Below are positions 1 to 56,752 of a stretch of DNA of 56,752 bases, piece after piece; positions within the stretch are counted from its first letter, which is position 1; each line of letters starts with the position of its first letter. Location: NCBI GenBank assembly GCA_019635975.1, contig JAHBYM010000005.1:1-56752 (forward strand). The letters run 5' to 3'. The position numbers and the translations under genes were made by a program. Below the pieces are notes generated by a model. The model had not been told where the DNA came from and did no database searches. It saw only the letters and a program-made list of their open reading frames with translations. Source of the stretch: Parvibaculum sp. (lineage in GTDB: Bacteria; Pseudomonadota; Alphaproteobacteria; Parvibaculales; Parvibaculaceae).

Positions 1-80
1 TGGCGGAATTGGTAGACGCACCAGCTTCAGGTGCTGGCGCTCGCAAGGGCGTGGAAGTTCGAGTCTTCTCCTGGGCACCA
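1..80 (+). tRNA. tRNA-Leu (CAG), 5' partial
   Basis: The window opens inside a leucine tRNA. The anticodon stem CCAGC/GCTGG encloses the loop TTCAGGT, giving anticodon CAG. A long variable arm (CGCTCGCAAGGGCG) typical of a type II tRNA follows, then the T arm and an acceptor strand CCTGGGC ending in encoded ACCA at base 80. The seven 5' acceptor bases are missing because the window starts at position 8 of the tRNA. Confidence 0.93.
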
Positions 81-150
81 TTCCTTTCTCGCGGCAGCCG
101 CTTCCTTCGCGCCTGCCGCCCGCCCCTTCGGGGCCAAGCGGAGCCAGCAT

Positions 151-762
151 ATGGCGGTCACGCTGCACAAGGGCGATCTGCCGGACGGGCTTTCCTTCGG
201 CGCCAGCGTCGCTGTCGACACCGAGACGATGGGCCTGAACCCCGAGCGCGACCCGCTCTGTCTCGTGCAGCTTTCGGCCGGCGACGGCAACGCCCATATC
301 GTCCAGCTCGATCGCGCGACCTACCGCGCGCCCAACCTCCGGGCGCTGATGGCCGACCAGAACGTGCTGAAGATTTTCCATTTCGCGCGTTTCGACGTCG
401 CGACGATCCAGCGCCATCTCGGCGTCGTCACCTCGCCGGTCTACTGCACCAAGCTCGCTTCGAAGCTGGTGCGCACCTATACCGACCGCCATGGGCTCAA
501 GGACCTCGCCCGCGAACTTGTCAACATCGACATGTCGAAGCAGCAGCAAAGCTCGGACTGGGGCGCGGAAAAGCTCAGCGAGGCTCAGCTTGCCTATGCC
601 GCATCCGACGTTCTCTACCTGCATGAGATCAAGTCGATCCTCGACGGGATGCTGGCGCGCGAGGGGCGCACCGAGCTTGCCAAGGCCTGCTTCGCCTTCC
701 TCCCCGTCCGCGCCGCGCTCGACCTTGCCGGCTGGCCCGAAGAAGACATTTTCGCGCATTAG
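151..762 (+). CDS. rnd: Ribonuclease D-like 3'-5' exonuclease
   Basis: This 203-residue protein consists of a single DEDDy exonuclease domain, the short form usual in alphaproteobacteria without the C-terminal HRDC domains of E. coli RNase D. Visible motifs are Exo I VDTETMGL near residue 22, Exo II FHFARFD near residue 76 and Exo III YAASDVLYL with its catalytic Tyr and Asp. The family trims 3' ends of structured RNA. The ATG at 151 is preferred over upstream in-frame codons because those lie inside the tRNA and GGAG sits about 9 bases before it. It lies just upstream of the lpt genes, the usual alphaproteobacterial order. Confidence 0.9.
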   Translation: MAVTLHKGDLPDGLSFGASVAVDTETMGLNPERDPLCLVQLSAGDGNAHIVQLDRATYRAPNLRALMADQNVLKIFHFARFDVATIQRHLGVVTSPVYCTKLASKLVRTYTDRHGLKDLARELVNIDMSKQQQSSDWGAEKLSEAQLAYAASDVLYLHEIKSILDGMLAREGRTELAKACFAFLPVRAALDLAGWPEEDIFAH

Positions 763-870
763 ATGCGTATATTCGGCCGCGTTCCGCCTTTCGTTGACGC
801 TTTGCGGGCCTGGCGCGCATACTCGCGGCCTTGAGGGGCTTCGGGCTCGGGCGATGTGGAGCGAACTTTA

Positions 871-1578
871 ATGAGCCAGGGGTCCGGCGAGACCGAGACC
901 GGGGGGCGATCGGGACGGGTGCGTCCGGTCCGGGCCTATGCGGCGCCCCGCGCCGAACCGCCGCCGCGCAGTCGCTACAGTTACTTCGTCGCGTCAATGA
1001 AAGTGATGCTGCCGCTCGGCGCGGCGCTGCTGCTCGGGATCGTCCTCTATTATTCCGGCATTTTCACCAGCGACGACCGGCTCGATGTGGCTTTCCGCGA
1101 AATCGAAAACAGGCCCGACGATCTCCGGATGGTCAGCCCGCGTATCGCTGGCGTGACGCGCGACGGGCGGCCCTATTCGGTCAGCGCCGACAATGCGACA
1201 CAGGATGCGAACCGGCCGAACTTCGTCGTGCTCGAAAACATCAATGCCGAATTGACGCTCGATGAAGCGCCAGGCGAAGAGGCCGAGTGGATTTCGCTTG
1301 CGGCGACGGACGGTCTGCTCGACTCCGAAAGCCAGACGCTCGAACTGATGCAGTCCATCGACATCGAGACGGCGCAGGGCTACGTCTTTCACGGCAGCCG
1401 CGCCCTGGTCGATTTCGGCGCCGGCACGGTAACGAGCGACAGCGAGGTAACGGGCGAGGGGCCGCTCGGCACGTTGCGTGCCGACCGCATGACGGCCGAT
1501 CATAGCGGGCGCATCATGCGCTTCGAGGGCAAGGTGAAACTGCTGATCCATCCCGATCGGCCGAGCGAGGGGGACTGA
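871..1578 (+). CDS. lptC: LPS export protein LptC
   Basis: A 235-residue LptC-family protein. LptC is a bitopic inner-membrane protein that passes lipopolysaccharide from the LptB2FG extractor to LptA. A basic, proline-rich N-terminus (about 1-40) precedes one membrane anchor at about 43-62 and a periplasmic beta-jellyroll domain. An in-frame GTG at 856 exists, but the ATG at 871 has GGAG about 9 bases upstream and is preferred. The stop is one base from the lptA start, so the two are co-transcribed and probably translationally coupled. Confidence 0.9.
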   Translation: MSQGSGETETGGRSGRVRPVRAYAAPRAEPPPRSRYSYFVASMKVMLPLGAALLLGIVLYYSGIFTSDDRLDVAFREIENRPDDLRMVSPRIAGVTRDGRPYSVSADNATQDANRPNFVVLENINAELTLDEAPGEEAEWISLAATDGLLDSESQTLELMQSIDIETAQGYVFHGSRALVDFGAGTVTSDSEVTGEGPLGTLRADRMTADHSGRIMRFEGKVKLLIHPDRPSEGD

Positions 1579-1579
1579 C

Positions 1580-2155
1580 ATGGGGGCGAGAACGGGGCGG
1601 CAGACAGGCGTGAGGGTTCGCGGCGCAATGCTTGCGGGGCTGACGCTTTTTCTCGGCGCCGGTCTCTTTATCGGGACGGCGGCGGCGCAATCGTCGGGCA
1701 TTGTCGGCGGCGGCTTTTCCAACGATCCGAAGCAGCCGATCGAAATCGAAGCCGACGCGCTCGAAGTCGAGGACGCCAGGCAGAGTGCCACCTTCAGCGG
1801 CAACGTGCTTGTGACGCAGGGCGCGCTCCGGATGCGCGCCGACCGGCTGATCGTCCACTATGCCTCGCGCCGCGCCGGCGGTTCGGGCATCGAGCGGATC
1901 AGGGCGAACGGCAATGTTCACATCTCGGCGCCCGACGACCAGTCGGCCAGCGGTCAATGGGCCGATTATCACGTCGACACGCGGCGGATCGAGATGGGCG
2001 ACAGCGTCGTGCTCCGGCAGGGCGAAAACGTTATCCGCGGCTCGAAACTCCATGTCGATCTGAACAACGGACGGGCGCGCGTCTCGGGCGGCGGCGACGC
2101 GGCAAGCGGCGGAACGGGCCGGGTTCGCGGTCTTTTTCACCCCGACGGGAGCTGA
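1580..2155 (+). CDS. lptA: LPS export periplasmic protein LptA
   Basis: A 191-residue OstA/LptA-family protein. It carries an N-terminal signal sequence with hydrophobic core at about 17-32 and likely cleavage after an Ala-Ala-Ala near residue 36. The mature part starts IEIEADALEVED and contains the FSGNVLVTQG and MRADRLIVHY repeats of the jellyroll that forms the periplasmic LPS bridge. A GAGGGGG ribosome site precedes the ATG, which follows the lptC stop directly. Position between lptC and lptB confirms the call. Confidence 0.92.
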   Translation: MGARTGRQTGVRVRGAMLAGLTLFLGAGLFIGTAAAQSSGIVGGGFSNDPKQPIEIEADALEVEDARQSATFSGNVLVTQGALRMRADRLIVHYASRRAGGSGIERIRANGNVHISAPDDQSASGQWADYHVDTRRIEMGDSVVLRQGENVIRGSKLHVDLNNGRARVSGGGDAASGGTGRVRGLFHPDGS

Positions 2156-2170
2156 TCTTTCCCAAAAAAC

Positions 2171-2198
2171 CTTGGTTAAATGCTTCACTTCATACAAT
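2171..2198 (+). promoter_or_regulatory. Candidate promoter for lptB-rpoN
   Basis: The 92-base gap between lptA and lptB is unusually AT-rich for this genome. It contains CTTGGT (2171-2176), a 16-base spacer and TACAAT (2193-2198), one mismatch from the consensus -10. This suggests lptB and rpoN have a promoter of their own besides read-through from lptC-lptA. Seen by eye only. Confidence 0.4.
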
Positions 2199-2247
2199 TT
2201 TAATGCCAAGTACGTTTGATGGCATGGATTGACGGAGTGGGGACCCT

Positions 2248-3039
2248 ATGACGGGCGAAACGGGGCTGGGAAAAGAGGCGGGCGGCGCGGAATCGCGTCC
2301 GCATCTTGTCGCCGACAATCCGGGGCTCTGGGTCGAGAAGATCGGCAAGAGCTTCAAGGGGCGGCCGGTCGTTCGCAGCGTCAGCTTCCATGTGCAGCGC
2401 GGCGAGGCCGTCGGCCTGCTGGGTCCCAACGGCGCAGGTAAAACCACCGTTTTCTACATGATCACCGGGCTGATCCAGCCCGATTACGGCTCGGTCATGC
2501 TCGACGGGCAGGACGTCACCAGCCTGCCGATGTATCGCCGCGCGCGCCGCGGCATCGGCTATCTGCCGCAGGAGGCCTCGATCTTCCGCGGCATGACGGT
2601 CGAACAGAATATCCGCGCCGTGCTCGAAGTGGTCGAGGCCGACCGTGACCGCCGCGAGGCCGAGCTCGACGACCTCCTTGCCGAATTCTCAATCACCCAT
2701 CTCCGGCGCACGCCCGCCGTCGCGCTTTCGGGCGGCGAGCGGCGGCGCGTCGAGATCGCGCGCGCGCTGGCCACGCAGCCCTCCTTCATGCTGCTCGACG
2801 AGCCCTTTGCCGGCATCGATCCGATCGCCATCGGCGACATCCGCGACCTCGTCGCGCATCTGAAGGATCGCGGCATCGGCGTGCTGATCACCGACCACAA
2901 TGTTCGCGAGACGCTGGAACTCATCGACCATGCCGTCATCATCCATGACGGCGCGGTGCTCATGGAGGGCGAGCCCTCCGACATCGTGGGCAACGAGGAT
3001 GTGCGCCGGCTCTATCTCGGCGAGCGGTTCAGTCTCTAG
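2248..3039 (+). CDS. lptB: LPS export ABC transporter ATPase LptB
   Basis: A 263-residue ABC ATPase that powers LPS extraction with LptF and LptG, whose genes are not in this window. Walker A GPNGAGKTT is at 59-67, signature LSGGE at 160-164, Walker B MLLDEP at 181-186, and a His switch lies in ITDHN. The sequence is close to the LptB family (YLPQEASIFRGMTVEQNI region). An N-terminal extension of about 25 residues precedes the domain. It is followed 23 bases later by rpoN, the order found across Proteobacteria. Confidence 0.95.
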   Translation: MTGETGLGKEAGGAESRPHLVADNPGLWVEKIGKSFKGRPVVRSVSFHVQRGEAVGLLGPNGAGKTTVFYMITGLIQPDYGSVMLDGQDVTSLPMYRRARRGIGYLPQEASIFRGMTVEQNIRAVLEVVEADRDRREAELDDLLAEFSITHLRRTPAVALSGGERRRVEIARALATQPSFMLLDEPFAGIDPIAIGDIRDLVAHLKDRGIGVLITDHNVRETLELIDHAVIIHDGAVLMEGEPSDIVGNEDVRRLYLGERFSL

Positions 3040-3062
3040 GGCGCGGGGAGGGGGCATCCAGC

Positions 3063-4601
3063 ATGGCGCTCGCACCGCGACTCGAAATGCGCCAGGGCCA
3101 GTCCCTGGTCATGACGCCGCAGCTCCAGCAGGCGATCAAGCTGCTGCAGCTCTCCAATCTCGAACTCGCCGAATATGTCGACCAGGAACTCGAGCGCAAT
3201 CCGCTGCTTGAAAACGGCGTCGCCGAGGCCGACCGGGCGGGCGAGCGCGAAGCGCCGGCGGAAAGCCACGAACAGGTGACGACGGCCGAGACCTCGCTGA
3301 CGCTGGCCGATGACGGTCCGTTGCCGGATCGCGGCAGTGACCTCGATACCGATTACGACAATGTCTATGCCGACCAGTCGCGCGCCGACGCGCAGAACGA
3401 CACGGCGGCCGCCGAAACGCCGGGCGCGCAAGGCTCCGACTGGCAGAACATGCGCACCGGCGGCGGTGGCGGCAGTGGCGATGGCGACTACGATTTCGCC
3501 GCGACGCTGACCCGCGAAGCGACGCTTGCCGAACATTTGACCGACCAGATGATGATGGCGCTGAAGACGCCGGGCGACCGCATGATCGGCGCCTTCCTGA
3601 TCGACCAGGTCAACGAGGCCGGCTACATGACCGCCGATCTCGCCGAAGCCGCCGAACGCCTCGGTGTCGATATCGAAGATGTCGAGGCGGTGCTCGGCGT
3701 GTTGCAGACTTTCGAGCCGACCGGCATCTGCGCGCGCAACCTGAAAGAGTGTCTCGCGCTGCAGCTTGCCGAACGCAACCGGCTCGATCCGGCGATGCAG
3801 GCATTTCTCGACAATCTCGAACTTTTCGCGCGGCGCGATTTCGACATGCTGATGAAGCTCACCGGCGCCGATCGCGACGACATCGCCTCGATGATCGAGG
3901 ACATCCGCACCTGCAACCCGAAGCCGGGCCTTGCCTTTGGCGGCGAGCCCGTGGTGCCGGTCATTCCGGACGTCTTCGTGCGCGCGCGCTCCGACGGCGG
4001 CTGGGGCATCGAACTCAACACCGAAACGCTGCCGCGCGTGCTGATTAACCAGCAATATTATTCGGAAGTGTCGAAGCTCTCGCACGATCCGAGCGCCAAG
4101 GCCTATCTTTCCGAATGCCTCAACAACGCCAACTGGCTGGTCAAGAGCCTCGATCAACGGGCGCGCACGATCCTGAAAGTCGCATCCGAAATCGTGCGCC
4201 AGCAGGACGGCTTTCTGGTTCACGGCGTCCAGCATCTGAAGCCGCTCAATCTCAAGACCATCGCCGAGGCAATCTCGATGCATGAGTCGACGGTCAGCCG
4301 CGTTACGGCGAACAAGTACATCGCGACGCCGCGCGGCATTTTCGAGATGAAATATTTCTTCACCTCCTCCATCGCCTCGTCGGAAGGCGGGGCCGCGCAT
4401 TCGGCGGAAGCCGTGCGTCACCGCATCAAGGAGCTGATCGACCGCGAATTGTCGGACGCGGTGCTTTCCGACGACAATATTGTCGACATCCTGAAGGGCC
4501 AGGGCGTCGACATTGCGCGGCGCACGGTCGCCAAGTACCGGGAAGCACTCAACATTCCGTCTTCGGTGCAGCGCCGGCGCGAAAAAAAGGCCTATGCGTG
4601 A
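3063..4601 (+). CDS. rpoN: RNA polymerase sigma-54 factor
   Basis: A 512-residue sigma-54. Region I is the glutamine- and leucine-rich N-terminus (MTPQLQQAIKLLQLSNLELA). An acidic linker of low complexity runs from about 55 to 140 and includes a Gly run. The core-binding and DNA-binding domains follow, ending in the RpoN box ARRTVAKYRE. Sigma-54 directs core RNA polymerase to -24/-12 promoters and needs enhancer-binding activators. A GGGAGGGGG site precedes the ATG. No convincing -24/-12 promoter was seen in the nearby intergenic gaps. Confidence 0.96.
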   Translation: MALAPRLEMRQGQSLVMTPQLQQAIKLLQLSNLELAEYVDQELERNPLLENGVAEADRAGEREAPAESHEQVTTAETSLTLADDGPLPDRGSDLDTDYDNVYADQSRADAQNDTAAAETPGAQGSDWQNMRTGGGGGSGDGDYDFAATLTREATLAEHLTDQMMMALKTPGDRMIGAFLIDQVNEAGYMTADLAEAAERLGVDIEDVEAVLGVLQTFEPTGICARNLKECLALQLAERNRLDPAMQAFLDNLELFARRDFDMLMKLTGADRDDIASMIEDIRTCNPKPGLAFGGEPVVPVIPDVFVRARSDGGWGIELNTETLPRVLINQQYYSEVSKLSHDPSAKAYLSECLNNANWLVKSLDQRARTILKVASEIVRQQDGFLVHGVQHLKPLNLKTIAEAISMHESTVSRVTANKYIATPRGIFEMKYFFTSSIASSEGGAAHSAEAVRHRIKELIDRELSDAVLSDDNIVDILKGQGVDIARRTVAKYREALNIPSSVQRRREKKAYA

Positions 4602-4697
4602 GTCGGGCCCGGGCCCTTCAAAGACCCCTCAAACAAGCTATATATTATTGAAAGACAAGGGGTTTCCGCCCCGTTCCGGCATCCCGCCGGCATCCGG

Positions 4698-4726
4698 TTG
4701 ACACCCATGATGCAGCCCACTAGTTT
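4698..4726 (+). promoter_or_regulatory. Candidate sigma-70-type promoter upstream of hpf
   Basis: The 265-base gap between rpoN and hpf holds TTGACA (4698-4703), a 17-base spacer and TAGTTT (4721-4726). The -35 is perfect and the -10 is moderate. Transcription from here would give a leader of about 135 bases before the hpf ATG. The rest of the gap shows a GGGCCC GGGCCC palindrome just after rpoN and no open frame of note. Confidence 0.5.
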
Positions 4727-4866
4727 CCCCTCGCTCAAAAGACCCCCGGGCCATTTCCGGGGCGAGGCGGTGGATCACGGAGCAAACGGTTTCCGGAACG
4801 CGCCGGGTCCGGGCAACCCCATCAAGCAACCGTCGTTTGTAGCGTAGCGACCCGGGAAGGTCATTC

Positions 4867-5460
4867 ATGCAGGTTCAGGTCAGCGGTCATCATCTCGATG
4901 TTGGAGATGCGCTCCGCACCCATGCGACCGAGCGGCTCCAGGCTGCGGTATCGAAATATTTCGATCGTCCGGTCGACGGCCAGGTCACGTTCAGCAAACA
5001 GGGCCACGAGTTTCGCGCCGATGCGTCGGCGCATCTGAGTTCCGGCATGCGCGTCAACGCGCAAGGCGCCGCCAACGAAGTCTATGCCTCGTTCGAGGCC
5101 GCGCTGGAGCGCCTCGAAAAACGTCTGCGCCGCTACAAGCGCAAGCTGAAGAATCACAACAACAACAACAAGGCGCCGCTGCCGGCCGAAAGCTTTCCCT
5201 CCTTCGTCATCGAGGCGGGAGACGAGCTTGAGGAAATGCCGGAAGACGCGCAGCCCGTCATCATCGCCGAGGGAACGACCGCCGTGCCGGTCCTGTCCGT
5301 CGGCGACGCCGTGATGCAGATGGACCTTTCCGACGTGCCGGTCGTCGTCTTCCGCACACGCGGCGACGGCGGTCTCAATCTCGTCTATCGCCGCACCGAC
5401 GGAAATATCGGCTGGATCGACACCGGCCGCGACGTCGCGCGCGATGTTCAGAAGGCTTGA
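4867..5460 (+). CDS. hpf: Ribosome hibernation promoting factor, long form
   Basis: A 197-residue HPF/RaiA-family protein. The N-terminal half (1-100) is the RaiA beta-alpha fold starting MQVQVSGHHLDVGDALR. An Asn-rich linker (NHNNNN) follows at about 97-102. The C-terminal domain of about 55 residues contains VVVFRTRGDGGLNLVYRR and marks the long form, which dimerises 70S ribosomes directly into 100S particles. A GGAAGG site precedes the ATG. Placement between rpoN and ptsN is the standard arrangement. Confidence 0.93.
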   Translation: MQVQVSGHHLDVGDALRTHATERLQAAVSKYFDRPVDGQVTFSKQGHEFRADASAHLSSGMRVNAQGAANEVYASFEAALERLEKRLRRYKRKLKNHNNNNKAPLPAESFPSFVIEAGDELEEMPEDAQPVIIAEGTTAVPVLSVGDAVMQMDLSDVPVVVFRTRGDGGLNLVYRRTDGNIGWIDTGRDVARDVQKA

Positions 5461-5578
5461 AGAACTGAAAGCGAACCCGACCATAGCCGGGGCATCCCGG
5501 ACGGTATCCGCGCCTCATGCACGCCGCATGGGCCCGCGCGCCGTTCAGACTGCCGCCCCGCAAAACAGGACCCGGACC

Positions 5579-6043
5579 ATGGAGCTTGAAGATCTGGTGC
5601 AGCCGGAGGGGGTGATCGCCCATCTCAAGGTCACCAGCAAAAAGCAGGCGCTGCAGGAACTCGCCGAACGCGCCGCAAAAATCACGGGCCTCTCGGAGCG
5701 CGCCATTTTCGAAACGCTGCTGGAGCGCGAACGTCTCGGTTCGACCGGCGTCGGCCAGGGCATCGCCATTCCGCATGGCAAGCTCGGCGAGCTCGACCGG
5801 CTCCACGGACTTTTCGCGCGTCTCGACACGCCCGTGGATTTCGAATCCGTCGACGACCAGCCCGTCGATCTGATGTTCCTGCTGCTGGCGCCGGAGGGCG
5901 CGGGCGCCGATCACCTGAAGGCGCTGGCGCGCATTTCGCGCCTTCTTCGCAATCCGGCCGTCGTCGAAAAGTTGCGCGCCTCGGAAGACGCCGCCGCCCT
6001 TTTCGCGATCCTCACCGAACCGGCTGCGACCAGCGCGGCTTGA
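5579..6043 (+). CDS. ptsN: PTS IIA-like nitrogen regulatory protein
   Basis: A 154-residue EIIA-Ntr protein with one PTS EIIA type-2 domain. The phosphorylated histidine is His66 in AIPHGKL. The protein receives phosphate from NPr and regulates potassium and nitrogen physiology through protein contacts. The frame is open back to 5444, inside hpf, but that stretch has no homology to the family. The ATG at 5579 gives the normal length and has AGGA eight bases upstream. A strong terminator follows, ending the cluster. Confidence 0.93.
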   Translation: MELEDLVQPEGVIAHLKVTSKKQALQELAERAAKITGLSERAIFETLLERERLGSTGVGQGIAIPHGKLGELDRLHGLFARLDTPVDFESVDDQPVDLMFLLLAPEGAGADHLKALARISRLLRNPAVVEKLRASEDAAALFAILTEPAATSAA

Positions 6044-6067
6044 GTTCGTCCGCTCACGAATAAAAAT

Positions 6068-6093
6068 CCCCGCTCGCAAGAGCGGGGCTTTTT
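6068..6093 (+). terminator. Rho-independent terminator after ptsN
   Basis: Perfect 8-bp GC-rich stem CCCCGCTC (6068-6075) / GAGCGGGG (6080-6087) with a GCAA tetraloop, followed by C and five T residues. It lies 24 bases after the ptsN stop and closes the rpoN cluster. Confidence 0.93.
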
Positions 6094-6178
6094 GTGGGGT
6101 GGAGCAGATGCCAACAATAGAAGTGTCATCCCGGGATTTGTTGCACTTGCGTTTGTCCCACCCCTCCCCCCAAAAACT

Positions 6179-6209
6179 CGTCTTTGCCGGGCTTGACCCG
6201 GCAACCCAG
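6179..6209 (+). repeat. Left inverted repeat, REP-like palindrome
   Basis: A 31-base sequence whose exact reverse complement occurs at 6618-6648. Inside it is a perfect hairpin, TTGCCGGG (6184-6191), loop CTTGA, CCCGGCAA (6197-6204). A second small hairpin, GCCGC-GTA-GCGGC, follows at 6212-6224. From memory, palindromes of the form GCCGGGCTTGACCCGGC are common in intergenic regions of alphaproteobacteria. Confidence 0.85.
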
Positions 6210-6294
6210 AAGCCGCGTAGCGGCGTCAATCTTCGCAAGGATTCATTGCAGCAAGCGCTTTGCTCTCGTCCCGGGCAATGCGCACACTCATCCC

Positions 6295-6582
6295 ATGCGC
6301 GACCACTTCGTCTACATCCTCGCAAGCGGAAAGAATGGAACGCTCTATACCGGCGTCACCAACGATGTGCTGCGCCGCATATCGGAGCACAGGCAGGAAC
6401 TCACCAAAGGCTTCACCAGCCGCTACGGCGTCAAGCATCTCGTCTGGTATGAGGTTCGCATGACCGCGCGAGGTGCCATTCAGCACGAGAAGAATATCAA
6501 GCACTGGTCGCGGGCATGGAAGATTGCATTGATCGAGGAAATGAACCCGACATGGCGCGATCTGTTCGAGGAACTGCTGTAG
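6295..6582 (+). CDS. GIY-YIG nuclease family protein
   Basis: A 95-residue stand-alone GIY-YIG domain of the YhbQ/UPF0213 type. Motifs in order are VYIL (6-9) and YTG (18-20) for the two-part GIY-YIG signature, the Arg pair at 27-28, EH at 31-32, and the likely metal-binding Glu65 in IQHEKNIKHW. Such domains cut one DNA strand per active site. The frame is open upstream to 6184, but that part runs through the repeat and is not conserved in kind; the ATG at 6295 starts the domain. It has no fused DNA-binding domain. Similar genes are often misnamed excinuclease subunit C. Inverted palindromes flank it. Confidence 0.87.
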   Translation: MRDHFVYILASGKNGTLYTGVTNDVLRRISEHRQELTKGFTSRYGVKHLVWYEVRMTARGAIQHEKNIKHWSRAWKIALIEEMNPTWRDLFEELL

Positions 6583-6617
6583 TTTTTTCGAAGAGAGACG
6601 CCGCCTTGCGGCGGCTC

Positions 6618-6648
6618 CTGGGTTGCCGGGTCAAGCCCGGCAAAGACG
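6618..6648 (-). repeat. Right inverted repeat, REP-like palindrome
   Basis: Exact reverse complement of 6179-6209 over 31 bases. The core hairpin is TTGCCGGG (6623-6630), loop TCAAG, CCCGGCAA (6636-6643). The inner second hairpin here is stronger than on the left: GCCGCC (6600-6605), loop TTGC, GGCGGC (6610-6615). It lies 35 bases after the GIY-YIG stop. Confidence 0.85.
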
Positions 6649-6731
6649 AATTTGGGGAGAGGGTGCGAGAGACAGTGCCGCCGGCTTGCCGGTGGATATG
6701 AAGGTCCGGAAGGCGGCGTCACCGTCGCCGC

Positions 6732-7040
6732 TCAATGCACGCTGACAGGCTCCAGGTCGTATTGCCGCGCGCCGGCAAAGGCCGCGTCGCGGTTGTCGAG
6801 CACGGCCATGCGCTGACCATTGGCGGCATGCACCGCATAGAGGCGCGTATCGGCGGGGATGTTCAGCTCGTCGCCGATCTCGCTCTCGATCTCGCCGGCC
6901 AGCACTTCGCGGACATAGACGATGTTCGGAACGCCGATATTGGCGAACATTTCCGGCGTCAGTCCGCGGAAATCCTTTATGCCCCAGCCCGAGGCCCCGG
7001 CCTCGTTCTCGAACGTCTCGTTTTCGGTTTCGTTACGCAT
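6732..7040 (-). CDS. DUF1150 family protein
   Basis: A 102-residue protein matching what I recall of the DUF1150 family, found in alphaproteobacteria next to small heat-shock genes. Recognisable parts are NIVYVREV near the middle and the conserved C-terminus ARQYDLEPVSVH. No function is established. The ATG at 7040 is chosen because AGGAG lies eight bases upstream; an ATG at 7070 would place that site inside the gene. It follows hsp20 by 46 bases on the same strand and is probably in its heat-shock transcript. Confidence 0.8.
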   Translation of the reverse strand: MRNETENETFENEAGASGWGIKDFRGLTPEMFANIGVPNIVYVREVLAGEIESEIGDELNIPADTRLYAVHAANGQRMAVLDNRDAAFAGARQYDLEPVSVH

Positions 7041-7086
7041 GATACTTACTCCTTTCCGCCCTTCCTTCATTAACGAAGCAAAGGGC

Positions 7087-7551
7087 TCACTCCGTCGCTT
7101 CGGCGCGGCGCGTCTCGCGCCGCGGGTGGCGAACGGTCACGGGCGCCTCTTCGACAATCTCGATCCGCCGCACGGTCTTTTGCGGCTCCGGCCGCGCTAG
7201 ATCGACTTTCAGCAAGCCGTTCTCCAGAACCGCGCCCGTCACCTCCATGCCGTCGGCCAGCACGAAGGCGCGCTGAAACTGGCGCGCCGCGATGCCGCGA
7301 TGCAGATAGGTGCGGCCCTCCTCGTCGCGCTGCCGTCCGCGAATGACGAGTTCGTTGTTCTCGACCGTCACGGAAAGCTCTTCGCGCGAAAATCCGGCGA
7401 CCGCCAGCGTGATCCGAAGCGCCTCGCCCGCCGTCGCGGTGAGCTGTTCGACATTGTAGGGCGGATAGCCGTCGGACGCCTTCGCGGCCCGTTCGAGCAA
7501 CCGTTCCATCTGCTCGAAGCCCAGGAGGAATGGGCTGTTGAACTGGATCAT
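7087..7551 (-). CDS. Small heat shock protein, Hsp20/IbpA type
   Basis: A 154-residue class A small heat-shock protein that holds unfolding proteins for refolding by DnaK/ClpB. The N-terminal arm (FNSPFLLGFEQMERLLERA) resembles IbpA and HspH. The alpha-crystallin core contains VAGFSREELSVTVENNELVIRG (split here by residues 65-90) and NGLLKVDL. The C-terminal IxI motif is present as IEI. An in-frame ATG at 7593 lies in the leader; the ATG at 7551 begins the family. A sigma-32-type promoter and a hairpin beside the ribosome site lie upstream. DUF1150 follows. Confidence 0.92.
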   Translation of the reverse strand: MIQFNSPFLLGFEQMERLLERAAKASDGYPPYNVEQLTATAGEALRITLAVAGFSREELSVTVENNELVIRGRQRDEEGRTYLHRGIAARQFQRAFVLADGMEVTGAVLENGLLKVDLARPEPQKTVRRIEIVEEAPVTVRHPRRETRRAEATE

Positions 7552-7560
7552 GCGCCTTGT

Positions 7561-7590
7561 CTCCAAAGTCCTGTTCGCCAAGCGACTTTG
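7561..7590 (-). promoter_or_regulatory. Candidate RNA-thermometer hairpin in the hsp20 leader
   Basis: On the transcript, CAAAGTC (7590-7584) pairs perfectly with GACTTTG (7570-7564) around a 13-base loop. The Shine-Dalgarno GGAG (7564-7561) begins in the last base of the stem. A weak 7-bp helix abutting the ribosome site of a heat-shock gene is the arrangement of ROSE- and fourU-type thermometers. It does not match the ROSE consensus closely. Function is inferred. Confidence 0.4.
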
Positions 7591-7623
7591 CATTCCGGCC
7601 CGTTTCCGGCGCCGTTGGTAATT

Positions 7624-7652
7624 ATGTGGGGATTCGCCGTTTATGTTGCAAG
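7624..7652 (-). promoter_or_regulatory. Candidate RpoH (sigma-32) promoter of hsp20
   Basis: Reading on the minus strand: CTTGCAA (7652-7646), 14 bases, CCCCACAT (7631-7624). This is one mismatch from CTTGAAA in the -35 and fits CCCCATnT/CCAnnT at the -10. Measured as CTTGCA to CCACAT, the spacer is 17, as in alphaproteobacterial RpoH promoters. The leader to the ATG at 7551 would be about 65 bases. Confidence 0.55.
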
Positions 7653-7785
7653 TCGCGGAACTGCCTGCGAAATCCCCTCATTTCCCGGGGGTTACGTGAA
7701 GGGCCGGCGCTGCCCTGCCTTGAATTCACCGCATCGTCGGTCAACCTGAAAAAAGGGGGCAAACGAAGCGAAAGGAACCCGGTCC

Positions 7786-8409
7786 ATGCTCGAACTCCCT
7801 CCTCTTCCCTATGAGGAAGATGCACTCGCGCCGCACATCTCCGCGAAGACGCTTTCCTTTCACTACAGAAAGCATCACAAGGCTTACGTCGATAAAGCCA
7901 ACAAGGCGATCGCGGGCACCGAACTCGACGATCTCGCGCTGGTGCCGTTGATCCGCAAGCTCGCCAACGACGCCACGCAACAAAGCCTCTTCAACAACGC
8001 CGCGCAGGTCTGGAACCACGACTTCTACTGGCGTTCGATGACGCCAAAGGGCGGCGGCAGGCCGAAGGGTCATATCGCCGAACGGATCGACCGCGATCTC
8101 GGCGGCTATGAAAAATTCCGCGCGCGCTTCACGGAGACGGCGCTCGGCCAGTTCGGCTCGGGCTATTGCTGGCTGGTGCTTGGCGCCGACGGCAAACTGA
8201 AAATCCAGGGCACCACCAATGCCCAAACGCCGATTGCCGGTACGCGCGACGTGCCGCTGCTCACGACCGATGTCTGGGAGCACAGCTACTACCTCGACTA
8301 CCAGCACGAGCGCGCCGCCTATATCGACGCCTTTCTCGACAATCTCATCAACTGGGATTTTGCCGAGACGAACCTTGCGGCGATCCCCCAGCGTGAGGCC
8401 ATCGAATAA
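7786..8409 (+). CDS. sodB: Superoxide dismutase, Fe/Mn family
   Basis: A 207-residue Fe/Mn superoxide dismutase, probably cytoplasmic and without a signal peptide. It removes superoxide by dismutation to oxygen and hydrogen peroxide. The metal ligands are visible: His in LSFHYRKHH (near 27), His in WNHDFYW (near 77), and Asp and His in DVWEHSYYLDY (near 163-167). The sequence NAAQVWNHDFYW and the LGQFGSGYCWLV segment favour iron, but metal choice cannot be read reliably. AAGGA precedes the ATG. Transcribed divergently from hsp20 across a 234-base gap. Confidence 0.92.
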   Translation: MLELPPLPYEEDALAPHISAKTLSFHYRKHHKAYVDKANKAIAGTELDDLALVPLIRKLANDATQQSLFNNAAQVWNHDFYWRSMTPKGGGRPKGHIAERIDRDLGGYEKFRARFTETALGQFGSGYCWLVLGADGKLKIQGTTNAQTPIAGTRDVPLLTTDVWEHSYYLDYQHERAAYIDAFLDNLINWDFAETNLAAIPQREAIE

Positions 8410-8491
8410 ACCTTCTCAAATCGGCGCTTGGTTGCCGCACCGGCTTTTGCGAGACTGTCGGAAAGATTGACGGTTTGAGTGGGGGCGGGGC

Positions 8492-9952
8492 GTGACGACG
8501 GAGACGACAGAGACCGAGCGCGTCTCCTACAATCCGAAAGCCATTGTCGCCGGCCTTGCCGTTTCCGGGCTGATGCTGGCGCTGCCGGCGCCGGACGGGC
8601 TTTCGCCCGAGGGCTGGCGGCTCGCGGCGCTGGTCGCGCTGATGGCGATCTGGTGGGTGACGGAAGCGATCCCGGTCTATGCGACCGGCCTCCTGCCGCT
8701 TGTCGGCTTTCCGCTGCTCGACATCGCCACCATCGGCGCGGCGGCCGCGCCTTACGCCAATCCGATTATCTTTCTCTTTCTCGGCGGCTTTCTCATCGCC
8801 GCCGCGATGCAGGCGACCGGCCTTCACGAGCGCATCGCGCTCCATGTTCTGGCGCGCACCGGCACCGGCGCGCGCCAGCTTGTCGGCGGTTTCATGCTGA
8901 CCGCCGCCTTTCTCTCGATGTGGGTCTCGAACACCGCGACCGCCGTGATGATGGTGCCGATCGCAATGTCGGTCATCGCGATCACGGTTGCAGACGACGG
9001 CGTTCATGCGCCGCGCGGCGGACTCGACGTGGCGCTCTTGCTCGCGGTCGCGTATGGCGCCAGCATCGGCGGCATTGCGACATTGATCGGCACGCCGCCC
9101 AACGCCTTCCTCGCCGGCTACATGGCGCAGGAACACGGTCTCGATATCGGCTTTGCGCAATGGATGATGTTCGCCCTGCCGCTCTCGCTTGTCATGCTCG
9201 CCTGCTGCTGGCTCACGCTGACGCGCCTCGCCTTCCGTCTCGACGGGCGGCCCATCGCCGGCGTCGCCGCGACGCTCGGCCGGGCGCTTGACGATCTCGG
9301 CCCGATCCGGCGGCCCGAAAAAACCGTCGCCGTGGTTTTCGCGCTCGCCGCCCTTGCCTGGATCGCGCAACCGCTAATCGCGACCGTCATCCCGAACCTG
9401 TCCGACACCGTCATCGCGATCCTCGCCGCACTGGCGCTCTTCATCGTTCCGGCGGGCGGCGGCAAACCGGCGCTCAACTGGGATCATGCGGCCCGTGTGC
9501 CTTACGGGTTGCTGCTGCTTTTCGGCGGGGGCCTCAGCCTCGCCGCCGCTTTCGGTTCGACGGGGCTTGCGCTCTGGCTTGCCGGCGGGCTTGGCGCGGC
9601 GGCGGGTCTGCCCGCGATCCTCGTTATCCTGCTGATCGTCGCGACCATCGTCTTCCTGACCGAGCTCACCAGCAACATCGCGACAACGGCCGCCATGGTG
9701 CCGCTGCTCGCCGGTGTCGCAGTCGGCGCGGGCGTCCACCCGCTCCTCCTCTGCGCGCCCGCCGCGCTTGCCGCAAGCTGCGCCTTCATGCTGCCGGTCG
9801 CGACGCCGCCCAACGCCGTCGTCTTCGGCGCCGGCCATGTCACGATCCCGCAAATGGCCAAAGCCGGTTTCTGGCTCAACCTCTTTGCCATCGTCGTCGT
9901 GACGGCCATGGCCTATGCGCTGCTGGGCTGGGCCTTTCCGCTGGTGGGATGA
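8492..9952 (+). CDS. DASS family (SLC13-type) anion:sodium symporter
   Basis: A 486-residue inner-membrane protein with about 11-12 hydrophobic segments. The two DASS signature loops are visible, WVSNTATAVMM (near 150) and LTSNIATTAAM (near 395), which form the sodium and carboxylate sites. The family imports C4-dicarboxylates, citrate or sulfate with sodium; the substrate here cannot be told. Start is GTG with a GGGGGCGGGG tract just upstream. The gene converges on the ferric-binding gene with only three bases between stops and no visible terminator. Confidence 0.87.
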   Translation: MTTETTETERVSYNPKAIVAGLAVSGLMLALPAPDGLSPEGWRLAALVALMAIWWVTEAIPVYATGLLPLVGFPLLDIATIGAAAAPYANPIIFLFLGGFLIAAAMQATGLHERIALHVLARTGTGARQLVGGFMLTAAFLSMWVSNTATAVMMVPIAMSVIAITVADDGVHAPRGGLDVALLLAVAYGASIGGIATLIGTPPNAFLAGYMAQEHGLDIGFAQWMMFALPLSLVMLACCWLTLTRLAFRLDGRPIAGVAATLGRALDDLGPIRRPEKTVAVVFALAALAWIAQPLIATVIPNLSDTVIAILAALALFIVPAGGGKPALNWDHAARVPYGLLLLFGGGLSLAAAFGSTGLALWLAGGLGAAAGLPAILVILLIVATIVFLTELTSNIATTAAMVPLLAGVAVGAGVHPLLLCAPAALAASCAFMLPVATPPNAVVFGAGHVTIPQMAKAGFWLNLFAIVVVTAMAYALLGWAFPLVG

Positions 9953-9955
9953 GGC

Positions 9956-11008
9956 CTACTTCCACCCCGCGCGGTCGAAGATGCGCACGGCTTCGGGCTG
10001 GTTGCGGCCGAGCGCGCTGGCGTTCAACGCGTCTTCCTTGAAGGTGAAGGCGTTGAGCGGCGTGTCGATCTCGACGCCGGGGACAGCCGCATATTCGTGG
10101 TTCTGTTCGCTGAAGGCGCGCTGCGCCCAATCGCTTGTCAGGAATTCGATGAAGCGCACCGCGTTGGCGCGGTTCGGCGCATGCAGGAGAACGCCTGCGC
10201 CGCCGATATTGACATGCGTGCCGTTACCTTCCTGATCGGGAAAAACAAGTTCGACCGCATCTGCGACCTCACGGTCGCCGGCGTTGCCGGATCCCATCAA
10301 CCGGCCGACATAATAGGTGTTCACGAGCGAGATGCGGCATTCGCCGGCCGCCACCGCGCGGATGTTGCCGGTGTCGTTGCCTTCGGGCTGCCGCGCGAAA
10401 TTGGCGACGACGCCCTTCGCCCAGTTTTCGGCTTCCTCCGTACCCAGATGTTCGATCGTCGCGGCCAGCAGCGAGAGATTGTAGATGTTCGACGACGAGC
10501 GCATGCAGATTTCGCCCTTGTGCACGGGGTCCGCAAGGTCGGCATAGGTTTCGAGTTTTTCCGGGCGGCCCTTCGCCTTGTTGTAGATGATGATGCGGGC
10601 GCGCTTCGACAGGCCGAACCACAAACCGCCCGGGTGGCGCAGATGTTCGGGGATGCGCGTCTCCAGCGTTTCGGAGACGACCGCCTGGAAGAGGCCCTTC
10701 TCCTCGGCGCGCCACAGCCGGCCCGCATCGACCGTGATCAGCAGGTCGGCCGGGCTCTGCGCGCCTTCGCGTTCGATGCGCGCGATCAGCTCGTCGCTGT
10801 CGCCCTCGATCAGGTTGATCTCAATGCCGGTCTCTTCGGTGAACTTGTCGTAGAGCGCGAGGTCGGTGTCGTAGTGGCGGGCCGAATAGATGTTGAGTTC
10901 GAGCGAGGTGGCGGTCGGCACCGCCGCCTCGTTCGTCCCCATGCGGGAACCGACGACGACAGCGAGGACAACACCGAGGACAAGTATGCCGGCAAGGAGA
11001 CGTGACAT
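9956..11008 (-). CDS. Ferric iron ABC transporter, substrate-binding protein
   Basis: A 350-residue periplasmic binding protein of the FbpA/FutA type. A hydrophobic N-terminus (about 4-20) serves as signal or anchor. The start of the mature part, NIYSARHYDTD, matches the FutA iron-site motif, and the Tyr pair in LVNTYYVGRL supplies the usual ferric ligands. It should deliver Fe3+ to the fused permease and the ATPase encoded beside it. It is downstream of the ATPase on the same strand but separated by 110 bases that carry four PhoB-type repeats and a Fur-like dyad, so it likely has its own promoter. Confidence 0.88.
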   Translation of the reverse strand: MSRLLAGILVLGVVLAVVVGSRMGTNEAAVPTATSLELNIYSARHYDTDLALYDKFTEETGIEINLIEGDSDELIARIEREGAQSPADLLITVDAGRLWRAEEKGLFQAVVSETLETRIPEHLRHPGGLWFGLSKRARIIIYNKAKGRPEKLETYADLADPVHKGEICMRSSSNIYNLSLLAATIEHLGTEEAENWAKGVVANFARQPEGNDTGNIRAVAAGECRISLVNTYYVGRLMGSGNAGDREVADAVELVFPDQEGNGTHVNIGGAGVLLHAPNRANAVRFIEFLTSDWAQRAFSEQNHEYAAVPGVEIDTPLNAFTFKEDALNASALGRNQPEAVRIFDRAGWK

Positions 11009-11042
11009 GGCGGTTCCGGATCTGAGAAGGGTTACGGACTAT

Positions 11043-11057
11043 TGATAACGACTATCA
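11043..11057 (-). promoter_or_regulatory. Fur-like dyad upstream of the ferric-binding gene
   Basis: TGATA-ACGAC-TATCA, a 5-bp inverted repeat in an AT-rich pocket 35 bases before the ATG of the iron-binding protein gene. It resembles half of the GATAAT-type Fur box. Which regulator of this group (Fur/Mur, Irr or RirA) would bind cannot be told. Confidence 0.35.
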
Positions 11058-11079
11058 GTCGCGCACCCAACCCGTCATG

Positions 11080-11118
11080 TGACAGATTTTTGACAGTTCG
11101 GTGACAGTTCGATGACAG
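11080..11118 (-). promoter_or_regulatory. Pho box array (four CTGTCA repeats, 11-bp period)
   Basis: TGACAG occurs at 11080, 11091, 11102 and 11113, exactly 11 bp apart. Read on the minus strand this is CTGTCA four times, the direct-repeat geometry of the PhoB box (CTGTCAT-A/T-rich-CTGTCA). Two adjoining PhoB dimer sites would fit. The array begins one base after the ATPase stop codon and points toward the ferric-binding gene. Confidence 0.7.
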
Positions 11119-12165
11119 TCAGGGCTTCGCGGCGAATACGAAGCTGCCCTGCGGGTCGAAATCGAGGCTGGCGGCGGCACCGATTTTCAAGGTGCCGGGG
11201 TCGATCACGCGGGCGCGCAACGGCTCCAGCGCCGGCGAGGCGGCGGCCGAAAGCAGTACCAGCCAGTCATGGCCGAGGAAGCGCAAGTCATTGACCAGGA
11301 AGGTGTTTTCGGAACCGTTCGGGGCGCCGAGCGTCACCGCTTCGGGCCTTACGATGACGTCGACGGCCGCCCCGTCGTGAAAATCCGGCGCCGGCACCGA
11401 TCCGTAGGCCGTCACCGCGCGGCCCGCCGACACCGTCGCCGGGAAGCGCTGCGCCTCGCCGAAAAGCGAGGCCACAAGGGCACTTGCGGGCTTTGCGTAA
11501 AGTTCGTCCGGCGTCGCGCATTGGGCGATGCGGCCGCCCTCCATCACCGCGATCCTGTCGGCGATTTCGAGCGCCTCCACGGGGTCATGCGTGACGACAA
11601 GTGTAATAACGCCAGCGCTTTTCAGCGTTCGCCGCGCCTCCTCGCGCAGGCTGCGGCGGCGCGTCACGTCGACGCTTGCGAAGGGCTCGTCCAGCAGCAT
11701 CGCCGCCGGTTCCGGCGCCAGCGCGCGGGCCAGCGCGACGCGCTGCTGCTGGCCGCCCGACAGCGTGTGCGGGTAGCGCGGCTCGAAGCCGGAAAGCCCA
11801 ACCGCGGCAAGCCTTTGCGCGACGATGCGGGCCTGTTCCTCCTTTGGACGCCGGCTCAATCCGAAGGCGATGTTCTCGGCCACGGTCAAATGCGGAAAGA
11901 GCGCATTGTCCTGAAAAACCATGCCGAACGGCCGCTTTTCGGGTGGCAACGCGCGTCCCGGCATCGCCAGCACCGCGCCGCCGAGATCGATCGACCCCTC
12001 CTGCAGGATTTCCAGTCCGGCCGCCAGCCGCAGCAGCGTCGTCTTGCCGCTGCCCGACGGTCCGAGCAGGCAGAGGATCTCGCCCGCCCGCGCCTCCAGC
12101 GAGACGCCGGACAACACCTGATGATCGCCATATCTGTGTCCGACATTGCGGAACGCCAGCGTCAT
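11119..12165 (-). CDS. Ferric iron ABC transporter, ATP-binding protein
   Basis: A 348-residue ABC ATPase of the FbpC/PotA group. Walker A GPSGSGKTT is near 36-44, Q-loop in MVFQDNALFPHLT, signature LSGGQQQR, Walker B MLLDEP, and switch His in VVTHD. A C-terminal regulatory beta domain of about 110 residues (VIVRPEAVTLG) follows. The frame stays open far upstream, antisense to the permease, but the ATG at 12165 is where the domain starts. It is divergent from the permease gene and precedes the binding-protein gene. Confidence 0.9.
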   Translation of the reverse strand: MTLAFRNVGHRYGDHQVLSGVSLEARAGEILCLLGPSGSGKTTLLRLAAGLEILQEGSIDLGGAVLAMPGRALPPEKRPFGMVFQDNALFPHLTVAENIAFGLSRRPKEEQARIVAQRLAAVGLSGFEPRYPHTLSGGQQQRVALARALAPEPAAMLLDEPFASVDVTRRRSLREEARRTLKSAGVITLVVTHDPVEALEIADRIAVMEGGRIAQCATPDELYAKPASALVASLFGEAQRFPATVSAGRAVTAYGSVPAPDFHDGAAVDVIVRPEAVTLGAPNGSENTFLVNDLRFLGHDWLVLLSAAASPALEPLRARVIDPGTLKIGAAASLDFDPQGSFVFAAKP

Positions 12166-12199
12166 TCGCGTCAAACCCCGCCCGTTTCCTCGAAAAACC

Positions 12200-12227
12200 T
12201 TGCAAATGCGTAGCAAAATTACTTTGC
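12200..12227. promoter_or_regulatory. Overlapping palindromes in the divergent ferric transporter promoter
   Basis: Between the divergent ATPase and permease genes lie two overlapping dyads: TTGC-N9-GCAA (12200-12216) and GCAAA-N5-TTTGC (12213-12227), sharing GCAA. The pattern TGCnA...TnGCA resembles Fur/Mur sites described for alphaproteobacteria. Placed between two halves of one iron transporter, it is a likely shared operator. Confidence 0.4.
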
Positions 12228-12258
12228 CGCAGGGACCCGTATTTGTCACAAAGGCCGC

Positions 12259-13980
12259 ATGGCAGTCACGGAAAAAGATTGGATGGCCGGTCGTGCGCGA
12301 CGCCGCGCCGCATCGGGCTGGACGCTGGCGGCGCTCGCCGTCGCGCTGGTGCTGCTCGCCCCGTCGCTGACGGTGCTGGCAAGCCTCGTGCTGCCCGCAA
12401 GCGAGAACTGGGCGCATCTGCGCGCCACGGTGCTGCCCGCCTATGTCGCGAACACGCTCTGGCTGATGGTTCTTGTAGCGCTGATGGCGGGCGTTATCGG
12501 CGTCGGAACGGCATGGCTCGTCGTCGCGGCGCGATTTCCGGGCCAGCGCATATTCAACTGGGCGCTGGTGCTGCCGCTGGCGACACCGGCTTACATCATC
12601 GCCTATGTCTATACCGACCTGCTCGCCTTCGCAGGGCCGGTGCAGAGCGGATTGCGCGGACTGACCGGGTGGAGCGGCGGCGACTACGTCTTTCCGAATA
12701 TCCGTTCGCTGCCCGGCGCGGCAATCATGCTGAGCCTGGTGCTCTACCCTTACGTCTACCTTCTGGCGCGCACCGCCTTCCAGCGGCAATCGGCGGCGCT
12801 CTTCGAAGCGGCGCGCATGCTCGGCGCACGGCCGTGGCGGGCTTTCCTTCGCGTGGCGCTTCCTTGCGCACGGCCGGCCATTGCGGGCGGCCTCGCGCTG
12901 GCGCTGATGGAAACGATTTCCGATTTCGGCGTCGTCGATTATTTCGCGGTACCGACGCTGACGACCGGTATTTTCCGCACCTGGTTCAGCCTTGGCGACG
13001 CGCTGGCCGCAGCGCAAATTGCCGCGTGGCTTTTTCTTTTCGCGCTGGCGCTGGTGATGATCGAGATGGTCAGCCGCCGCGGCCGCGTCGCCAATCCGCT
13101 GGCGCGCGACATGGCGGCACGTCCGGTGACGCTCAAAGGCGGACGGGCTGCGGCCGCAACGATCGCCTGTGCGCTGCCGGTGTTGCTGGGCTTCGTCGTT
13201 CCGGCGATCGTGCTCGCCCGCTATGCCCTCATCGAAGGCGATCCGCTGGTCGGGCGCAGCTTTCTCGATTTCGCCTCCAACAGTCTTTTCGTCGCCGGTG
13301 TCGCGGCGGTGCTGGCGACCGCGCTCGCGCTGCTGCTCGCCTATGGCGAGCGCCTGCATCCGACACCCTTCAACCGCATTTCGATACGCCTCGCAACGCT
13401 CGGCTATGCGCTGCCGGGCGCCATGATCGCCATTGGCATCCTGACACTGACGACCGGTGTCGACCGCGCGCTGGCGGGCTTTGCCGAAACATATCTCGGC
13501 TTCGCGCCCGGCCTTCTCATCACCGGCTCGGCCGCCGGTCTCGTCTTCGCCTATGTCGCGCGCTTCCTGACCGCTGCCTTCAACGCGACCCATAGCGGGC
13601 TCGAGAAAATTCACCCCTCGCTCGACGCCGCCGCGCGCAGCCTCGGCGCACCGCCGGGCCGCGTCCTGCGCGCCGTTCACGTGCCCCTGCTGCGCGGCGC
13701 GCTGGCGAGTGCGGCATTGCTTGTATTCATCGATGTGATGAAGGAACTGCCGGCGACGCTGCTGTTGCGGCCCTTCAATTTCGAGACGCTGGCCACCCGG
13801 ACCTACCGTCTCGCCTCCGATGAAAGGCTCGCCGAGGCTTCGACGGCGGCGCTGACCATCGTCGCACTCGGGCTACTACCGACAATCCTGCTCAGCCTGT
13901 CGATTGCGCGCTCCGGCATCCGCCCGCCGGCGCCGCTGAGCGACACTGCACACGCAAATGTGACACCGCCGGCCGTCTGA
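12259..13980 (+). CDS. Ferric iron ABC transporter, fused permease
   Basis: A 573-residue permease with two tandem BPD_transp_1 domains of about six segments each, the FbpB/SfuB layout. Both cytoplasmic EAA loops are visible: EAARMLGARPWRAFLRVALP near 190-210 and DAAARSLGAPPGRVLRAVHVP near 455-475. It forms the whole membrane channel without a partner permease. The gene is divergent from its ATPase across 93 bases. This splits the transporter into two transcripts, so coordinated control from the shared gap is expected. Confidence 0.9.
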   Translation: MAVTEKDWMAGRARRRAASGWTLAALAVALVLLAPSLTVLASLVLPASENWAHLRATVLPAYVANTLWLMVLVALMAGVIGVGTAWLVVAARFPGQRIFNWALVLPLATPAYIIAYVYTDLLAFAGPVQSGLRGLTGWSGGDYVFPNIRSLPGAAIMLSLVLYPYVYLLARTAFQRQSAALFEAARMLGARPWRAFLRVALPCARPAIAGGLALALMETISDFGVVDYFAVPTLTTGIFRTWFSLGDALAAAQIAAWLFLFALALVMIEMVSRRGRVANPLARDMAARPVTLKGGRAAAATIACALPVLLGFVVPAIVLARYALIEGDPLVGRSFLDFASNSLFVAGVAAVLATALALLLAYGERLHPTPFNRISIRLATLGYALPGAMIAIGILTLTTGVDRALAGFAETYLGFAPGLLITGSAAGLVFAYVARFLTAAFNATHSGLEKIHPSLDAAARSLGAPPGRVLRAVHVPLLRGALASAALLVFIDVMKELPATLLLRPFNFETLATRTYRLASDERLAEASTAALTIVALGLLPTILLSLSIARSGIRPPAPLSDTAHANVTPPAV

Positions 13981-14108
13981 ACGGTCATTAACCGGCCGGT
14001 CTTGCTTGAAATCGCCGCCCCTTCGGCCAAACTTGACTTGCTGTCACAATTCGGCCGGATGACTGCGGGATCATCCTTGCTGCCCTCTCGCCCCTAACCG
14101 GAGCTTTC

Positions 14109-15185
14109 ATGCGTCTGCCGATACTCACTGCTGCGTTTTCTGCCGTGCTGTTCGCAGGCGCCGGCCTTTCAGGCGCCGGCGCGCAGGAGCGCCCTGTGCA
14201 GAACGTCATCGTTGCACCGGCCGTCATCGACCGTTTCGTCGATCAGGTCGAGGCGCTCGGCACGACCTTCGCCAATGAGAGCGTCACCATCACCGCCAAT
14301 GTGTCGGACAAGGTGGTGGAGATCCTTTTCGACGATGGGCAACTGGTCGAGCAAGACCAGATTCTGGTCTTGCTCCGGCGCGACGAACAGCGTGCGGAAC
14401 TGGAGGCGGCGGAAGCCGTTCTGACCGAACGGCAGACCGCCTATAACCGCGCCAGCGAACTCGAACGCCGGCAATACACCGCCACCGCACAACTCGAGGA
14501 ACGGCGCGCGGCGTTGCGCCAGGCGGAAGCCAATCGCGACGGCGCGAAGGCGCGGCTCGACGACCGCGAAATTCGCGCGCCTTTTGCGGGCGTAGTGGGC
14601 CTGCGCAACATCAGCCCCGGCACGCTGGTGACGCCGGGTAGCGTCATTACAACGCTCGACGATCTCGATCCGATCAAGCTCGACTTCACGGTGCCCGCAG
14701 CCTATCTGGCCAATATCCGGCCGGGGCTCGAAATCCGTGCGACGACGACGGCGCTTCCGGACCGCGAATTTCGCGGCACCGTGCGCAGCGTCGCGACGCA
14801 GGTCGACCGTGTGACGCGCTCGATCACGGCGCGTGCCTTTATCCCCAACGAGGACCATGCGCTGAAGCCGGGCCTGCTGATGACGGTGCGGCTTCTGAAA
14901 AACCCGCGCGATGCGGTCGTGATCCCGGAAGAAGCACTGGTGCCTGCCGGCACACAGAATTTCGTATTCGTTGTCGACCGCGCCAGCAACACGGCCGAGC
15001 GGCGCGAGATCGAAACCGGCGGGCGGCGACCTGGGGCCATCGAAGTGGTCAGCGGACTCGAACGCGGCGAACTCGTCGTCACGCATGGCACAATGCAGGT
15101 GCGCGACGGCGTGACAGTCAATATCGTCAAGGAAGAAACGCCGGAACAAACGCTCGGGCGGCTCGGCACGACGGTCGTCCAGTAG
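14109..15185 (+). CDS. RND efflux periplasmic adaptor (HlyD/MFP family)
   Basis: A 358-residue membrane fusion protein. A signal peptide (about 1-25, ending GAGAQ) is followed by a lipoyl half-motif (VVEILFDDGQLVEQDQIL), a coiled-coil hairpin at about 95-150, the second lipoyl half (IRAPFAGVVGLRNISPGTLV) and the beta-barrel and membrane-proximal domains. It bridges the RND pump to an outer-membrane channel; no outer-membrane factor gene is present here. The RND pump gene starts nine bases after its stop, so they form one operon. Confidence 0.9.
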   Translation: MRLPILTAAFSAVLFAGAGLSGAGAQERPVQNVIVAPAVIDRFVDQVEALGTTFANESVTITANVSDKVVEILFDDGQLVEQDQILVLLRRDEQRAELEAAEAVLTERQTAYNRASELERRQYTATAQLEERRAALRQAEANRDGAKARLDDREIRAPFAGVVGLRNISPGTLVTPGSVITTLDDLDPIKLDFTVPAAYLANIRPGLEIRATTTALPDREFRGTVRSVATQVDRVTRSITARAFIPNEDHALKPGLLMTVRLLKNPRDAVVIPEEALVPAGTQNFVFVVDRASNTAERREIETGGRRPGAIEVVSGLERGELVVTHGTMQVRDGVTVNIVKEETPEQTLGRLGTTVVQ

Positions 15186-15194
15186 GAGGCGGGG

Positions 15195-18100
15195 ATGAAG
15201 CTTTCCGACGTTTCGGTCACACGGCCCGTCTTCGCTGCCGTTGTCAGCATGTTGCTCGTGGCCTTCGGTCTCGTTGCCTTCGACCGGCTTCCCTTGCGGG
15301 AATATCCCGACATCGATCCGCCGATCGTTTCGATTACAACCGACTATCGCGGCGCAGCCGCGGCGGTCGTCGAGACGCGCATCACCGAAGTCATCGAGGA
15401 GCGCATTGCCGGCATCGAAGGCATTTCCTTCGTGCAATCCTCAAGCGAGGATGGACGCTCGCGCATCACCATCGAATTCAATCCCGGCCGCGACATCGAC
15501 GCCGCCGCCAACGACATTCGCGACCGCGTGTCGGGGATTCTCGACGTCCTGCCGACGGAGGCCGATCCGCCGGACATCCAGAAAGCCGATTCCAGCGACG
15601 ATGTCATCATGTGGCTCAACGTCGTCAGCGACCGTTTGTCGACGCTGGAACTGACCGATTATGTGGAGCGCCATCTCGTCGACCGGTTTTCAACGCAAGA
15701 CGGCGTCGCGCGGGTCAGGCTCAGCGGCGCGCGCAGCTATTCGATGCGCATCTGGCTCGACCGTACCGCGCTTGCGGCGCGTGCGCTGACGGTCGGGGAT
15801 GTCGAGGCGGCGCTGATCGCCGAGAATGTCGAACTGCCGGCTGGCAGCATCGAATCCGTGCAGCGGCAGTTCACCGCGCGGGTCGAACGCGGCTTTCGCA
15901 GCGAGGAAGATTTCCGCCAGCTCGTACTCGGCCAGGGTGCGGACGGCTATCTGGTGCGGCTCGGCGATGTCGCGCGCGTCGAACGCGCGGCGGCCGAAGA
16001 GCGAACGTTTTTCCGCGGAAATCGCATACCGATGGTCGGCATCGGCATCGTCAAACAGTCGCAGGCCAATACGCTGACGGTGGCACGCGCCGCCAAGGCC
16101 GAGGCCGAACGTCTCGCGCCGGGCCTGCCCGAGGGCATGGAGATCAGACGCAGCTACGACACCAGCGTCTTCATCGAAGGTGCGGTCAACGAAGTCTACA
16201 AGACGCTTGCGATCGCCGTCACACTGGTCATTCTGACGATCTTCATCTTTCTCGGCAGCGCGCGGGCGACGCTCGTTCCGTCCGTCACCGTGCCTGTGTC
16301 GCTGATCGCGCCCTTTCTTGTGCTGTTTGCACTCGGCTTTTCAGTCAACCTCCTGACGCTGCTGGCGCTGGTGCTCGCCATCGGGCTCGTTGTCGACGAT
16401 ACGATCGTGGTGCTCGAAAACATCTACCGTCGCATGGAGGAGGGCGAGACACCGCTTGTCGCCGCCTATCGGGGTGCGCGGCAGGTGGGGTTTGCGGTCA
16501 TCGCGACCACGGTGGTGCTGATTGCGGTCTTCGTCCCGCTTGCCTTTATCGAAGGGGCGATCGGACGGCTTTTCTCGGAGTTTGCAATCACCATGGCGGC
16601 GGCCGTCGCGTTTTCAAGCCTAGTCGCGCTCAGCCTGTCGCCAATGCTATGCTCCAAAATTCTTCGGCCGACATCCAATCGCACCCGCTTCAACATCGCC
16701 ATCGACGAGGGCTTCGACAAACTCAAGGCGCGCTACCGCGAGGTTCTGGCGCGCGCGCTTCTCAGGCCGTCGATTACCGCGGCAACCTTCGGCGGGCTTG
16801 TTGTTGCGGCGCTCGGTCTTTTCATCGTCATTCCGTCCGAATATGCGCCGCGCGAAGACCGCGGCATCTTTTTCGTGATCGTCAACGGGCCCGAAGGTGC
16901 GTCGTTCAATTATATCCAGGACTATATGAACGAAATCGAGGACCGGCTGATGCCGCTGGTCGAGAGCGGCGAAATCAACCGGCTGCTGGTGCGCGCGCCG
17001 CGCTCGTTCGGCAATCTGTCGAGTTTCAATACCGGTGTCGCCGTCATCGTGCTGGCCGACTGGAGCGAGCGCCGCTCGGCATGGGCGATCATGGACGATG
17101 TGCGGGCGCGCCTTGCCGACCTGCCAGGCGTCACCGCCTCGCCGATGATGCGGCAGGGCTTCGGGCGCGGCGCGGTCAAGCCTGTGCAGTTCGTCATCGG
17201 CGGCGGCTCCTATGAGGAGCTCCGGGAGTGGCGCGACACCCTGATCGCCGCGGTCGAGGCGGATAATCCCGGTCTCGTCAATATCGACCACGACTTCAAG
17301 GAAACCAAACCGCAGCTTCGCGTCGAAATCGACCGCAACAATGCCGGAGATCTCGGCGTAACGGTCGGAAATATCGGCCGAACGCTCGAAACCGTGTTCG
17401 GTTCGCGCCGGGTGACGACGTTTGCCGATGGCGGAGAGGAATACGACGTCATTCTCGAAGGCGAACGATCCGCTCAGCGCACGCCGAGCGACATGAGCAA
17501 TGTTTTCGTGCGCTCGGAACGGACGGGCGAGCTGATACCGCTCGCCAATCTCGTCACCGTCAAGGAGGCTGCGGGACCGGCCAGCCTCAACCGCTACAAC
17601 CGCATGCGGGCCATCACCATCGAAGCCGGTCTCGCCGACGGCTACACGCTGGGCGCTGCCCTCGACCATCTGCGCAATCTCGCGCGCCAGCACCTGCCGC
17701 CAAACGTCGCCATCGATTATCGCGGCCAATCGCTCGACTTTGTGCGTGCCGGTGGCGCACTTGGCTTCATCTTCGTGCTCGGCCTTGTCGTCGTCTTCCT
17801 GGTACTGGCAGCGCAGTTCGAGAGCTTCGTTCATCCGGTCGTCATCATCCTGACCGTGCCGCTGGCGATCACCGGCGGACTCTTCGGCATCTGGATAACG
17901 GGCGGGACGATCAACCTTTACACACAGATCGGACTCATCATGCTGGTCGGGCTTGCCGCCAAGAACGGTATCCTGATCGTCGAGTTCGCCAACCAGTTGC
18001 GCGACGAGGGTCGGGAATTCGGCGAAGCGCTGGTCGAGGCGGCGGCGATCCGGCTGCGCCCGATCCTGATGACGGCGATCACGACGATTGCGGGTTCCGT

Positions 18101-18335
18101 GGCGCTGATCCTTTCCTTCGGCGCCGGCGCCGAGACGCGCACCGCCATCGGCGTCGTGATTTTTTCCGGCGTCATCGCCACCACGATCTTTACGCTCTTC
18201 GTGGTGCCGGTCGCCTATCAGGCGCTGGCGCGCCGGACGGGGTCGCCTGGCGACACGCAGCGCCGGCTCGAAGACGAGATCGAGCGGATCGAGGGTGCGG
18301 GCATGCGGCCGCGCCCCATGGAAGGTGCGGAATAG
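15195..18335 (+). CDS. RND efflux pump, inner-membrane permease (HAE-1 type)
   Basis: A 1046-residue AcrB/MexF-like proton-driven pump. TM1 begins SVTRPVFAAVV. TM4 carries the paired Asp of the proton relay (IGLVVDDTIVVLENIYR). TM10 carries the Lys (GLAAKNGILIVEFANQ). Large periplasmic porter domains lie between TM1-2 and TM7-8. Length is normal for the family. Substrates are probably amphiphilic or lipophilic compounds, but the sequence does not say which. AGGAGGC precedes the ATG. It follows the adaptor by nine bases. Confidence 0.93.
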   Translation: MKLSDVSVTRPVFAAVVSMLLVAFGLVAFDRLPLREYPDIDPPIVSITTDYRGAAAAVVETRITEVIEERIAGIEGISFVQSSSEDGRSRITIEFNPGRDIDAAANDIRDRVSGILDVLPTEADPPDIQKADSSDDVIMWLNVVSDRLSTLELTDYVERHLVDRFSTQDGVARVRLSGARSYSMRIWLDRTALAARALTVGDVEAALIAENVELPAGSIESVQRQFTARVERGFRSEEDFRQLVLGQGADGYLVRLGDVARVERAAAEERTFFRGNRIPMVGIGIVKQSQANTLTVARAAKAEAERLAPGLPEGMEIRRSYDTSVFIEGAVNEVYKTLAIAVTLVILTIFIFLGSARATLVPSVTVPVSLIAPFLVLFALGFSVNLLTLLALVLAIGLVVDDTIVVLENIYRRMEEGETPLVAAYRGARQVGFAVIATTVVLIAVFVPLAFIEGAIGRLFSEFAITMAAAVAFSSLVALSLSPMLCSKILRPTSNRTRFNIAIDEGFDKLKARYREVLARALLRPSITAATFGGLVVAALGLFIVIPSEYAPREDRGIFFVIVNGPEGASFNYIQDYMNEIEDRLMPLVESGEINRLLVRAPRSFGNLSSFNTGVAVIVLADWSERRSAWAIMDDVRARLADLPGVTASPMMRQGFGRGAVKPVQFVIGGGSYEELREWRDTLIAAVEADNPGLVNIDHDFKETKPQLRVEIDRNNAGDLGVTVGNIGRTLETVFGSRRVTTFADGGEEYDVILEGERSAQRTPSDMSNVFVRSERTGELIPLANLVTVKEAAGPASLNRYNRMRAITIEAGLADGYTLGAALDHLRNLARQHLPPNVAIDYRGQSLDFVRAGGALGFIFVLGLVVVFLVLAAQFESFVHPVVIILTVPLAITGGLFGIWITGGTINLYTQIGLIMLVGLAAKNGILIVEFANQLRDEGREFGEALVEAAAIRLRPILMTAITTIAGSVALILSFGAGAETRTAIGVVIFSGVIATTIFTLFVVPVAYQALARRTGSPGDTQRRLEDEIERIEGAGMRPRPMEGAE

Positions 18336-18341
18336 GTCGCG

Positions 18342-20177
18342 ATGCCGGGACAGCCCGAACGTTTCGACGATGCCGAACGGCTGGCAGACGCCATTGTCGC
18401 GCGGGTCGGCCGCAAGATCGTGATGGCGCTGCCGCTCGGGCTCGGCAAACCCAATCACCTCGTCAATGCGCTGACGGCGCGCGCCATTGCCGATCCGTCG
18501 ATCAGCTTGAGCATCCTGACGGCGCTGACGCTCGAGAAGCCGCGCGCGTCGAGCGATCTCGAACGGCGCTTTCTCGAACCCGTGGCCGAGCGCCTCTTTT
18601 CGGGCTATCCCGAGCTTCGCTATGCGACGGCGCTGCGGCAGGGAACGCTGCCCCCCAACATCGAAGTCCATGAATTCTTCCTGATGGCGGGGCGCTGGCT
18701 CGGTTCGCCGCGCCAGCAGCAGAATTACATCTCGGCCAACTACACCCATGTCGGGCGCTACATCCTCGAACGCGGCGTCAATGTGCTGGCGCAGCTTGTC
18801 GCGCCGCCGGAGCGCGCGGGCGGCGGCTACAGCCTCAGTTGCAATCCCGACGTCACACCCGATTTTCTGGCCGCACGGCGTAGCGGCAGGTCAGACATTG
18901 TCTTTGTCGGCGAAGTCAACGAGGAGCTGCCGTTCATGGACGGCGCGGCGGAGGTGCCGGCGGCGGAATTCGATTTCCTGCTTGAGGGCGAGGATTTCCG
19001 CTTTCCGCTGTTCGCGCCGCCGCGCGAACCCGTGACGCCGGCCGACTATGCGATCGGCCTCAATATTGCCGGGCTGGTGCCCGACGGCGGAACGCTGCAG
19101 GTCGGCATCGGTTCGATTGGCGATGCGATCGGACAGGGGCTTGTGCTGCGGCACCGCGACAACGCGATCTGGCGGGCGACGCTTGAACGTCTCGGCAACC
19201 CGCCGCGCGAGACGGCGCGCTTCGAGGAAGGATTATACGGCGCCAGCGAAATGCTGGTCGAATGTTTTCTCGACCTGATGGAAGCCGGCATCGTCAAGCG
19301 CGAGGTCGACGGCGCGGCGATCCATGCGGGCTTCTTTCTCGGTTCGCGAAGCCTCTATGCGCGGCTGAAGAAAATGACGCCCGAGGCGCGGCGGCGCATC
19401 GCGATGGTGCCGGTGTCCTTCGTCAATGAGCTCTACGGCGACGAGGCGGGAAAGCGCGCGGCGCGCAAGGGCGCGCGCTTTATCAACACCGCGATGATGG
19501 CGACGCTATCGGGCGCCGTCGTGTCCGACGGCCTCGACGACGGGCGCGTCGTCAGTGGCGTCGGCGGCCAGTACAATTTTGTGTCGCAGGCTTTTGCGCT
19601 TCCCGAAGCGCGTTCGGTAATCGCACTGCGCGCGACACGCGAGAAGGACGGCGAGACCTTGTCGAACGTGGTCTTTTCCTATGGCCACCAGACGATCCCG
19701 CGCCATCTGCGCGACATCGTCGTCACCGAGTACGGCGTCGCCGATCTGCGTGGCAAGACCGATGCCGAGGTTGTGGCGGCGATGCTCGGCGTTACGGATT
19801 CGCGCTTTCAGGCGGCGCTGCTGGCGCGGGCAAAGAAGGCCGGGAAGATCGCGGCGGATTACGAGATCCCGCCGGCGCAGCGCAACAACCGTCCCGAGCG
19901 GATCGCCGCAGGGCTCGCGGATGCCAAGGCGCAAGGTCTGTTGCCGCTCTTCCCCTTCGGCAGCGATTTCACCGCGATCGAGCAGGCGTTGATGCCGGTG
20001 CTCGGGCGCCTGTCGCGCGCCTCGAAGCGGGAGCTGGCGCGCCTCGCGCTGAAGGGCGGCCCCTCGAATGCCGCAACAAATGCCGCTCTCGAACGGATGG
20101 GCCTCGCAAGGCCTTCGTCTTTCAGCGAAAGGCTTTACCGCCGCCTCTTGCTGGCGGCGCTTGCAGCCCCTAACTAG
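18342..20177 (+). CDS. Acetyl-CoA hydrolase/transferase family protein
   Basis: A 611-residue member of the acetyl-CoA hydrolase/4-hydroxybutyrate CoA-transferase family (class I fold). The likely catalytic glutamate is Glu303 in YGASEMLVECFLDLMEAGIV, aligned with the EM(I)SDG segment of 4-hydroxybutyrate CoA-transferase. The C-terminal domain has the signature SGVGGQYNFVSQAF. It is about 150 residues longer than the classical enzymes, with an extended C-terminus from about 500 onward. It starts six bases after the RND pump stop, an unexpected operon partner. Substrate unknown. Confidence 0.8.
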   Translation: MPGQPERFDDAERLADAIVARVGRKIVMALPLGLGKPNHLVNALTARAIADPSISLSILTALTLEKPRASSDLERRFLEPVAERLFSGYPELRYATALRQGTLPPNIEVHEFFLMAGRWLGSPRQQQNYISANYTHVGRYILERGVNVLAQLVAPPERAGGGYSLSCNPDVTPDFLAARRSGRSDIVFVGEVNEELPFMDGAAEVPAAEFDFLLEGEDFRFPLFAPPREPVTPADYAIGLNIAGLVPDGGTLQVGIGSIGDAIGQGLVLRHRDNAIWRATLERLGNPPRETARFEEGLYGASEMLVECFLDLMEAGIVKREVDGAAIHAGFFLGSRSLYARLKKMTPEARRRIAMVPVSFVNELYGDEAGKRAARKGARFINTAMMATLSGAVVSDGLDDGRVVSGVGGQYNFVSQAFALPEARSVIALRATREKDGETLSNVVFSYGHQTIPRHLRDIVVTEYGVADLRGKTDAEVVAAMLGVTDSRFQAALLARAKKAGKIAADYEIPPAQRNNRPERIAAGLADAKAQGLLPLFPFGSDFTAIEQALMPVLGRLSRASKRELARLALKGGPSNAATNAALERMGLARPSSFSERLYRRLLLAALAAPN

Positions 20178-20213
20178 GAGATTGTCGTCACGCGCGTTGG
20201 GAGGACGCCCGCC

Positions 20214-20939
20214 ATGATCGATCTCTATTACTGGCCAACGCCCAACGGCAAGAAAGTGACTATCCTGCTGGAGGAATGCGGACTTCCCTACAATCTGATC
20301 CCGCTGCATATCGGACGCGGCGACCAGTTCAGTCCCGAATTCCTGAAGCTCAATCCCAATCACCGCATGCCGGCCCTCATCGACCATGAACCGATGGGCG
20401 GCGGCGCGCCGCTCGGCATTTTCGAGTCCGGCGCGATGATGATGTATCTTGCCGAGAAGGCCGGGAAGTTTTTCCCGCAAGACCCCCACGGCAAATACGA
20501 AGTCACCCAATGGGTGATGTGGCAGATGGCCAATCAGGGCCCGAAGCTCGGCGAGTGCGGCCATTTCCGGCGTCTGGGCGAGCGCGAGGGCGACCAGTCC
20601 TATGCGGTGCGCCGCTTCACAGACGAGGCCAACCGGCTCTACGGGGTGATGAACAACCGCCTCTACGACCGGCGCTACATGGCGGGCGAGGAATACACGA
20701 TCGCCGACATGATCTGCTATCCGTGGGCCGTCAACTGGAAGGCACAGGGGCAGGACATTGAGGAATTCAAGCATTTCAAGCGCTGGCTCGCGGAGATCGG
20801 CGAGCGGCCGGCCGTTCAGCGCGGCATGGCAGCGGGCAGCGACCTGTCGATGGACCTCTCCAAAATGACGCCCGAAGAGCAGGAGAAGGTCCGCAAGATG
20901 CTCTACAACCAGCGCGCCCGTCCGGCGCCGGACGCCTGA
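20214..20939 (+). CDS. Glutathione S-transferase family protein
   Basis: A 241-residue GST of the YfcG/YghU (nu-like) group. The thioredoxin-like N-terminal domain (1-90) contains YYWPTPNGKKV, with the conserved Thr/Asn thiol contacts, and the GSH-binding FESGAMMMYLAEK. An alpha-helical C-terminal domain carries YTIADMICYPWA. The group binds two glutathiones and acts as a disulfide or peroxide reductase. GGGAGG precedes the ATG. It lies 36 bases after the CoA-transferase gene. Confidence 0.88.
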   Translation: MIDLYYWPTPNGKKVTILLEECGLPYNLIPLHIGRGDQFSPEFLKLNPNHRMPALIDHEPMGGGAPLGIFESGAMMMYLAEKAGKFFPQDPHGKYEVTQWVMWQMANQGPKLGECGHFRRLGEREGDQSYAVRRFTDEANRLYGVMNNRLYDRRYMAGEEYTIADMICYPWAVNWKAQGQDIEEFKHFKRWLAEIGERPAVQRGMAAGSDLSMDLSKMTPEEQEKVRKMLYNQRARPAPDA

Positions 20940-21039
20940 AACGCGGTCACATCCCCCGCGTCACGCTGGTGTTGCGTGTTTGCCGCAATGCAAAAAAATA
21001 CAGAAAAGAATGCGAGAAACCGGGGCGTAACCCTTGGAT

Positions 21040-21090
21040 TCTCATATATCGGCCCTATATAGACACGATATATCGGCCCAGCATATATGC
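21040..21090. promoter_or_regulatory. Direct-repeat operator region upstream of the PadR gene
   Basis: ATATATCGGCCC occurs at 21044-21055 and again, exactly, at 21068-21079, 24 bp apart. TATATA lies between the copies and CATATATG (21082-21089) follows. This AT-rich island in a GC-rich genome, 40 bases before the regulator start, is a likely PadR binding site overlapping the promoter of padR-adaptor-RND. Confidence 0.5.
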
Positions 21091-21128
21091 CGCGACACCC
21101 CCCGGCCGGTGCGGCAAGGATACCCCCG

Positions 21129-21689
21129 ATGCAAGTCACCACACTCTGTCTCGGCGCGTTGGTTTTCGGCGAAGCCACAGGCTACGAGATCAACAAGATG
21201 TTCGAGGACGGCCCTTTCAGCCATTTCCTCGACGCCAGCTATGGCTCGATCTATCCGGCGCTGACACGGCTGACGGATGAGGGCCTTGTTACCTGCAAGG
21301 CGGAGCAGCAGGAGCGCCGCCCCGACAAGAAAATCTATGCCCTGACCGACAAGGGACGACAGAGCCTCAGCGAGGCGCTGCATACGCCGCTGGCCGAGGA
21401 CAAATTCAGGTCCGAATTCCTTTTCGCGGTTTTGTTTGCCCATTTGCTGCCGCGTTCGCGCGTGGTCGAGCTTGTCGATCAGCGTCTTGCCGCAATGAAG
21501 GCGAAGACCGAAGAACTCGCGGCGAAGGATCCGGGCGACACGCCGGGCATGGATTTCGCGCGGCTCTACGGTCACGCCGTCTATTCGGCGTCCGTCTCCT
21601 TTCTCGAGAACAACCGGCATCTGATCGAAGACATTGCGGTGGACGACAAACCGCAGGAAGCCTCCAGAGAAGTACACACGCATGTTTGA
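21129..21689 (+). CDS. PadR family transcriptional regulator
   Basis: A 186-residue PadR-type regulator. The winged-helix domain (1-80) includes CLGALVFGEATGYEINKMFEDG and the wing YALTDKGRQ. The C-terminal half is the Vir_act_alpha_C helical dimerisation domain. The ATG at 21129 is chosen over 21087 because the fold begins there. Its stop overlaps the start of the adaptor gene by eight bases. The family typically represses adjacent efflux genes until a ligand binds, which fits this place. Confidence 0.88.
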   Translation: MQVTTLCLGALVFGEATGYEINKMFEDGPFSHFLDASYGSIYPALTRLTDEGLVTCKAEQQERRPDKKIYALTDKGRQSLSEALHTPLAEDKFRSEFLFAVLFAHLLPRSRVVELVDQRLAAMKAKTEELAAKDPGDTPGMDFARLYGHAVYSASVSFLENNRHLIEDIAVDDKPQEASREVHTHV

Positions 21690-22815
21690 GCACCAGCGGA
21701 ACATTATCGGTCAGGCCGCGTCGAAACTTCATCGCTCGCAATTTATTGCCATAGGCATCGCCGCCGTCATCGGGGTCTGGTTCCTCACGGGCATTTTCAA
21801 TGGCGGCAACGGCGTCGCCGACGACATGACGGCAGCCGAGCGGGATGCGGCAAACGCAACCGTTCCGCAAGTGCGCGTCGTGACGTCGACCGCGAGCGCC
21901 CGGCAGGGCGTGGTCGCGATCCGTGGACGCACGATGGCCAAACGCGCCGTCGAAGTGCGCGCTGAAACGCAAGGAACGGTGTCGGAACTTCCGGTCGAAA
22001 AAGGCGCGCGCGTCAAGGCGGGCGACGTCTTGTGCGCGATCAACCTCAACGCCCGCGACGCCCAGCTTGCCGAAGCGCGCGCACTGGCGCGCCAGCGTCA
22101 GCTCGAATACGACGCCTCGCGCCAGCTTGCCGAAAAGGGTTACCGCGCGCCGACGGCGGCCGCGGCCTCCAAGGCCGCGCACGACGCCGCGCAGGCGCGG
22201 CTGAAGCAGATGCAGATCGAGGTCAACCAGACGAAAATCGTTGCGCCGTTCGACGGCGTGTTCGACGACCGGCGCGTCGAGGTCGGCGACTATCTGCGCG
22301 TCGGCGACGTTTGCGGTCTCGTGGTCGAGCTCGATCCGCTGCTGGTCGTCGGCCAGGTTGCCGAAGACCGCGTCGGGATGCTCAAGATCGGTCTGCCCGG
22401 CCGCGCGCGCCTGATCACCGGCGAAACGGTTTCGGGAACTATCAGCTTCGTCGCCAAGACGGCCGACCCGGCGACCCGGACGTTTCGCGTCGAGCTTGAA
22501 GTGCCCAATCCCGATTTTGCGATACGCGCCGGCATCACGGCCGAAATCGCCGTGCCGGGCGAGGAAATTCAGGCGCATCGCATTCCGAGTTCGGTGATCT
22601 CGCTCGACGACAAGGGCGTGATCGGCGTTCGTACGGTGGACGCGGACAGCCGCGTCCGATTCGACGCGGTGCAATTGATCGATGACACGCCCGAAGGCCT
22701 GTGGGTTGCCGGCCTGCCGCAGACGGTGAAGCTCATCACCGTCGGTCAGGACTATGTGATCGAGGGACAGAAGGTCGAGGCAATGCCCGCCGCTACACTT
22801 GGAGCCGGACTGTGA
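21682..22815 (+). CDS. RND efflux periplasmic adaptor (MFP family)
   Basis: A 377-residue membrane fusion protein with one N-terminal membrane anchor (about 18-36, FIAIGIAAVIGVWFLTG) instead of a cleavable signal. Lipoyl halves are TVSELPVEKGARVKAGDVLC and TKIVAPFDGVFDDRRVEVGD, flanking an Ala-rich coiled coil at about 115-170. The beta-barrel follows with TADPATRTFRVELEVPN. It overlaps padR by eight bases, and its stop overlaps the GTG of the pump, so the three genes are translationally coupled. Confidence 0.9.
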   Translation: MFEHQRNIIGQAASKLHRSQFIAIGIAAVIGVWFLTGIFNGGNGVADDMTAAERDAANATVPQVRVVTSTASARQGVVAIRGRTMAKRAVEVRAETQGTVSELPVEKGARVKAGDVLCAINLNARDAQLAEARALARQRQLEYDASRQLAEKGYRAPTAAAASKAAHDAAQARLKQMQIEVNQTKIVAPFDGVFDDRRVEVGDYLRVGDVCGLVVELDPLLVVGQVAEDRVGMLKIGLPGRARLITGETVSGTISFVAKTADPATRTFRVELEVPNPDFAIRAGITAEIAVPGEEIQAHRIPSSVISLDDKGVIGVRTVDADSRVRFDAVQLIDDTPEGLWVAGLPQTVKLITVGQDYVIEGQKVEAMPAATLGAGL

Positions 22816-25800
22816 ACGGATTTGTCGACGCAGTTCAAGGGCGCGCCCGCACCACCATGACGACCATGGTGCTGATGGTCATTGCCGGTCTCATCGCCTA
22901 TGTGACGATCCCCAAGGAAGCCGATCCGGACATTCCGATCCCGGTCTTCTACGTCTCGATCACGCATCAGGGCATTTCGCCGGAAGATGCCGAGCGGTTG
23001 CTGATCCGTCCGATGGAAACGGAGTTGCGCTCGCTCGAAGGTCTCAAGGAAATCAGGGCCACGGCCTCGCAGGGCCATGCCGGCATCGTGCTGGAGTTCG
23101 ACGTCAACTTCGACAAGGACAAGGCCCTTCAGGACGTGCGCGAGAAGGTCGATCTGGCGCGCGCCAAGCTGCCGAACGACACCGACGAGCCGACGGTGCG
23201 CGAGTTCAACGCCGCGCTTTTCCCGGTGCTGATCGTCACGCTGTCGGGCGAAGTGCCGGAGCGGACGCTTTATGAGGCAGCGCGGCGGCTGAAGGACGAG
23301 ATCGAGGCGGTTCCCACCGTGCTGCAAGCCGAGCTGATCGGTCACCGCGAGGAATTGCTGGAAGTCGTGATCGATCCGGCGAAGCTCGAATCCTACGGCA
23401 TCTCGCAATCCGAGCTCATCAACATCGTGCAGATGAACAACCGCCTGATCGCGGCGGGCAACATCGACACGGGCCAGGGCCGCTTCTCGGTCAAGGTGCC
23501 CGGTCTGTTCGAAACGCGCGAAGATGTGCTGACCCTGCCGGTCAAGGTTTCCGGCGACGGCATCGTGACGCTTTCGGATGTCGCCGACATACGCCGGACC
23601 TTCAAGGACCCCGACGGCTTTGCGCGCTTCAACGGCCATCCGGCCATCGCCATCGAAATCACCAAGCGCATCGGCACCAACATCGTCGACAACAACACGC
23701 AGGTTCGCGCCATCGTCGACGAATTCACGGCGGAATGGCCCGACGCCATCCATGTCGATTTCACGCTCGACGCGTCGAGCTGGATTCACCGTTCGCTCGG
23801 CTCGCTTCAGTCCTCGATCACCACCGCCATCGTTCTAGTGATGATCGTCGTCGTTGCCGCGCTCGGCCTGCGTTCAGCGCTGCTGGTCGGCATCGCCATT
23901 CCGACCTCGTTCATGATCGGCTTCCTGTTCCTGTCGGTCACCGGCTACACCGTCAACATGATGGTGATGTTCGGCATGCTGCTTTCGGTCGGCATGCTGG
24001 TCGACGGCGCCATCGTGGTCGTCGAGTTCGCCGACCGGAAAATGTCGGAAGGGCTCGAACGCCGCGCGGCCTACGGGCTCGCCGCCAAGCGCATGTTCTG
24101 GCCCATCGCCGCCTCCACGGCGACGACGCTGGCCGCCTTCCTGCCGATGCTTCTCTGGCCGGGCGTCAGCGGCAAGTTCATGAGCTACCTGCCGATTACA
24201 CTGATCGTCGTGCTCTCCGCCTCGTTCATTACGGCGCTCGTCTTCCTCCCCGTCCTCGGCGGTCTCGTCGGCAAAGCCGAAAATGCCGACAGCGATGTGC
24301 TGAAACTTCTGGCGGGCACGGAAACCGGCGACATCCGATCGCTGCCGGGGCTCACCGGCGCCTATGTGCGTCTGCTCGACCGGCTGATCCAGTTCCCCGG
24401 CCGTGTGCTGGCCGGCACCGCCGTCATTCTGGTTTCTACCATTGTTCTCTTCTCGAATTTCAACAACGGCGTCGAATTCTTCGTCGACACCGAGCCGGAA
24501 CAGGCCATTGCCCTGGTCAGCGCGCGCGGCAATCTCGCGGCGCAGGACACATTGACGCTGGCGCGCGACGTCGAGGACATTGTGCTCTCGACGGATGGCG
24601 TGCGCACGGTCTTCACGCGCACCGGCCCTGGCCTCGGTTCGGGTCCTGTCGGCCGCGGCGACGTGCCGAAAGACCTCATCGCCCAGTTGATGATCGAGCT
24701 TAAACCTTACGAAGAGCGCGCCAAGGGCGCTGTCATTCTCGACGGCATTCGCCAGCAGACGGACAAGCTTCCCGGCATCAAGGTGGAACTCCGGAAGCTC
24801 GAAGAGGGCCCGCCCACCGGCAAGGACATCCAGATCCAGTTGACGTCCAGCGACTATACGCGGTTGTTGGAAACGACCACCAGGATCCGCGAGCATCTCG
24901 ACCGCAATGTCGACGGGTTACTCGATGTCGAGGATGGAAGGCCGCTGCCCGGCATCGAATGGGTGATGACGGTCGACCGCGAACTTGCCGGGCGTTTCGG
25001 CGCCGATGTGACATCGGTCGGGGCGACGATCCAGCTCGTCACCAACGGCATCCTGATCGGCAAGTACCGGCCCGACGACGCGCAGGACGAAGTCGATATC
25101 CGCGCCCGCTTCCCGGACTCCTACCGCGTGCTCGACCAGCTCGACCAGTTGCGCGTCCAGACGCAGAGCGGCCTCGTGCCAATCTCGAATTTCGTCAAGC
25201 GCACGGCGCAACCGCAAGTCAGTTCCATCGAGCGCGTCGACGGATTTCGGCAGATCACGATCAAGGCCAATACCGCCTTTGACCGCGAGACCGAGGCCAA
25301 GATCAATGTCGACGAAAAAACACGCGAGATACAGGAGTGGGTCGAAGCGCAGGATTTCGGACCGGGTGTGCGCATCCGTTTCCGCGGCGCAAGCGAAGAA
25401 CAGGAGGAATCGGCGAACTTCCTCGGCGGTGCACTGATCGGCGCACTGTTCCTGATGTTCGTGATCCTGCTGACGCAGTTCAACAGCTTCTACCATTCGG
25501 TGCTGACGCTTTCGACAGTGGTCCTGTCGACCGTCGGCGTGCTGATCGGCATGATGGTCACCGGCCAGCCATTTTCCGTCATCATGACGGGCACCGGCAT
25601 CGTCGCGCTGGCGGGCATCGTCGTGAACAACTCGATCGTGCTGATCGACACCTATCAGCGTCTGCTTCGCGAAGGCATGGATGTGATCGAGGCGGTTTTA
25701 CGCACGGCGGGGCAGCGTCTCCGGCCGATCATGCTGACCACCATCACCACGATGTTCGGCCTGCTGCCGATGGCGCTGCAGATCAATCTCGATTTCGCGG

Positions 25801-25994
25801 CGCGCGAGATCGTGTTTGGCGGCCCGGTCGCGGTGTGGTGGGTGCAGTTGTCGACGGCGATTATTTTCGGCCTCGGCTTCTCGACGCTGCTGACGCTGGT
25901 GCTGGTGCCGGTGCTGCTGGCCGCGCCGTCGACGCTGCGGGCGCGTCGCGGGCGTTCGGTGCGATCCGGCGCGGCGGCGCATCCGGCCGAATAG
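22812..25994 (+). CDS. RND efflux pump permease, single-Asp TM4 subgroup
   Basis: A 1060-residue RND pump. Its GTG start overlaps the adaptor stop (GTGA). It begins GFVDAVQGRARTTMTTMVLMVIAG and keeps the usual 12-segment layout with two porter loops. TM4 reads MLLSVGMLVDGAIVVVEFADRKMSEG, with one Asp and a Gly where AcrB has the second Asp. TM10 reads ALAGIVVNNSIVLIDTYQ, with Asn in place of Lys. Such relay changes mark a subgroup of proteobacterial RND pumps distinct from AcrB. Substrate unknown. Confidence 0.9.
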   Translation: MNGFVDAVQGRARTTMTTMVLMVIAGLIAYVTIPKEADPDIPIPVFYVSITHQGISPEDAERLLIRPMETELRSLEGLKEIRATASQGHAGIVLEFDVNFDKDKALQDVREKVDLARAKLPNDTDEPTVREFNAALFPVLIVTLSGEVPERTLYEAARRLKDEIEAVPTVLQAELIGHREELLEVVIDPAKLESYGISQSELINIVQMNNRLIAAGNIDTGQGRFSVKVPGLFETREDVLTLPVKVSGDGIVTLSDVADIRRTFKDPDGFARFNGHPAIAIEITKRIGTNIVDNNTQVRAIVDEFTAEWPDAIHVDFTLDASSWIHRSLGSLQSSITTAIVLVMIVVVAALGLRSALLVGIAIPTSFMIGFLFLSVTGYTVNMMVMFGMLLSVGMLVDGAIVVVEFADRKMSEGLERRAAYGLAAKRMFWPIAASTATTLAAFLPMLLWPGVSGKFMSYLPITLIVVLSASFITALVFLPVLGGLVGKAENADSDVLKLLAGTETGDIRSLPGLTGAYVRLLDRLIQFPGRVLAGTAVILVSTIVLFSNFNNGVEFFVDTEPEQAIALVSARGNLAAQDTLTLARDVEDIVLSTDGVRTVFTRTGPGLGSGPVGRGDVPKDLIAQLMIELKPYEERAKGAVILDGIRQQTDKLPGIKVELRKLEEGPPTGKDIQIQLTSSDYTRLLETTTRIREHLDRNVDGLLDVEDGRPLPGIEWVMTVDRELAGRFGADVTSVGATIQLVTNGILIGKYRPDDAQDEVDIRARFPDSYRVLDQLDQLRVQTQSGLVPISNFVKRTAQPQVSSIERVDGFRQITIKANTAFDRETEAKINVDEKTREIQEWVEAQDFGPGVRIRFRGASEEQEESANFLGGALIGALFLMFVILLTQFNSFYHSVLTLSTVVLSTVGVLIGMMVTGQPFSVIMTGTGIVALAGIVVNNSIVLIDTYQRLLREGMDVIEAVLRTAGQRLRPIMLTTITTMFGLLPMALQINLDFAAREIVFGGPVAVWWVQLSTAIIFGLGFSTLLTLVLVPVLLAAPSTLRARRGRSVRSGAAAHPAE

Positions 25995-26000
25995 AAATCT

Positions 26001-26840
26001 CTATTCGGCGGAGATCGGATTGACCAGAAGGCCGATGCCTTCGATCTCGACCTCGATCCGGTCGCCGGGCTTCATCCAGACGGGTGGCTTGCGTGCGAAG
26101 CCGACACCGGCCGGCGTTCCCATCACCAGCACGTCGCCGGCTTCAAGCGTCATACAGTCGCTCAAAAGTGCGATCGTTTCGTCGACCGGGAAAATCATGT
26201 CGCGCGTGTTGGCGCTTTGCATCGTCTCGCCATTGAGGCGCGAGGCGATGGCGAGGCCAGAGGCACCCGGTGGCAATTCATCCGCCGTCACGAAGACCGG
26301 GCCGAAGGGTCCGGTGCCGTCGAAATTCTTGCCGATGGTCCATTGCGGCGTCCGCCGCTGATAGTCGCGCACCGACACATCGTTGAAGCAGCTATATCCC
26401 GCCACATAGTCGAGTGCGCTGGCGCGTTTAACATGGCGCGGCACCGTGCGACCGATGACGGCTGCAAGCTCGGCCTCGAAATCGAGCTGCTCGGAAACGC
26501 GCGGCCTGACGACGGGTGCCCCGTGACCCACCAGAGACGTCGCGCTGCGCATGAAGAAGTTGGGATAGTCCGGCTTCTCGCGCCCGCCTTCGGCGGCGTG
26601 TTCGGCGTAGTTGAGGCCGAGACATATGATCTTGCCAGGCCGTGGAATGACCGGCAGCAGCGTCAGTCCGTCGAGCGGCAAGCGCGAACCCGTTGCCGCT
26701 TTAGCCGCTTGCTCGAAGCCCGCCGCGCCGGCGTGGATCGCGTTGATCAGTGCGCGGGCGCCCAGATCGGCCACCTCGCCGCCCTCGACCAGCCCGAGCC
26801 GCGCCGCGCCCGCCGCCTCGAATGTCACAAACCGCATCAA
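26001..26840 (-). CDS. Fumarylacetoacetate hydrolase family protein
   Basis: A 279-residue FAH-fold enzyme. The conserved entry motif CLGLNYAEHAAEGG (His near 79), the metal-binding ExE in LDFEAELAAVIG and the Asp of CFNDVSVRD are all present, as is GKNFDGTGPFGP. The family cleaves C-C bonds in acylpyruvates or hydrates 2-oxoacids, with Mg or Mn. The protein has the small N-terminal domain of 2-hydroxyhepta-2,4-diene-1,7-dioate isomerase-type members. It stands alone, convergent with the RND gene and divergent from recQ. Confidence 0.88.
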   Translation of the reverse strand: MMRFVTFEAAGAARLGLVEGGEVADLGARALINAIHAGAAGFEQAAKAATGSRLPLDGLTLLPVIPRPGKIICLGLNYAEHAAEGGREKPDYPNFFMRSATSLVGHGAPVVRPRVSEQLDFEAELAAVIGRTVPRHVKRASALDYVAGYSCFNDVSVRDYQRRTPQWTIGKNFDGTGPFGPVFVTADELPPGASGLAIASRLNGETMQSANTRDMIFPVDETIALLSDCMTLEAGDVLVMGTPAGVGFARKPPVWMKPGDRIEVEIEGIGLLVNPISAE

Positions 26841-26969
26841 ACCCTCCGCTTTCTGCCTGCGTTTATCTCACGAGCCGGATGGCGGCGCCAGATCGCAACT
26901 TTCCCCGAGGCGCCGCCCATGCGACGGTAAGGCTCCGATTCGTCTTCTCTTTCCCGGATATTGTCCCCG

Positions 26970-28799
26970 ATGAATGCCTCCGCCGCGACGCGCACGCCCG
27001 AGCGGCAGGTCCTGAAAGATGTTTTCGGCTTCGACGCCTTCCGTCCCGGGCAGGCGCAGGCCGTTGCGACGCTGCTTTCCGGCCGCAATCTCCTCACCGT
27101 CATGCCGACGGGTTCGGGCAAGTCGCTGTGCTTCCAGGTGCCGGCGCTTGTCAGGGGCGGGCTCACTATCGTCGTCTCGCCGCTCGTCGCACTGATGCAG
27201 GATCAGGTTTCGGCGCTCAAGCTCGCGGGCGTCGCCGCCGATAGCATCAATTCCTCGCTCTCGCGCGACGACAATGTGGCTGCGTGGCGGCGGGCCGCCG
27301 CCGGCGAGACGCGGCTTCTTTATCTCGCACCCGAAAGGCTGATGACGGAGCGCATGCTGGCGGCGCTGCAACGGCTCGATGTCCGGCTCATCGCCGTCGA
27401 CGAGGCGCATTGCATCTCGCAATGGGGCCCGGCTTTCCGGCCCGAATATGAAGGCCTTGCGCGGCTGCGCGACATTTTTCCCGATGTACCGATCGCGGCG
27501 CTGACGGCAACCGCCGACGAGGCGACGCGGGCCGACATTGCCGCGCGGCTTTTCGGCGGCGATGTCGAAACGCTGGTGCTCGGTTTCGACCGGCCTAACA
27601 TTCGCCTCACCGTTTCGCCGAAGAAGGAGTGGAAGCGCCAGCTTCTCGACACGGTCGGGCGTCACGCGGGCGCCAGCGGCATTGTCTATTGCCTGTCGCG
27701 GCGCAAGACCGAGGAGACGGCCGAATTTCTTGCCGGCGAAGGTTTCAAGGCGCTGCCCTATCACGCCGGCATGAGCAAGGAAGCGCGCGAGGCCAACCAG
27801 AACCGCTTCATGACCGAACGCGGCATCGTGATGGTCGCGACCATCGCCTTCGGCATGGGCATCGACAAATCCGACGTGCGCTATGTCGTGCATGCGGACC
27901 TGCCCGGCAGTCTCGAAGCCTATTACCAGGAGATCGGACGTGCGGGGCGCGACGGCGAACCGGCGGAGGCGCATATGCTGTTCGGCCTTGCCGACATCCG
28001 GATGCGCCGTTCCTTCATCGAGGAGGAAGCGGCGGGCGAAGAGCGCCGCCGCCGCGAGCATCGCCGTCTCGATCACCTGCTCGCCTTCTGCGAAGCACCC
28101 GGCTGCCGCCGCCAGATCCTGCTGTCCTATTTCGGCGAGACGTCGGTGCCTTGCGGCAATTGCGACACCTGCCTCGACCCGTCCGAACTCACCGACGGCA
28201 CGGCGGAGGCAAAGCTGGTGCTCGCCGCAATCCGCCAGAGCGGCGAGCGCTATGGGGCCGCGCATGTGATCGATATTCTGCGCGGTTCGGAGACCGAAAA
28301 AATTGCCGCGAGCGGACACAACAATCTCGCGGTCTTCGGCGCGGGCGCCACGCGGCGCAAGCCCGAATGGCAGGCGCTGATCCGGCAATTGACGGCGGCC
28401 GGTTTTCTCGCCGTCGATATCGGCGGCTATGGCGGGCTGACGATCGCCGAAAAGGGTCAGGCGCTGATCCGCGGCGAAGGCACCTTCCTTTACCGCGCCG
28501 ATCATGTGACGCGGCGGCACGAGACGCGGCGGGGCGAGGCGGCGGCGCCGATGAGCGACGAGGCGGCGGGCTTGCTCGCCGCCCTCAAGGAATTGCGCCT
28601 GCGCCTTGCACGCGAGCGGCAGGTGCCGGCCTATGTGATCTTTTCCGACCGGACGCTCGCAGACATGGCCGCAAAGCAGCCGCGCACCGAGGAGGAGTTC
28701 GCGGTCGTCAACGGCGTCGGCGCGGCCAAGCTGCGCGATTTCGCGGGCATCTTCCTCGCCACCATCCGGGCCCATGAAAGCGGCGCTTCGGCCGCTTGA
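26970..28799 (+). CDS. recQ: ATP-dependent DNA helicase RecQ
   Basis: A 609-residue RecQ helicase acting in recombination and fork repair. Motif I is MPTGSGKSLCFQ, motif II DEAHCISQWG, motif VI IGRAGRDG. The zinc site is visible as C(EAPG)C then CGNCDTC, followed by a winged helix and a C-terminal HRDC domain (about 530-600). The aromatic-rich loop reads SQWGPAFRPEY, with Pro-Ala where E. coli has His-Asp. The ATG at 26970 is used; a TTG three codons earlier is also open. Confidence 0.93.
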   Translation: MNASAATRTPERQVLKDVFGFDAFRPGQAQAVATLLSGRNLLTVMPTGSGKSLCFQVPALVRGGLTIVVSPLVALMQDQVSALKLAGVAADSINSSLSRDDNVAAWRRAAAGETRLLYLAPERLMTERMLAALQRLDVRLIAVDEAHCISQWGPAFRPEYEGLARLRDIFPDVPIAALTATADEATRADIAARLFGGDVETLVLGFDRPNIRLTVSPKKEWKRQLLDTVGRHAGASGIVYCLSRRKTEETAEFLAGEGFKALPYHAGMSKEAREANQNRFMTERGIVMVATIAFGMGIDKSDVRYVVHADLPGSLEAYYQEIGRAGRDGEPAEAHMLFGLADIRMRRSFIEEEAAGEERRRREHRRLDHLLAFCEAPGCRRQILLSYFGETSVPCGNCDTCLDPSELTDGTAEAKLVLAAIRQSGERYGAAHVIDILRGSETEKIAASGHNNLAVFGAGATRRKPEWQALIRQLTAAGFLAVDIGGYGGLTIAEKGQALIRGEGTFLYRADHVTRRHETRRGEAAAPMSDEAAGLLAALKELRLRLARERQVPAYVIFSDRTLADMAAKQPRTEEEFAVVNGVGAAKLRDFAGIFLATIRAHESGASAA

Positions 28800-28869
28800 T
28801 CCGCGGCGCGGGCGCGCTACCCTTCTACCGGGCTCCGGTATTGGGGGTCTGGCGTCGACGGGTAAAATT

Positions 28870-29757
28870 ATGGCGAATTTATCGCTGCCATCGCGGTTGC
28901 CGAAAGGCCGGACAAGACATCTCGCGCCGTTGCTGGCCGGCGCCCTGTTGATCGCGGCCGCGCCGGCCGCCGCAACGCCCGCGGCCGCGCCCAACACCGC
29001 CGTCGACCTCACCTACAAGGTCTATGGCGGCGGCCTGCTGATCCTCTCGCTCGACACGAAGGCCGAGCTCGGTGGCGGGCGCTACGAAATTGCTTCCAAC
29101 GTCGCGACCGAAGGCCTTGTCGACCGGCTGTTTCCCGGCCGCCTGACCTCGCAGGCGCACGGGACTTTGACCGGCGCCGGGCCGCAAATGCAGCGCTACA
29201 TGCAAGCCTACAAAGGCCGCTTCGGCGACCGCTCCATCGACATGACGCTGGCCGCCGACGGCACCTATGACGTCGCGGCCGAGCCTGAGAAGCTGCCCGA
29301 ACAAGCGCCGGTCGATCCGAAGGCGATGGCCGGCGCGGTCGATCCGCTGACGGCGTCGATCTATGCGGCGCTGGCGGGCGCGAAGGCGCCCTGCGCCTCG
29401 CGTGTGCCGGTCTTCGACGGGCGGCGCGTCTACGAACTCGATTTCTCGATGCGTGCAACCGACCGCCTCGAACCGCGCGCCGCCGGCGAGTTTGCGGGCG
29501 AGGCATGGCGCTGTGAGGTCGTTTACAAGCCGAAATCGGGTTTCACGCGCGAATGGCATATCCGCCGCGCCAAGGATCCGCTGCGGCCGGCAACCGTGTG
29601 GCTCGCGCGCTTCGACGGCGGCAATGGCGCGGATGACGGCCCGAGCCTCATGCTGCCAGTCAGGGTGCAGGTCGAGTCGGCCTACTTCAATGCCGTTGCG
29701 CATCTGACACGCGCCAGCATCGACGGGCGCGAACTTATCGCCAGCGTCGAGGAGTGA
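28870..29757 (+). CDS. DUF3108 domain-containing exported protein
   Basis: A 295-residue protein with an N-terminal signal sequence (hydrophobic core about 20-34, PLLAGALLIAAAPAAA). The mature part fits DUF3108, a predicted periplasmic beta-rich protein: VDLTYKVYGGGLLILSLDTKAEL at its start and LPVRVQVESAYFNAVAHLTR at its end. One Cys pair (APCAS and EAWRCEV) could form a disulfide. Function unknown; some family members sit in cell-envelope settings. The ATG at 28870 places the signal sequence correctly, 70 bases after recQ. Confidence 0.77.
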   Translation: MANLSLPSRLPKGRTRHLAPLLAGALLIAAAPAAATPAAAPNTAVDLTYKVYGGGLLILSLDTKAELGGGRYEIASNVATEGLVDRLFPGRLTSQAHGTLTGAGPQMQRYMQAYKGRFGDRSIDMTLAADGTYDVAAEPEKLPEQAPVDPKAMAGAVDPLTASIYAALAGAKAPCASRVPVFDGRRVYELDFSMRATDRLEPRAAGEFAGEAWRCEVVYKPKSGFTREWHIRRAKDPLRPATVWLARFDGGNGADDGPSLMLPVRVQVESAYFNAVAHLTRASIDGRELIASVEE

Positions 29758-29763
29758 GCGCGC

Positions 29764-30957
29764 TCAGCCGTCCGCCTCAACCGACATCGGTCCGGTCAGC
29801 GTGATCCAGCGCCCGTCCTTGATCTGGGCGAGGAAGCCCGACTTGGTGCCGAGATGGTCGCCCTCGTTGAAGTCGATCGGCACGCCGCCGATATCCGAAT
29901 CGACCCAGGGCTCCATGTCGACCAGCGCCTGGGCGAGGCTTTCGGCGGTCGGTTCGGGACCCGCCTGTTCCAGTGCTTCGGCGAAGAGCCGCGCCAGCGT
30001 GTAGGCGGCCACCGCCTGCACATTGGCGACGAGATTGAAGCGCTCGTTATATTTCGTCACCCATTCGCGCAGCTTCGGGTTCGGATCGTCCGGGTAGGGG
30101 ATCGGCGTCTGACTGACCGCGTAGACGCCGTTCACCGTGTCGCCGCCCAGATCATGAACCTCGGGCGTGTAGCAGGCCTGCGAGCAGAGAACGATCGGGT
30201 CCCAACCCAGCGAGCGCGCCGCCTGCATCGCGCCGATCGTCTCGCGTACCACCGTTCCCAGAACGATCAGCTCGGCGTCCGCCGCGCGCAACCGCGCGAT
30301 CTGGCTTGAGAAGTCGGTGGCGCCGCGCTTGTAGGTCGTGCTTTCGACGATTTCGAGGCCGTGGGCCGCCGCCTCGATTTCGGCGCCGCGCTTGACGTTG
30401 AGGCCGAACTCGTCGTCCTGATAGAGAAGGCCGATCCGCGTCACGCCTTCGGTCTCGATGAAGTGGCGCGTACCGATGCGCATGGCATGGACATAGGGGA
30501 TGTTCGAGGCGAATTTCAGCGGATGGTAGGGATCGTAGGTCTGGTCGGCGGCGGTGAACGGAAACAGCACCGGCACGCCGCGCCTGAGGGCCAGCGGCAT
30601 CGAGGCGATGACGGTGGGCGAGCCGAGCGCGCCGATGATCGCGAAAACCTTGTCGCGGTTCAGCAGCTTCTGCGTCGCCAGCACGGCACGGCGCGGGTCG
30701 TAGCCCGTGTCTTCGACAACGAGGCGGATCTGGCGGCCATGCACGCCGCCCGCCGCATTGATCTCGTCGAAGGCCATCAAAAGCCCGTTGCGCACCGGCA
30801 CGCCCCACGAGGTCAGCGGGCCGGACAGGTCCTGATGCGTGCCAAGAACGATTTCGGTTTGGCCGACGCCTTGCGTTTCTGCCTGTGCCGGCAGCGCATA
30901 GCCCGCGGCCAGAAGAAGGCCCGCCGCCAGCGCGGTCCGGTGTCGCTTGAATGTCAT
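29764..30957 (-). CDS. Branched-chain-type ABC transporter substrate-binding protein
   Basis: A 397-residue Peripla_BP_6 (LivK-like) binding protein. It has a signal peptide (about 1-26, ending AQAE). The mature sequence begins VGQTEIVLGTHQDLSGPLTSWG and shows the LivK/UrtA pattern of GxxxAFDEINAAGGVHGR. It is the last gene of the operon, and its ATG overlaps the stop of the acyl-CoA synthetase (ATGA). The ligand need not be an amino acid: members next to acyl-CoA synthetases often bind aromatic or aliphatic acids. Confidence 0.87.
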   Translation of the reverse strand: MTFKRHRTALAAGLLLAAGYALPAQAETQGVGQTEIVLGTHQDLSGPLTSWGVPVRNGLLMAFDEINAAGGVHGRQIRLVVEDTGYDPRRAVLATQKLLNRDKVFAIIGALGSPTVIASMPLALRRGVPVLFPFTAADQTYDPYHPLKFASNIPYVHAMRIGTRHFIETEGVTRIGLLYQDDEFGLNVKRGAEIEAAAHGLEIVESTTYKRGATDFSSQIARLRAADAELIVLGTVVRETIGAMQAARSLGWDPIVLCSQACYTPEVHDLGGDTVNGVYAVSQTPIPYPDDPNPKLREWVTKYNERFNLVANVQAVAAYTLARLFAEALEQAGPEPTAESLAQALVDMEPWVDSDIGGVPIDFNEGDHLGTKSGFLAQIKDGRWITLTGPMSVEADG

Positions 30958-32795
30958 GCGGCTTCTCCCTTGTACATGCCCTCGATCAGCGTCGCATATT
31001 TTTCGTTGACCAGCGACCGTTTCAGTTTTCCGGTCGCGGTGATCTCGTCGTCCTCGGCCATGATCTGGTGTTCGATGACGCGGAATTTCTTGACCGTTTC
31101 GACACGGGCGAACTTCTTGTTGGCGCGGTCGACCTCGGCCTGCAACAGCTCCAGCACTTCCGGCGCGCGGCATAGGCTGCGGAAATCGGAGAAAGGCACA
31201 TTGGCATCCTGCGCGAACTTCTCGACATTGTCGCGGTCGATCATGATCAGCGCCGAGAGGAACTTCCGCCTGTCGCCGATCACCACCGCGTCCTGGATAT
31301 AAGGCGAGAACTTCAACTCGTTCTCGATTTCCGACGGCGTGATGTTCTTGCCGCCGGCCGTGATGATGATGTCCTTCTTGCGGTCGGTAATGCGCACCCA
31401 GCCCTCATTGTCGATCTCGCCGATGTCGCCGGTATGCAGCCAGCCATCAACCACCGTTTCGGCGGTCTTGTCGGGCTTGTTCCAGTATCCGAGAAAGATA
31501 TGCGGGCCGCGCATCAGGATTTCGCCGTCTTCTGCGAGCCGCAATTCCGTGTTCGGCACCGGCTTGCCGACAAGGCCGAACTTGTAGGCGCCGAAGGGCT
31601 GCGGGATCGTCGCGATGCCGGCGTTTTCGGTCTGACCGTAGCCTTCGGCCATGTAGAGACCGAGCGCGAAATACCAGCGGATCAGCTCCGGCGAAATCGG
31701 CGCGGCGCCCGACAGGATGTAGCGGCATGAATCGATGCCGATCATCTTGCGGATATTTTTCAGCACCAGGAAATCGGCCAGCGCGAAATGCCAGCGCAGG
31801 AGCGTCGGCACCGCATCGCCGGCAATCCGCCGGTCGGCGACCTTCTCGCCGACCGAAATCGCCCAGCGATAGGCGAGCCTTTCGATCAGCGTTGCATCCT
31901 TCAGCGCGATCGAAACGGTCGAATAGAATTTTTCCCAGATGCGCGGCACCGCAAAAAAGGCCGTCGGCTGCACCTCGCGCAGATTCTCCGGCACCGTTTC
32001 GAGATTCTCGGCAAAGTTAACCGTCTGGCCGGTCATCAACTGGTTGAAGGTCGTGAAGGTGCGCTCGGCGATGTGGCAGAGCGGCAGGAAGGCCAGCGAG
32101 CGGTCCTCCGGCGTATGCGGCAGCAGGTTCTGATTGTTCTCGATCTGGAACATGATGTTGGCATGGCTGATCATCGCGCCTTTCGGCGGGCCGGTCGTGC
32201 CGCTCGTATAGACCAGGATCGCGATGTCGCCCGGCTCTGTCTTGCGCACGAGTTCGTCGAAGCGCTTCGGCGCGTCGCGGGCCTCCTTGCGGCCAATGTC
32301 GATGAAGGCGTCGAAGCCCATCACCATCGGATCGTGGAAATCGTGCAGGCCTTCCATGTCGAAAACGACGACGCGTTTCAGCGCCGGCACGCGCTCGCGC
32401 ACTTCGAGGATCTTGTCGAGCTGCTCTTCATTTTCGGCGAAATAGAACTCCGCACCGCAATCGTTCATGATGTATTCGACCTGCGGCGCCGTGTCGGTCG
32501 GGTAAATGCCCATCGAGACGCCGCCGACGCCCATGCAGCCGAGATCGACGAAAAGCCATTCGGGGCAGACTTCCGAAACAATCGCAATGCGCCCGCCATC
32601 GGACATGCCCAGCGCCTTCAGCGCGAGGCCGGCGGCGCGCGCCTTTTCGTAATAGTCGCTCCAGGTGATCGGTTCCCAGACGCCGAAATTCTTGTCGCGC
32701 ATCGCGACGCGGCTCCCGAGCTCCTTCGCCCGCTTGACGAAAAGTTTCGGGACGGTGTCGCAATCGGGGGTTATGACGAGCGGTGAGAGTTTCAT
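30954..32795 (-). CDS. AMP-dependent long-chain-type acyl-CoA synthetase
   Basis: A 613-residue adenylate-forming ligase activating a carboxylic acid to its CoA ester through an acyl-AMP. The P-loop YTSGTTGPPKGAM is near 192-204, the A5-type motif GYGQTENAGI near 390, the hinge ITDRKKDIIITAGGKNITP near 475-495. Length and sequence fit the FadD15/long-chain ACSL group, but the position inside a Liv-type ABC operon suggests its substrate is what the transporter imports. It starts 13 bases after livF and overlaps the binding-protein gene by four bases. Confidence 0.88.
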   Translation of the reverse strand: MKLSPLVITPDCDTVPKLFVKRAKELGSRVAMRDKNFGVWEPITWSDYYEKARAAGLALKALGMSDGGRIAIVSEVCPEWLFVDLGCMGVGGVSMGIYPTDTAPQVEYIMNDCGAEFYFAENEEQLDKILEVRERVPALKRVVVFDMEGLHDFHDPMVMGFDAFIDIGRKEARDAPKRFDELVRKTEPGDIAILVYTSGTTGPPKGAMISHANIMFQIENNQNLLPHTPEDRSLAFLPLCHIAERTFTTFNQLMTGQTVNFAENLETVPENLREVQPTAFFAVPRIWEKFYSTVSIALKDATLIERLAYRWAISVGEKVADRRIAGDAVPTLLRWHFALADFLVLKNIRKMIGIDSCRYILSGAAPISPELIRWYFALGLYMAEGYGQTENAGIATIPQPFGAYKFGLVGKPVPNTELRLAEDGEILMRGPHIFLGYWNKPDKTAETVVDGWLHTGDIGEIDNEGWVRITDRKKDIIITAGGKNITPSEIENELKFSPYIQDAVVIGDRRKFLSALIMIDRDNVEKFAQDANVPFSDFRSLCRAPEVLELLQAEVDRANKKFARVETVKKFRVIEHQIMAEDDEITATGKLKRSLVNEKYATLIEGMYKGEAA

Positions 32796-32808
32796 GTGAG
32801 GCTCATCC

Positions 32809-33594
32809 CTATCGCCAGACTTTTCGCTTCTTCCAGCGCCGCTTGCCGCGCGCGCCTTGTTCCTTCTGGCCCAGATAGAATTCCTTGATGTCCTCGTTGG
32901 CCAGCAGCCTTTCGCTGTCGCCTTCCATCACGATGCGGCCGACCTCGAGCACATAGCCGTAGTCGGAAAGCTGCAGCGCCATGTTGGCGTTCTGCTCGAC
33001 CAGAAGGATCGTCACGCCGCGCTCCTCGTTGATGCGGCGAATGATCGCGAAAATCTCCTTCACCAGCCGCGGCGAGAGCCCGAGCGAGGGCTCGTCCAGC
33101 AGCAGCACGCGCGGTCGCGCCATCAGCGCACGCGAGATCGCCAGCATCTGCTGCTCGCCGCCCGAAAGCTGGCCCGCCTGCTGATGCATGCGGGTGCGCA
33201 GCACCGGGAAGTAAGTGTAGACCAGCTCCAGATCCTCGGCGACGCCCTTGCGGTCGTTGCGCAAGTAAGCACCCATGCGCAAATTGTCGGCGACCGAAAG
33301 CGTCGGGAAAACCTCGCGTCCTTCCGGCACATGGCTGACGCCGAGCCCCACGATCTTTGCCGGGTCGAGCCCGCCGATGCGCTTGTCGCGATAGGTAATC
33401 GTGCCCTTTTGCGGGTCCATGATGCCGGACACGGTTTTCAGGATCGTCGTCTTGCCGGCGCCGTTGGCGCCCAGCACGGTCACGATCTGGCCTTCGCGCA
33501 CATCGAGCGAAACGCCGCGGATCGCCATGATCGGACCGTAGAAGGTTTCGACATTGCGCAACGAAAGGATGACGGGGGCGTCGGGCCTGTTCAT
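32809..33594 (-). CDS. livF: Branched-chain-type ABC transporter ATPase LivF
   Basis: A 261-residue ABC ATPase of the LivF group. Walker A GANGAGKTT is near 40-48, signature LSGGEQQM near 145, Walker B LLLDEP, and the switch His is replaced by Gln in LLVEQNANMAL, as is normal for LivF. It ends in an unusual basic tail (about 20 residues rich in Arg and Lys). Its ATG overlaps the livG stop (ATGA). Confidence 0.9.
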   Translation of the reverse strand: MNRPDAPVILSLRNVETFYGPIMAIRGVSLDVREGQIVTVLGANGAGKTTILKTVSGIMDPQKGTITYRDKRIGGLDPAKIVGLGVSHVPEGREVFPTLSVADNLRMGAYLRNDRKGVAEDLELVYTYFPVLRTRMHQQAGQLSGGEQQMLAISRALMARPRVLLLDEPSLGLSPRLVKEIFAIIRRINEERGVTILLVEQNANMALQLSDYGYVLEVGRIVMEGDSERLLANEDIKEFYLGQKEQGARGKRRWKKRKVWR

Positions 33595-34367
33595 GCGGCC
33601 TCCGTCTCGTCGCCGCCGAGATAGGCGCGGATGACTTCCGGATGCGCCTGCACCTCGGCCGGCGTACCCGTCGCGATGACACGGCCGTAGTTCAGCGCCA
33701 GCACGCGGTCCGACACCTCGTTGACGAGGTTCATGTCGTGCTCGACCATCACGACGGTGATGCCGAGAATGTTCTTGATGTCGGAAATCCAGAACGACAT
33801 GTCCTCGGTTTCCTCGACATTGAGGCCCGAGGACGGTTCGTCGAGGAGCAGGATTTTCGGTTCGGTGCAGAGCGCGCGGCCGAGCTCCACCACCTTGCGC
33901 ACGCCATAGGGCAGATTGGCAATCATCTGGTCGCGATAGTGCTGCAGGTCGAGGAAGTCGATCACCTCCTCCACCTTGCGCCGGTGCGCCAGCTCTTCCG
34001 CCCTTGTGCGCGGGCCGAAGAAAAGATGCGACAGCATCCCTGTGCGGCGATGCGCATGGCGGCCGAGCATCATGTTGTCGAGCACGGTCGCCATGTCGAA
34101 GAGTTCGATGTTCTGGAAGGTGCGTGCGATGCCGAGGCCGGCGACGCGGTGCGGCGGCACCTGCGTGATGTCCTTGCCCTCGAAGCGGATGCGGCCCGAT
34201 GTCGGTTCGTAGATGCGGCTGACGAGATTGAAGATCGTCGACTTGCCGGCGCCGTTCGGACCGATAATCGTGAAGATCTCGCCCTTGTCGACGCCGAAGC
34301 TGACGCCGTCGACGGCCTTGATGCCGCCGAAATGCACGGCCAGGTTTTCGACTTCGAGCAACGTCAT
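33591..34367 (-). CDS. livG: Branched-chain-type ABC transporter ATPase LivG
   Basis: A 258-residue LivG-type ATPase. Walker A GPNGAGKST is near 36-44; the LivG insertion GRHAHRRTGMLSHLFFGPRT is present; the signature is degenerate (LPYGVRKVVELGRAL in place of LSGGQ), as often in this group; Walker B LLLDEPSSGLN; switch His in VEHDM. It pairs with LivF to drive the LivH/LivM channel. Four-base overlaps with livM and livF show tight coupling. The frame is open further upstream, but the ATG at 34367 begins the domain. Confidence 0.9.
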   Translation of the reverse strand: MTLLEVENLAVHFGGIKAVDGVSFGVDKGEIFTIIGPNGAGKSTIFNLVSRIYEPTSGRIRFEGKDITQVPPHRVAGLGIARTFQNIELFDMATVLDNMMLGRHAHRRTGMLSHLFFGPRTRAEELAHRRKVEEVIDFLDLQHYRDQMIANLPYGVRKVVELGRALCTEPKILLLDEPSSGLNVEETEDMSFWISDIKNILGITVVMVEHDMNLVNEVSDRVLALNYGRVIATGTPAEVQAHPEVIRAYLGGDETEAA

Positions 34368-35611
34368 CGGTTTTTCTCGCTGACCATGTAGCTCTTCTGG
34401 CGCTTGAAGGTGCCGCGCTTGTAGAGCGGGAAAAGCTGGAAATAGGTCTTGATCTTCATCCAGCGGCCGTGAATGCCCATCGGTTCGAAAATCACGAAGA
34501 GGACGATGACAAGGCCGAAAATGCCGGACTCGAGCCCCGGCAACTGTCCGACGACCGGCGGCAGGCTGTCCTTGGTCAGCGAGATCAATTGCGGCAGCAC
34601 GACGATGAAGGCGGCGCCGAAGACTGCGCCATGCATCGAGGCAAGCCCGCCGATCACCGCCAGCACAAGGAGGTTGATCGACAGGAAGATCGTGAAGCCT
34701 TCGGGGCTGATGAAGAAAAGGAGATGCGCATAGACAGCGCCCGCAAGCCCCGCCATGCCGGCCGAAATCGCGAAGGCCGTCGTCTTGTAGACCGCGAGGT
34801 TGACGCCCATCGCTTCCGCCGCCGTTTCGGAATCGCGGATCGCCATGAAGGCGCGCCCCGTCGAGGAGCGGCGGATGTTGAGCCCGGCCAGCAGCGTCAG
34901 CACGAAAAGCGCCATCGCCAGGTAATACATCTTCTGTTCGCTGTCGAAGCTGTAGCCGAGGATCGAGGGGTCGGAGAGCACGAAGCCCATATTGCCGCCG
35001 GTCAGCCCGTCCCAGCGCGCCAGAACTTCCTCGACGATGAAGGCGAAGGCATAGGTCGCGAAGGCGAGATAGATGCCGGTCATGCGCAGCGCCGGCAGGC
35101 CGATCACGACGCCGAGCGCCGCCGACAGGAGGATCGCAGCCGGCAGCGTCACCAGCAGGTCGAAGCCCTGCGCCTGCAACAGACCCGCCGTGTAGGCGCC
35201 GCAGGCCATGAAGGCGGCATGGCCGAGCGAAATCTGGCCGCACATGCCGAGCAACAGGATCAGCCCGACGCCGGCAATCGCATAGACATAGACGAAGGTG
35301 ATCTGGCTCAGGAAATAGAGATCGAGCACGAAGGGCGCCGACAGCGCGCCGACGCCGAGCAGCCCATACCAGAAGGCCGCATTGCCGCCCTCGCCGTCGG
35401 CGTTCTGGCGCAGGAGCACCGCGCCGAAGAGAACAGCATAGACGATCGCGACGCCGAGCCAGTGCGTCGCGTTCAGTGCCACCGGCGCGTAATGCGCCAG
35501 CGCAACGAGGATCGCGGCATAAAGCGCAAGGCCCGCCCAGAAGCGCCTTGTGCCGCCGAAGGGAAAGAGGCGGGTGTCCTGCGCGTAGTCGGTTTTGAAG
35601 AGAAAACGCAT
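34364..35611 (-). CDS. livM: Branched-chain-type ABC transporter permease LivM
   Basis: A 415-residue permease with about ten hydrophobic segments. The LivM domain starts near residue 90 and contains GQISLGHAAFMACGAY and the C-terminal cytoplasmic loop SETAAEAMGVNLAVYKTTAFAIS (split over 245-270), which contacts the ATPase. An extra N-terminal part of about 85 residues with two to three hydrophobic segments precedes the domain, as in long LivM proteins. The stop overlaps the livG start. Confidence 0.88.
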   Translation of the reverse strand: MRFLFKTDYAQDTRLFPFGGTRRFWAGLALYAAILVALAHYAPVALNATHWLGVAIVYAVLFGAVLLRQNADGEGGNAAFWYGLLGVGALSAPFVLDLYFLSQITFVYVYAIAGVGLILLLGMCGQISLGHAAFMACGAYTAGLLQAQGFDLLVTLPAAILLSAALGVVIGLPALRMTGIYLAFATYAFAFIVEEVLARWDGLTGGNMGFVLSDPSILGYSFDSEQKMYYLAMALFVLTLLAGLNIRRSSTGRAFMAIRDSETAAEAMGVNLAVYKTTAFAISAGMAGLAGAVYAHLLFFISPEGFTIFLSINLLVLAVIGGLASMHGAVFGAAFIVVLPQLISLTKDSLPPVVGQLPGLESGIFGLVIVLFVIFEPMGIHGRWMKIKTYFQLFPLYKRGTFKRQKSYMVSEKNR

Positions 35612-35618
35612 GCCGCCC

Positions 35619-36608
35619 TCACACTTTCTTCACGACGACACGGCCGAAAATACCTTCCGGCTTCAGCAGCAGCACGACCAGCAACACCACATAGGCCGCC
35701 ACGTCCTTGAAACCTTCGGGCAGATAGAAGCCCGCCAGCGCCTCGACGATGCCGATAATCAGCCCGCCGACAATGGCGCCGGGGATCGAGCCGAAGCCGC
35801 CTAGGATCGCGGCCGGAAAGGCCTTGAAGACGACGCCGAAGCCCATCTGCGTGTGGATGAAGGTGACCGGCGCCAGCAGGAGGCCCGCGAAAGCCGCGAC
35901 ACCGGCCGAAAGGCCCCAGATCAGCGTGTAGACGCGCTTGACCGGGATGCCCATGTAATAGGCCGCAAGCTGGTTTTCCGACGAGGCTTCCATCGCGACG
36001 CCGAGCCGCGTGTAGCGGAAGAAGACGAAGAGGAAGGCGACCAGCACCACCGTGCTGACGATGATGGCCGCATAATCCTGGCTGACCACCAGCGCGCCGA
36101 GGCGCAGATCCGCGCCCGAGAAAGGCGTCGCCAGCGCATAGGTGTCGGTGCCCCAGCCGGGGATCATGCTGACGACGGCGCGCACCACGAAGCCGAAGCC
36201 CAGCGTCACCATGACGATGGCGAAAACCGGCTGGCCGACCACGGGGCGGATGATCGCGCGGTCGGTCGCCATGCCGAACAGCACGCCGCCCGCCACCGCC
36301 ATGGCCGCACCGATCCAGAACCCGAAGCCGTACATGGTGATGAAGGTGAAGGCGAGAAAGGCGCCCACCATCATCAGTTCGCCTTGCGCGAAATTGATGG
36401 TTTCGGTCGCCTTGTAGATCAGCACGATGCCGAGCGCGACGAGGGCATAGACGCAGCCGTTCGCCGTACCGCTCACGACCTGCTGCAGATAGAGCGTCAG
36501 CCCGGCGCCATCCATGATGCCGAAAAGCCAGAGAAACGGCGGCGAAAGGAACGCAATGACGGCGCTGGCCGCAAGCAGCCACCATATCCGTCCCAGAACT
36601 CTATCCAT
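35619..36608 (-). CDS. livH: Branched-chain-type ABC transporter permease LivH
   Basis: A 329-residue permease, first gene of the operon. It has about eight to nine hydrophobic segments and the LivH signatures GTANGCVYALVALGIVLIYKATETINFAQGE and, near the C-terminus, AILGGFGSIPGAIVGGLIIG. It pairs with LivM. The gene is seven bases upstream of livM. Its ATG at 36608 lies on the far side of a 309-base divergent gap shared with the crotonase gene. Confidence 0.9.
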   Translation of the reverse strand: MDRVLGRIWWLLAASAVIAFLSPPFLWLFGIMDGAGLTLYLQQVVSGTANGCVYALVALGIVLIYKATETINFAQGELMMVGAFLAFTFITMYGFGFWIGAAMAVAGGVLFGMATDRAIIRPVVGQPVFAIVMVTLGFGFVVRAVVSMIPGWGTDTYALATPFSGADLRLGALVVSQDYAAIIVSTVVLVAFLFVFFRYTRLGVAMEASSENQLAAYYMGIPVKRVYTLIWGLSAGVAAFAGLLLAPVTFIHTQMGFGVVFKAFPAAILGGFGSIPGAIVGGLIIGIVEALAGFYLPEGFKDVAAYVVLLVVLLLKPEGIFGRVVVKKV

Positions 36609-36917
36609 TCCCCTCCGCCCGCATCCCTGCCTTTGACGCCTGCCGCTCGCTCGCAGCCTCCCCCTCCCAAGGGAACGGCAAGCTTAGAGAAACTTGGGCG
36701 CGTGGATCAATTCTAATCGGCCCGTTCCCTGAAAAAAGAACCAGCTACACCTGACTGAATGTCAGCCCCATTCCTCTATCGGGTAGTGCCGCTGCGTCAG
36801 TCGGGCCCGGTTCATTTCTGCAGACCCGGCCGACATCCCCGCGGCCTTGTATTCATCCACCGGGCCGCTATGACTCTTGCAACCGAAACAGGCTGAAAAC
36901 AACCGGGAGGCGGGCTC
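36609..36917. other. Divergent intergenic region, livH / crotonase gene
   Basis: This 309-base gap holds no open frame of interest. An inverted repeat, GGGAACGG (36671-36678) and CCGTTCCC (36722-36729), brackets an AT-richer segment of 43 bases that includes a minus-strand TTGATC-N17-CTAAGC. It could be an operator with a weak promoter for the liv operon. GGGAGG precedes the crotonase ATG. Nothing else was recognised. Confidence 0.3.
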
Positions 36918-37730
36918 ATGGAAGAACGCATCAAAACGACGATAACCGACGGGGTCGCCGATGTGCGTCTCACCCGCGCCGACAAGATGAACGCGCTCGA
37001 CGATGCGATGTTCATGGCCCTGCTCGAAACCGGGGAAAACCTGAAAGCCGACAAATCGGTGCGCGCCGTCGTTATTTCCGGCGAGGGCCGCGCCTTCTGC
37101 GCCGGCCTCGACATGAGCAATTTCGGCCGCATGGCGAGCGGCGAGCGCGAGGCGAACAAATCGGAGGTCACAGGCCGCCTCGAACAGCGCACCCATGGCA
37201 TCGCCAACCGCGCGCAATATGCGGCGCTTGTCTGGCGCGACATTCCGGTGCCGGTCATCGCGGCGGTTCACGGCGTCGCCTTTGGCGGCGGCTTCCAGGT
37301 CGCGCTCGGCGCCGATATGCGCTTCGTGGCGCCCGGCACGCGCTTCTCGGTCATGGAAATCAAATGGGGCCTCGTGCCGGACATGGCCGGCATGTATCTG
37401 ATGCGGGGTCTCGCCCGCGAGGACGTGATCCGCGACCTCACCTATACCGGCCGCATCTTCGAGGCCGATGCGGCGCTCGCTTACGGCTTTGCGACGCGGC
37501 TCTGCGACGATCCTTATGCCGAGGCGCTGACGGTGGCGCGCGAGATCGCCGACAAGAGCCCGTCGGCCATTCGCGCCGCCAAGCGCATCCTCAACGATGC
37601 GCCGGACAACGACGCCGGCGCGATCCTGCTGGCCGAATCCGTCGAACAGGACAAGCTGATCGGCGGCGCGCACCAGAAGGAAGCCATCATGGCCAATCTC
37701 GAAAAGCGCCGCCCGAATTTCGCCGGCTGA
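36918..37730 (+). CDS. Crotonase/enoyl-CoA hydratase family protein
   Basis: A 270-residue crotonase-fold protein acting on an acyl-CoA. The oxyanion-hole segments are GRAFCAGLDMS (near 57-67) and HGVAFGGGFQVALGAD (near 115-130). Where enoyl-CoA hydratase has catalytic Glu144, this protein has Gln (GGGFQVAL), and the second acidic position is Asp in GLVPDMAG, so simple hydration is doubtful and an isomerase-type or other reaction is possible. GGGAGG precedes the ATG. The nitronate-monooxygenase-family gene follows 41 bases later. Confidence 0.85.
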   Translation: MEERIKTTITDGVADVRLTRADKMNALDDAMFMALLETGENLKADKSVRAVVISGEGRAFCAGLDMSNFGRMASGEREANKSEVTGRLEQRTHGIANRAQYAALVWRDIPVPVIAAVHGVAFGGGFQVALGADMRFVAPGTRFSVMEIKWGLVPDMAGMYLMRGLAREDVIRDLTYTGRIFEADAALAYGFATRLCDDPYAEALTVAREIADKSPSAIRAAKRILNDAPDNDAGAILLAESVEQDKLIGGAHQKEAIMANLEKRRPNFAG

Positions 37731-37771
37731 TCCGGCATCTCCTATTTCCATCGAAAACGAAGGCAACAAAC

Positions 37772-38746
37772 ATGAAGACGCGCATTACCGAACTTTTCGG
37801 CATCCAGCATCCGATCATCCAGGGCGGCATGCATTTCGTCGGCCTCGCCGAAATGGCCGCCGCCGTGTCGAACGCCGGCGGTCTCGGCATCATCACCGGC
37901 CTCACCCAGCCGACGCCGAAGGATCTCGCCAACGAGATCGCCAAATGCAACAAGATGACCGACAAGCCCTTCGGCGTGAACCTGACCTTCCTGCCGGGCT
38001 TCGCCAATCCGCCCTACCCCGAATACATCAAGGCGATCATCGATGGCGGTGTGCGCATCGTCGAGACGGCGGGCCGCAGCCCGGAAGCCTATATGCCGGC
38101 CATGAAAGACGCGGGCATCAAGGTCATCCACAAATGCACTTCGGTCCGCCATTCGCTGAAGGCCGAGCGCATCGGTTGCGACGCGGTCAGCGTCGACGGC
38201 TTCGAGTGCGGCGGCCATCCGGGCGAGGACGACATTCCGAACATGATCCTGCTGCCGCGTGCGGCCGAGGAACTGAAAATTCCCTTCGTCGCCTCGGGCG
38301 GCATGGGCACGGCCTCGCAACTCGTCGCCTCGCTGGCGCTCGGCGCCGATGGCATCAACATGGGCACCCGCTTCATCGCCACCAAGGAAGCGCCGGTGCA
38401 TGAGAACGTCAAACAGGCGCTGATCGCTGCGAGCGAACTCGACACGCGCCTCATCATGCGTCCCTTGCGCAACACCGAGCGCGTGCTGGCAAATGCGGCG
38501 GTCGAGAAGATTGTCGAGATCGAACGCGAAAAAGGCGCGAGCCTCGGCATCGAGGATATTCGCGAACTGGTCGGTGGCGTCTATCCGCGCGTCATGCAGG
38601 GCGGCGAAATGGATGCGGGCGCCTGGAGCTGCGGCATGGTGGCCGGGCTCATCCACGACGTGCCCACCTGCAAGGAGCTGATCGACCGGATGATGGCGGA
38701 AGCGGAGCAGATCATCCGCCAGCGGCTCGACAAGCTCGTCGCCTGA
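37772..38746 (+). CDS. Nitronate monooxygenase family flavoprotein
   Basis: A 324-residue FMN-binding TIM-barrel protein of the NPD/2-nitropropane dioxygenase family. It starts at the barrel edge ITELFGIQHPIIQGGM; phosphate binding is by ASGGMGTASQLVASLALGADGINMGTRF; the motif GFECGGHPGEDD carries the conserved His (near 146). True family members oxidise alkyl nitronates, but many homologues in acyl-CoA gene clusters have unknown substrates. The ATG at 37772 begins the barrel. It is likely co-transcribed with the crotonase gene upstream. Confidence 0.85.
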   Translation: MKTRITELFGIQHPIIQGGMHFVGLAEMAAAVSNAGGLGIITGLTQPTPKDLANEIAKCNKMTDKPFGVNLTFLPGFANPPYPEYIKAIIDGGVRIVETAGRSPEAYMPAMKDAGIKVIHKCTSVRHSLKAERIGCDAVSVDGFECGGHPGEDDIPNMILLPRAAEELKIPFVASGGMGTASQLVASLALGADGINMGTRFIATKEAPVHENVKQALIAASELDTRLIMRPLRNTERVLANAAVEKIVEIEREKGASLGIEDIRELVGGVYPRVMQGGEMDAGAWSCGMVAGLIHDVPTCKELIDRMMAEAEQIIRQRLDKLVA

Positions 38747-38753
38747 GGCCTTC

Positions 38754-38966
38754 ATGGCCTGGCGCGTCACCCATGGCCGCATCGCCGCGCATGTTCTCTC
38801 ATGCGCGGCGGGCGCCGGTGTCGTTGTCGGCGCCGAGGCGCTGCTGCGTCTCGCCGGCGTTCCGCTCCCCTTCGATCCCGCATGGGCATGGGTCGACTTT
38901 CTCGGCATCGCGCTTGTCATCGGCGTCGTGACGGCGTCGTTCTTCTACAAGGATGTTGAGGACTAG
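38754..38966 (+). CDS. Small predicted membrane protein
   Basis: A 70-residue protein with two hydrophobic stretches (about 11-32 and 46-64), probably a two-segment inner-membrane hairpin, ending in an acidic tail (KDVED). It starts seven bases after the preceding stop, in step with that operon, but the ribosome site is weak (TGAGG). No family was recognised. Composition fits coding sequence of this genome. Confidence 0.5.
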   Translation: MAWRVTHGRIAAHVLSCAAGAGVVVGAEALLRLAGVPLPFDPAWAWVDFLGIALVIGVVTASFFYKDVED

Positions 38967-39110
38967 GCGTTCGCAACTGTGCCGCCCGCGCGCGAAATGT
39001 CGCGCCACGCGGCGGCCCGGCGACGGCGGCGGCCCGCTTTGCTATCATCGCTCCCATCCCGGCAGCGCATGTCCATGCGCCATAACTTCCATGCGACAAA
39101 CGGGTGACCG

Positions 39111-41855
39111 ATGTCTCCGACCAAACGTCTGCCGCATTCCGCCGACAAGGACTGGGCCGCTCTCCCGGTCGACGAGACGCTTGCGGCGCTCGAGAGCACG
39201 GCTGGCGGTCTCGACGCCGCCGAAGCCGCCCGGCGTCTCGCCCATTTCGGTCCCAATCGCCTCGCCAGCGCCGCGCGGCGCGGGCCACTAAAGCGCCTTC
39301 TCGCACAGATCAACAACCTGCTGATCTATGTGCTCATTGCCGCCGCCGCGCTGTCGCTCGCGATCGGCCACGCGATCGACGCGGCGGTCATCCTGGCGGT
39401 CGTAATCGTCAACACCGCCATCGGCTTCTTCCAGGAGGGCAAGGCCGAGGACGCGCTCGCGGCGATCCGCGGCATGATCGACCCCGAGGCAAGCGTGATG
39501 CGCGACGGACATCGCGTCGCCGTCAAGGCCGAGGAGGTGGTGCCAGGCGACATCGTGCTGATCGAAGCCGGCGACCGCGTGCCGGCCGATCTGCGCCTGA
39601 CCCGCGCCCGCAACCTCAAGCTCGACGAGGCGGCGCTGACCGGCGAATCCGTGCCGGTCGACAAATCGGTCGAGGCTGTGGCGGCCGGCGCCGATCTCGG
39701 CGACCGCAGCAGCATGGCCTTTTCGGGCATCATAGCCGTCGCGGGCCTCGGCGTCGGCGTCGCGGTCGCGACCGGCACGCGCACCGAGCTCGGCCGCATC
39801 AGCGGCATGCTCGCCGAAGTCGTCGAACTGAAGACGCCGCTTGTGCGCCAGATGGACGAATTCGCCCGCCACATCACCTTCGCGGTACTGACGGCCGCCG
39901 TCCTTGTCTTTGCGGTCGCGGTCTGGTTGCGCGCCTATGCGCTTCCCGATGCTTTTATGGCGGTGGTTGGCCTCTTCGTCGCCGCCATTCCCGAGGGGCT
40001 TCCGGCGATCATGACCATCACGCTCGCCATCGGCGTACAGCGCATGGCCGGGCGCAATGCGATCATCCGCCGCCTGCCCGCCGTCGAGACGCTGGGCGCC
40101 GTTTCGGTCATCTGCTCCGACAAGACGGGGACGCTGACCCGCAACGAAATGGTCGTGCGTTCGGTCGCGACCGCCGACGGCAATATCGAGGTATCGGGGA
40201 CCGGCTACACGCCGGAGGGAACCCTGACGCAGGACAGCCGCGACGTGACGGCGGATGCCACGCCGGTGCTTGCCGCCATTCTCGATGCGGCCACGCTTTG
40301 CAACGATGCCGAAGTCAAGCACAAGGACGAACAAACGACCGTCGCCGGCGATCCGATGGAGGCGGCGCTGCTCGTGCTGGCGATGAAAGCCGGTCTTGAG
40401 CCTGTGCAGGCGCGCCGCGATCACAAGCGTCACGACGAGATCCCGTTCGATTCCGCGCATAAATACATGGCGACGCTGAACGAGACGGGCACCGGCCGCA
40501 CGATTTTCGTCAAAGGCGCGCCGGAGCGGCTGATCGACATGGCCGACCGGGCGCTGGCGGGCGGTGAGGCCACGCCCATTGATCGCACCTATTGGCACGG
40601 CCAGGTCGAGGCGCTGGCCGGGCGCGGCGAGCGCGTTCTCGGCTTCGCGATGAAGCGCGTCGCCGAAAGCGAGAGCGTCGTCGAAACCGGGCATATCGAG
40701 GAGGGGCTCGTCTTTCTCGGCCTGATGGGCTTCATCGATCCGCCGCGCGAGGAGGCGATCGAAGCCGTCATGGCGTGCAAGGAAGCAGGCATTCGCGCCG
40801 TCATGATCACCGGCGACCACGCGTTGACCGCAAAGGCGGTCGCAAAGTCGCTCGGTCTTGCCGACGATCCGCATGTGTTGACCGGTCGCGATCTCGAGGA
40901 TCTGGACGATCGGGCGTTCCGGAAAGCGGCGCGCGAAACGCAGGTCTTTGCGCGCACGACGCCCGAACACAAGCTGCGTCTCGTCGAGGCGCTGCAGGCG
41001 GACGGGCTGACGGTCGCGATGACCGGCGACGGCGTCAACGACGCGCCGGCGCTGAAGCGCGCCGATGTCGGCGTCGCAATGGGCCGCAAGGGCACCGAGG
41101 CCGCAAAGGAAGCCAGCGAGATGGTTCTCGCCGACGACAATTTCGCCTCCATCGTCGCGGCGGTGCGCGAGGGCCGCACCGTTTACGACAATCTCAAGAA
41201 GACCATTCTCTTCCTGCTGCCAATCAATGGCGGCGAGTCCATGACCATCATCTTCGCCATTCTGGCCGGTCTCGAAATGCCGATCACGCCGGTGCAGATT
41301 CTCTGGGTCAACATGGTGAGTTCGGTCGCACTGGCGATGGTGCTTGCCTTCGAGCCGACCGAGCCCGGCACGATGCGGCAGAAGCCGCGCGCGGCAAAGG
41401 AGCCGATCCTGCGCGGCGACGTCGTCTGGCGGATCGTTTTCATCTCGATCCTCTTTCTCATCGGCGCTTTCGGCATGTTCGCCTGGGCCGTCGGCCGCGG
41501 CCTGCCGCCCGAAGTCGCGCGTACCATGGTCGTCAACACCATCGTCGTGATGGAAATTTTCTATCTCTTCAGTGTACGGTATGTTTACGGCACGTCGCTG
41601 ACGCTGCGCGGCTTCTTCGGTACGCCCGCCGTGCTCGGCGGTATCGCCGCCGTCATCGTACTGCAATTCGCTTTCACCTACGCACCCTTCATGGCGATCC
41701 CGTTCGACACCGCGCCGGTCGCCTTCGCCGACGGGGTCATCATTGTCGCGGTCGGCGCGGCGCTCTTTGCGATCCTCGAAGTCGAAAAGCGGCTGCGGCT
41801 CGGTCTCGGCGCGCTTCGTGCGCGGCGGGCGCGGGACGATGTTTTTGCGGGATAA
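39111..41855 (+). CDS. P2-type cation-transporting ATPase
   Basis: A 914-residue P-type ATPase of the SERCA/PMR1-like superfamily. Order: N-terminal cation-ATPase domain (near 10-80), TGES in the actuator (near 180), phosphorylated Asp337 in SDKTGTLT, MITGDH, and TGDGVNDAPALKRADVGVAMG. Ion-site segments: M4 VAAIPEGLPA with the conserved Glu, M5 INGGES with Asn and Glu, but M6 reads WVNMVSSVALAMVLAFEP, lacking the Thr-Asp of calcium pumps. This resembles mycobacterial CtpF-like pumps as I recall them. The ion is uncertain. Confidence 0.88.
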   Translation: MSPTKRLPHSADKDWAALPVDETLAALESTAGGLDAAEAARRLAHFGPNRLASAARRGPLKRLLAQINNLLIYVLIAAAALSLAIGHAIDAAVILAVVIVNTAIGFFQEGKAEDALAAIRGMIDPEASVMRDGHRVAVKAEEVVPGDIVLIEAGDRVPADLRLTRARNLKLDEAALTGESVPVDKSVEAVAAGADLGDRSSMAFSGIIAVAGLGVGVAVATGTRTELGRISGMLAEVVELKTPLVRQMDEFARHITFAVLTAAVLVFAVAVWLRAYALPDAFMAVVGLFVAAIPEGLPAIMTITLAIGVQRMAGRNAIIRRLPAVETLGAVSVICSDKTGTLTRNEMVVRSVATADGNIEVSGTGYTPEGTLTQDSRDVTADATPVLAAILDAATLCNDAEVKHKDEQTTVAGDPMEAALLVLAMKAGLEPVQARRDHKRHDEIPFDSAHKYMATLNETGTGRTIFVKGAPERLIDMADRALAGGEATPIDRTYWHGQVEALAGRGERVLGFAMKRVAESESVVETGHIEEGLVFLGLMGFIDPPREEAIEAVMACKEAGIRAVMITGDHALTAKAVAKSLGLADDPHVLTGRDLEDLDDRAFRKAARETQVFARTTPEHKLRLVEALQADGLTVAMTGDGVNDAPALKRADVGVAMGRKGTEAAKEASEMVLADDNFASIVAAVREGRTVYDNLKKTILFLLPINGGESMTIIFAILAGLEMPITPVQILWVNMVSSVALAMVLAFEPTEPGTMRQKPRAAKEPILRGDVVWRIVFISILFLIGAFGMFAWAVGRGLPPEVARTMVVNTIVVMEIFYLFSVRYVYGTSLTLRGFFGTPAVLGGIAAVIVLQFAFTYAPFMAIPFDTAPVAFADGVIIVAVGAALFAILEVEKRLRLGLGALRARRARDDVFAG

Positions 41856-41856
41856 G

Positions 41857-41899
41857 TTGCGGGATAAAGCGGGGACAAGTTCCGCGCTTCATCCCGCAA
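41857..41899. terminator. Long hairpin between convergent ATPase and BVMO genes
   Basis: A 43-base hairpin directly after the ATPase stop: 9 bp TTGCGGGAT/ATCCCGCAA, one mismatch, 5 bp AAGCG/CGCTT, one mismatch, 2 bp GG/CC, 7-base loop. TTGCGGGATAA is also repeated in tandem at 41845-41855 and 41857-41867, the first copy containing the ATPase stop codon. It lacks a clear T tract, so it may terminate or stabilise transcripts from either side. Confidence 0.5.
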
Positions 41900-41909
41900 A
41901 TGCGGCTTG

Positions 41910-41937
41910 CGACAGATCAGTGACAGTTTTATGACAG
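41910..41937 (-). promoter_or_regulatory. Orphan Pho box between convergent genes
   Basis: On the minus strand CTGTCAT-AAAA-CTGTCAC (41937-41920) agrees at every position with the classical PhoB box consensus, and a third, degenerate repeat CTGTCG follows at the same 11-bp step (41910). It lies between the 3' ends of two convergent genes, not at a promoter of an annotated gene. A transcript from it would run antisense to the ATPase gene. Confidence 0.5.
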
Positions 41938-41966
41938 AAGGCCCTTTTTTGCCTGCCATTTGTCTG

Positions 41967-43598
<1,632 letters not shown>

Positions 43599-43680
43599 GA
43601 CCCATCCTCCCGAATTTTTGTTGGGAGGAGTGTAGCCCGGGCGGGGACGCACACAAGAGAGGCGTTTGCGCCGGGTGTTT

Positions 43681-44793
43681 CTAGGGTGCGACCGTGCTGT
43701 CGATCTCGCCGAGAAACCCTACGGCAATTCGCACGCGCTCGCCGGGCTGGAGGTAGCGTTTGGCGGCGCGCTCCTTTGCGATCTGCCGTTCGACGACATG
43801 CGCGGTGACCGGCCGGTCCCAACCACCGGCAATCCAGTCCCAGACGCCCAGCGCCATCGCCGACTTGTCGATGCCCTTGAAAATCGTTCCGTCGGGCGTT
43901 CCCGCGAGAATCGCCGTGCGCGCGGGGATGCGGCCATCGGCGACCGGCAGCCCGACCATGCGGCCGTCATAGGCCCATGTTGTGCTCTCGCGCGCCTTTG
44001 TCTGGCGCAGAAATTCGTCGAAATCCCAGATCGCTTCCGATTGCCGCGCCGACTGCTTCAGTTCGCCGTTCCGGTAGAGCCGCAACTCGACCGCTGTAGC
44101 GAAGGCGCGCAGGTCGCGCGGTATGACGAAAAGATTGCCGACCGGCATGAAACCCGGCGCGCTCTTGCCCGTCGTGAAGCCCTTGCCCGAGGTCACGTCG
44201 TTCGGATCGATATGCCGCATCAGCGCCGCGCGGTCGGTCACGTCGTTGCACAGCATCAGGCCCGCGCGCGCCGGCGGCGCATCGAGGTCGATCGTGTCCA
44301 GCGCCACGAAACAAAGTTCGACTTCATAATCAAGCAGCGCATCTCCGGCCGGAATATCCGCATTGAAAGGCGTCGGCACCACTTCCTTCGGAAAAAGAAA
44401 GGGCCCGTCCGTCACCGTCGCTTCCTCGGCATGTTCGGGAAAATTTGTACCGGCCGCGATGTGCGATGCCGTCAGCCGCACGGGAAGCGAGAGGTCCTCC
44501 ACCGGCAGGTTGACCGTCGCGCCGTTCAACGCCGCCAGGGCATCGTAGCCATGGCTTCGATAGGCGTCGATCGGGTCGTCGCTGCCGAGCGTATCCGTCA
44601 CGTCGATGCCGCTCACCACGCCGCTCGCGTAGGACGAAACGAGAATCAGCCGCGCCCCGTCACCGCCCTCGACACGCGCGAAAGTCAGTGCTTCCGCGAC
44701 AGGCGCGATCTCGACCGAACCGAACTCGGCGCGTGCCGCCGTCGCCGCAAGCAGCGTCATGGCAAGAAGTCCTGCAAACCGTACGATGCCCAT
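43681..44793 (-). CDS. Exported FAH-fold protein
   Basis: A 370-residue protein with a clear signal peptide (MGIVRFAGLLAMTLLAATAARA, cut near 22). The mature part carries the fumarylacetoacetate-hydrolase hallmarks: TNFPEHAEEA (His121), LDYEVELCFVAL (Glu157 and Glu159), LMLCNDVTDRA (Asp184) and GKGFTTGKSAPGFMPVGN. FAH enzymes are normally cytoplasmic, so an exported member with an apparently complete metal site is unusual. Cleavage or hydration of a 2-oxoacid-like compound in the periplasm is possible but unproven. GAGGAAA precedes the ATG; ten bases separate it from the membrane protein gene. Confidence 0.78.
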   Translation of the reverse strand: MGIVRFAGLLAMTLLAATAARAEFGSVEIAPVAEALTFARVEGGDGARLILVSSYASGVVSGIDVTDTLGSDDPIDAYRSHGYDALAALNGATVNLPVEDLSLPVRLTASHIAAGTNFPEHAEEATVTDGPFLFPKEVVPTPFNADIPAGDALLDYEVELCFVALDTIDLDAPPARAGLMLCNDVTDRAALMRHIDPNDVTSGKGFTTGKSAPGFMPVGNLFVIPRDLRAFATAVELRLYRNGELKQSARQSEAIWDFDEFLRQTKARESTTWAYDGRMVGLPVADGRIPARTAILAGTPDGTIFKGIDKSAMALGVWDWIAGGWDRPVTAHVVERQIAKERAAKRYLQPGERVRIAVGFLGEIDSTVAP

Positions 44794-44803
44794 TCGTTTT
44801 TCC

Positions 44804-45253
44804 TCATTGGATCAGCAGCACCACGCCGATCGTGTTGACAATCGTCAACACGATCGCGCCGAAGAGATTGGTGTCGACAAGATAGACCGTGCCGAAAATA
44901 CTGAATCGGAACGGCTTGATGCCGTTGACGTCCTTCAGTGCGCCGCCATAGACCGGCATGGAGGCGAGCGTCGCAAAAAAACTAGCAAGCCACACATAGT
45001 TGAGCGCCGCTGCCACCCAGATATGGGTCCGGTAGTCGGCGGCGTCCCACCACAGCAGATAAAGGATGACCAGTGAAATGCCGGTCTGGCTCAACACCTG
45101 CCACACCACATGAAATCGCGCATGCGGCGTCCATAGCGGATTGGTCGCATGCGTCTTGTTGAAGTCGGCGAAGATCGGCCCGATGCTGATCATCACGGCA
45201 ACCAGCGTGAAGAGCAGCCTCGATACCAGTGTTTGATCGAATACCGTTTCCAT
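44804..45253 (-). CDS. Predicted four-segment membrane protein
   Basis: A 149-residue inner-membrane protein with four hydrophobic segments (about 10-28, 50-68, 78-98, 128-147). Between segments one and two is a polar stretch likely to be conserved, ADFNKTHATNPLWTPHARFH, rich in His, Asn and Trp. It resembles an uncharacterised family I recall as DUF6640, but this is not secure. GAGGAAG precedes the ATG. It sits 12 bases after the SDR gene and 10 before the exported FAH gene, so it belongs to this operon. Confidence 0.68.
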   Translation of the reverse strand: METVFDQTLVSRLLFTLVAVMISIGPIFADFNKTHATNPLWTPHARFHVVWQVLSQTGISLVILYLLWWDAADYRTHIWVAAALNYVWLASFFATLASMPVYGGALKDVNGIKPFRFSIFGTVYLVDTNLFGAIVLTIVNTIGVVLLIQ

Positions 45254-45265
45254 TTTCTCGCTTCC

Positions 45266-46045
45266 TCAAATGAGCCCGGGGTAGGAGCCCCCGTCGAGCT
45301 GCAGGTTCTGTCCGGAAATGAAGCCCGCCTGGGCGCTGCACAGAAAGGCGCAGGCGTCGCCGAATTCGGCGGGGTCGCCCATTCGTTTGGCGGCGATCGA
45401 CGCGGCGATTTCGGCGCGCGCCTCCTCGTAGGAAATTTTCTTGAACGCCATGGCGAGCTTTGCCATCTGCTTCTGCCGGTCGGTATCGAAGCGTTCAGGC
45501 AGCATGTTGTTGATCGTCACGTTGAAAGGCGCGACATCGACGGAGAGCGCCTTCGCCATCGCAGTGAGACCGGAACGCGCCGTCGTCGAGAGCCCCATCG
45601 CCGAACGCGGCGCCTTCACCATCGCCGAGGTGATGTTGACGATACGGCCGAAGCGGCGCTCCTTCATGCCCTCGATCAATTCCTTGATCATGAATACCGG
45701 CGCCAGAAGGTTCGCTTCGAGCGCCGCCTGCCAGTGACTTTCATCCCATTGTTGAAAAGCGCCGGGCGGCGGGCCGTCATTGTTGTTGACGAGAATGTCG
45801 GCTTCGGGACATGCGGCGATCAGCGCGGCGCGGCCTTCGGCGGTGTCGATGTCGGCGGCGACAGGTGTCACCGAGCCTTTGGCGGTGCGCGCAATTTCGT
45901 GCGCCGCGAGGTCGAGCGCTTCGGCATTGCGGCCATTGATCACGACATCGACGCCCTCGCGTGCCAACGCCGCCGCGCAGGCCTTGCCGAGCCCGCGCGA
46001 CGAGGCGCAGACGATGGCCTTGCGTCCGCTCAGTCCGAGATCCAT
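45266..46045 (-). CDS. Atypical SDR family protein
   Basis: A 259-residue short-chain dehydrogenase/reductase-fold protein. The cofactor loop reads CASSRGLGKA in place of the usual TGxxxGIG, with NGRN after beta-2 suggesting NADP. Ser140 is kept (NITSAMV), but the catalytic YxxxK is replaced: position 153 is Ser and 157 is Arg in GLSTTARSGLT. The NNAG motif reads NNND. Related SDRs with LSNxxR in this place are known as a subfamily, so this is not simple decay. AAGGAG precedes the ATG; it follows the FAD monooxygenase by 12 bases. Confidence 0.85.
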   Translation of the reverse strand: MDLGLSGRKAIVCASSRGLGKACAAALAREGVDVVINGRNAEALDLAAHEIARTAKGSVTPVAADIDTAEGRAALIAACPEADILVNNNDGPPPGAFQQWDESHWQAALEANLLAPVFMIKELIEGMKERRFGRIVNITSAMVKAPRSAMGLSTTARSGLTAMAKALSVDVAPFNVTINNMLPERFDTDRQKQMAKLAMAFKKISYEEARAEIAASIAAKRMGDPAEFGDACAFLCSAQAGFISGQNLQLDGGSYPGLI

Positions 46046-46057
46046 CGCATCCGCTCC

Positions 46058-47725
46058 TTACCTGGCGAGAATTTGTGCCATCTGCCGCTTCAGAAAATCC
46101 GCGGGATCGTTCACCACCTTGTCGAAGCGACAGGCGATATGTCCGTCGGGCCGCACAAGCAATGCGCCGTCGGCCGGCAGTCCGGTCAACCGGCTCCAAT
46201 CGGTTTCGATGTCGCTGAAGTCGCTTTCGGCGGTGAGCGCGCCGATGTCCGCCGCGTCGGCCGCCGCGCGCCAGCCCGAGCCGGCAGGTCCCGTCAGCAG
46301 CGTGAAGCGGTCGGGGGGGAACAGCGACAGCAGCGACACATGCGTGCTCTTGTGGACGACCCAGCGATGCGGCACATGCGCGCCCGCGTCCCATGACGGC
46401 TCGTAATTGCTGATGTCGACGTCGCGCGCGACCGCAAGATCGGGTGCGCCGATGGTGGCGGCCGATGCGTAGCGATATCCGAGCTGCAAGTTAAAGCTGT
46501 CGAAATGCGGCCTTTGCGCTTCGACCGCCGCGGCGAGCTCGGCTGGCGGACGCGATGCCGTTTCCATCGCCGCGTAGTGTTTTTCCGTTCGCGCCGGGTC
46601 CGTGCCGTGAAGTGCGAAAAGCAGATCGAAAAGTTTTCCTGCATTCGCAAGGCTCTGTTCGCTGTTGACCTGCGCCACCGGCCGCCGCTCTATGTCGTAA
46701 GTGTCGAGAAGCGCTTCGCCCGCCTCTCCCTTCAGAACGGCAGCAAGTTTCCAGGCGAGGTTCTGCGCGTCGACGGCGCCGGTGTTGAGCCCGAGACCGC
46801 CTGTCGGCGGGAAGCGGTGCGCGGCATCGCCCGCCAGAAAGACGCGGCCTTCGCGGTAGCGCTCCGCGACCTGCGCCGACATCGTCCAGGGACTGATGTT
46901 TAAAATTTTCAATGGCGGCGATGGCGCGCCGATGGCCGCCTCGATGAGTTTGCGGCAGCGCGCGTCGTCGAAACTCTCGCGCGTCTCGGCATCGGGATCG
47001 TAGGGATGCATCAGCACCCAGGTACCGGCGCGATCATAGGCAATGAAGACACCGGCGGTCTTCGGATCGAACAGGAAATAGAGAACGCCGGGCCGTGCGT
47101 CGGTCAGCGCGCGCAGGTCGGCCTCGAAATGAATCATCACGTAGTGTTGCAGGGATGCCGGGCCGTCCATCGCAATGCCGAGCCTGTCGCGCAGCGTCGA
47201 ACCGGCGCCGTCGGCGGCGATCACATAGCTGCAATCGAGTGTGGTCGTGGCGCCGCATTCGGTCTCGAGCGTCGCCGTCACGTCCGATGCCCCTTCGACA
47301 AGCCCTGAGCAGCCGACGCCGCGCGTGAAAACAATGTTGTGGTCGGCCGCGATCGCTTCGGCAAGCGCCGCTTCGAATTTCGGCTGCGGTATGTTGGTCA
47401 GCGGAAAAGGCGTGTGGGCAAGCGCATTGTCGTCCTGCCGCTCATAGGGAAGCGCGCCGAATTCCGGCCCCGCCAATGTGCCGACGAACCGCACCCAGCC
47501 GGCATCGTTGGCGCTGGCGCCCGCGGCGCGCAAACGGGCCGCCGGCACACCGACGCTGTCGCAAATTTCGAGTGTGCGCGGGTTTACCGCATGGGCTTTC
47601 GGTGCGGTCGAGGGTGCGCTGCGCCTGTCCACGAGACGCGATGCAATGCCGTGGCGCGACAGCAGCAACGCCGCGAGCTGGCCCACGGGACCGGCGCCGA
47701 CGATCAGAACAGGGGTTTCGGACAT
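46058..47725 (-). CDS. FAD-dependent aromatic-type monooxygenase
   Basis: A 555-residue class A flavin hydroxylase of the MhpA/PheA/TfdB group. GxGxxG is GAGPVGQLAALLL near 10-22, the DG motif is YVIAADGAGSTLRDRLG near 170, and the second FAD motif is GRVFLAGDAAHRFPPTGGLGLNTGAVDAQNLAWKL, broken here for length as residues near 295-330. A thioredoxin-like C-terminal domain follows. It probably hydroxylates an aromatic ring. It heads the operon. No Shine-Dalgarno precedes the ATG and an operator lies only 13 bases upstream, suggesting a very short or absent leader. Confidence 0.88.
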   Translation of the reverse strand: MSETPVLIVGAGPVGQLAALLLSRHGIASRLVDRRSAPSTAPKAHAVNPRTLEICDSVGVPAARLRAAGASANDAGWVRFVGTLAGPEFGALPYERQDDNALAHTPFPLTNIPQPKFEAALAEAIAADHNIVFTRGVGCSGLVEGASDVTATLETECGATTTLDCSYVIAADGAGSTLRDRLGIAMDGPASLQHYVMIHFEADLRALTDARPGVLYFLFDPKTAGVFIAYDRAGTWVLMHPYDPDAETRESFDDARCRKLIEAAIGAPSPPLKILNISPWTMSAQVAERYREGRVFLAGDAAHRFPPTGGLGLNTGAVDAQNLAWKLAAVLKGEAGEALLDTYDIERRPVAQVNSEQSLANAGKLFDLLFALHGTDPARTEKHYAAMETASRPPAELAAAVEAQRPHFDSFNLQLGYRYASAATIGAPDLAVARDVDISNYEPSWDAGAHVPHRWVVHKSTHVSLLSLFPPDRFTLLTGPAGSGWRAAADAADIGALTAESDFSDIETDWSRLTGLPADGALLVRPDGHIACRFDKVVNDPADFLKRQMAQILAR

Positions 47726-47737
47726 GCAAATCCATAA

Positions 47738-47772
47738 ATGAGAGTATTCTCATATTTGAGATACCCCTCAAA
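47738..47772. promoter_or_regulatory. Tandem TetR-type operators
   Basis: Two copies of TGAG-N6-CTCA, at 47739-47752 and 47757-47770, are spaced 18 bp start to start. The first extends to ATGAGA/TCTCAT and the second to TTTGAG/CTCAAA. They fill the 55-base gap between the FAD monooxygenase and the TetR gene and likely allow two repressor dimers to control both directions. Confidence 0.65.
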
Positions 47773-47780
47773 AATAGCTT

Positions 47781-48464
47781 TTGTCAATCCTCTATCCCGG
47801 TTATTCTCGCGCGGTTGAAACGGGAACCCGCCTTTTGCACGACAGACATTTTCAGGAATTGAGCGCCGGCCGGGGCAAGCGGGAACGCACGCGCTCGGCG
47901 CTGCTCGACGCCGCCGTTTCGGTCGTCGCCGAAAAAGGCATGGACGGCGCGAAGATCACCGACATCACCACGGCCGCAGGCATGGCCAACGGCACTTTCT
48001 ACAATCACTTCAACGACAAGGACGAGATTCTGCGCACCGCCGCCTATGGCATCGCCTTCGAAGTAAGCCGGCAGATCGACGCGGAAATGGAGGAGATCGA
48101 GGATGCGGCGGCGCGCGTCGTCACCGCGACATCGCGCTTCATCGCCATCCTTGCCGCGGCGCCCGACTGGGCGGCCGTACTGCTCGACGGCGCCGATCAC
48201 CTGCCCGAGATGCGCAAGGACCTCTACAAATATCTGCGCGGCGACATCGAGCGCGGCGTCGCGCAGGGAAAATTCGATGTCGAGGTCAACACGTTCCTGC
48301 TCGACCAGGTCGTCGCGCTGGTCGCGGTCGCGGTGCGCGCGCGCCTCCGCGGCAAACCGGATCCGTCGCTGACGCCGCAGGTCTGCGAAAGCATCCTTCG
48401 CCTTCTCGGCATGTCGCCGGCGCGGGCCCGAAAGGCCTGCAGCCACATCGCATCGCCGCGCTAG
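47781..48464 (+). CDS. TetR/AcrR family transcriptional regulator
   Basis: A regulator of up to 227 residues. The HTH domain is at about 34-80: TRSALLDAAVSVVAEKG then ITDITTAAGMANGTFYNHFNDKDEIL. The C-terminal ligand domain has no recognised specificity. The start is uncertain: no ATG lies before the HTH. TTG at 47781 gives the full frame but abuts the operator; TTG codons at 47835 and 47859 are alternatives, none with a strong ribosome site. It is divergent from the catabolic-type operon and is its likely repressor. Confidence 0.85.
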   Translation: MSILYPGYSRAVETGTRLLHDRHFQELSAGRGKRERTRSALLDAAVSVVAEKGMDGAKITDITTAAGMANGTFYNHFNDKDEILRTAAYGIAFEVSRQIDAEMEEIEDAAARVVTATSRFIAILAAAPDWAAVLLDGADHLPEMRKDLYKYLRGDIERGVAQGKFDVEVNTFLLDQVVALVAVAVRARLRGKPDPSLTPQVCESILRLLGMSPARARKACSHIASPR

Positions 48465-48505
48465 CGCGGGGCGGAAGGCCGAATTCCAGATTTTCCGGAG
48501 TGGAT

Positions 48506-48581
<76 letters not shown>

Positions 48582-48712
48582 GCCTTGTATCCGGCGCGGG
48601 GATGGGTCCTCGCGCCAGCGGTGGCGGAACTTAGGGCTGCTCCCCCCGGCGATCAAGAAAAACTTGATGCTGGACAGGCCGCGCCGCCGCGGCGTTCCGC
48701 CGTGCCGTCAAT

Positions 48713-51272
<2,560 letters not shown>

Positions 51273-51467
51273 TCGCGTTTTTGCCCTCCGGGCGGCGCAG
51301 CTTTTCCGCATTGGTTTGAACGAAGTCGCGCAGGCTGTGCCGCGTTGTTTCAACCTCTAACCGACACCGCCCAAATCCACATGCTCCCGGACGTTTCACG
51401 ATCTCGGGGGAAGACCCGCGGACCCAACCGCCGGCCGGAATAAAAGCATCGTCAGGAGACTTTTACA

Positions 51468-53177
51468 TTGGCTAACACCGCAAGCGCGCTCAATCCGAGC
51501 CGCGAAGATTTCGCCGCCCTGCTGGAGCAGTCCTTTTCCGAAAGCAACATGCAGGAAGGCTCCGTCATCAAAGGGACGGTTGTCGCCATCGAGAACGATC
51601 TCGCCATTATCGATGTCGGCCTGAAGACCGAGGGCCGCGTCGCCCTCAAGGAATTTGCGACCCCCGGCAAGCCTGCCAACATCAATGTCGGCGACACCGT
51701 CGAGGTCTATCTCGAGCGCATCGAGAACGCGATGGGCGAAGCGGTGCTGAGCCGCGAAAAAGCCAAGCGCGAGGAAAGCTGGATCCGCCTCGAAGTCGCC
51801 TTCGAGAAGCAGGAACGCGTCGACGGCCAGATTTTCGGCCGTGTGAAGGGCGGCTTCACCGTCGACCTCGACGGCGCCGTCGCCTTCCTTCCGGGCAGCC
51901 AGGTCGACATCCGCCCCGTGCGCGATGTGACGCCGCTGATGAACATTCCGCAGCCCTTCCAGATTCTGAAAATGGACAAGCGCCGCGGCAACATCGTCGT
52001 CTCGCGCCGCGCCGTGCTCGAAGAGACCCGCGCCGAGCAGCGTCAGGAACTGGTCGAGAACCTCAAGGAAGGCCAGGTGCTCGAGGGTGTCGTCAAGAAC
52101 ATCACCGATTACGGCGCGTTCGTCGATCTCGGCGGCGTCGACGGCCTGCTGCATGTCACCGACATCGCGTGGCGCCGCGTCAACCATCCGACCGAAGTTC
52201 TTTCGATCGGCCAGACGCTGAAAGTGCAGGTCATCAAGGTCAATCACGACACGCAGCGCATCTCGCTCGGCATGAAGCAGCTCGAGGCCGATCCGTGGGA
52301 AGGCGTCGAGGCGAAGTATCCGCTCGAGGCGCGCTTCAAGGGCCGCGTCACCAACATCACCGACTACGGTGCGTTCGTCGAGCTTGAGCCCGGCGTCGAG
52401 GGCCTCGTCCATGTCTCCGAAATGAGCTGGACCAAGAAGAACGTGCATCCGGGCAAGATCGTTTCGACCTCGCAGGAAGTCGAAGTGATGGTGCTGGAAG
52501 TCGATCCGGTGAAGCGCCGTATTTCGCTCGGCCTCAAGCACTGCATGGACAATCCCTGGACGACCTTCGCCGAGAAGTATCCTGCGGGTACGCTGGTCGA
52601 AGGCGAGATCAAGAACATCACCGAGTTCGGCCTCTTCATCGGTCTCGACGCCGATGTGGACGGCATGGTGCATATGTCCGATCTCGACTGGAACCGTCCG
52701 GGCGAAGAAGCGATGGCCGACTTCCAGAAGGGTCAGGTCGTGAAGGCGGTCGTGCTCGATGTCGACACCGAGAAGGAACGTATCTCGCTCGGCATCAAGC
52801 AGCTTTCGGGCGACCCGATGGAAGCGCTCGGCGACATCCGGAAGGGTGCGGTCGTGACCTGCACCGTGACCGGCGTCACCGAGAACGGTCTCGAGGTCAC
52901 CGTCGGCGCCGACGACATGTCGGCCTTCATCCGCCGTGCCGAGCTTGCGCGCGACCGTGCCGATCAGCGGCCGGAGCGTTTTTCGGTCGGCGACAAGATC
53001 GACGCGCGCGTCACGCAGTTCGACCGTGCGGCCCGCAAGATCCAGCTTTCGATCAAGGCGCTCGAAATCGCCGAAGAAAAGGAAGCCGTGGCACAGTATG
53101 GCTCGTCGGATTCCGGCGCGTCGCTGGGCGACATTCTGGGTGCCGCGCTCAACAAGGCCAACACGGACGACAAATGA
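51468..53177 (+). CDS. rpsA: 30S ribosomal protein S1
   Basis: A 569-residue S1 with six OB-fold S1 repeats (about 35-100, 118-185, 205-273, 290-360, 377-447, 465-535). Repeats carry the pattern KNITDYGAFVDLGGVDGLLH (third) and TNITDYGAFVELEPGVEGLVH (fourth; quoted in part). It brings mRNA to the 30S subunit. The start codon is TTG, with AGGAG nine bases upstream. A 195-base leader precedes it; S1 is known to control its own translation in other bacteria, but no specific fold was recognised here. Confidence 0.96.
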   Translation: MANTASALNPSREDFAALLEQSFSESNMQEGSVIKGTVVAIENDLAIIDVGLKTEGRVALKEFATPGKPANINVGDTVEVYLERIENAMGEAVLSREKAKREESWIRLEVAFEKQERVDGQIFGRVKGGFTVDLDGAVAFLPGSQVDIRPVRDVTPLMNIPQPFQILKMDKRRGNIVVSRRAVLEETRAEQRQELVENLKEGQVLEGVVKNITDYGAFVDLGGVDGLLHVTDIAWRRVNHPTEVLSIGQTLKVQVIKVNHDTQRISLGMKQLEADPWEGVEAKYPLEARFKGRVTNITDYGAFVELEPGVEGLVHVSEMSWTKKNVHPGKIVSTSQEVEVMVLEVDPVKRRISLGLKHCMDNPWTTFAEKYPAGTLVEGEIKNITEFGLFIGLDADVDGMVHMSDLDWNRPGEEAMADFQKGQVVKAVVLDVDTEKERISLGIKQLSGDPMEALGDIRKGAVVTCTVTGVTENGLEVTVGADDMSAFIRRAELARDRADQRPERFSVGDKIDARVTQFDRAARKIQLSIKALEIAEEKEAVAQYGSSDSGASLGDILGAALNKANTDDK

Positions 53178-53183
53178 GGCGAC

Positions 53184-53206
53184 GGGCGGGGCGACAAGCC
53201 CCGTCC
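53184..53206 (+). terminator. GC hairpin after rpsA
   Basis: GGGCGGGGC (53184-53192), loop GACAA, GCCCCGTCC (53198-53206): nine pairs with one G-U. There is no T tract, so alone it is a weak terminator or a 3'-end stabiliser. It begins seven bases after the rpsA stop. Confidence 0.45.
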
Positions 53207-53256
53207 ACCGCGCTAAGCTCCGGCCCTGATTTCGTCCTGTCCGGAGGGCAAGCCTC

Positions 53257-54201
53257 GTGTCGCTCGATGCAGATACATTGACGGACAGGCGGCGTTTGAA
53301 GCGCCGCCTGTTTTTTTGGCGCGCTGGCGCGGTTCTCGCCGTGGCGGTGGCGCTTGTCGCGCTGTTGGCCGAGCGCGGCTGGCCCGCCCGGTCGCATATC
53401 GCCCGCGTCGAGATCGGCGGCATTGTCGTCGACGATCGCATACAACGCGAAATGCTCGACAAGATCGCCAGGGACCCGCGCGTCAAGGCAGTGATCCTCG
53501 CCATCGACAGTCCGGGCGGCACAACGACGGGCGCCGAGGCGCTTTACGAAGCCGTGCGCCGCGTTGCCGATGAAAAGCCCGTTGTCGCCGTCCTCGGTAC
53601 GGTCGCGGCCTCCGGCGGCTATATCGTCGCCATGTCGGCCGACCGCATCGTCGCACGCGGCAACACGATCACCGGTTCCATCGGCGTGATCTTCCAGTGG
53701 GCACAGTTCGAGGAACTGCTGAAATATGTCGGTATCGAGATGCGCGAGGTCAAATCGGCCCCCCTCAAGGCCGAGCCGAGCCCGTTTCACAAGCCGAGCC
53801 CGGAATCGCTGCGCGTGACCAAGGACCTCATCGACAGTTCCTATGACTGGTTCCTGCACCTTGTGATCGAGCGGCGCGGCATGGACGAGGCGACGGCTCG
53901 GCGTATCGGCGACGGCCGCGTCTATTCCGGGTGGCAGGCGGTCGAAAACGGACTTGTCGACGAGATCGGCAGCGAGGAACAGGCGATCGCCTGGCTTGCC
54001 GAGGCGCATGGGCTCGACGCGGACCTGCCGGTGCAGACATGGCAACCGGCCTATCCCAATCTTGGCATCGCCGGTTTTGCGGGGCGGACGCTGGGCGAGG
54101 CCATCATCGTCGCCGGGGAGGTCGTGGCCGGAAAAACACAGCAAACAAAAAGACTTACACTTGACGGTCTGACAAGCGTTTGGCAACCTGACCGCCAATA
54201 A
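53257..54201 (+). CDS. sppA: Signal peptide peptidase SppA (S49 family)
   Basis: A 314-residue membrane protease of the short SppA type that degrades cleaved signal peptides. A basic N-terminus (RRRLKRR) precedes one membrane segment (about 19-38). The nucleophile is Ser119 in [11 protein letters not shown] and the general base is a Lys in the [14 protein letters not shown] region, giving the Ser-Lys dyad. The start is GTG with CGGAGGG upstream. Codons 10-21 encode a hairpin plus T7 that looks like an intrinsic terminator. Confidence 0.9.
53286..53317 (+). terminator. Intrinsic-terminator-like hairpin inside the sppA coding start
   Basis: CAGGCGGCG (53286-53294), 7-base loop TTTGAAG, CGCCGCCTG (53302-53310), then seven T (53311-53317). 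The stem is nine perfect pairs and extends by A-T. It has the form of a strong Rho-independent terminator yet lies in codons 10-21 of sppA, about 110 bases after the rpsA stop. It may end most rpsA transcripts or attenuate sppA. Confidence 0.6.
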
Positions 54202-54271
54202 GGGGAGAGTCCTGACCGTTTCCGGTGGCGGTCGACGACGCAGCGCGAGGCATGCCGGGGGACGCAAGCAT

Positions 54272-54601
54272 ATGATCAAATCGGAACTCGTCGCCCGTCT
54301 GGCCCAGGCCAATCCGCATCTCTACCAGCGCGACGTCGAGCGCATCGTCAGCACGATTTTCGACGAAATCAGCGCGGCGCTGGCACGCGGAGACCGGGTC
54401 GAACTACGCGGTTTCGGCGCCTTTTCGGTCAAGAGCCGCCCGGCACGCACCGGCCGCAACCCGCGCACCGGCGAGCCCGTTCACGTCGAGGAAAAGTCGG
54501 TGCCCTTCTTCAAGACGGGCAAGGAACTGCGCGAGCGCCTCAACAATGCCGATATTTCGGACGACAAGCTGATGGCGGCGGACGACGGCGACGACGATTG
54601 A
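54272..54601 (+). CDS. ihfB: Integration host factor, beta subunit
   Basis: A 109-residue HU/IHF-fold protein. [21 protein letters not shown] at the start (first 20 shown in part) and the DNA-binding arm [23 protein letters not shown] mark it as IHF-beta; the Pro in the arm intercalates to bend DNA. A short acidic tail (MAADDGDDD) extends past the usual end. IHF also assists sigma-54 promoters, whose factor is encoded at 3.1 kb. It follows sppA by 70 bases. Confidence 0.93.
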
Positions 54602-54650
54602 TCCCGGCATCGTCCGCGCCGGCCGACGCCCTGATTTCGGGACAGAACGC

Positions 54651-54941
54651 GTGAAAATCCTGCGCTGGATATTGCTGCCGCCCGTCATTCTCCTTGCGAT
54701 GGCGCTGGCGGTCGCCAACCGGTCGACCGTGACCTTCAGCCTCGATCCGTTCGACCCCGAAACCCCGGCGCTCGGCATCGACGTTCCGCTGTTCCTGATT
54801 GTGCTGGTTTCGGTGCTTTTCGGCATTCTGGCGGGCGGTTTCGGCGCCTGGACGCAGGCGCGGCGAAAGGCGGCGCGGATCAAGGCGGCGGCCCCGGCGG
54901 GCGGCGGCCTGCCGGCGCTGCGGAACACCGACGGCGACTAA
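54651..54941 (+). CDS. LapA domain (DUF1049) membrane protein
   Basis: A 96-residue inner-membrane protein with two hydrophobic segments (about 5-22 and 45-67) and a cytoplasmic basic helix (WTQARRKAARIKAA). This is the LapA/DUF1049 layout; E. coli LapA acts with LapB in controlling LPS synthesis. The motif AVANRSTVTFSLDPF is typical. The start is GTG. It sits in the ihfB-lapA-pyrF/trpF neighbourhood common in alphaproteobacteria. Confidence 0.83.
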   Translation: MKILRWILLPPVILLAMALAVANRSTVTFSLDPFDPETPALGIDVPLFLIVLVSVLFGILAGGFGAWTQARRKAARIKAAAPAGGGLPALRNTDGD

Positions 54942-55001
54942 ATCCGATCCCCTTGCGGCCCCGATCTGCTATAAGGCGGCCAAAGACATGGACATGGCCC
55001 A

Positions 55002-55703
55002 ATGATACCCGGAAATCCGATTTTCTGCGCCCTCGACACGACCGACGTTGCCCGCGCGGTGGCCCTGGCGCGCGGCCTCAAGGGCAGCGTCGGCGGCGCC
55101 AAGATCGGCATGGAGTTTTTCAACGCGCATGGGCCTGCCGGCTACCGGGCGGTCGCCGAGGCGGGTCTGCCGATCTTTCTCGATCTGAAGCTTCACGACA
55201 TTCCAAACACCGTCGCGGGCGGCATTCGCGCGGTGTTGCCGCTCGAGCCCGCCATCGTCAACATCCATACGGCAGGCGGCAGCGCGATGATGCGCGCCGC
55301 GGCCGAAGCCGCGCGCGAAGCGGGCGACCGCCGTCCGCTCATCATCGGCGTCACGCTGCTGACAAGCCTCGACGAAACCGACCTTGCGGCAACCGGCGTC
55401 GGCGGCACGGCGTCCGACCAGGTGCGCCGGCTCGCGCACCTCGCCGCCGATGCCGGGCTCGACGGCGTCGTCTGCTCGGCACATGAGATCGAAATCCTGC
55501 GGCGCGATCTCGGGCGCGACTTCAAGCTGATCGTGCCGGGCATCCGCCCCGCCGGGAGCGCCATCGGCGACCAGAAGCGCGTGATGACGCCGACCGAAGC
55601 GCTGGCGCTCGGCGCCGACGTGCTCGTTATCGGCCGGCCGATCACCGGCGCGGGCGATCCGCGCGCGGCGGCCGATGAAATCGTCCGTTCGCTGGCGGCG
55701 TGA
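55002..55703 (+). CDS. pyrF: Orotidine 5'-phosphate decarboxylase
   Basis: A 233-residue OMP decarboxylase, last step of UMP synthesis. The catalytic Lys-Asp network is in IFLDLKLHDIPNTV (near 58-71), the first Asp in CALDTTD and the first Lys in GGAKIGMEFF. The phosphate loop ends VIGRPITGAGDP. Length is normal. It is six bases upstream of trpF. Confidence 0.95.
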   Translation: MIPGNPIFCALDTTDVARAVALARGLKGSVGGAKIGMEFFNAHGPAGYRAVAEAGLPIFLDLKLHDIPNTVAGGIRAVLPLEPAIVNIHTAGGSAMMRAAAEAAREAGDRRPLIIGVTLLTSLDETDLAATGVGGTASDQVRRLAHLAADAGLDGVVCSAHEIEILRRDLGRDFKLIVPGIRPAGSAIGDQKRVMTPTEALALGADVLVIGRPITGAGDPRAAADEIVRSLAA

Positions 55704-55709
55704 CCGGCG

Positions 55710-56357
55710 ATGACCGTCCGCGTAAAAATCTGCGGTCTCTCGACGCCGGAAACCATCCGGGCATCGGTCGATGCCGGTGCCGACTATCTGGGTTTCGCCT
55801 TCTACCCGAAGAGCCCGCGTCATCTGACGTATGAACAAGCCGCAGCGCTTGCGACACATGTTCCCTCGTCGGCACTCAAGGTCGCCTTCACCGTCGATGC
55901 CGACGACCGGACGCTCGATGCCGTCGTCGAGGCGCTCAAACCCGACATGCTGCAGCTTCACGGCGAGGAAACGCCGGAGCGGCTCGTCTACCTCAAGGCG
56001 CGCTTTGGTCTGACCCTGATGAAGGTGATCGGCGTTGCCGGACCGGAAGACCCGCTTCGCGCCGCTATTTACCGAGATTCCGCCGATTTGTTGCTGTTCG
56101 ACGCCAAACCACCTAAATCTATGGCAGGCGCGCTGCCGGGCGGAAACGGCCTGGCTTTCGATTGGTCGCTGATTGCAGGCCATCGGCCGGAAATGCCCTG
56201 GATGCTTTCGGGCGGTCTGAACGCCGAAAATGTCGCCGAGGCGATCCGCATTACCGGCGCCGAAGCGGTCGATGTTTCATCCGGCGTCGAAAGCGCCCCG
56301 GGACAGAAAGATCCGGCCGCGATCGAAGCCTTTATTCGTGCAGCGAAAGCCGCCTGA
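55710..56357 (+). CDS. trpF: Phosphoribosylanthranilate isomerase
   Basis: A 215-residue TrpF barrel that converts PRA to CdRP in tryptophan synthesis. The catalytic Cys is in [10 protein letters not shown] (near 7), the catalytic Asp in [10 protein letters not shown] region, and the phosphate site is in [11 protein letters not shown] and [15 protein letters not shown]. It precedes trpB by 35 bases, the usual trpF-trpB-trpA order in alphaproteobacteria. Confidence 0.95.
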
Positions 56358-56392
56358 CGGCAGCGCCGGTTGTTGAAAGAGGAAGTTCGAGC

Positions 56393-56752
56393 GTGAGCGC
56401 ATCGCAAGCCAATTCCTTCCGCAACGGCCCCGACGAGCGCGGGCGCTTCGGCATTTTCGGCGGTCGCTTTGTCGCCGAGACGCTGATGCCGCTGGTGCTC
56501 GATCTCGACAAGGCCTATGCGGAAGTGAGAAAGACCAACGCGTTTCAGGCCGAGATCGATGCGTTGCAGCGCGACTATGTGGGCCGTCCGAGCCCGCTTT
56601 ATTTCGCCGAGCGCCTGACCGAACATTTTCGCGAACAATCGGCGGCGGCCGGGCGTGACGGCGGCGCGAAAATCTACATGAAGCGCGACGAGCTGAACCA
56701 CACCGGCAGCCACAAGATCAATAATTGCCTTGGACAGATCCTGCTCGCGATG
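56393..56752 (+). CDS. trpB: Tryptophan synthase beta chain, 3' truncated by window
   Basis: The first 120 codons of TrpB. The start is GTG with GAGGAAG upstream. [17 protein letters not shown] and [15 protein letters not shown] are typical, and the PLP Lys is in [11 protein letters not shown] near residue 107. The window ends inside the coding region; the remainder (about 290 residues) and presumably trpA lie beyond. Confidence 0.95.

Follow-up and report, generated by a model that had tools for sequence, protein, structure and literature searches.

A stand-alone GIY-YIG nuclease gene between inverted CGTC-type REPs: a candidate REPtron-like mobile unit in Parvibaculum

The boxed gene and its palindromes

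The window, a stretch of 56,752 nucleotides at the start of a contig from a Parvibaculum draft genome, contains a small unit of about 480 bp in which a single gene stands between two inverted palindromes. On its left lies a ptsN-like gene and on its right a conserved ORF. The features, in window coordinates, are as follows.

5580..6043, plus strand: ptsN-like gene on the left; most relatives have nothing in the gap that follows it
6124..6145, plus strand: TGTCATCCCGGGATTTGTTG, a decayed REP-like stretch that lies outside the unit and close to it (read from the sequence, without statistics)
6174..6216, plus strand: left inverted-repeat arm, holding a CGTC-type REP at 6179-6208
Parts of the left REP, plus strand: tag CGTC at 6179-6182; stem 6184-6191 with 6197-6204; loop CTTGA at 6192-6196; tail CCA
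6209..6228, plus strand: left inner subterminal hairpin, GCCGC-GTA-GCGGC (read from the sequence)
6295..6582, plus strand: 95-aa stand-alone GIY-YIG nuclease gene (Pfam, alignment, AlphaFold2, dN/dS)
6597..6618, minus strand: right inner subterminal hairpin, GACGCCGCC-TTGC-GGCGGC (read from the sequence)
6611..6653, minus strand: right inverted-repeat arm, with a mirrored CGTC-type REP at 6619-6648, its tag outward and its tail on the gene side
6732..7070, minus strand: conserved ORF, right neighbour

A first-pass annotation of the window had described 31-bp perfect inverted repeats around the gene. The repeats are there, and it is their length that has to be corrected: the exact match between the arms runs to 32 nt, and imperfect arms of 43 nt (95% complementary, 394 nt apart) extend on both sides into the second, inner hairpin. 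Chance can be ruled out as their origin, because the longest exact arm in 300 Markov shuffles of the same flanks averaged 8.6 nt and never exceeded 12. Each arm has at its core the perfect hairpin that had been claimed, with 8 bp in the stem and 5 nt in the loop; its folding energy as DNA is -10.1 kcal/mol (z about -4.3). Among gene-less elements, only one in another genome of the genus (G007) was found to have similar inner hairpins. In relatives the length of the unit ranges from roughly 360 to 540 bp. The search of the host genome that the annotation had proposed finds the exact palindrome GTCTTTGCCGGGCTYGACCCGGCAAYCCAG 12 times in the draft assembly (3.26 Mb, 84% complete). Four of the 12 copies flank two GIY-YIG genes, namely the one in the window and a boxed copy on contig C76. 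The decayed sequence at 6124-6145 is possibly an older insertion into the same intergenic gap, in which case insertion there would have been repeated.

The first-pass annotation also named similar palindromes as common in alphaproteobacteria. These are a published group, the CGTC REPs, which are abundant in alphaproteobacteria, occur as head-to-head pairs and include dRS3 of Neisseria and RPE-4 and RPE-6 of Rickettsia (Di Nocera, De Gregorio and Rocco, 2013; PMC3733652). They are defined by a CGTC or TGTC tag, a stem of 8-9 bp, a loop of 4-5 nt and a CCA tail (PMC3733652). Both window arms match this anatomy in stem, loop and tail, and both carry an unpaired CGTC tag at the outer end (6179-6182, mirrored at 6645-6648). 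One position departs from it. The first two stem positions of CGTC REPs are 'almost invariably' complementary AT (PMC3733652), whereas the first stem position of the window REP is unpaired, with T opposite C and T where the published type has A. The genus has many sister copies with GTCATTGCC. Judged by their sequence, the window arms are members of the CGTC REP superfamily, apart from this unpaired base. REPs of the window type are multi-copy, and the REPs of the genus lie mostly in head-to-head pairs. An Rfam search gave sub-threshold chance matches only.

What moves CGTC REPs? The defining paper states that they are without a dedicated transposase, tabulates no transposase association, and reports on transposase genes while leaving nucleases out in the sections covered (PMC3733652). 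Its authors propose either a loss of the enzyme of the CGTC REPs or their movement by unrelated transposases (PMC3733652).

The gene between the arms is an ATG ORF and, as the annotation had it, the only content there. Its 95-residue product matches Pfam GIY-YIG (55.7 bits, 6e-15) and no other Pfam family. The features of the GIY-YIG superfamily are present, both the fold and the conserved Tyr, Tyr, Arg and Glu. Tyr18, Arg28, His32 and Glu65 are invariant in an alignment of 68 relatives and Tyr7 is nearly so. The AlphaFold2 model has a mean pLDDT of 95, and the nearest solved folds are UPF0213 (YhbQ-like) proteins followed by Slx1, including Slx1 bound to flap DNA (matches 1zg2, 1ywl and Slx1-Slx4 with 5' flap DNA). 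Four rows from plasmid records were left out of the structure alignment. Between the window copy and the C76 copy in the same host genome dN/dS is 0.10, and it is 0.03-0.20 in most nuclease pairs. On this codon evidence the gene is under strong purifying selection, and the low values in most pairs mean that it is kept for its function.

Searches for a more familiar kind of enzyme gave little. Pfam and NCBIfam detected no transposase domain in the window unit, NCBIfam had no match for the window protein, and the defence (PADLOC) and phage (PHROGs) families had none either. Phage records yielded two weak matches only, and so there is no sign of a phage homing gene. Y1_Tnp is absent from the host genome and was found in one of 27 Parvibaculum genomes (G001). 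With RAYT-type transposases missing from the other 26, the enzyme known from other REPs does not account for these.

Recurrence of the box and its match with the nuclease

The draft host genome has eight GIY-YIG genes, three of which are boxed: the window copy, the C76 copy with the same palindrome, and a copy on contig C270 with a different one. An inverted-repeat scan of the 27 Parvibaculum genomes found 47 of 94 stand-alone GIY-YIG loci to be boxed compared with none of 145 control windows. A second, separate detector was built from the published REP anatomy and looked for inverted REPs with their tags outward. By this measure 40 of the 57 loci of one nuclease subfamily, recognised by the motif GTLYxGVT, are boxed in these genomes, as against 1/36 other stand-alone GIY-YIG loci, 1/440 control windows and 0/23 ptsN genes (Fisher 1e-11 and 3e-44 against the comparison sets). 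The one boxed locus among the others, L102, turned out to be a subfamily member that the motif filter had missed. Once it is reassigned the split is 41/58 for the subfamily and 0/35 for other stand-alone GIY-YIG genes. These counts are conservative, since the REP detector is blind to the window's own palindrome type with its unpaired first stem base. Enrichment of palindromes near GIY-YIG genes, which the first-pass annotation had set as a test of its idea, is therefore strong at this subfamily.

The layout is not restricted to the genus. A wider sample consisted of 80 loci from named genomes, to which plasmid-collection records were added. Here the inverted-repeat scan found 50/89 boxed versus 2/222 controls, and the REP-anatomy detector 49/88. 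Boxed copies occur in alpha-, beta-, gamma- and deltaproteobacteria and in Moraniibacteriota, other copies from candidate phyla have boxes as well, and in Neisseria gonorrhoeae the nuclease gene lies inside a dRS3 cluster. The association of the nuclease subfamily with REP boxing, like the unit structure itself, is very firm. As a separate observation, plasmid p1 of Planktothrix agardhii (L212) carries a nuclease relative between an MmeI-type restriction enzyme and the DISARM gene drmA; no box was detected around this relative.

Palindrome and nuclease also evolve together. Over 479 non-orthologous unit pairs, protein identity correlates with palindrome similarity (rho 0.60; 0 of 2000 permutations in a Mantel test). 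Where proteins from different genomes are at least 75% identical, their palindromes have a mean similarity of 0.69; where two proteins of one genome are less than 60% identical, the figure is 0.10. For two REP types, copy number is higher in genomes with the cognate nuclease clade (p 0.0025 and 0.0002) and is not significantly related to the non-cognate clade (p 0.32 and 0.11), all four values being calculated without regard to species relatedness. Nearly all of the 27 genomes carry these REPs. One of them, G013, has 62 REPs of one type and none of these nucleases, which indicates that REPs can outlast the enzyme.

Unit edges and the occupancy of sites

Alignment of units at non-orthologous sites shows that homology ends at the outer ends of the palindromes or within a few bases of them. 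The edge offsets are 0/0 for L021-L023, 0/0 for L023-L043 and -3/0 for L019-L043. In having such defined ends at sites that are unrelated, the unit is discrete in the manner of an insertion sequence. Some units are vertically inherited and occupy the same site in several species. The gaps within listed head-to-head REP pairs fall into classes of about 28, 82, 155-173 and 311-423 bp, and all eight of the listed pairs with gaps of 250-450 bp enclose a GIY-YIG gene. By analogy with the REPINs of RAYTs, the shorter classes look like gene-less derivatives.

Comparison of empty and filled sites after ptsN had been proposed in the first-pass annotation, and both kinds exist. Among genomes with a readable ptsN gap only the host has the nuclease gene there. 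In G013 the gap is short and empty although PtsN is 100% identical, and in G007 (PtsN 99% identical) it holds a gene-less palindrome pair. The sites of L005, L043, L044 and L071 are likewise empty or otherwise occupied in relatives, with flank identities of up to 97%. In addition, one site can hold different nuclease clades (L043 in G016, L103 in G009). Taken from such alignments, mobile behaviour of the unit is well supported. The original suggestion of a mobile or REP-maintaining unit thus withstands the two findings that would have spoken against it, as the palindromes are enriched at these genes and empty ptsN sites exist. Another gap, the L085 site, shows recurrent insertion: in it or next to it lie nuclease units of different clades, or a gene-less REP pair alone, according to the species (G026:C120, G008:C132, G010:C136, G017:C265, G023:C99, G004:C4 and G006:C7).

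The L063 site offers a more detailed view. G008 has a unit there and G010 has exactly TGTCATCCCGGGGCTTGTCCCCGGGATGACA, between flanks that are 94-97% identical in a comparison that is unpolarised. The G010 sequence consists of the two outer half-palindromes joined, with the edges otherwise unchanged. Elsewhere the site holds a gene-less pair of another type (G013) or nothing (G000, G014, G016). Symmetrical collapsed palindromes of this kind, with tags at both ends (TGTCAY...RTGACA), occur at about 34 sites in 15 of the 27 genomes and belong to one REP type; examples are G010:C219:3398-3428 (L325) and G023:C116:56860-56887 (L257). Three coincide with the position of a nuclease unit in another species.

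Perhaps the collapsed palindromes are excision scars. However, the one in G010 could also have arisen by ordinary replication slippage between direct repeats of 8-9 bp within the palindromes. The nearly precise excision of Tn10 yields a slippage product of the same kind. Because slippage would leave the same product, the collapsed palindromes are no proof of enzyme action. No target-site duplication was consistent over several sites and none was seen in G008 at L063; in empty sites the gap sequence close to the insertion point is usually changed as well.

A candidate enzyme for CGTC REPs

A functional parallel is the REPtron (RAYT/TnpA-REP, with GTAG REPs and REPINs). It too has a small enzyme gene between inverted tagged palindromes, gene-less pairs elsewhere, and palindromes that co-evolve with the enzyme. 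However, a RAYT is an HUH single-tyrosine transposase that acts on single-stranded REP hairpins, whereas the enzyme here is an unrelated GIY-YIG hydrolase with an Slx1/UvrC-like fold, and the tag is CGTC instead of GTAG. The comparison with RAYT-REP systems made in the first-pass annotation is therefore sound as analogy and fails as kinship: the window unit probably works like a REPtron and is not a member of that group, because the defining enzyme and the tag differ. The unit shares with GIY-YIG homing endonucleases of the I-TevI type a GIY-YIG catalytic domain in a selfish element. It differs from them in having no intron or intein and no NUMOD or other DNA-binding domain, and in being a single domain of 95 aa that is encoded in an intergenic gap and bounded by its own palindromes. 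Insertion sequences have a known transposase and the window unit has no transposase domain. Unlike the window family, the remaining stand-alone GIY-YIG genes of the Parvibaculum genomes have no REP boxes. Finally, the CGTC REPs of Di Nocera et al. are described as lacking a dedicated transposase, whereas here a nuclease gene lies inside the pair.

The explanation that we consider probable is a compact, REPtron-like mobile unit whose nuclease is a dedicated partner acting on its cognate REP family. It has observed support in the exact unit edges, the presence and absence at given sites, the matched evolution of REP and nuclease, the purifying selection, the catalytic residues, which are intact, and the scarcity of RAYTs. 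The nuclease likely acts on its REPs, presumably by binding and cutting them. In this model the unit would comprise a CGTC REP, the small GIY-YIG gene and an inverted CGTC REP, with both tags outward. The nuclease would recognise the tag and stem of its cognate REP in hairpin or cruciform form, the hairpin probably being exposed during replication, and would incise at or near the hairpin base, presumably close to the tag. Host repair or recombination might then copy, move or delete the unit or gene-less REP pairs, either by copying into a broken REP, as in homing, or by excision and capture. GIY-YIG enzymes hydrolyse DNA and to our knowledge do not join strands, which is why the model needs host repair.

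One further feature of the genus loci (L001-L129, L249-L268) is a leader of about 12 nt, rich in A and poor in G, just outside the REP tag. A reaches 74% at position -9 against a background of 19%. The leader may belong to the element itself, reflect a target preference or act as a terminator tract; in the model above it would suit single-stranded entry or a cut site.

The main rival holds that the nuclease is a housekeeping enzyme, a domesticated Slx1-like structure-selective protein that trims or resolves REP cruciforms, while the REP pair around its gene is regulatory and REPs spread in some other way. Strong purifying selection, the Slx1-like fold and the retention of several orthologous units at a single site in different species would all fit. 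What makes this idea rather improbable is that the REPs mark the exact edges of units found at unrelated sites, that close relatives have the same sites without the unit, and that a single site carries different nuclease clades in different species, as in G016 and G009. A homing-like route is better regarded as a special case of the dedicated-partner explanation. Here the nuclease would cut REPs at other places, single or paired, and recombination between REPs would copy the unit into the break. This is possible, if doubtful: in other species the sites of units do contain REPs, whether single, paired or collapsed, but the REP that is replaced is often of another stem type, which leaves short homology, and the nuclease would need to spare the REPs at its own flanks.

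Could the nuclease gene instead be cargo, with a RAYT or other transposase moving CGTC REPs in trans? The REP/RAYT precedent and the Y1 transposase of G001 speak for it. Nevertheless, 26 of the 27 genomes have no Y1_Tnp though nearly all carry these REPs, clade-matched palindromes are left unexplained, and Di Nocera et al. found CGTC REPs to have no transposase gene associated with them (PMC3733652). We think it very unlikely. Less credible still is a coincidence of neutral gaps, in which REPs are intergenic terminators and small expendable genes accumulate beside them. The A-rich, G-poor leader does resemble that of bidirectional terminators. However, all 35 of the remaining stand-alone GIY-YIG genes in these genomes lack a box, the tags almost always point outward and the unit edges are shared. 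Unit edges, co-evolution of REP and nuclease, and the boxing counts effectively refute this terminator-only reading.

If the dedicated-partner explanation is right, its reach may be wide. REPs have two great superfamilies, of which the CGTC type is one, and the paper that defined the CGTC REPs leaves open which agent spreads them. A linked and clade-matched nuclease is a concrete and cheaply testable candidate, and the first good one. REP-with-enzyme systems would then have arisen at least twice with unrelated enzymes, the very common 'GIY-YIG nuclease family protein' without an assigned role would gain a likely function, and an origin would be suggested for repeats that are used in strain typing and are thought to shape gene expression. 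A bolder version is that these units form a new class of bacterial mobile element. Its members would need no transposase: a minimal stand-alone GIY-YIG nuclease, helped by host repair, would move the units that its own REP hairpins enclose, and the class would have given rise to the CGTC REP families of bacteria at large, among them Neisseria dRS3 and the repeats of rhizobia, sphingomonads and candidate phyla. To this we give an even chance.

The first-pass annotation knew of no description linking GIY-YIG proteins with such palindromes. None was found, nor any paper linking CGTC REPs with GIY-YIG, in a search that most subscription papers and all preprints fell outside. GIY-YIG goes unmentioned in RepRanger (2025), as do palindromes in the 2006 census of GIY-YIG proteins. 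Within the literature covered, the link is treated as new.

Two loci have more elaborate arrangements. In a Parcubacteria genome (G029:C39, at 12597, 14657 and 17197; L279, L271 and L275) three nuclease copies lie within about 5 kb and two of them are boxed. At G002:C1:973589-974378 (L264) a 354-bp block with a REP is repeated in tandem, and the last copy ends in a normal head-to-head pair.
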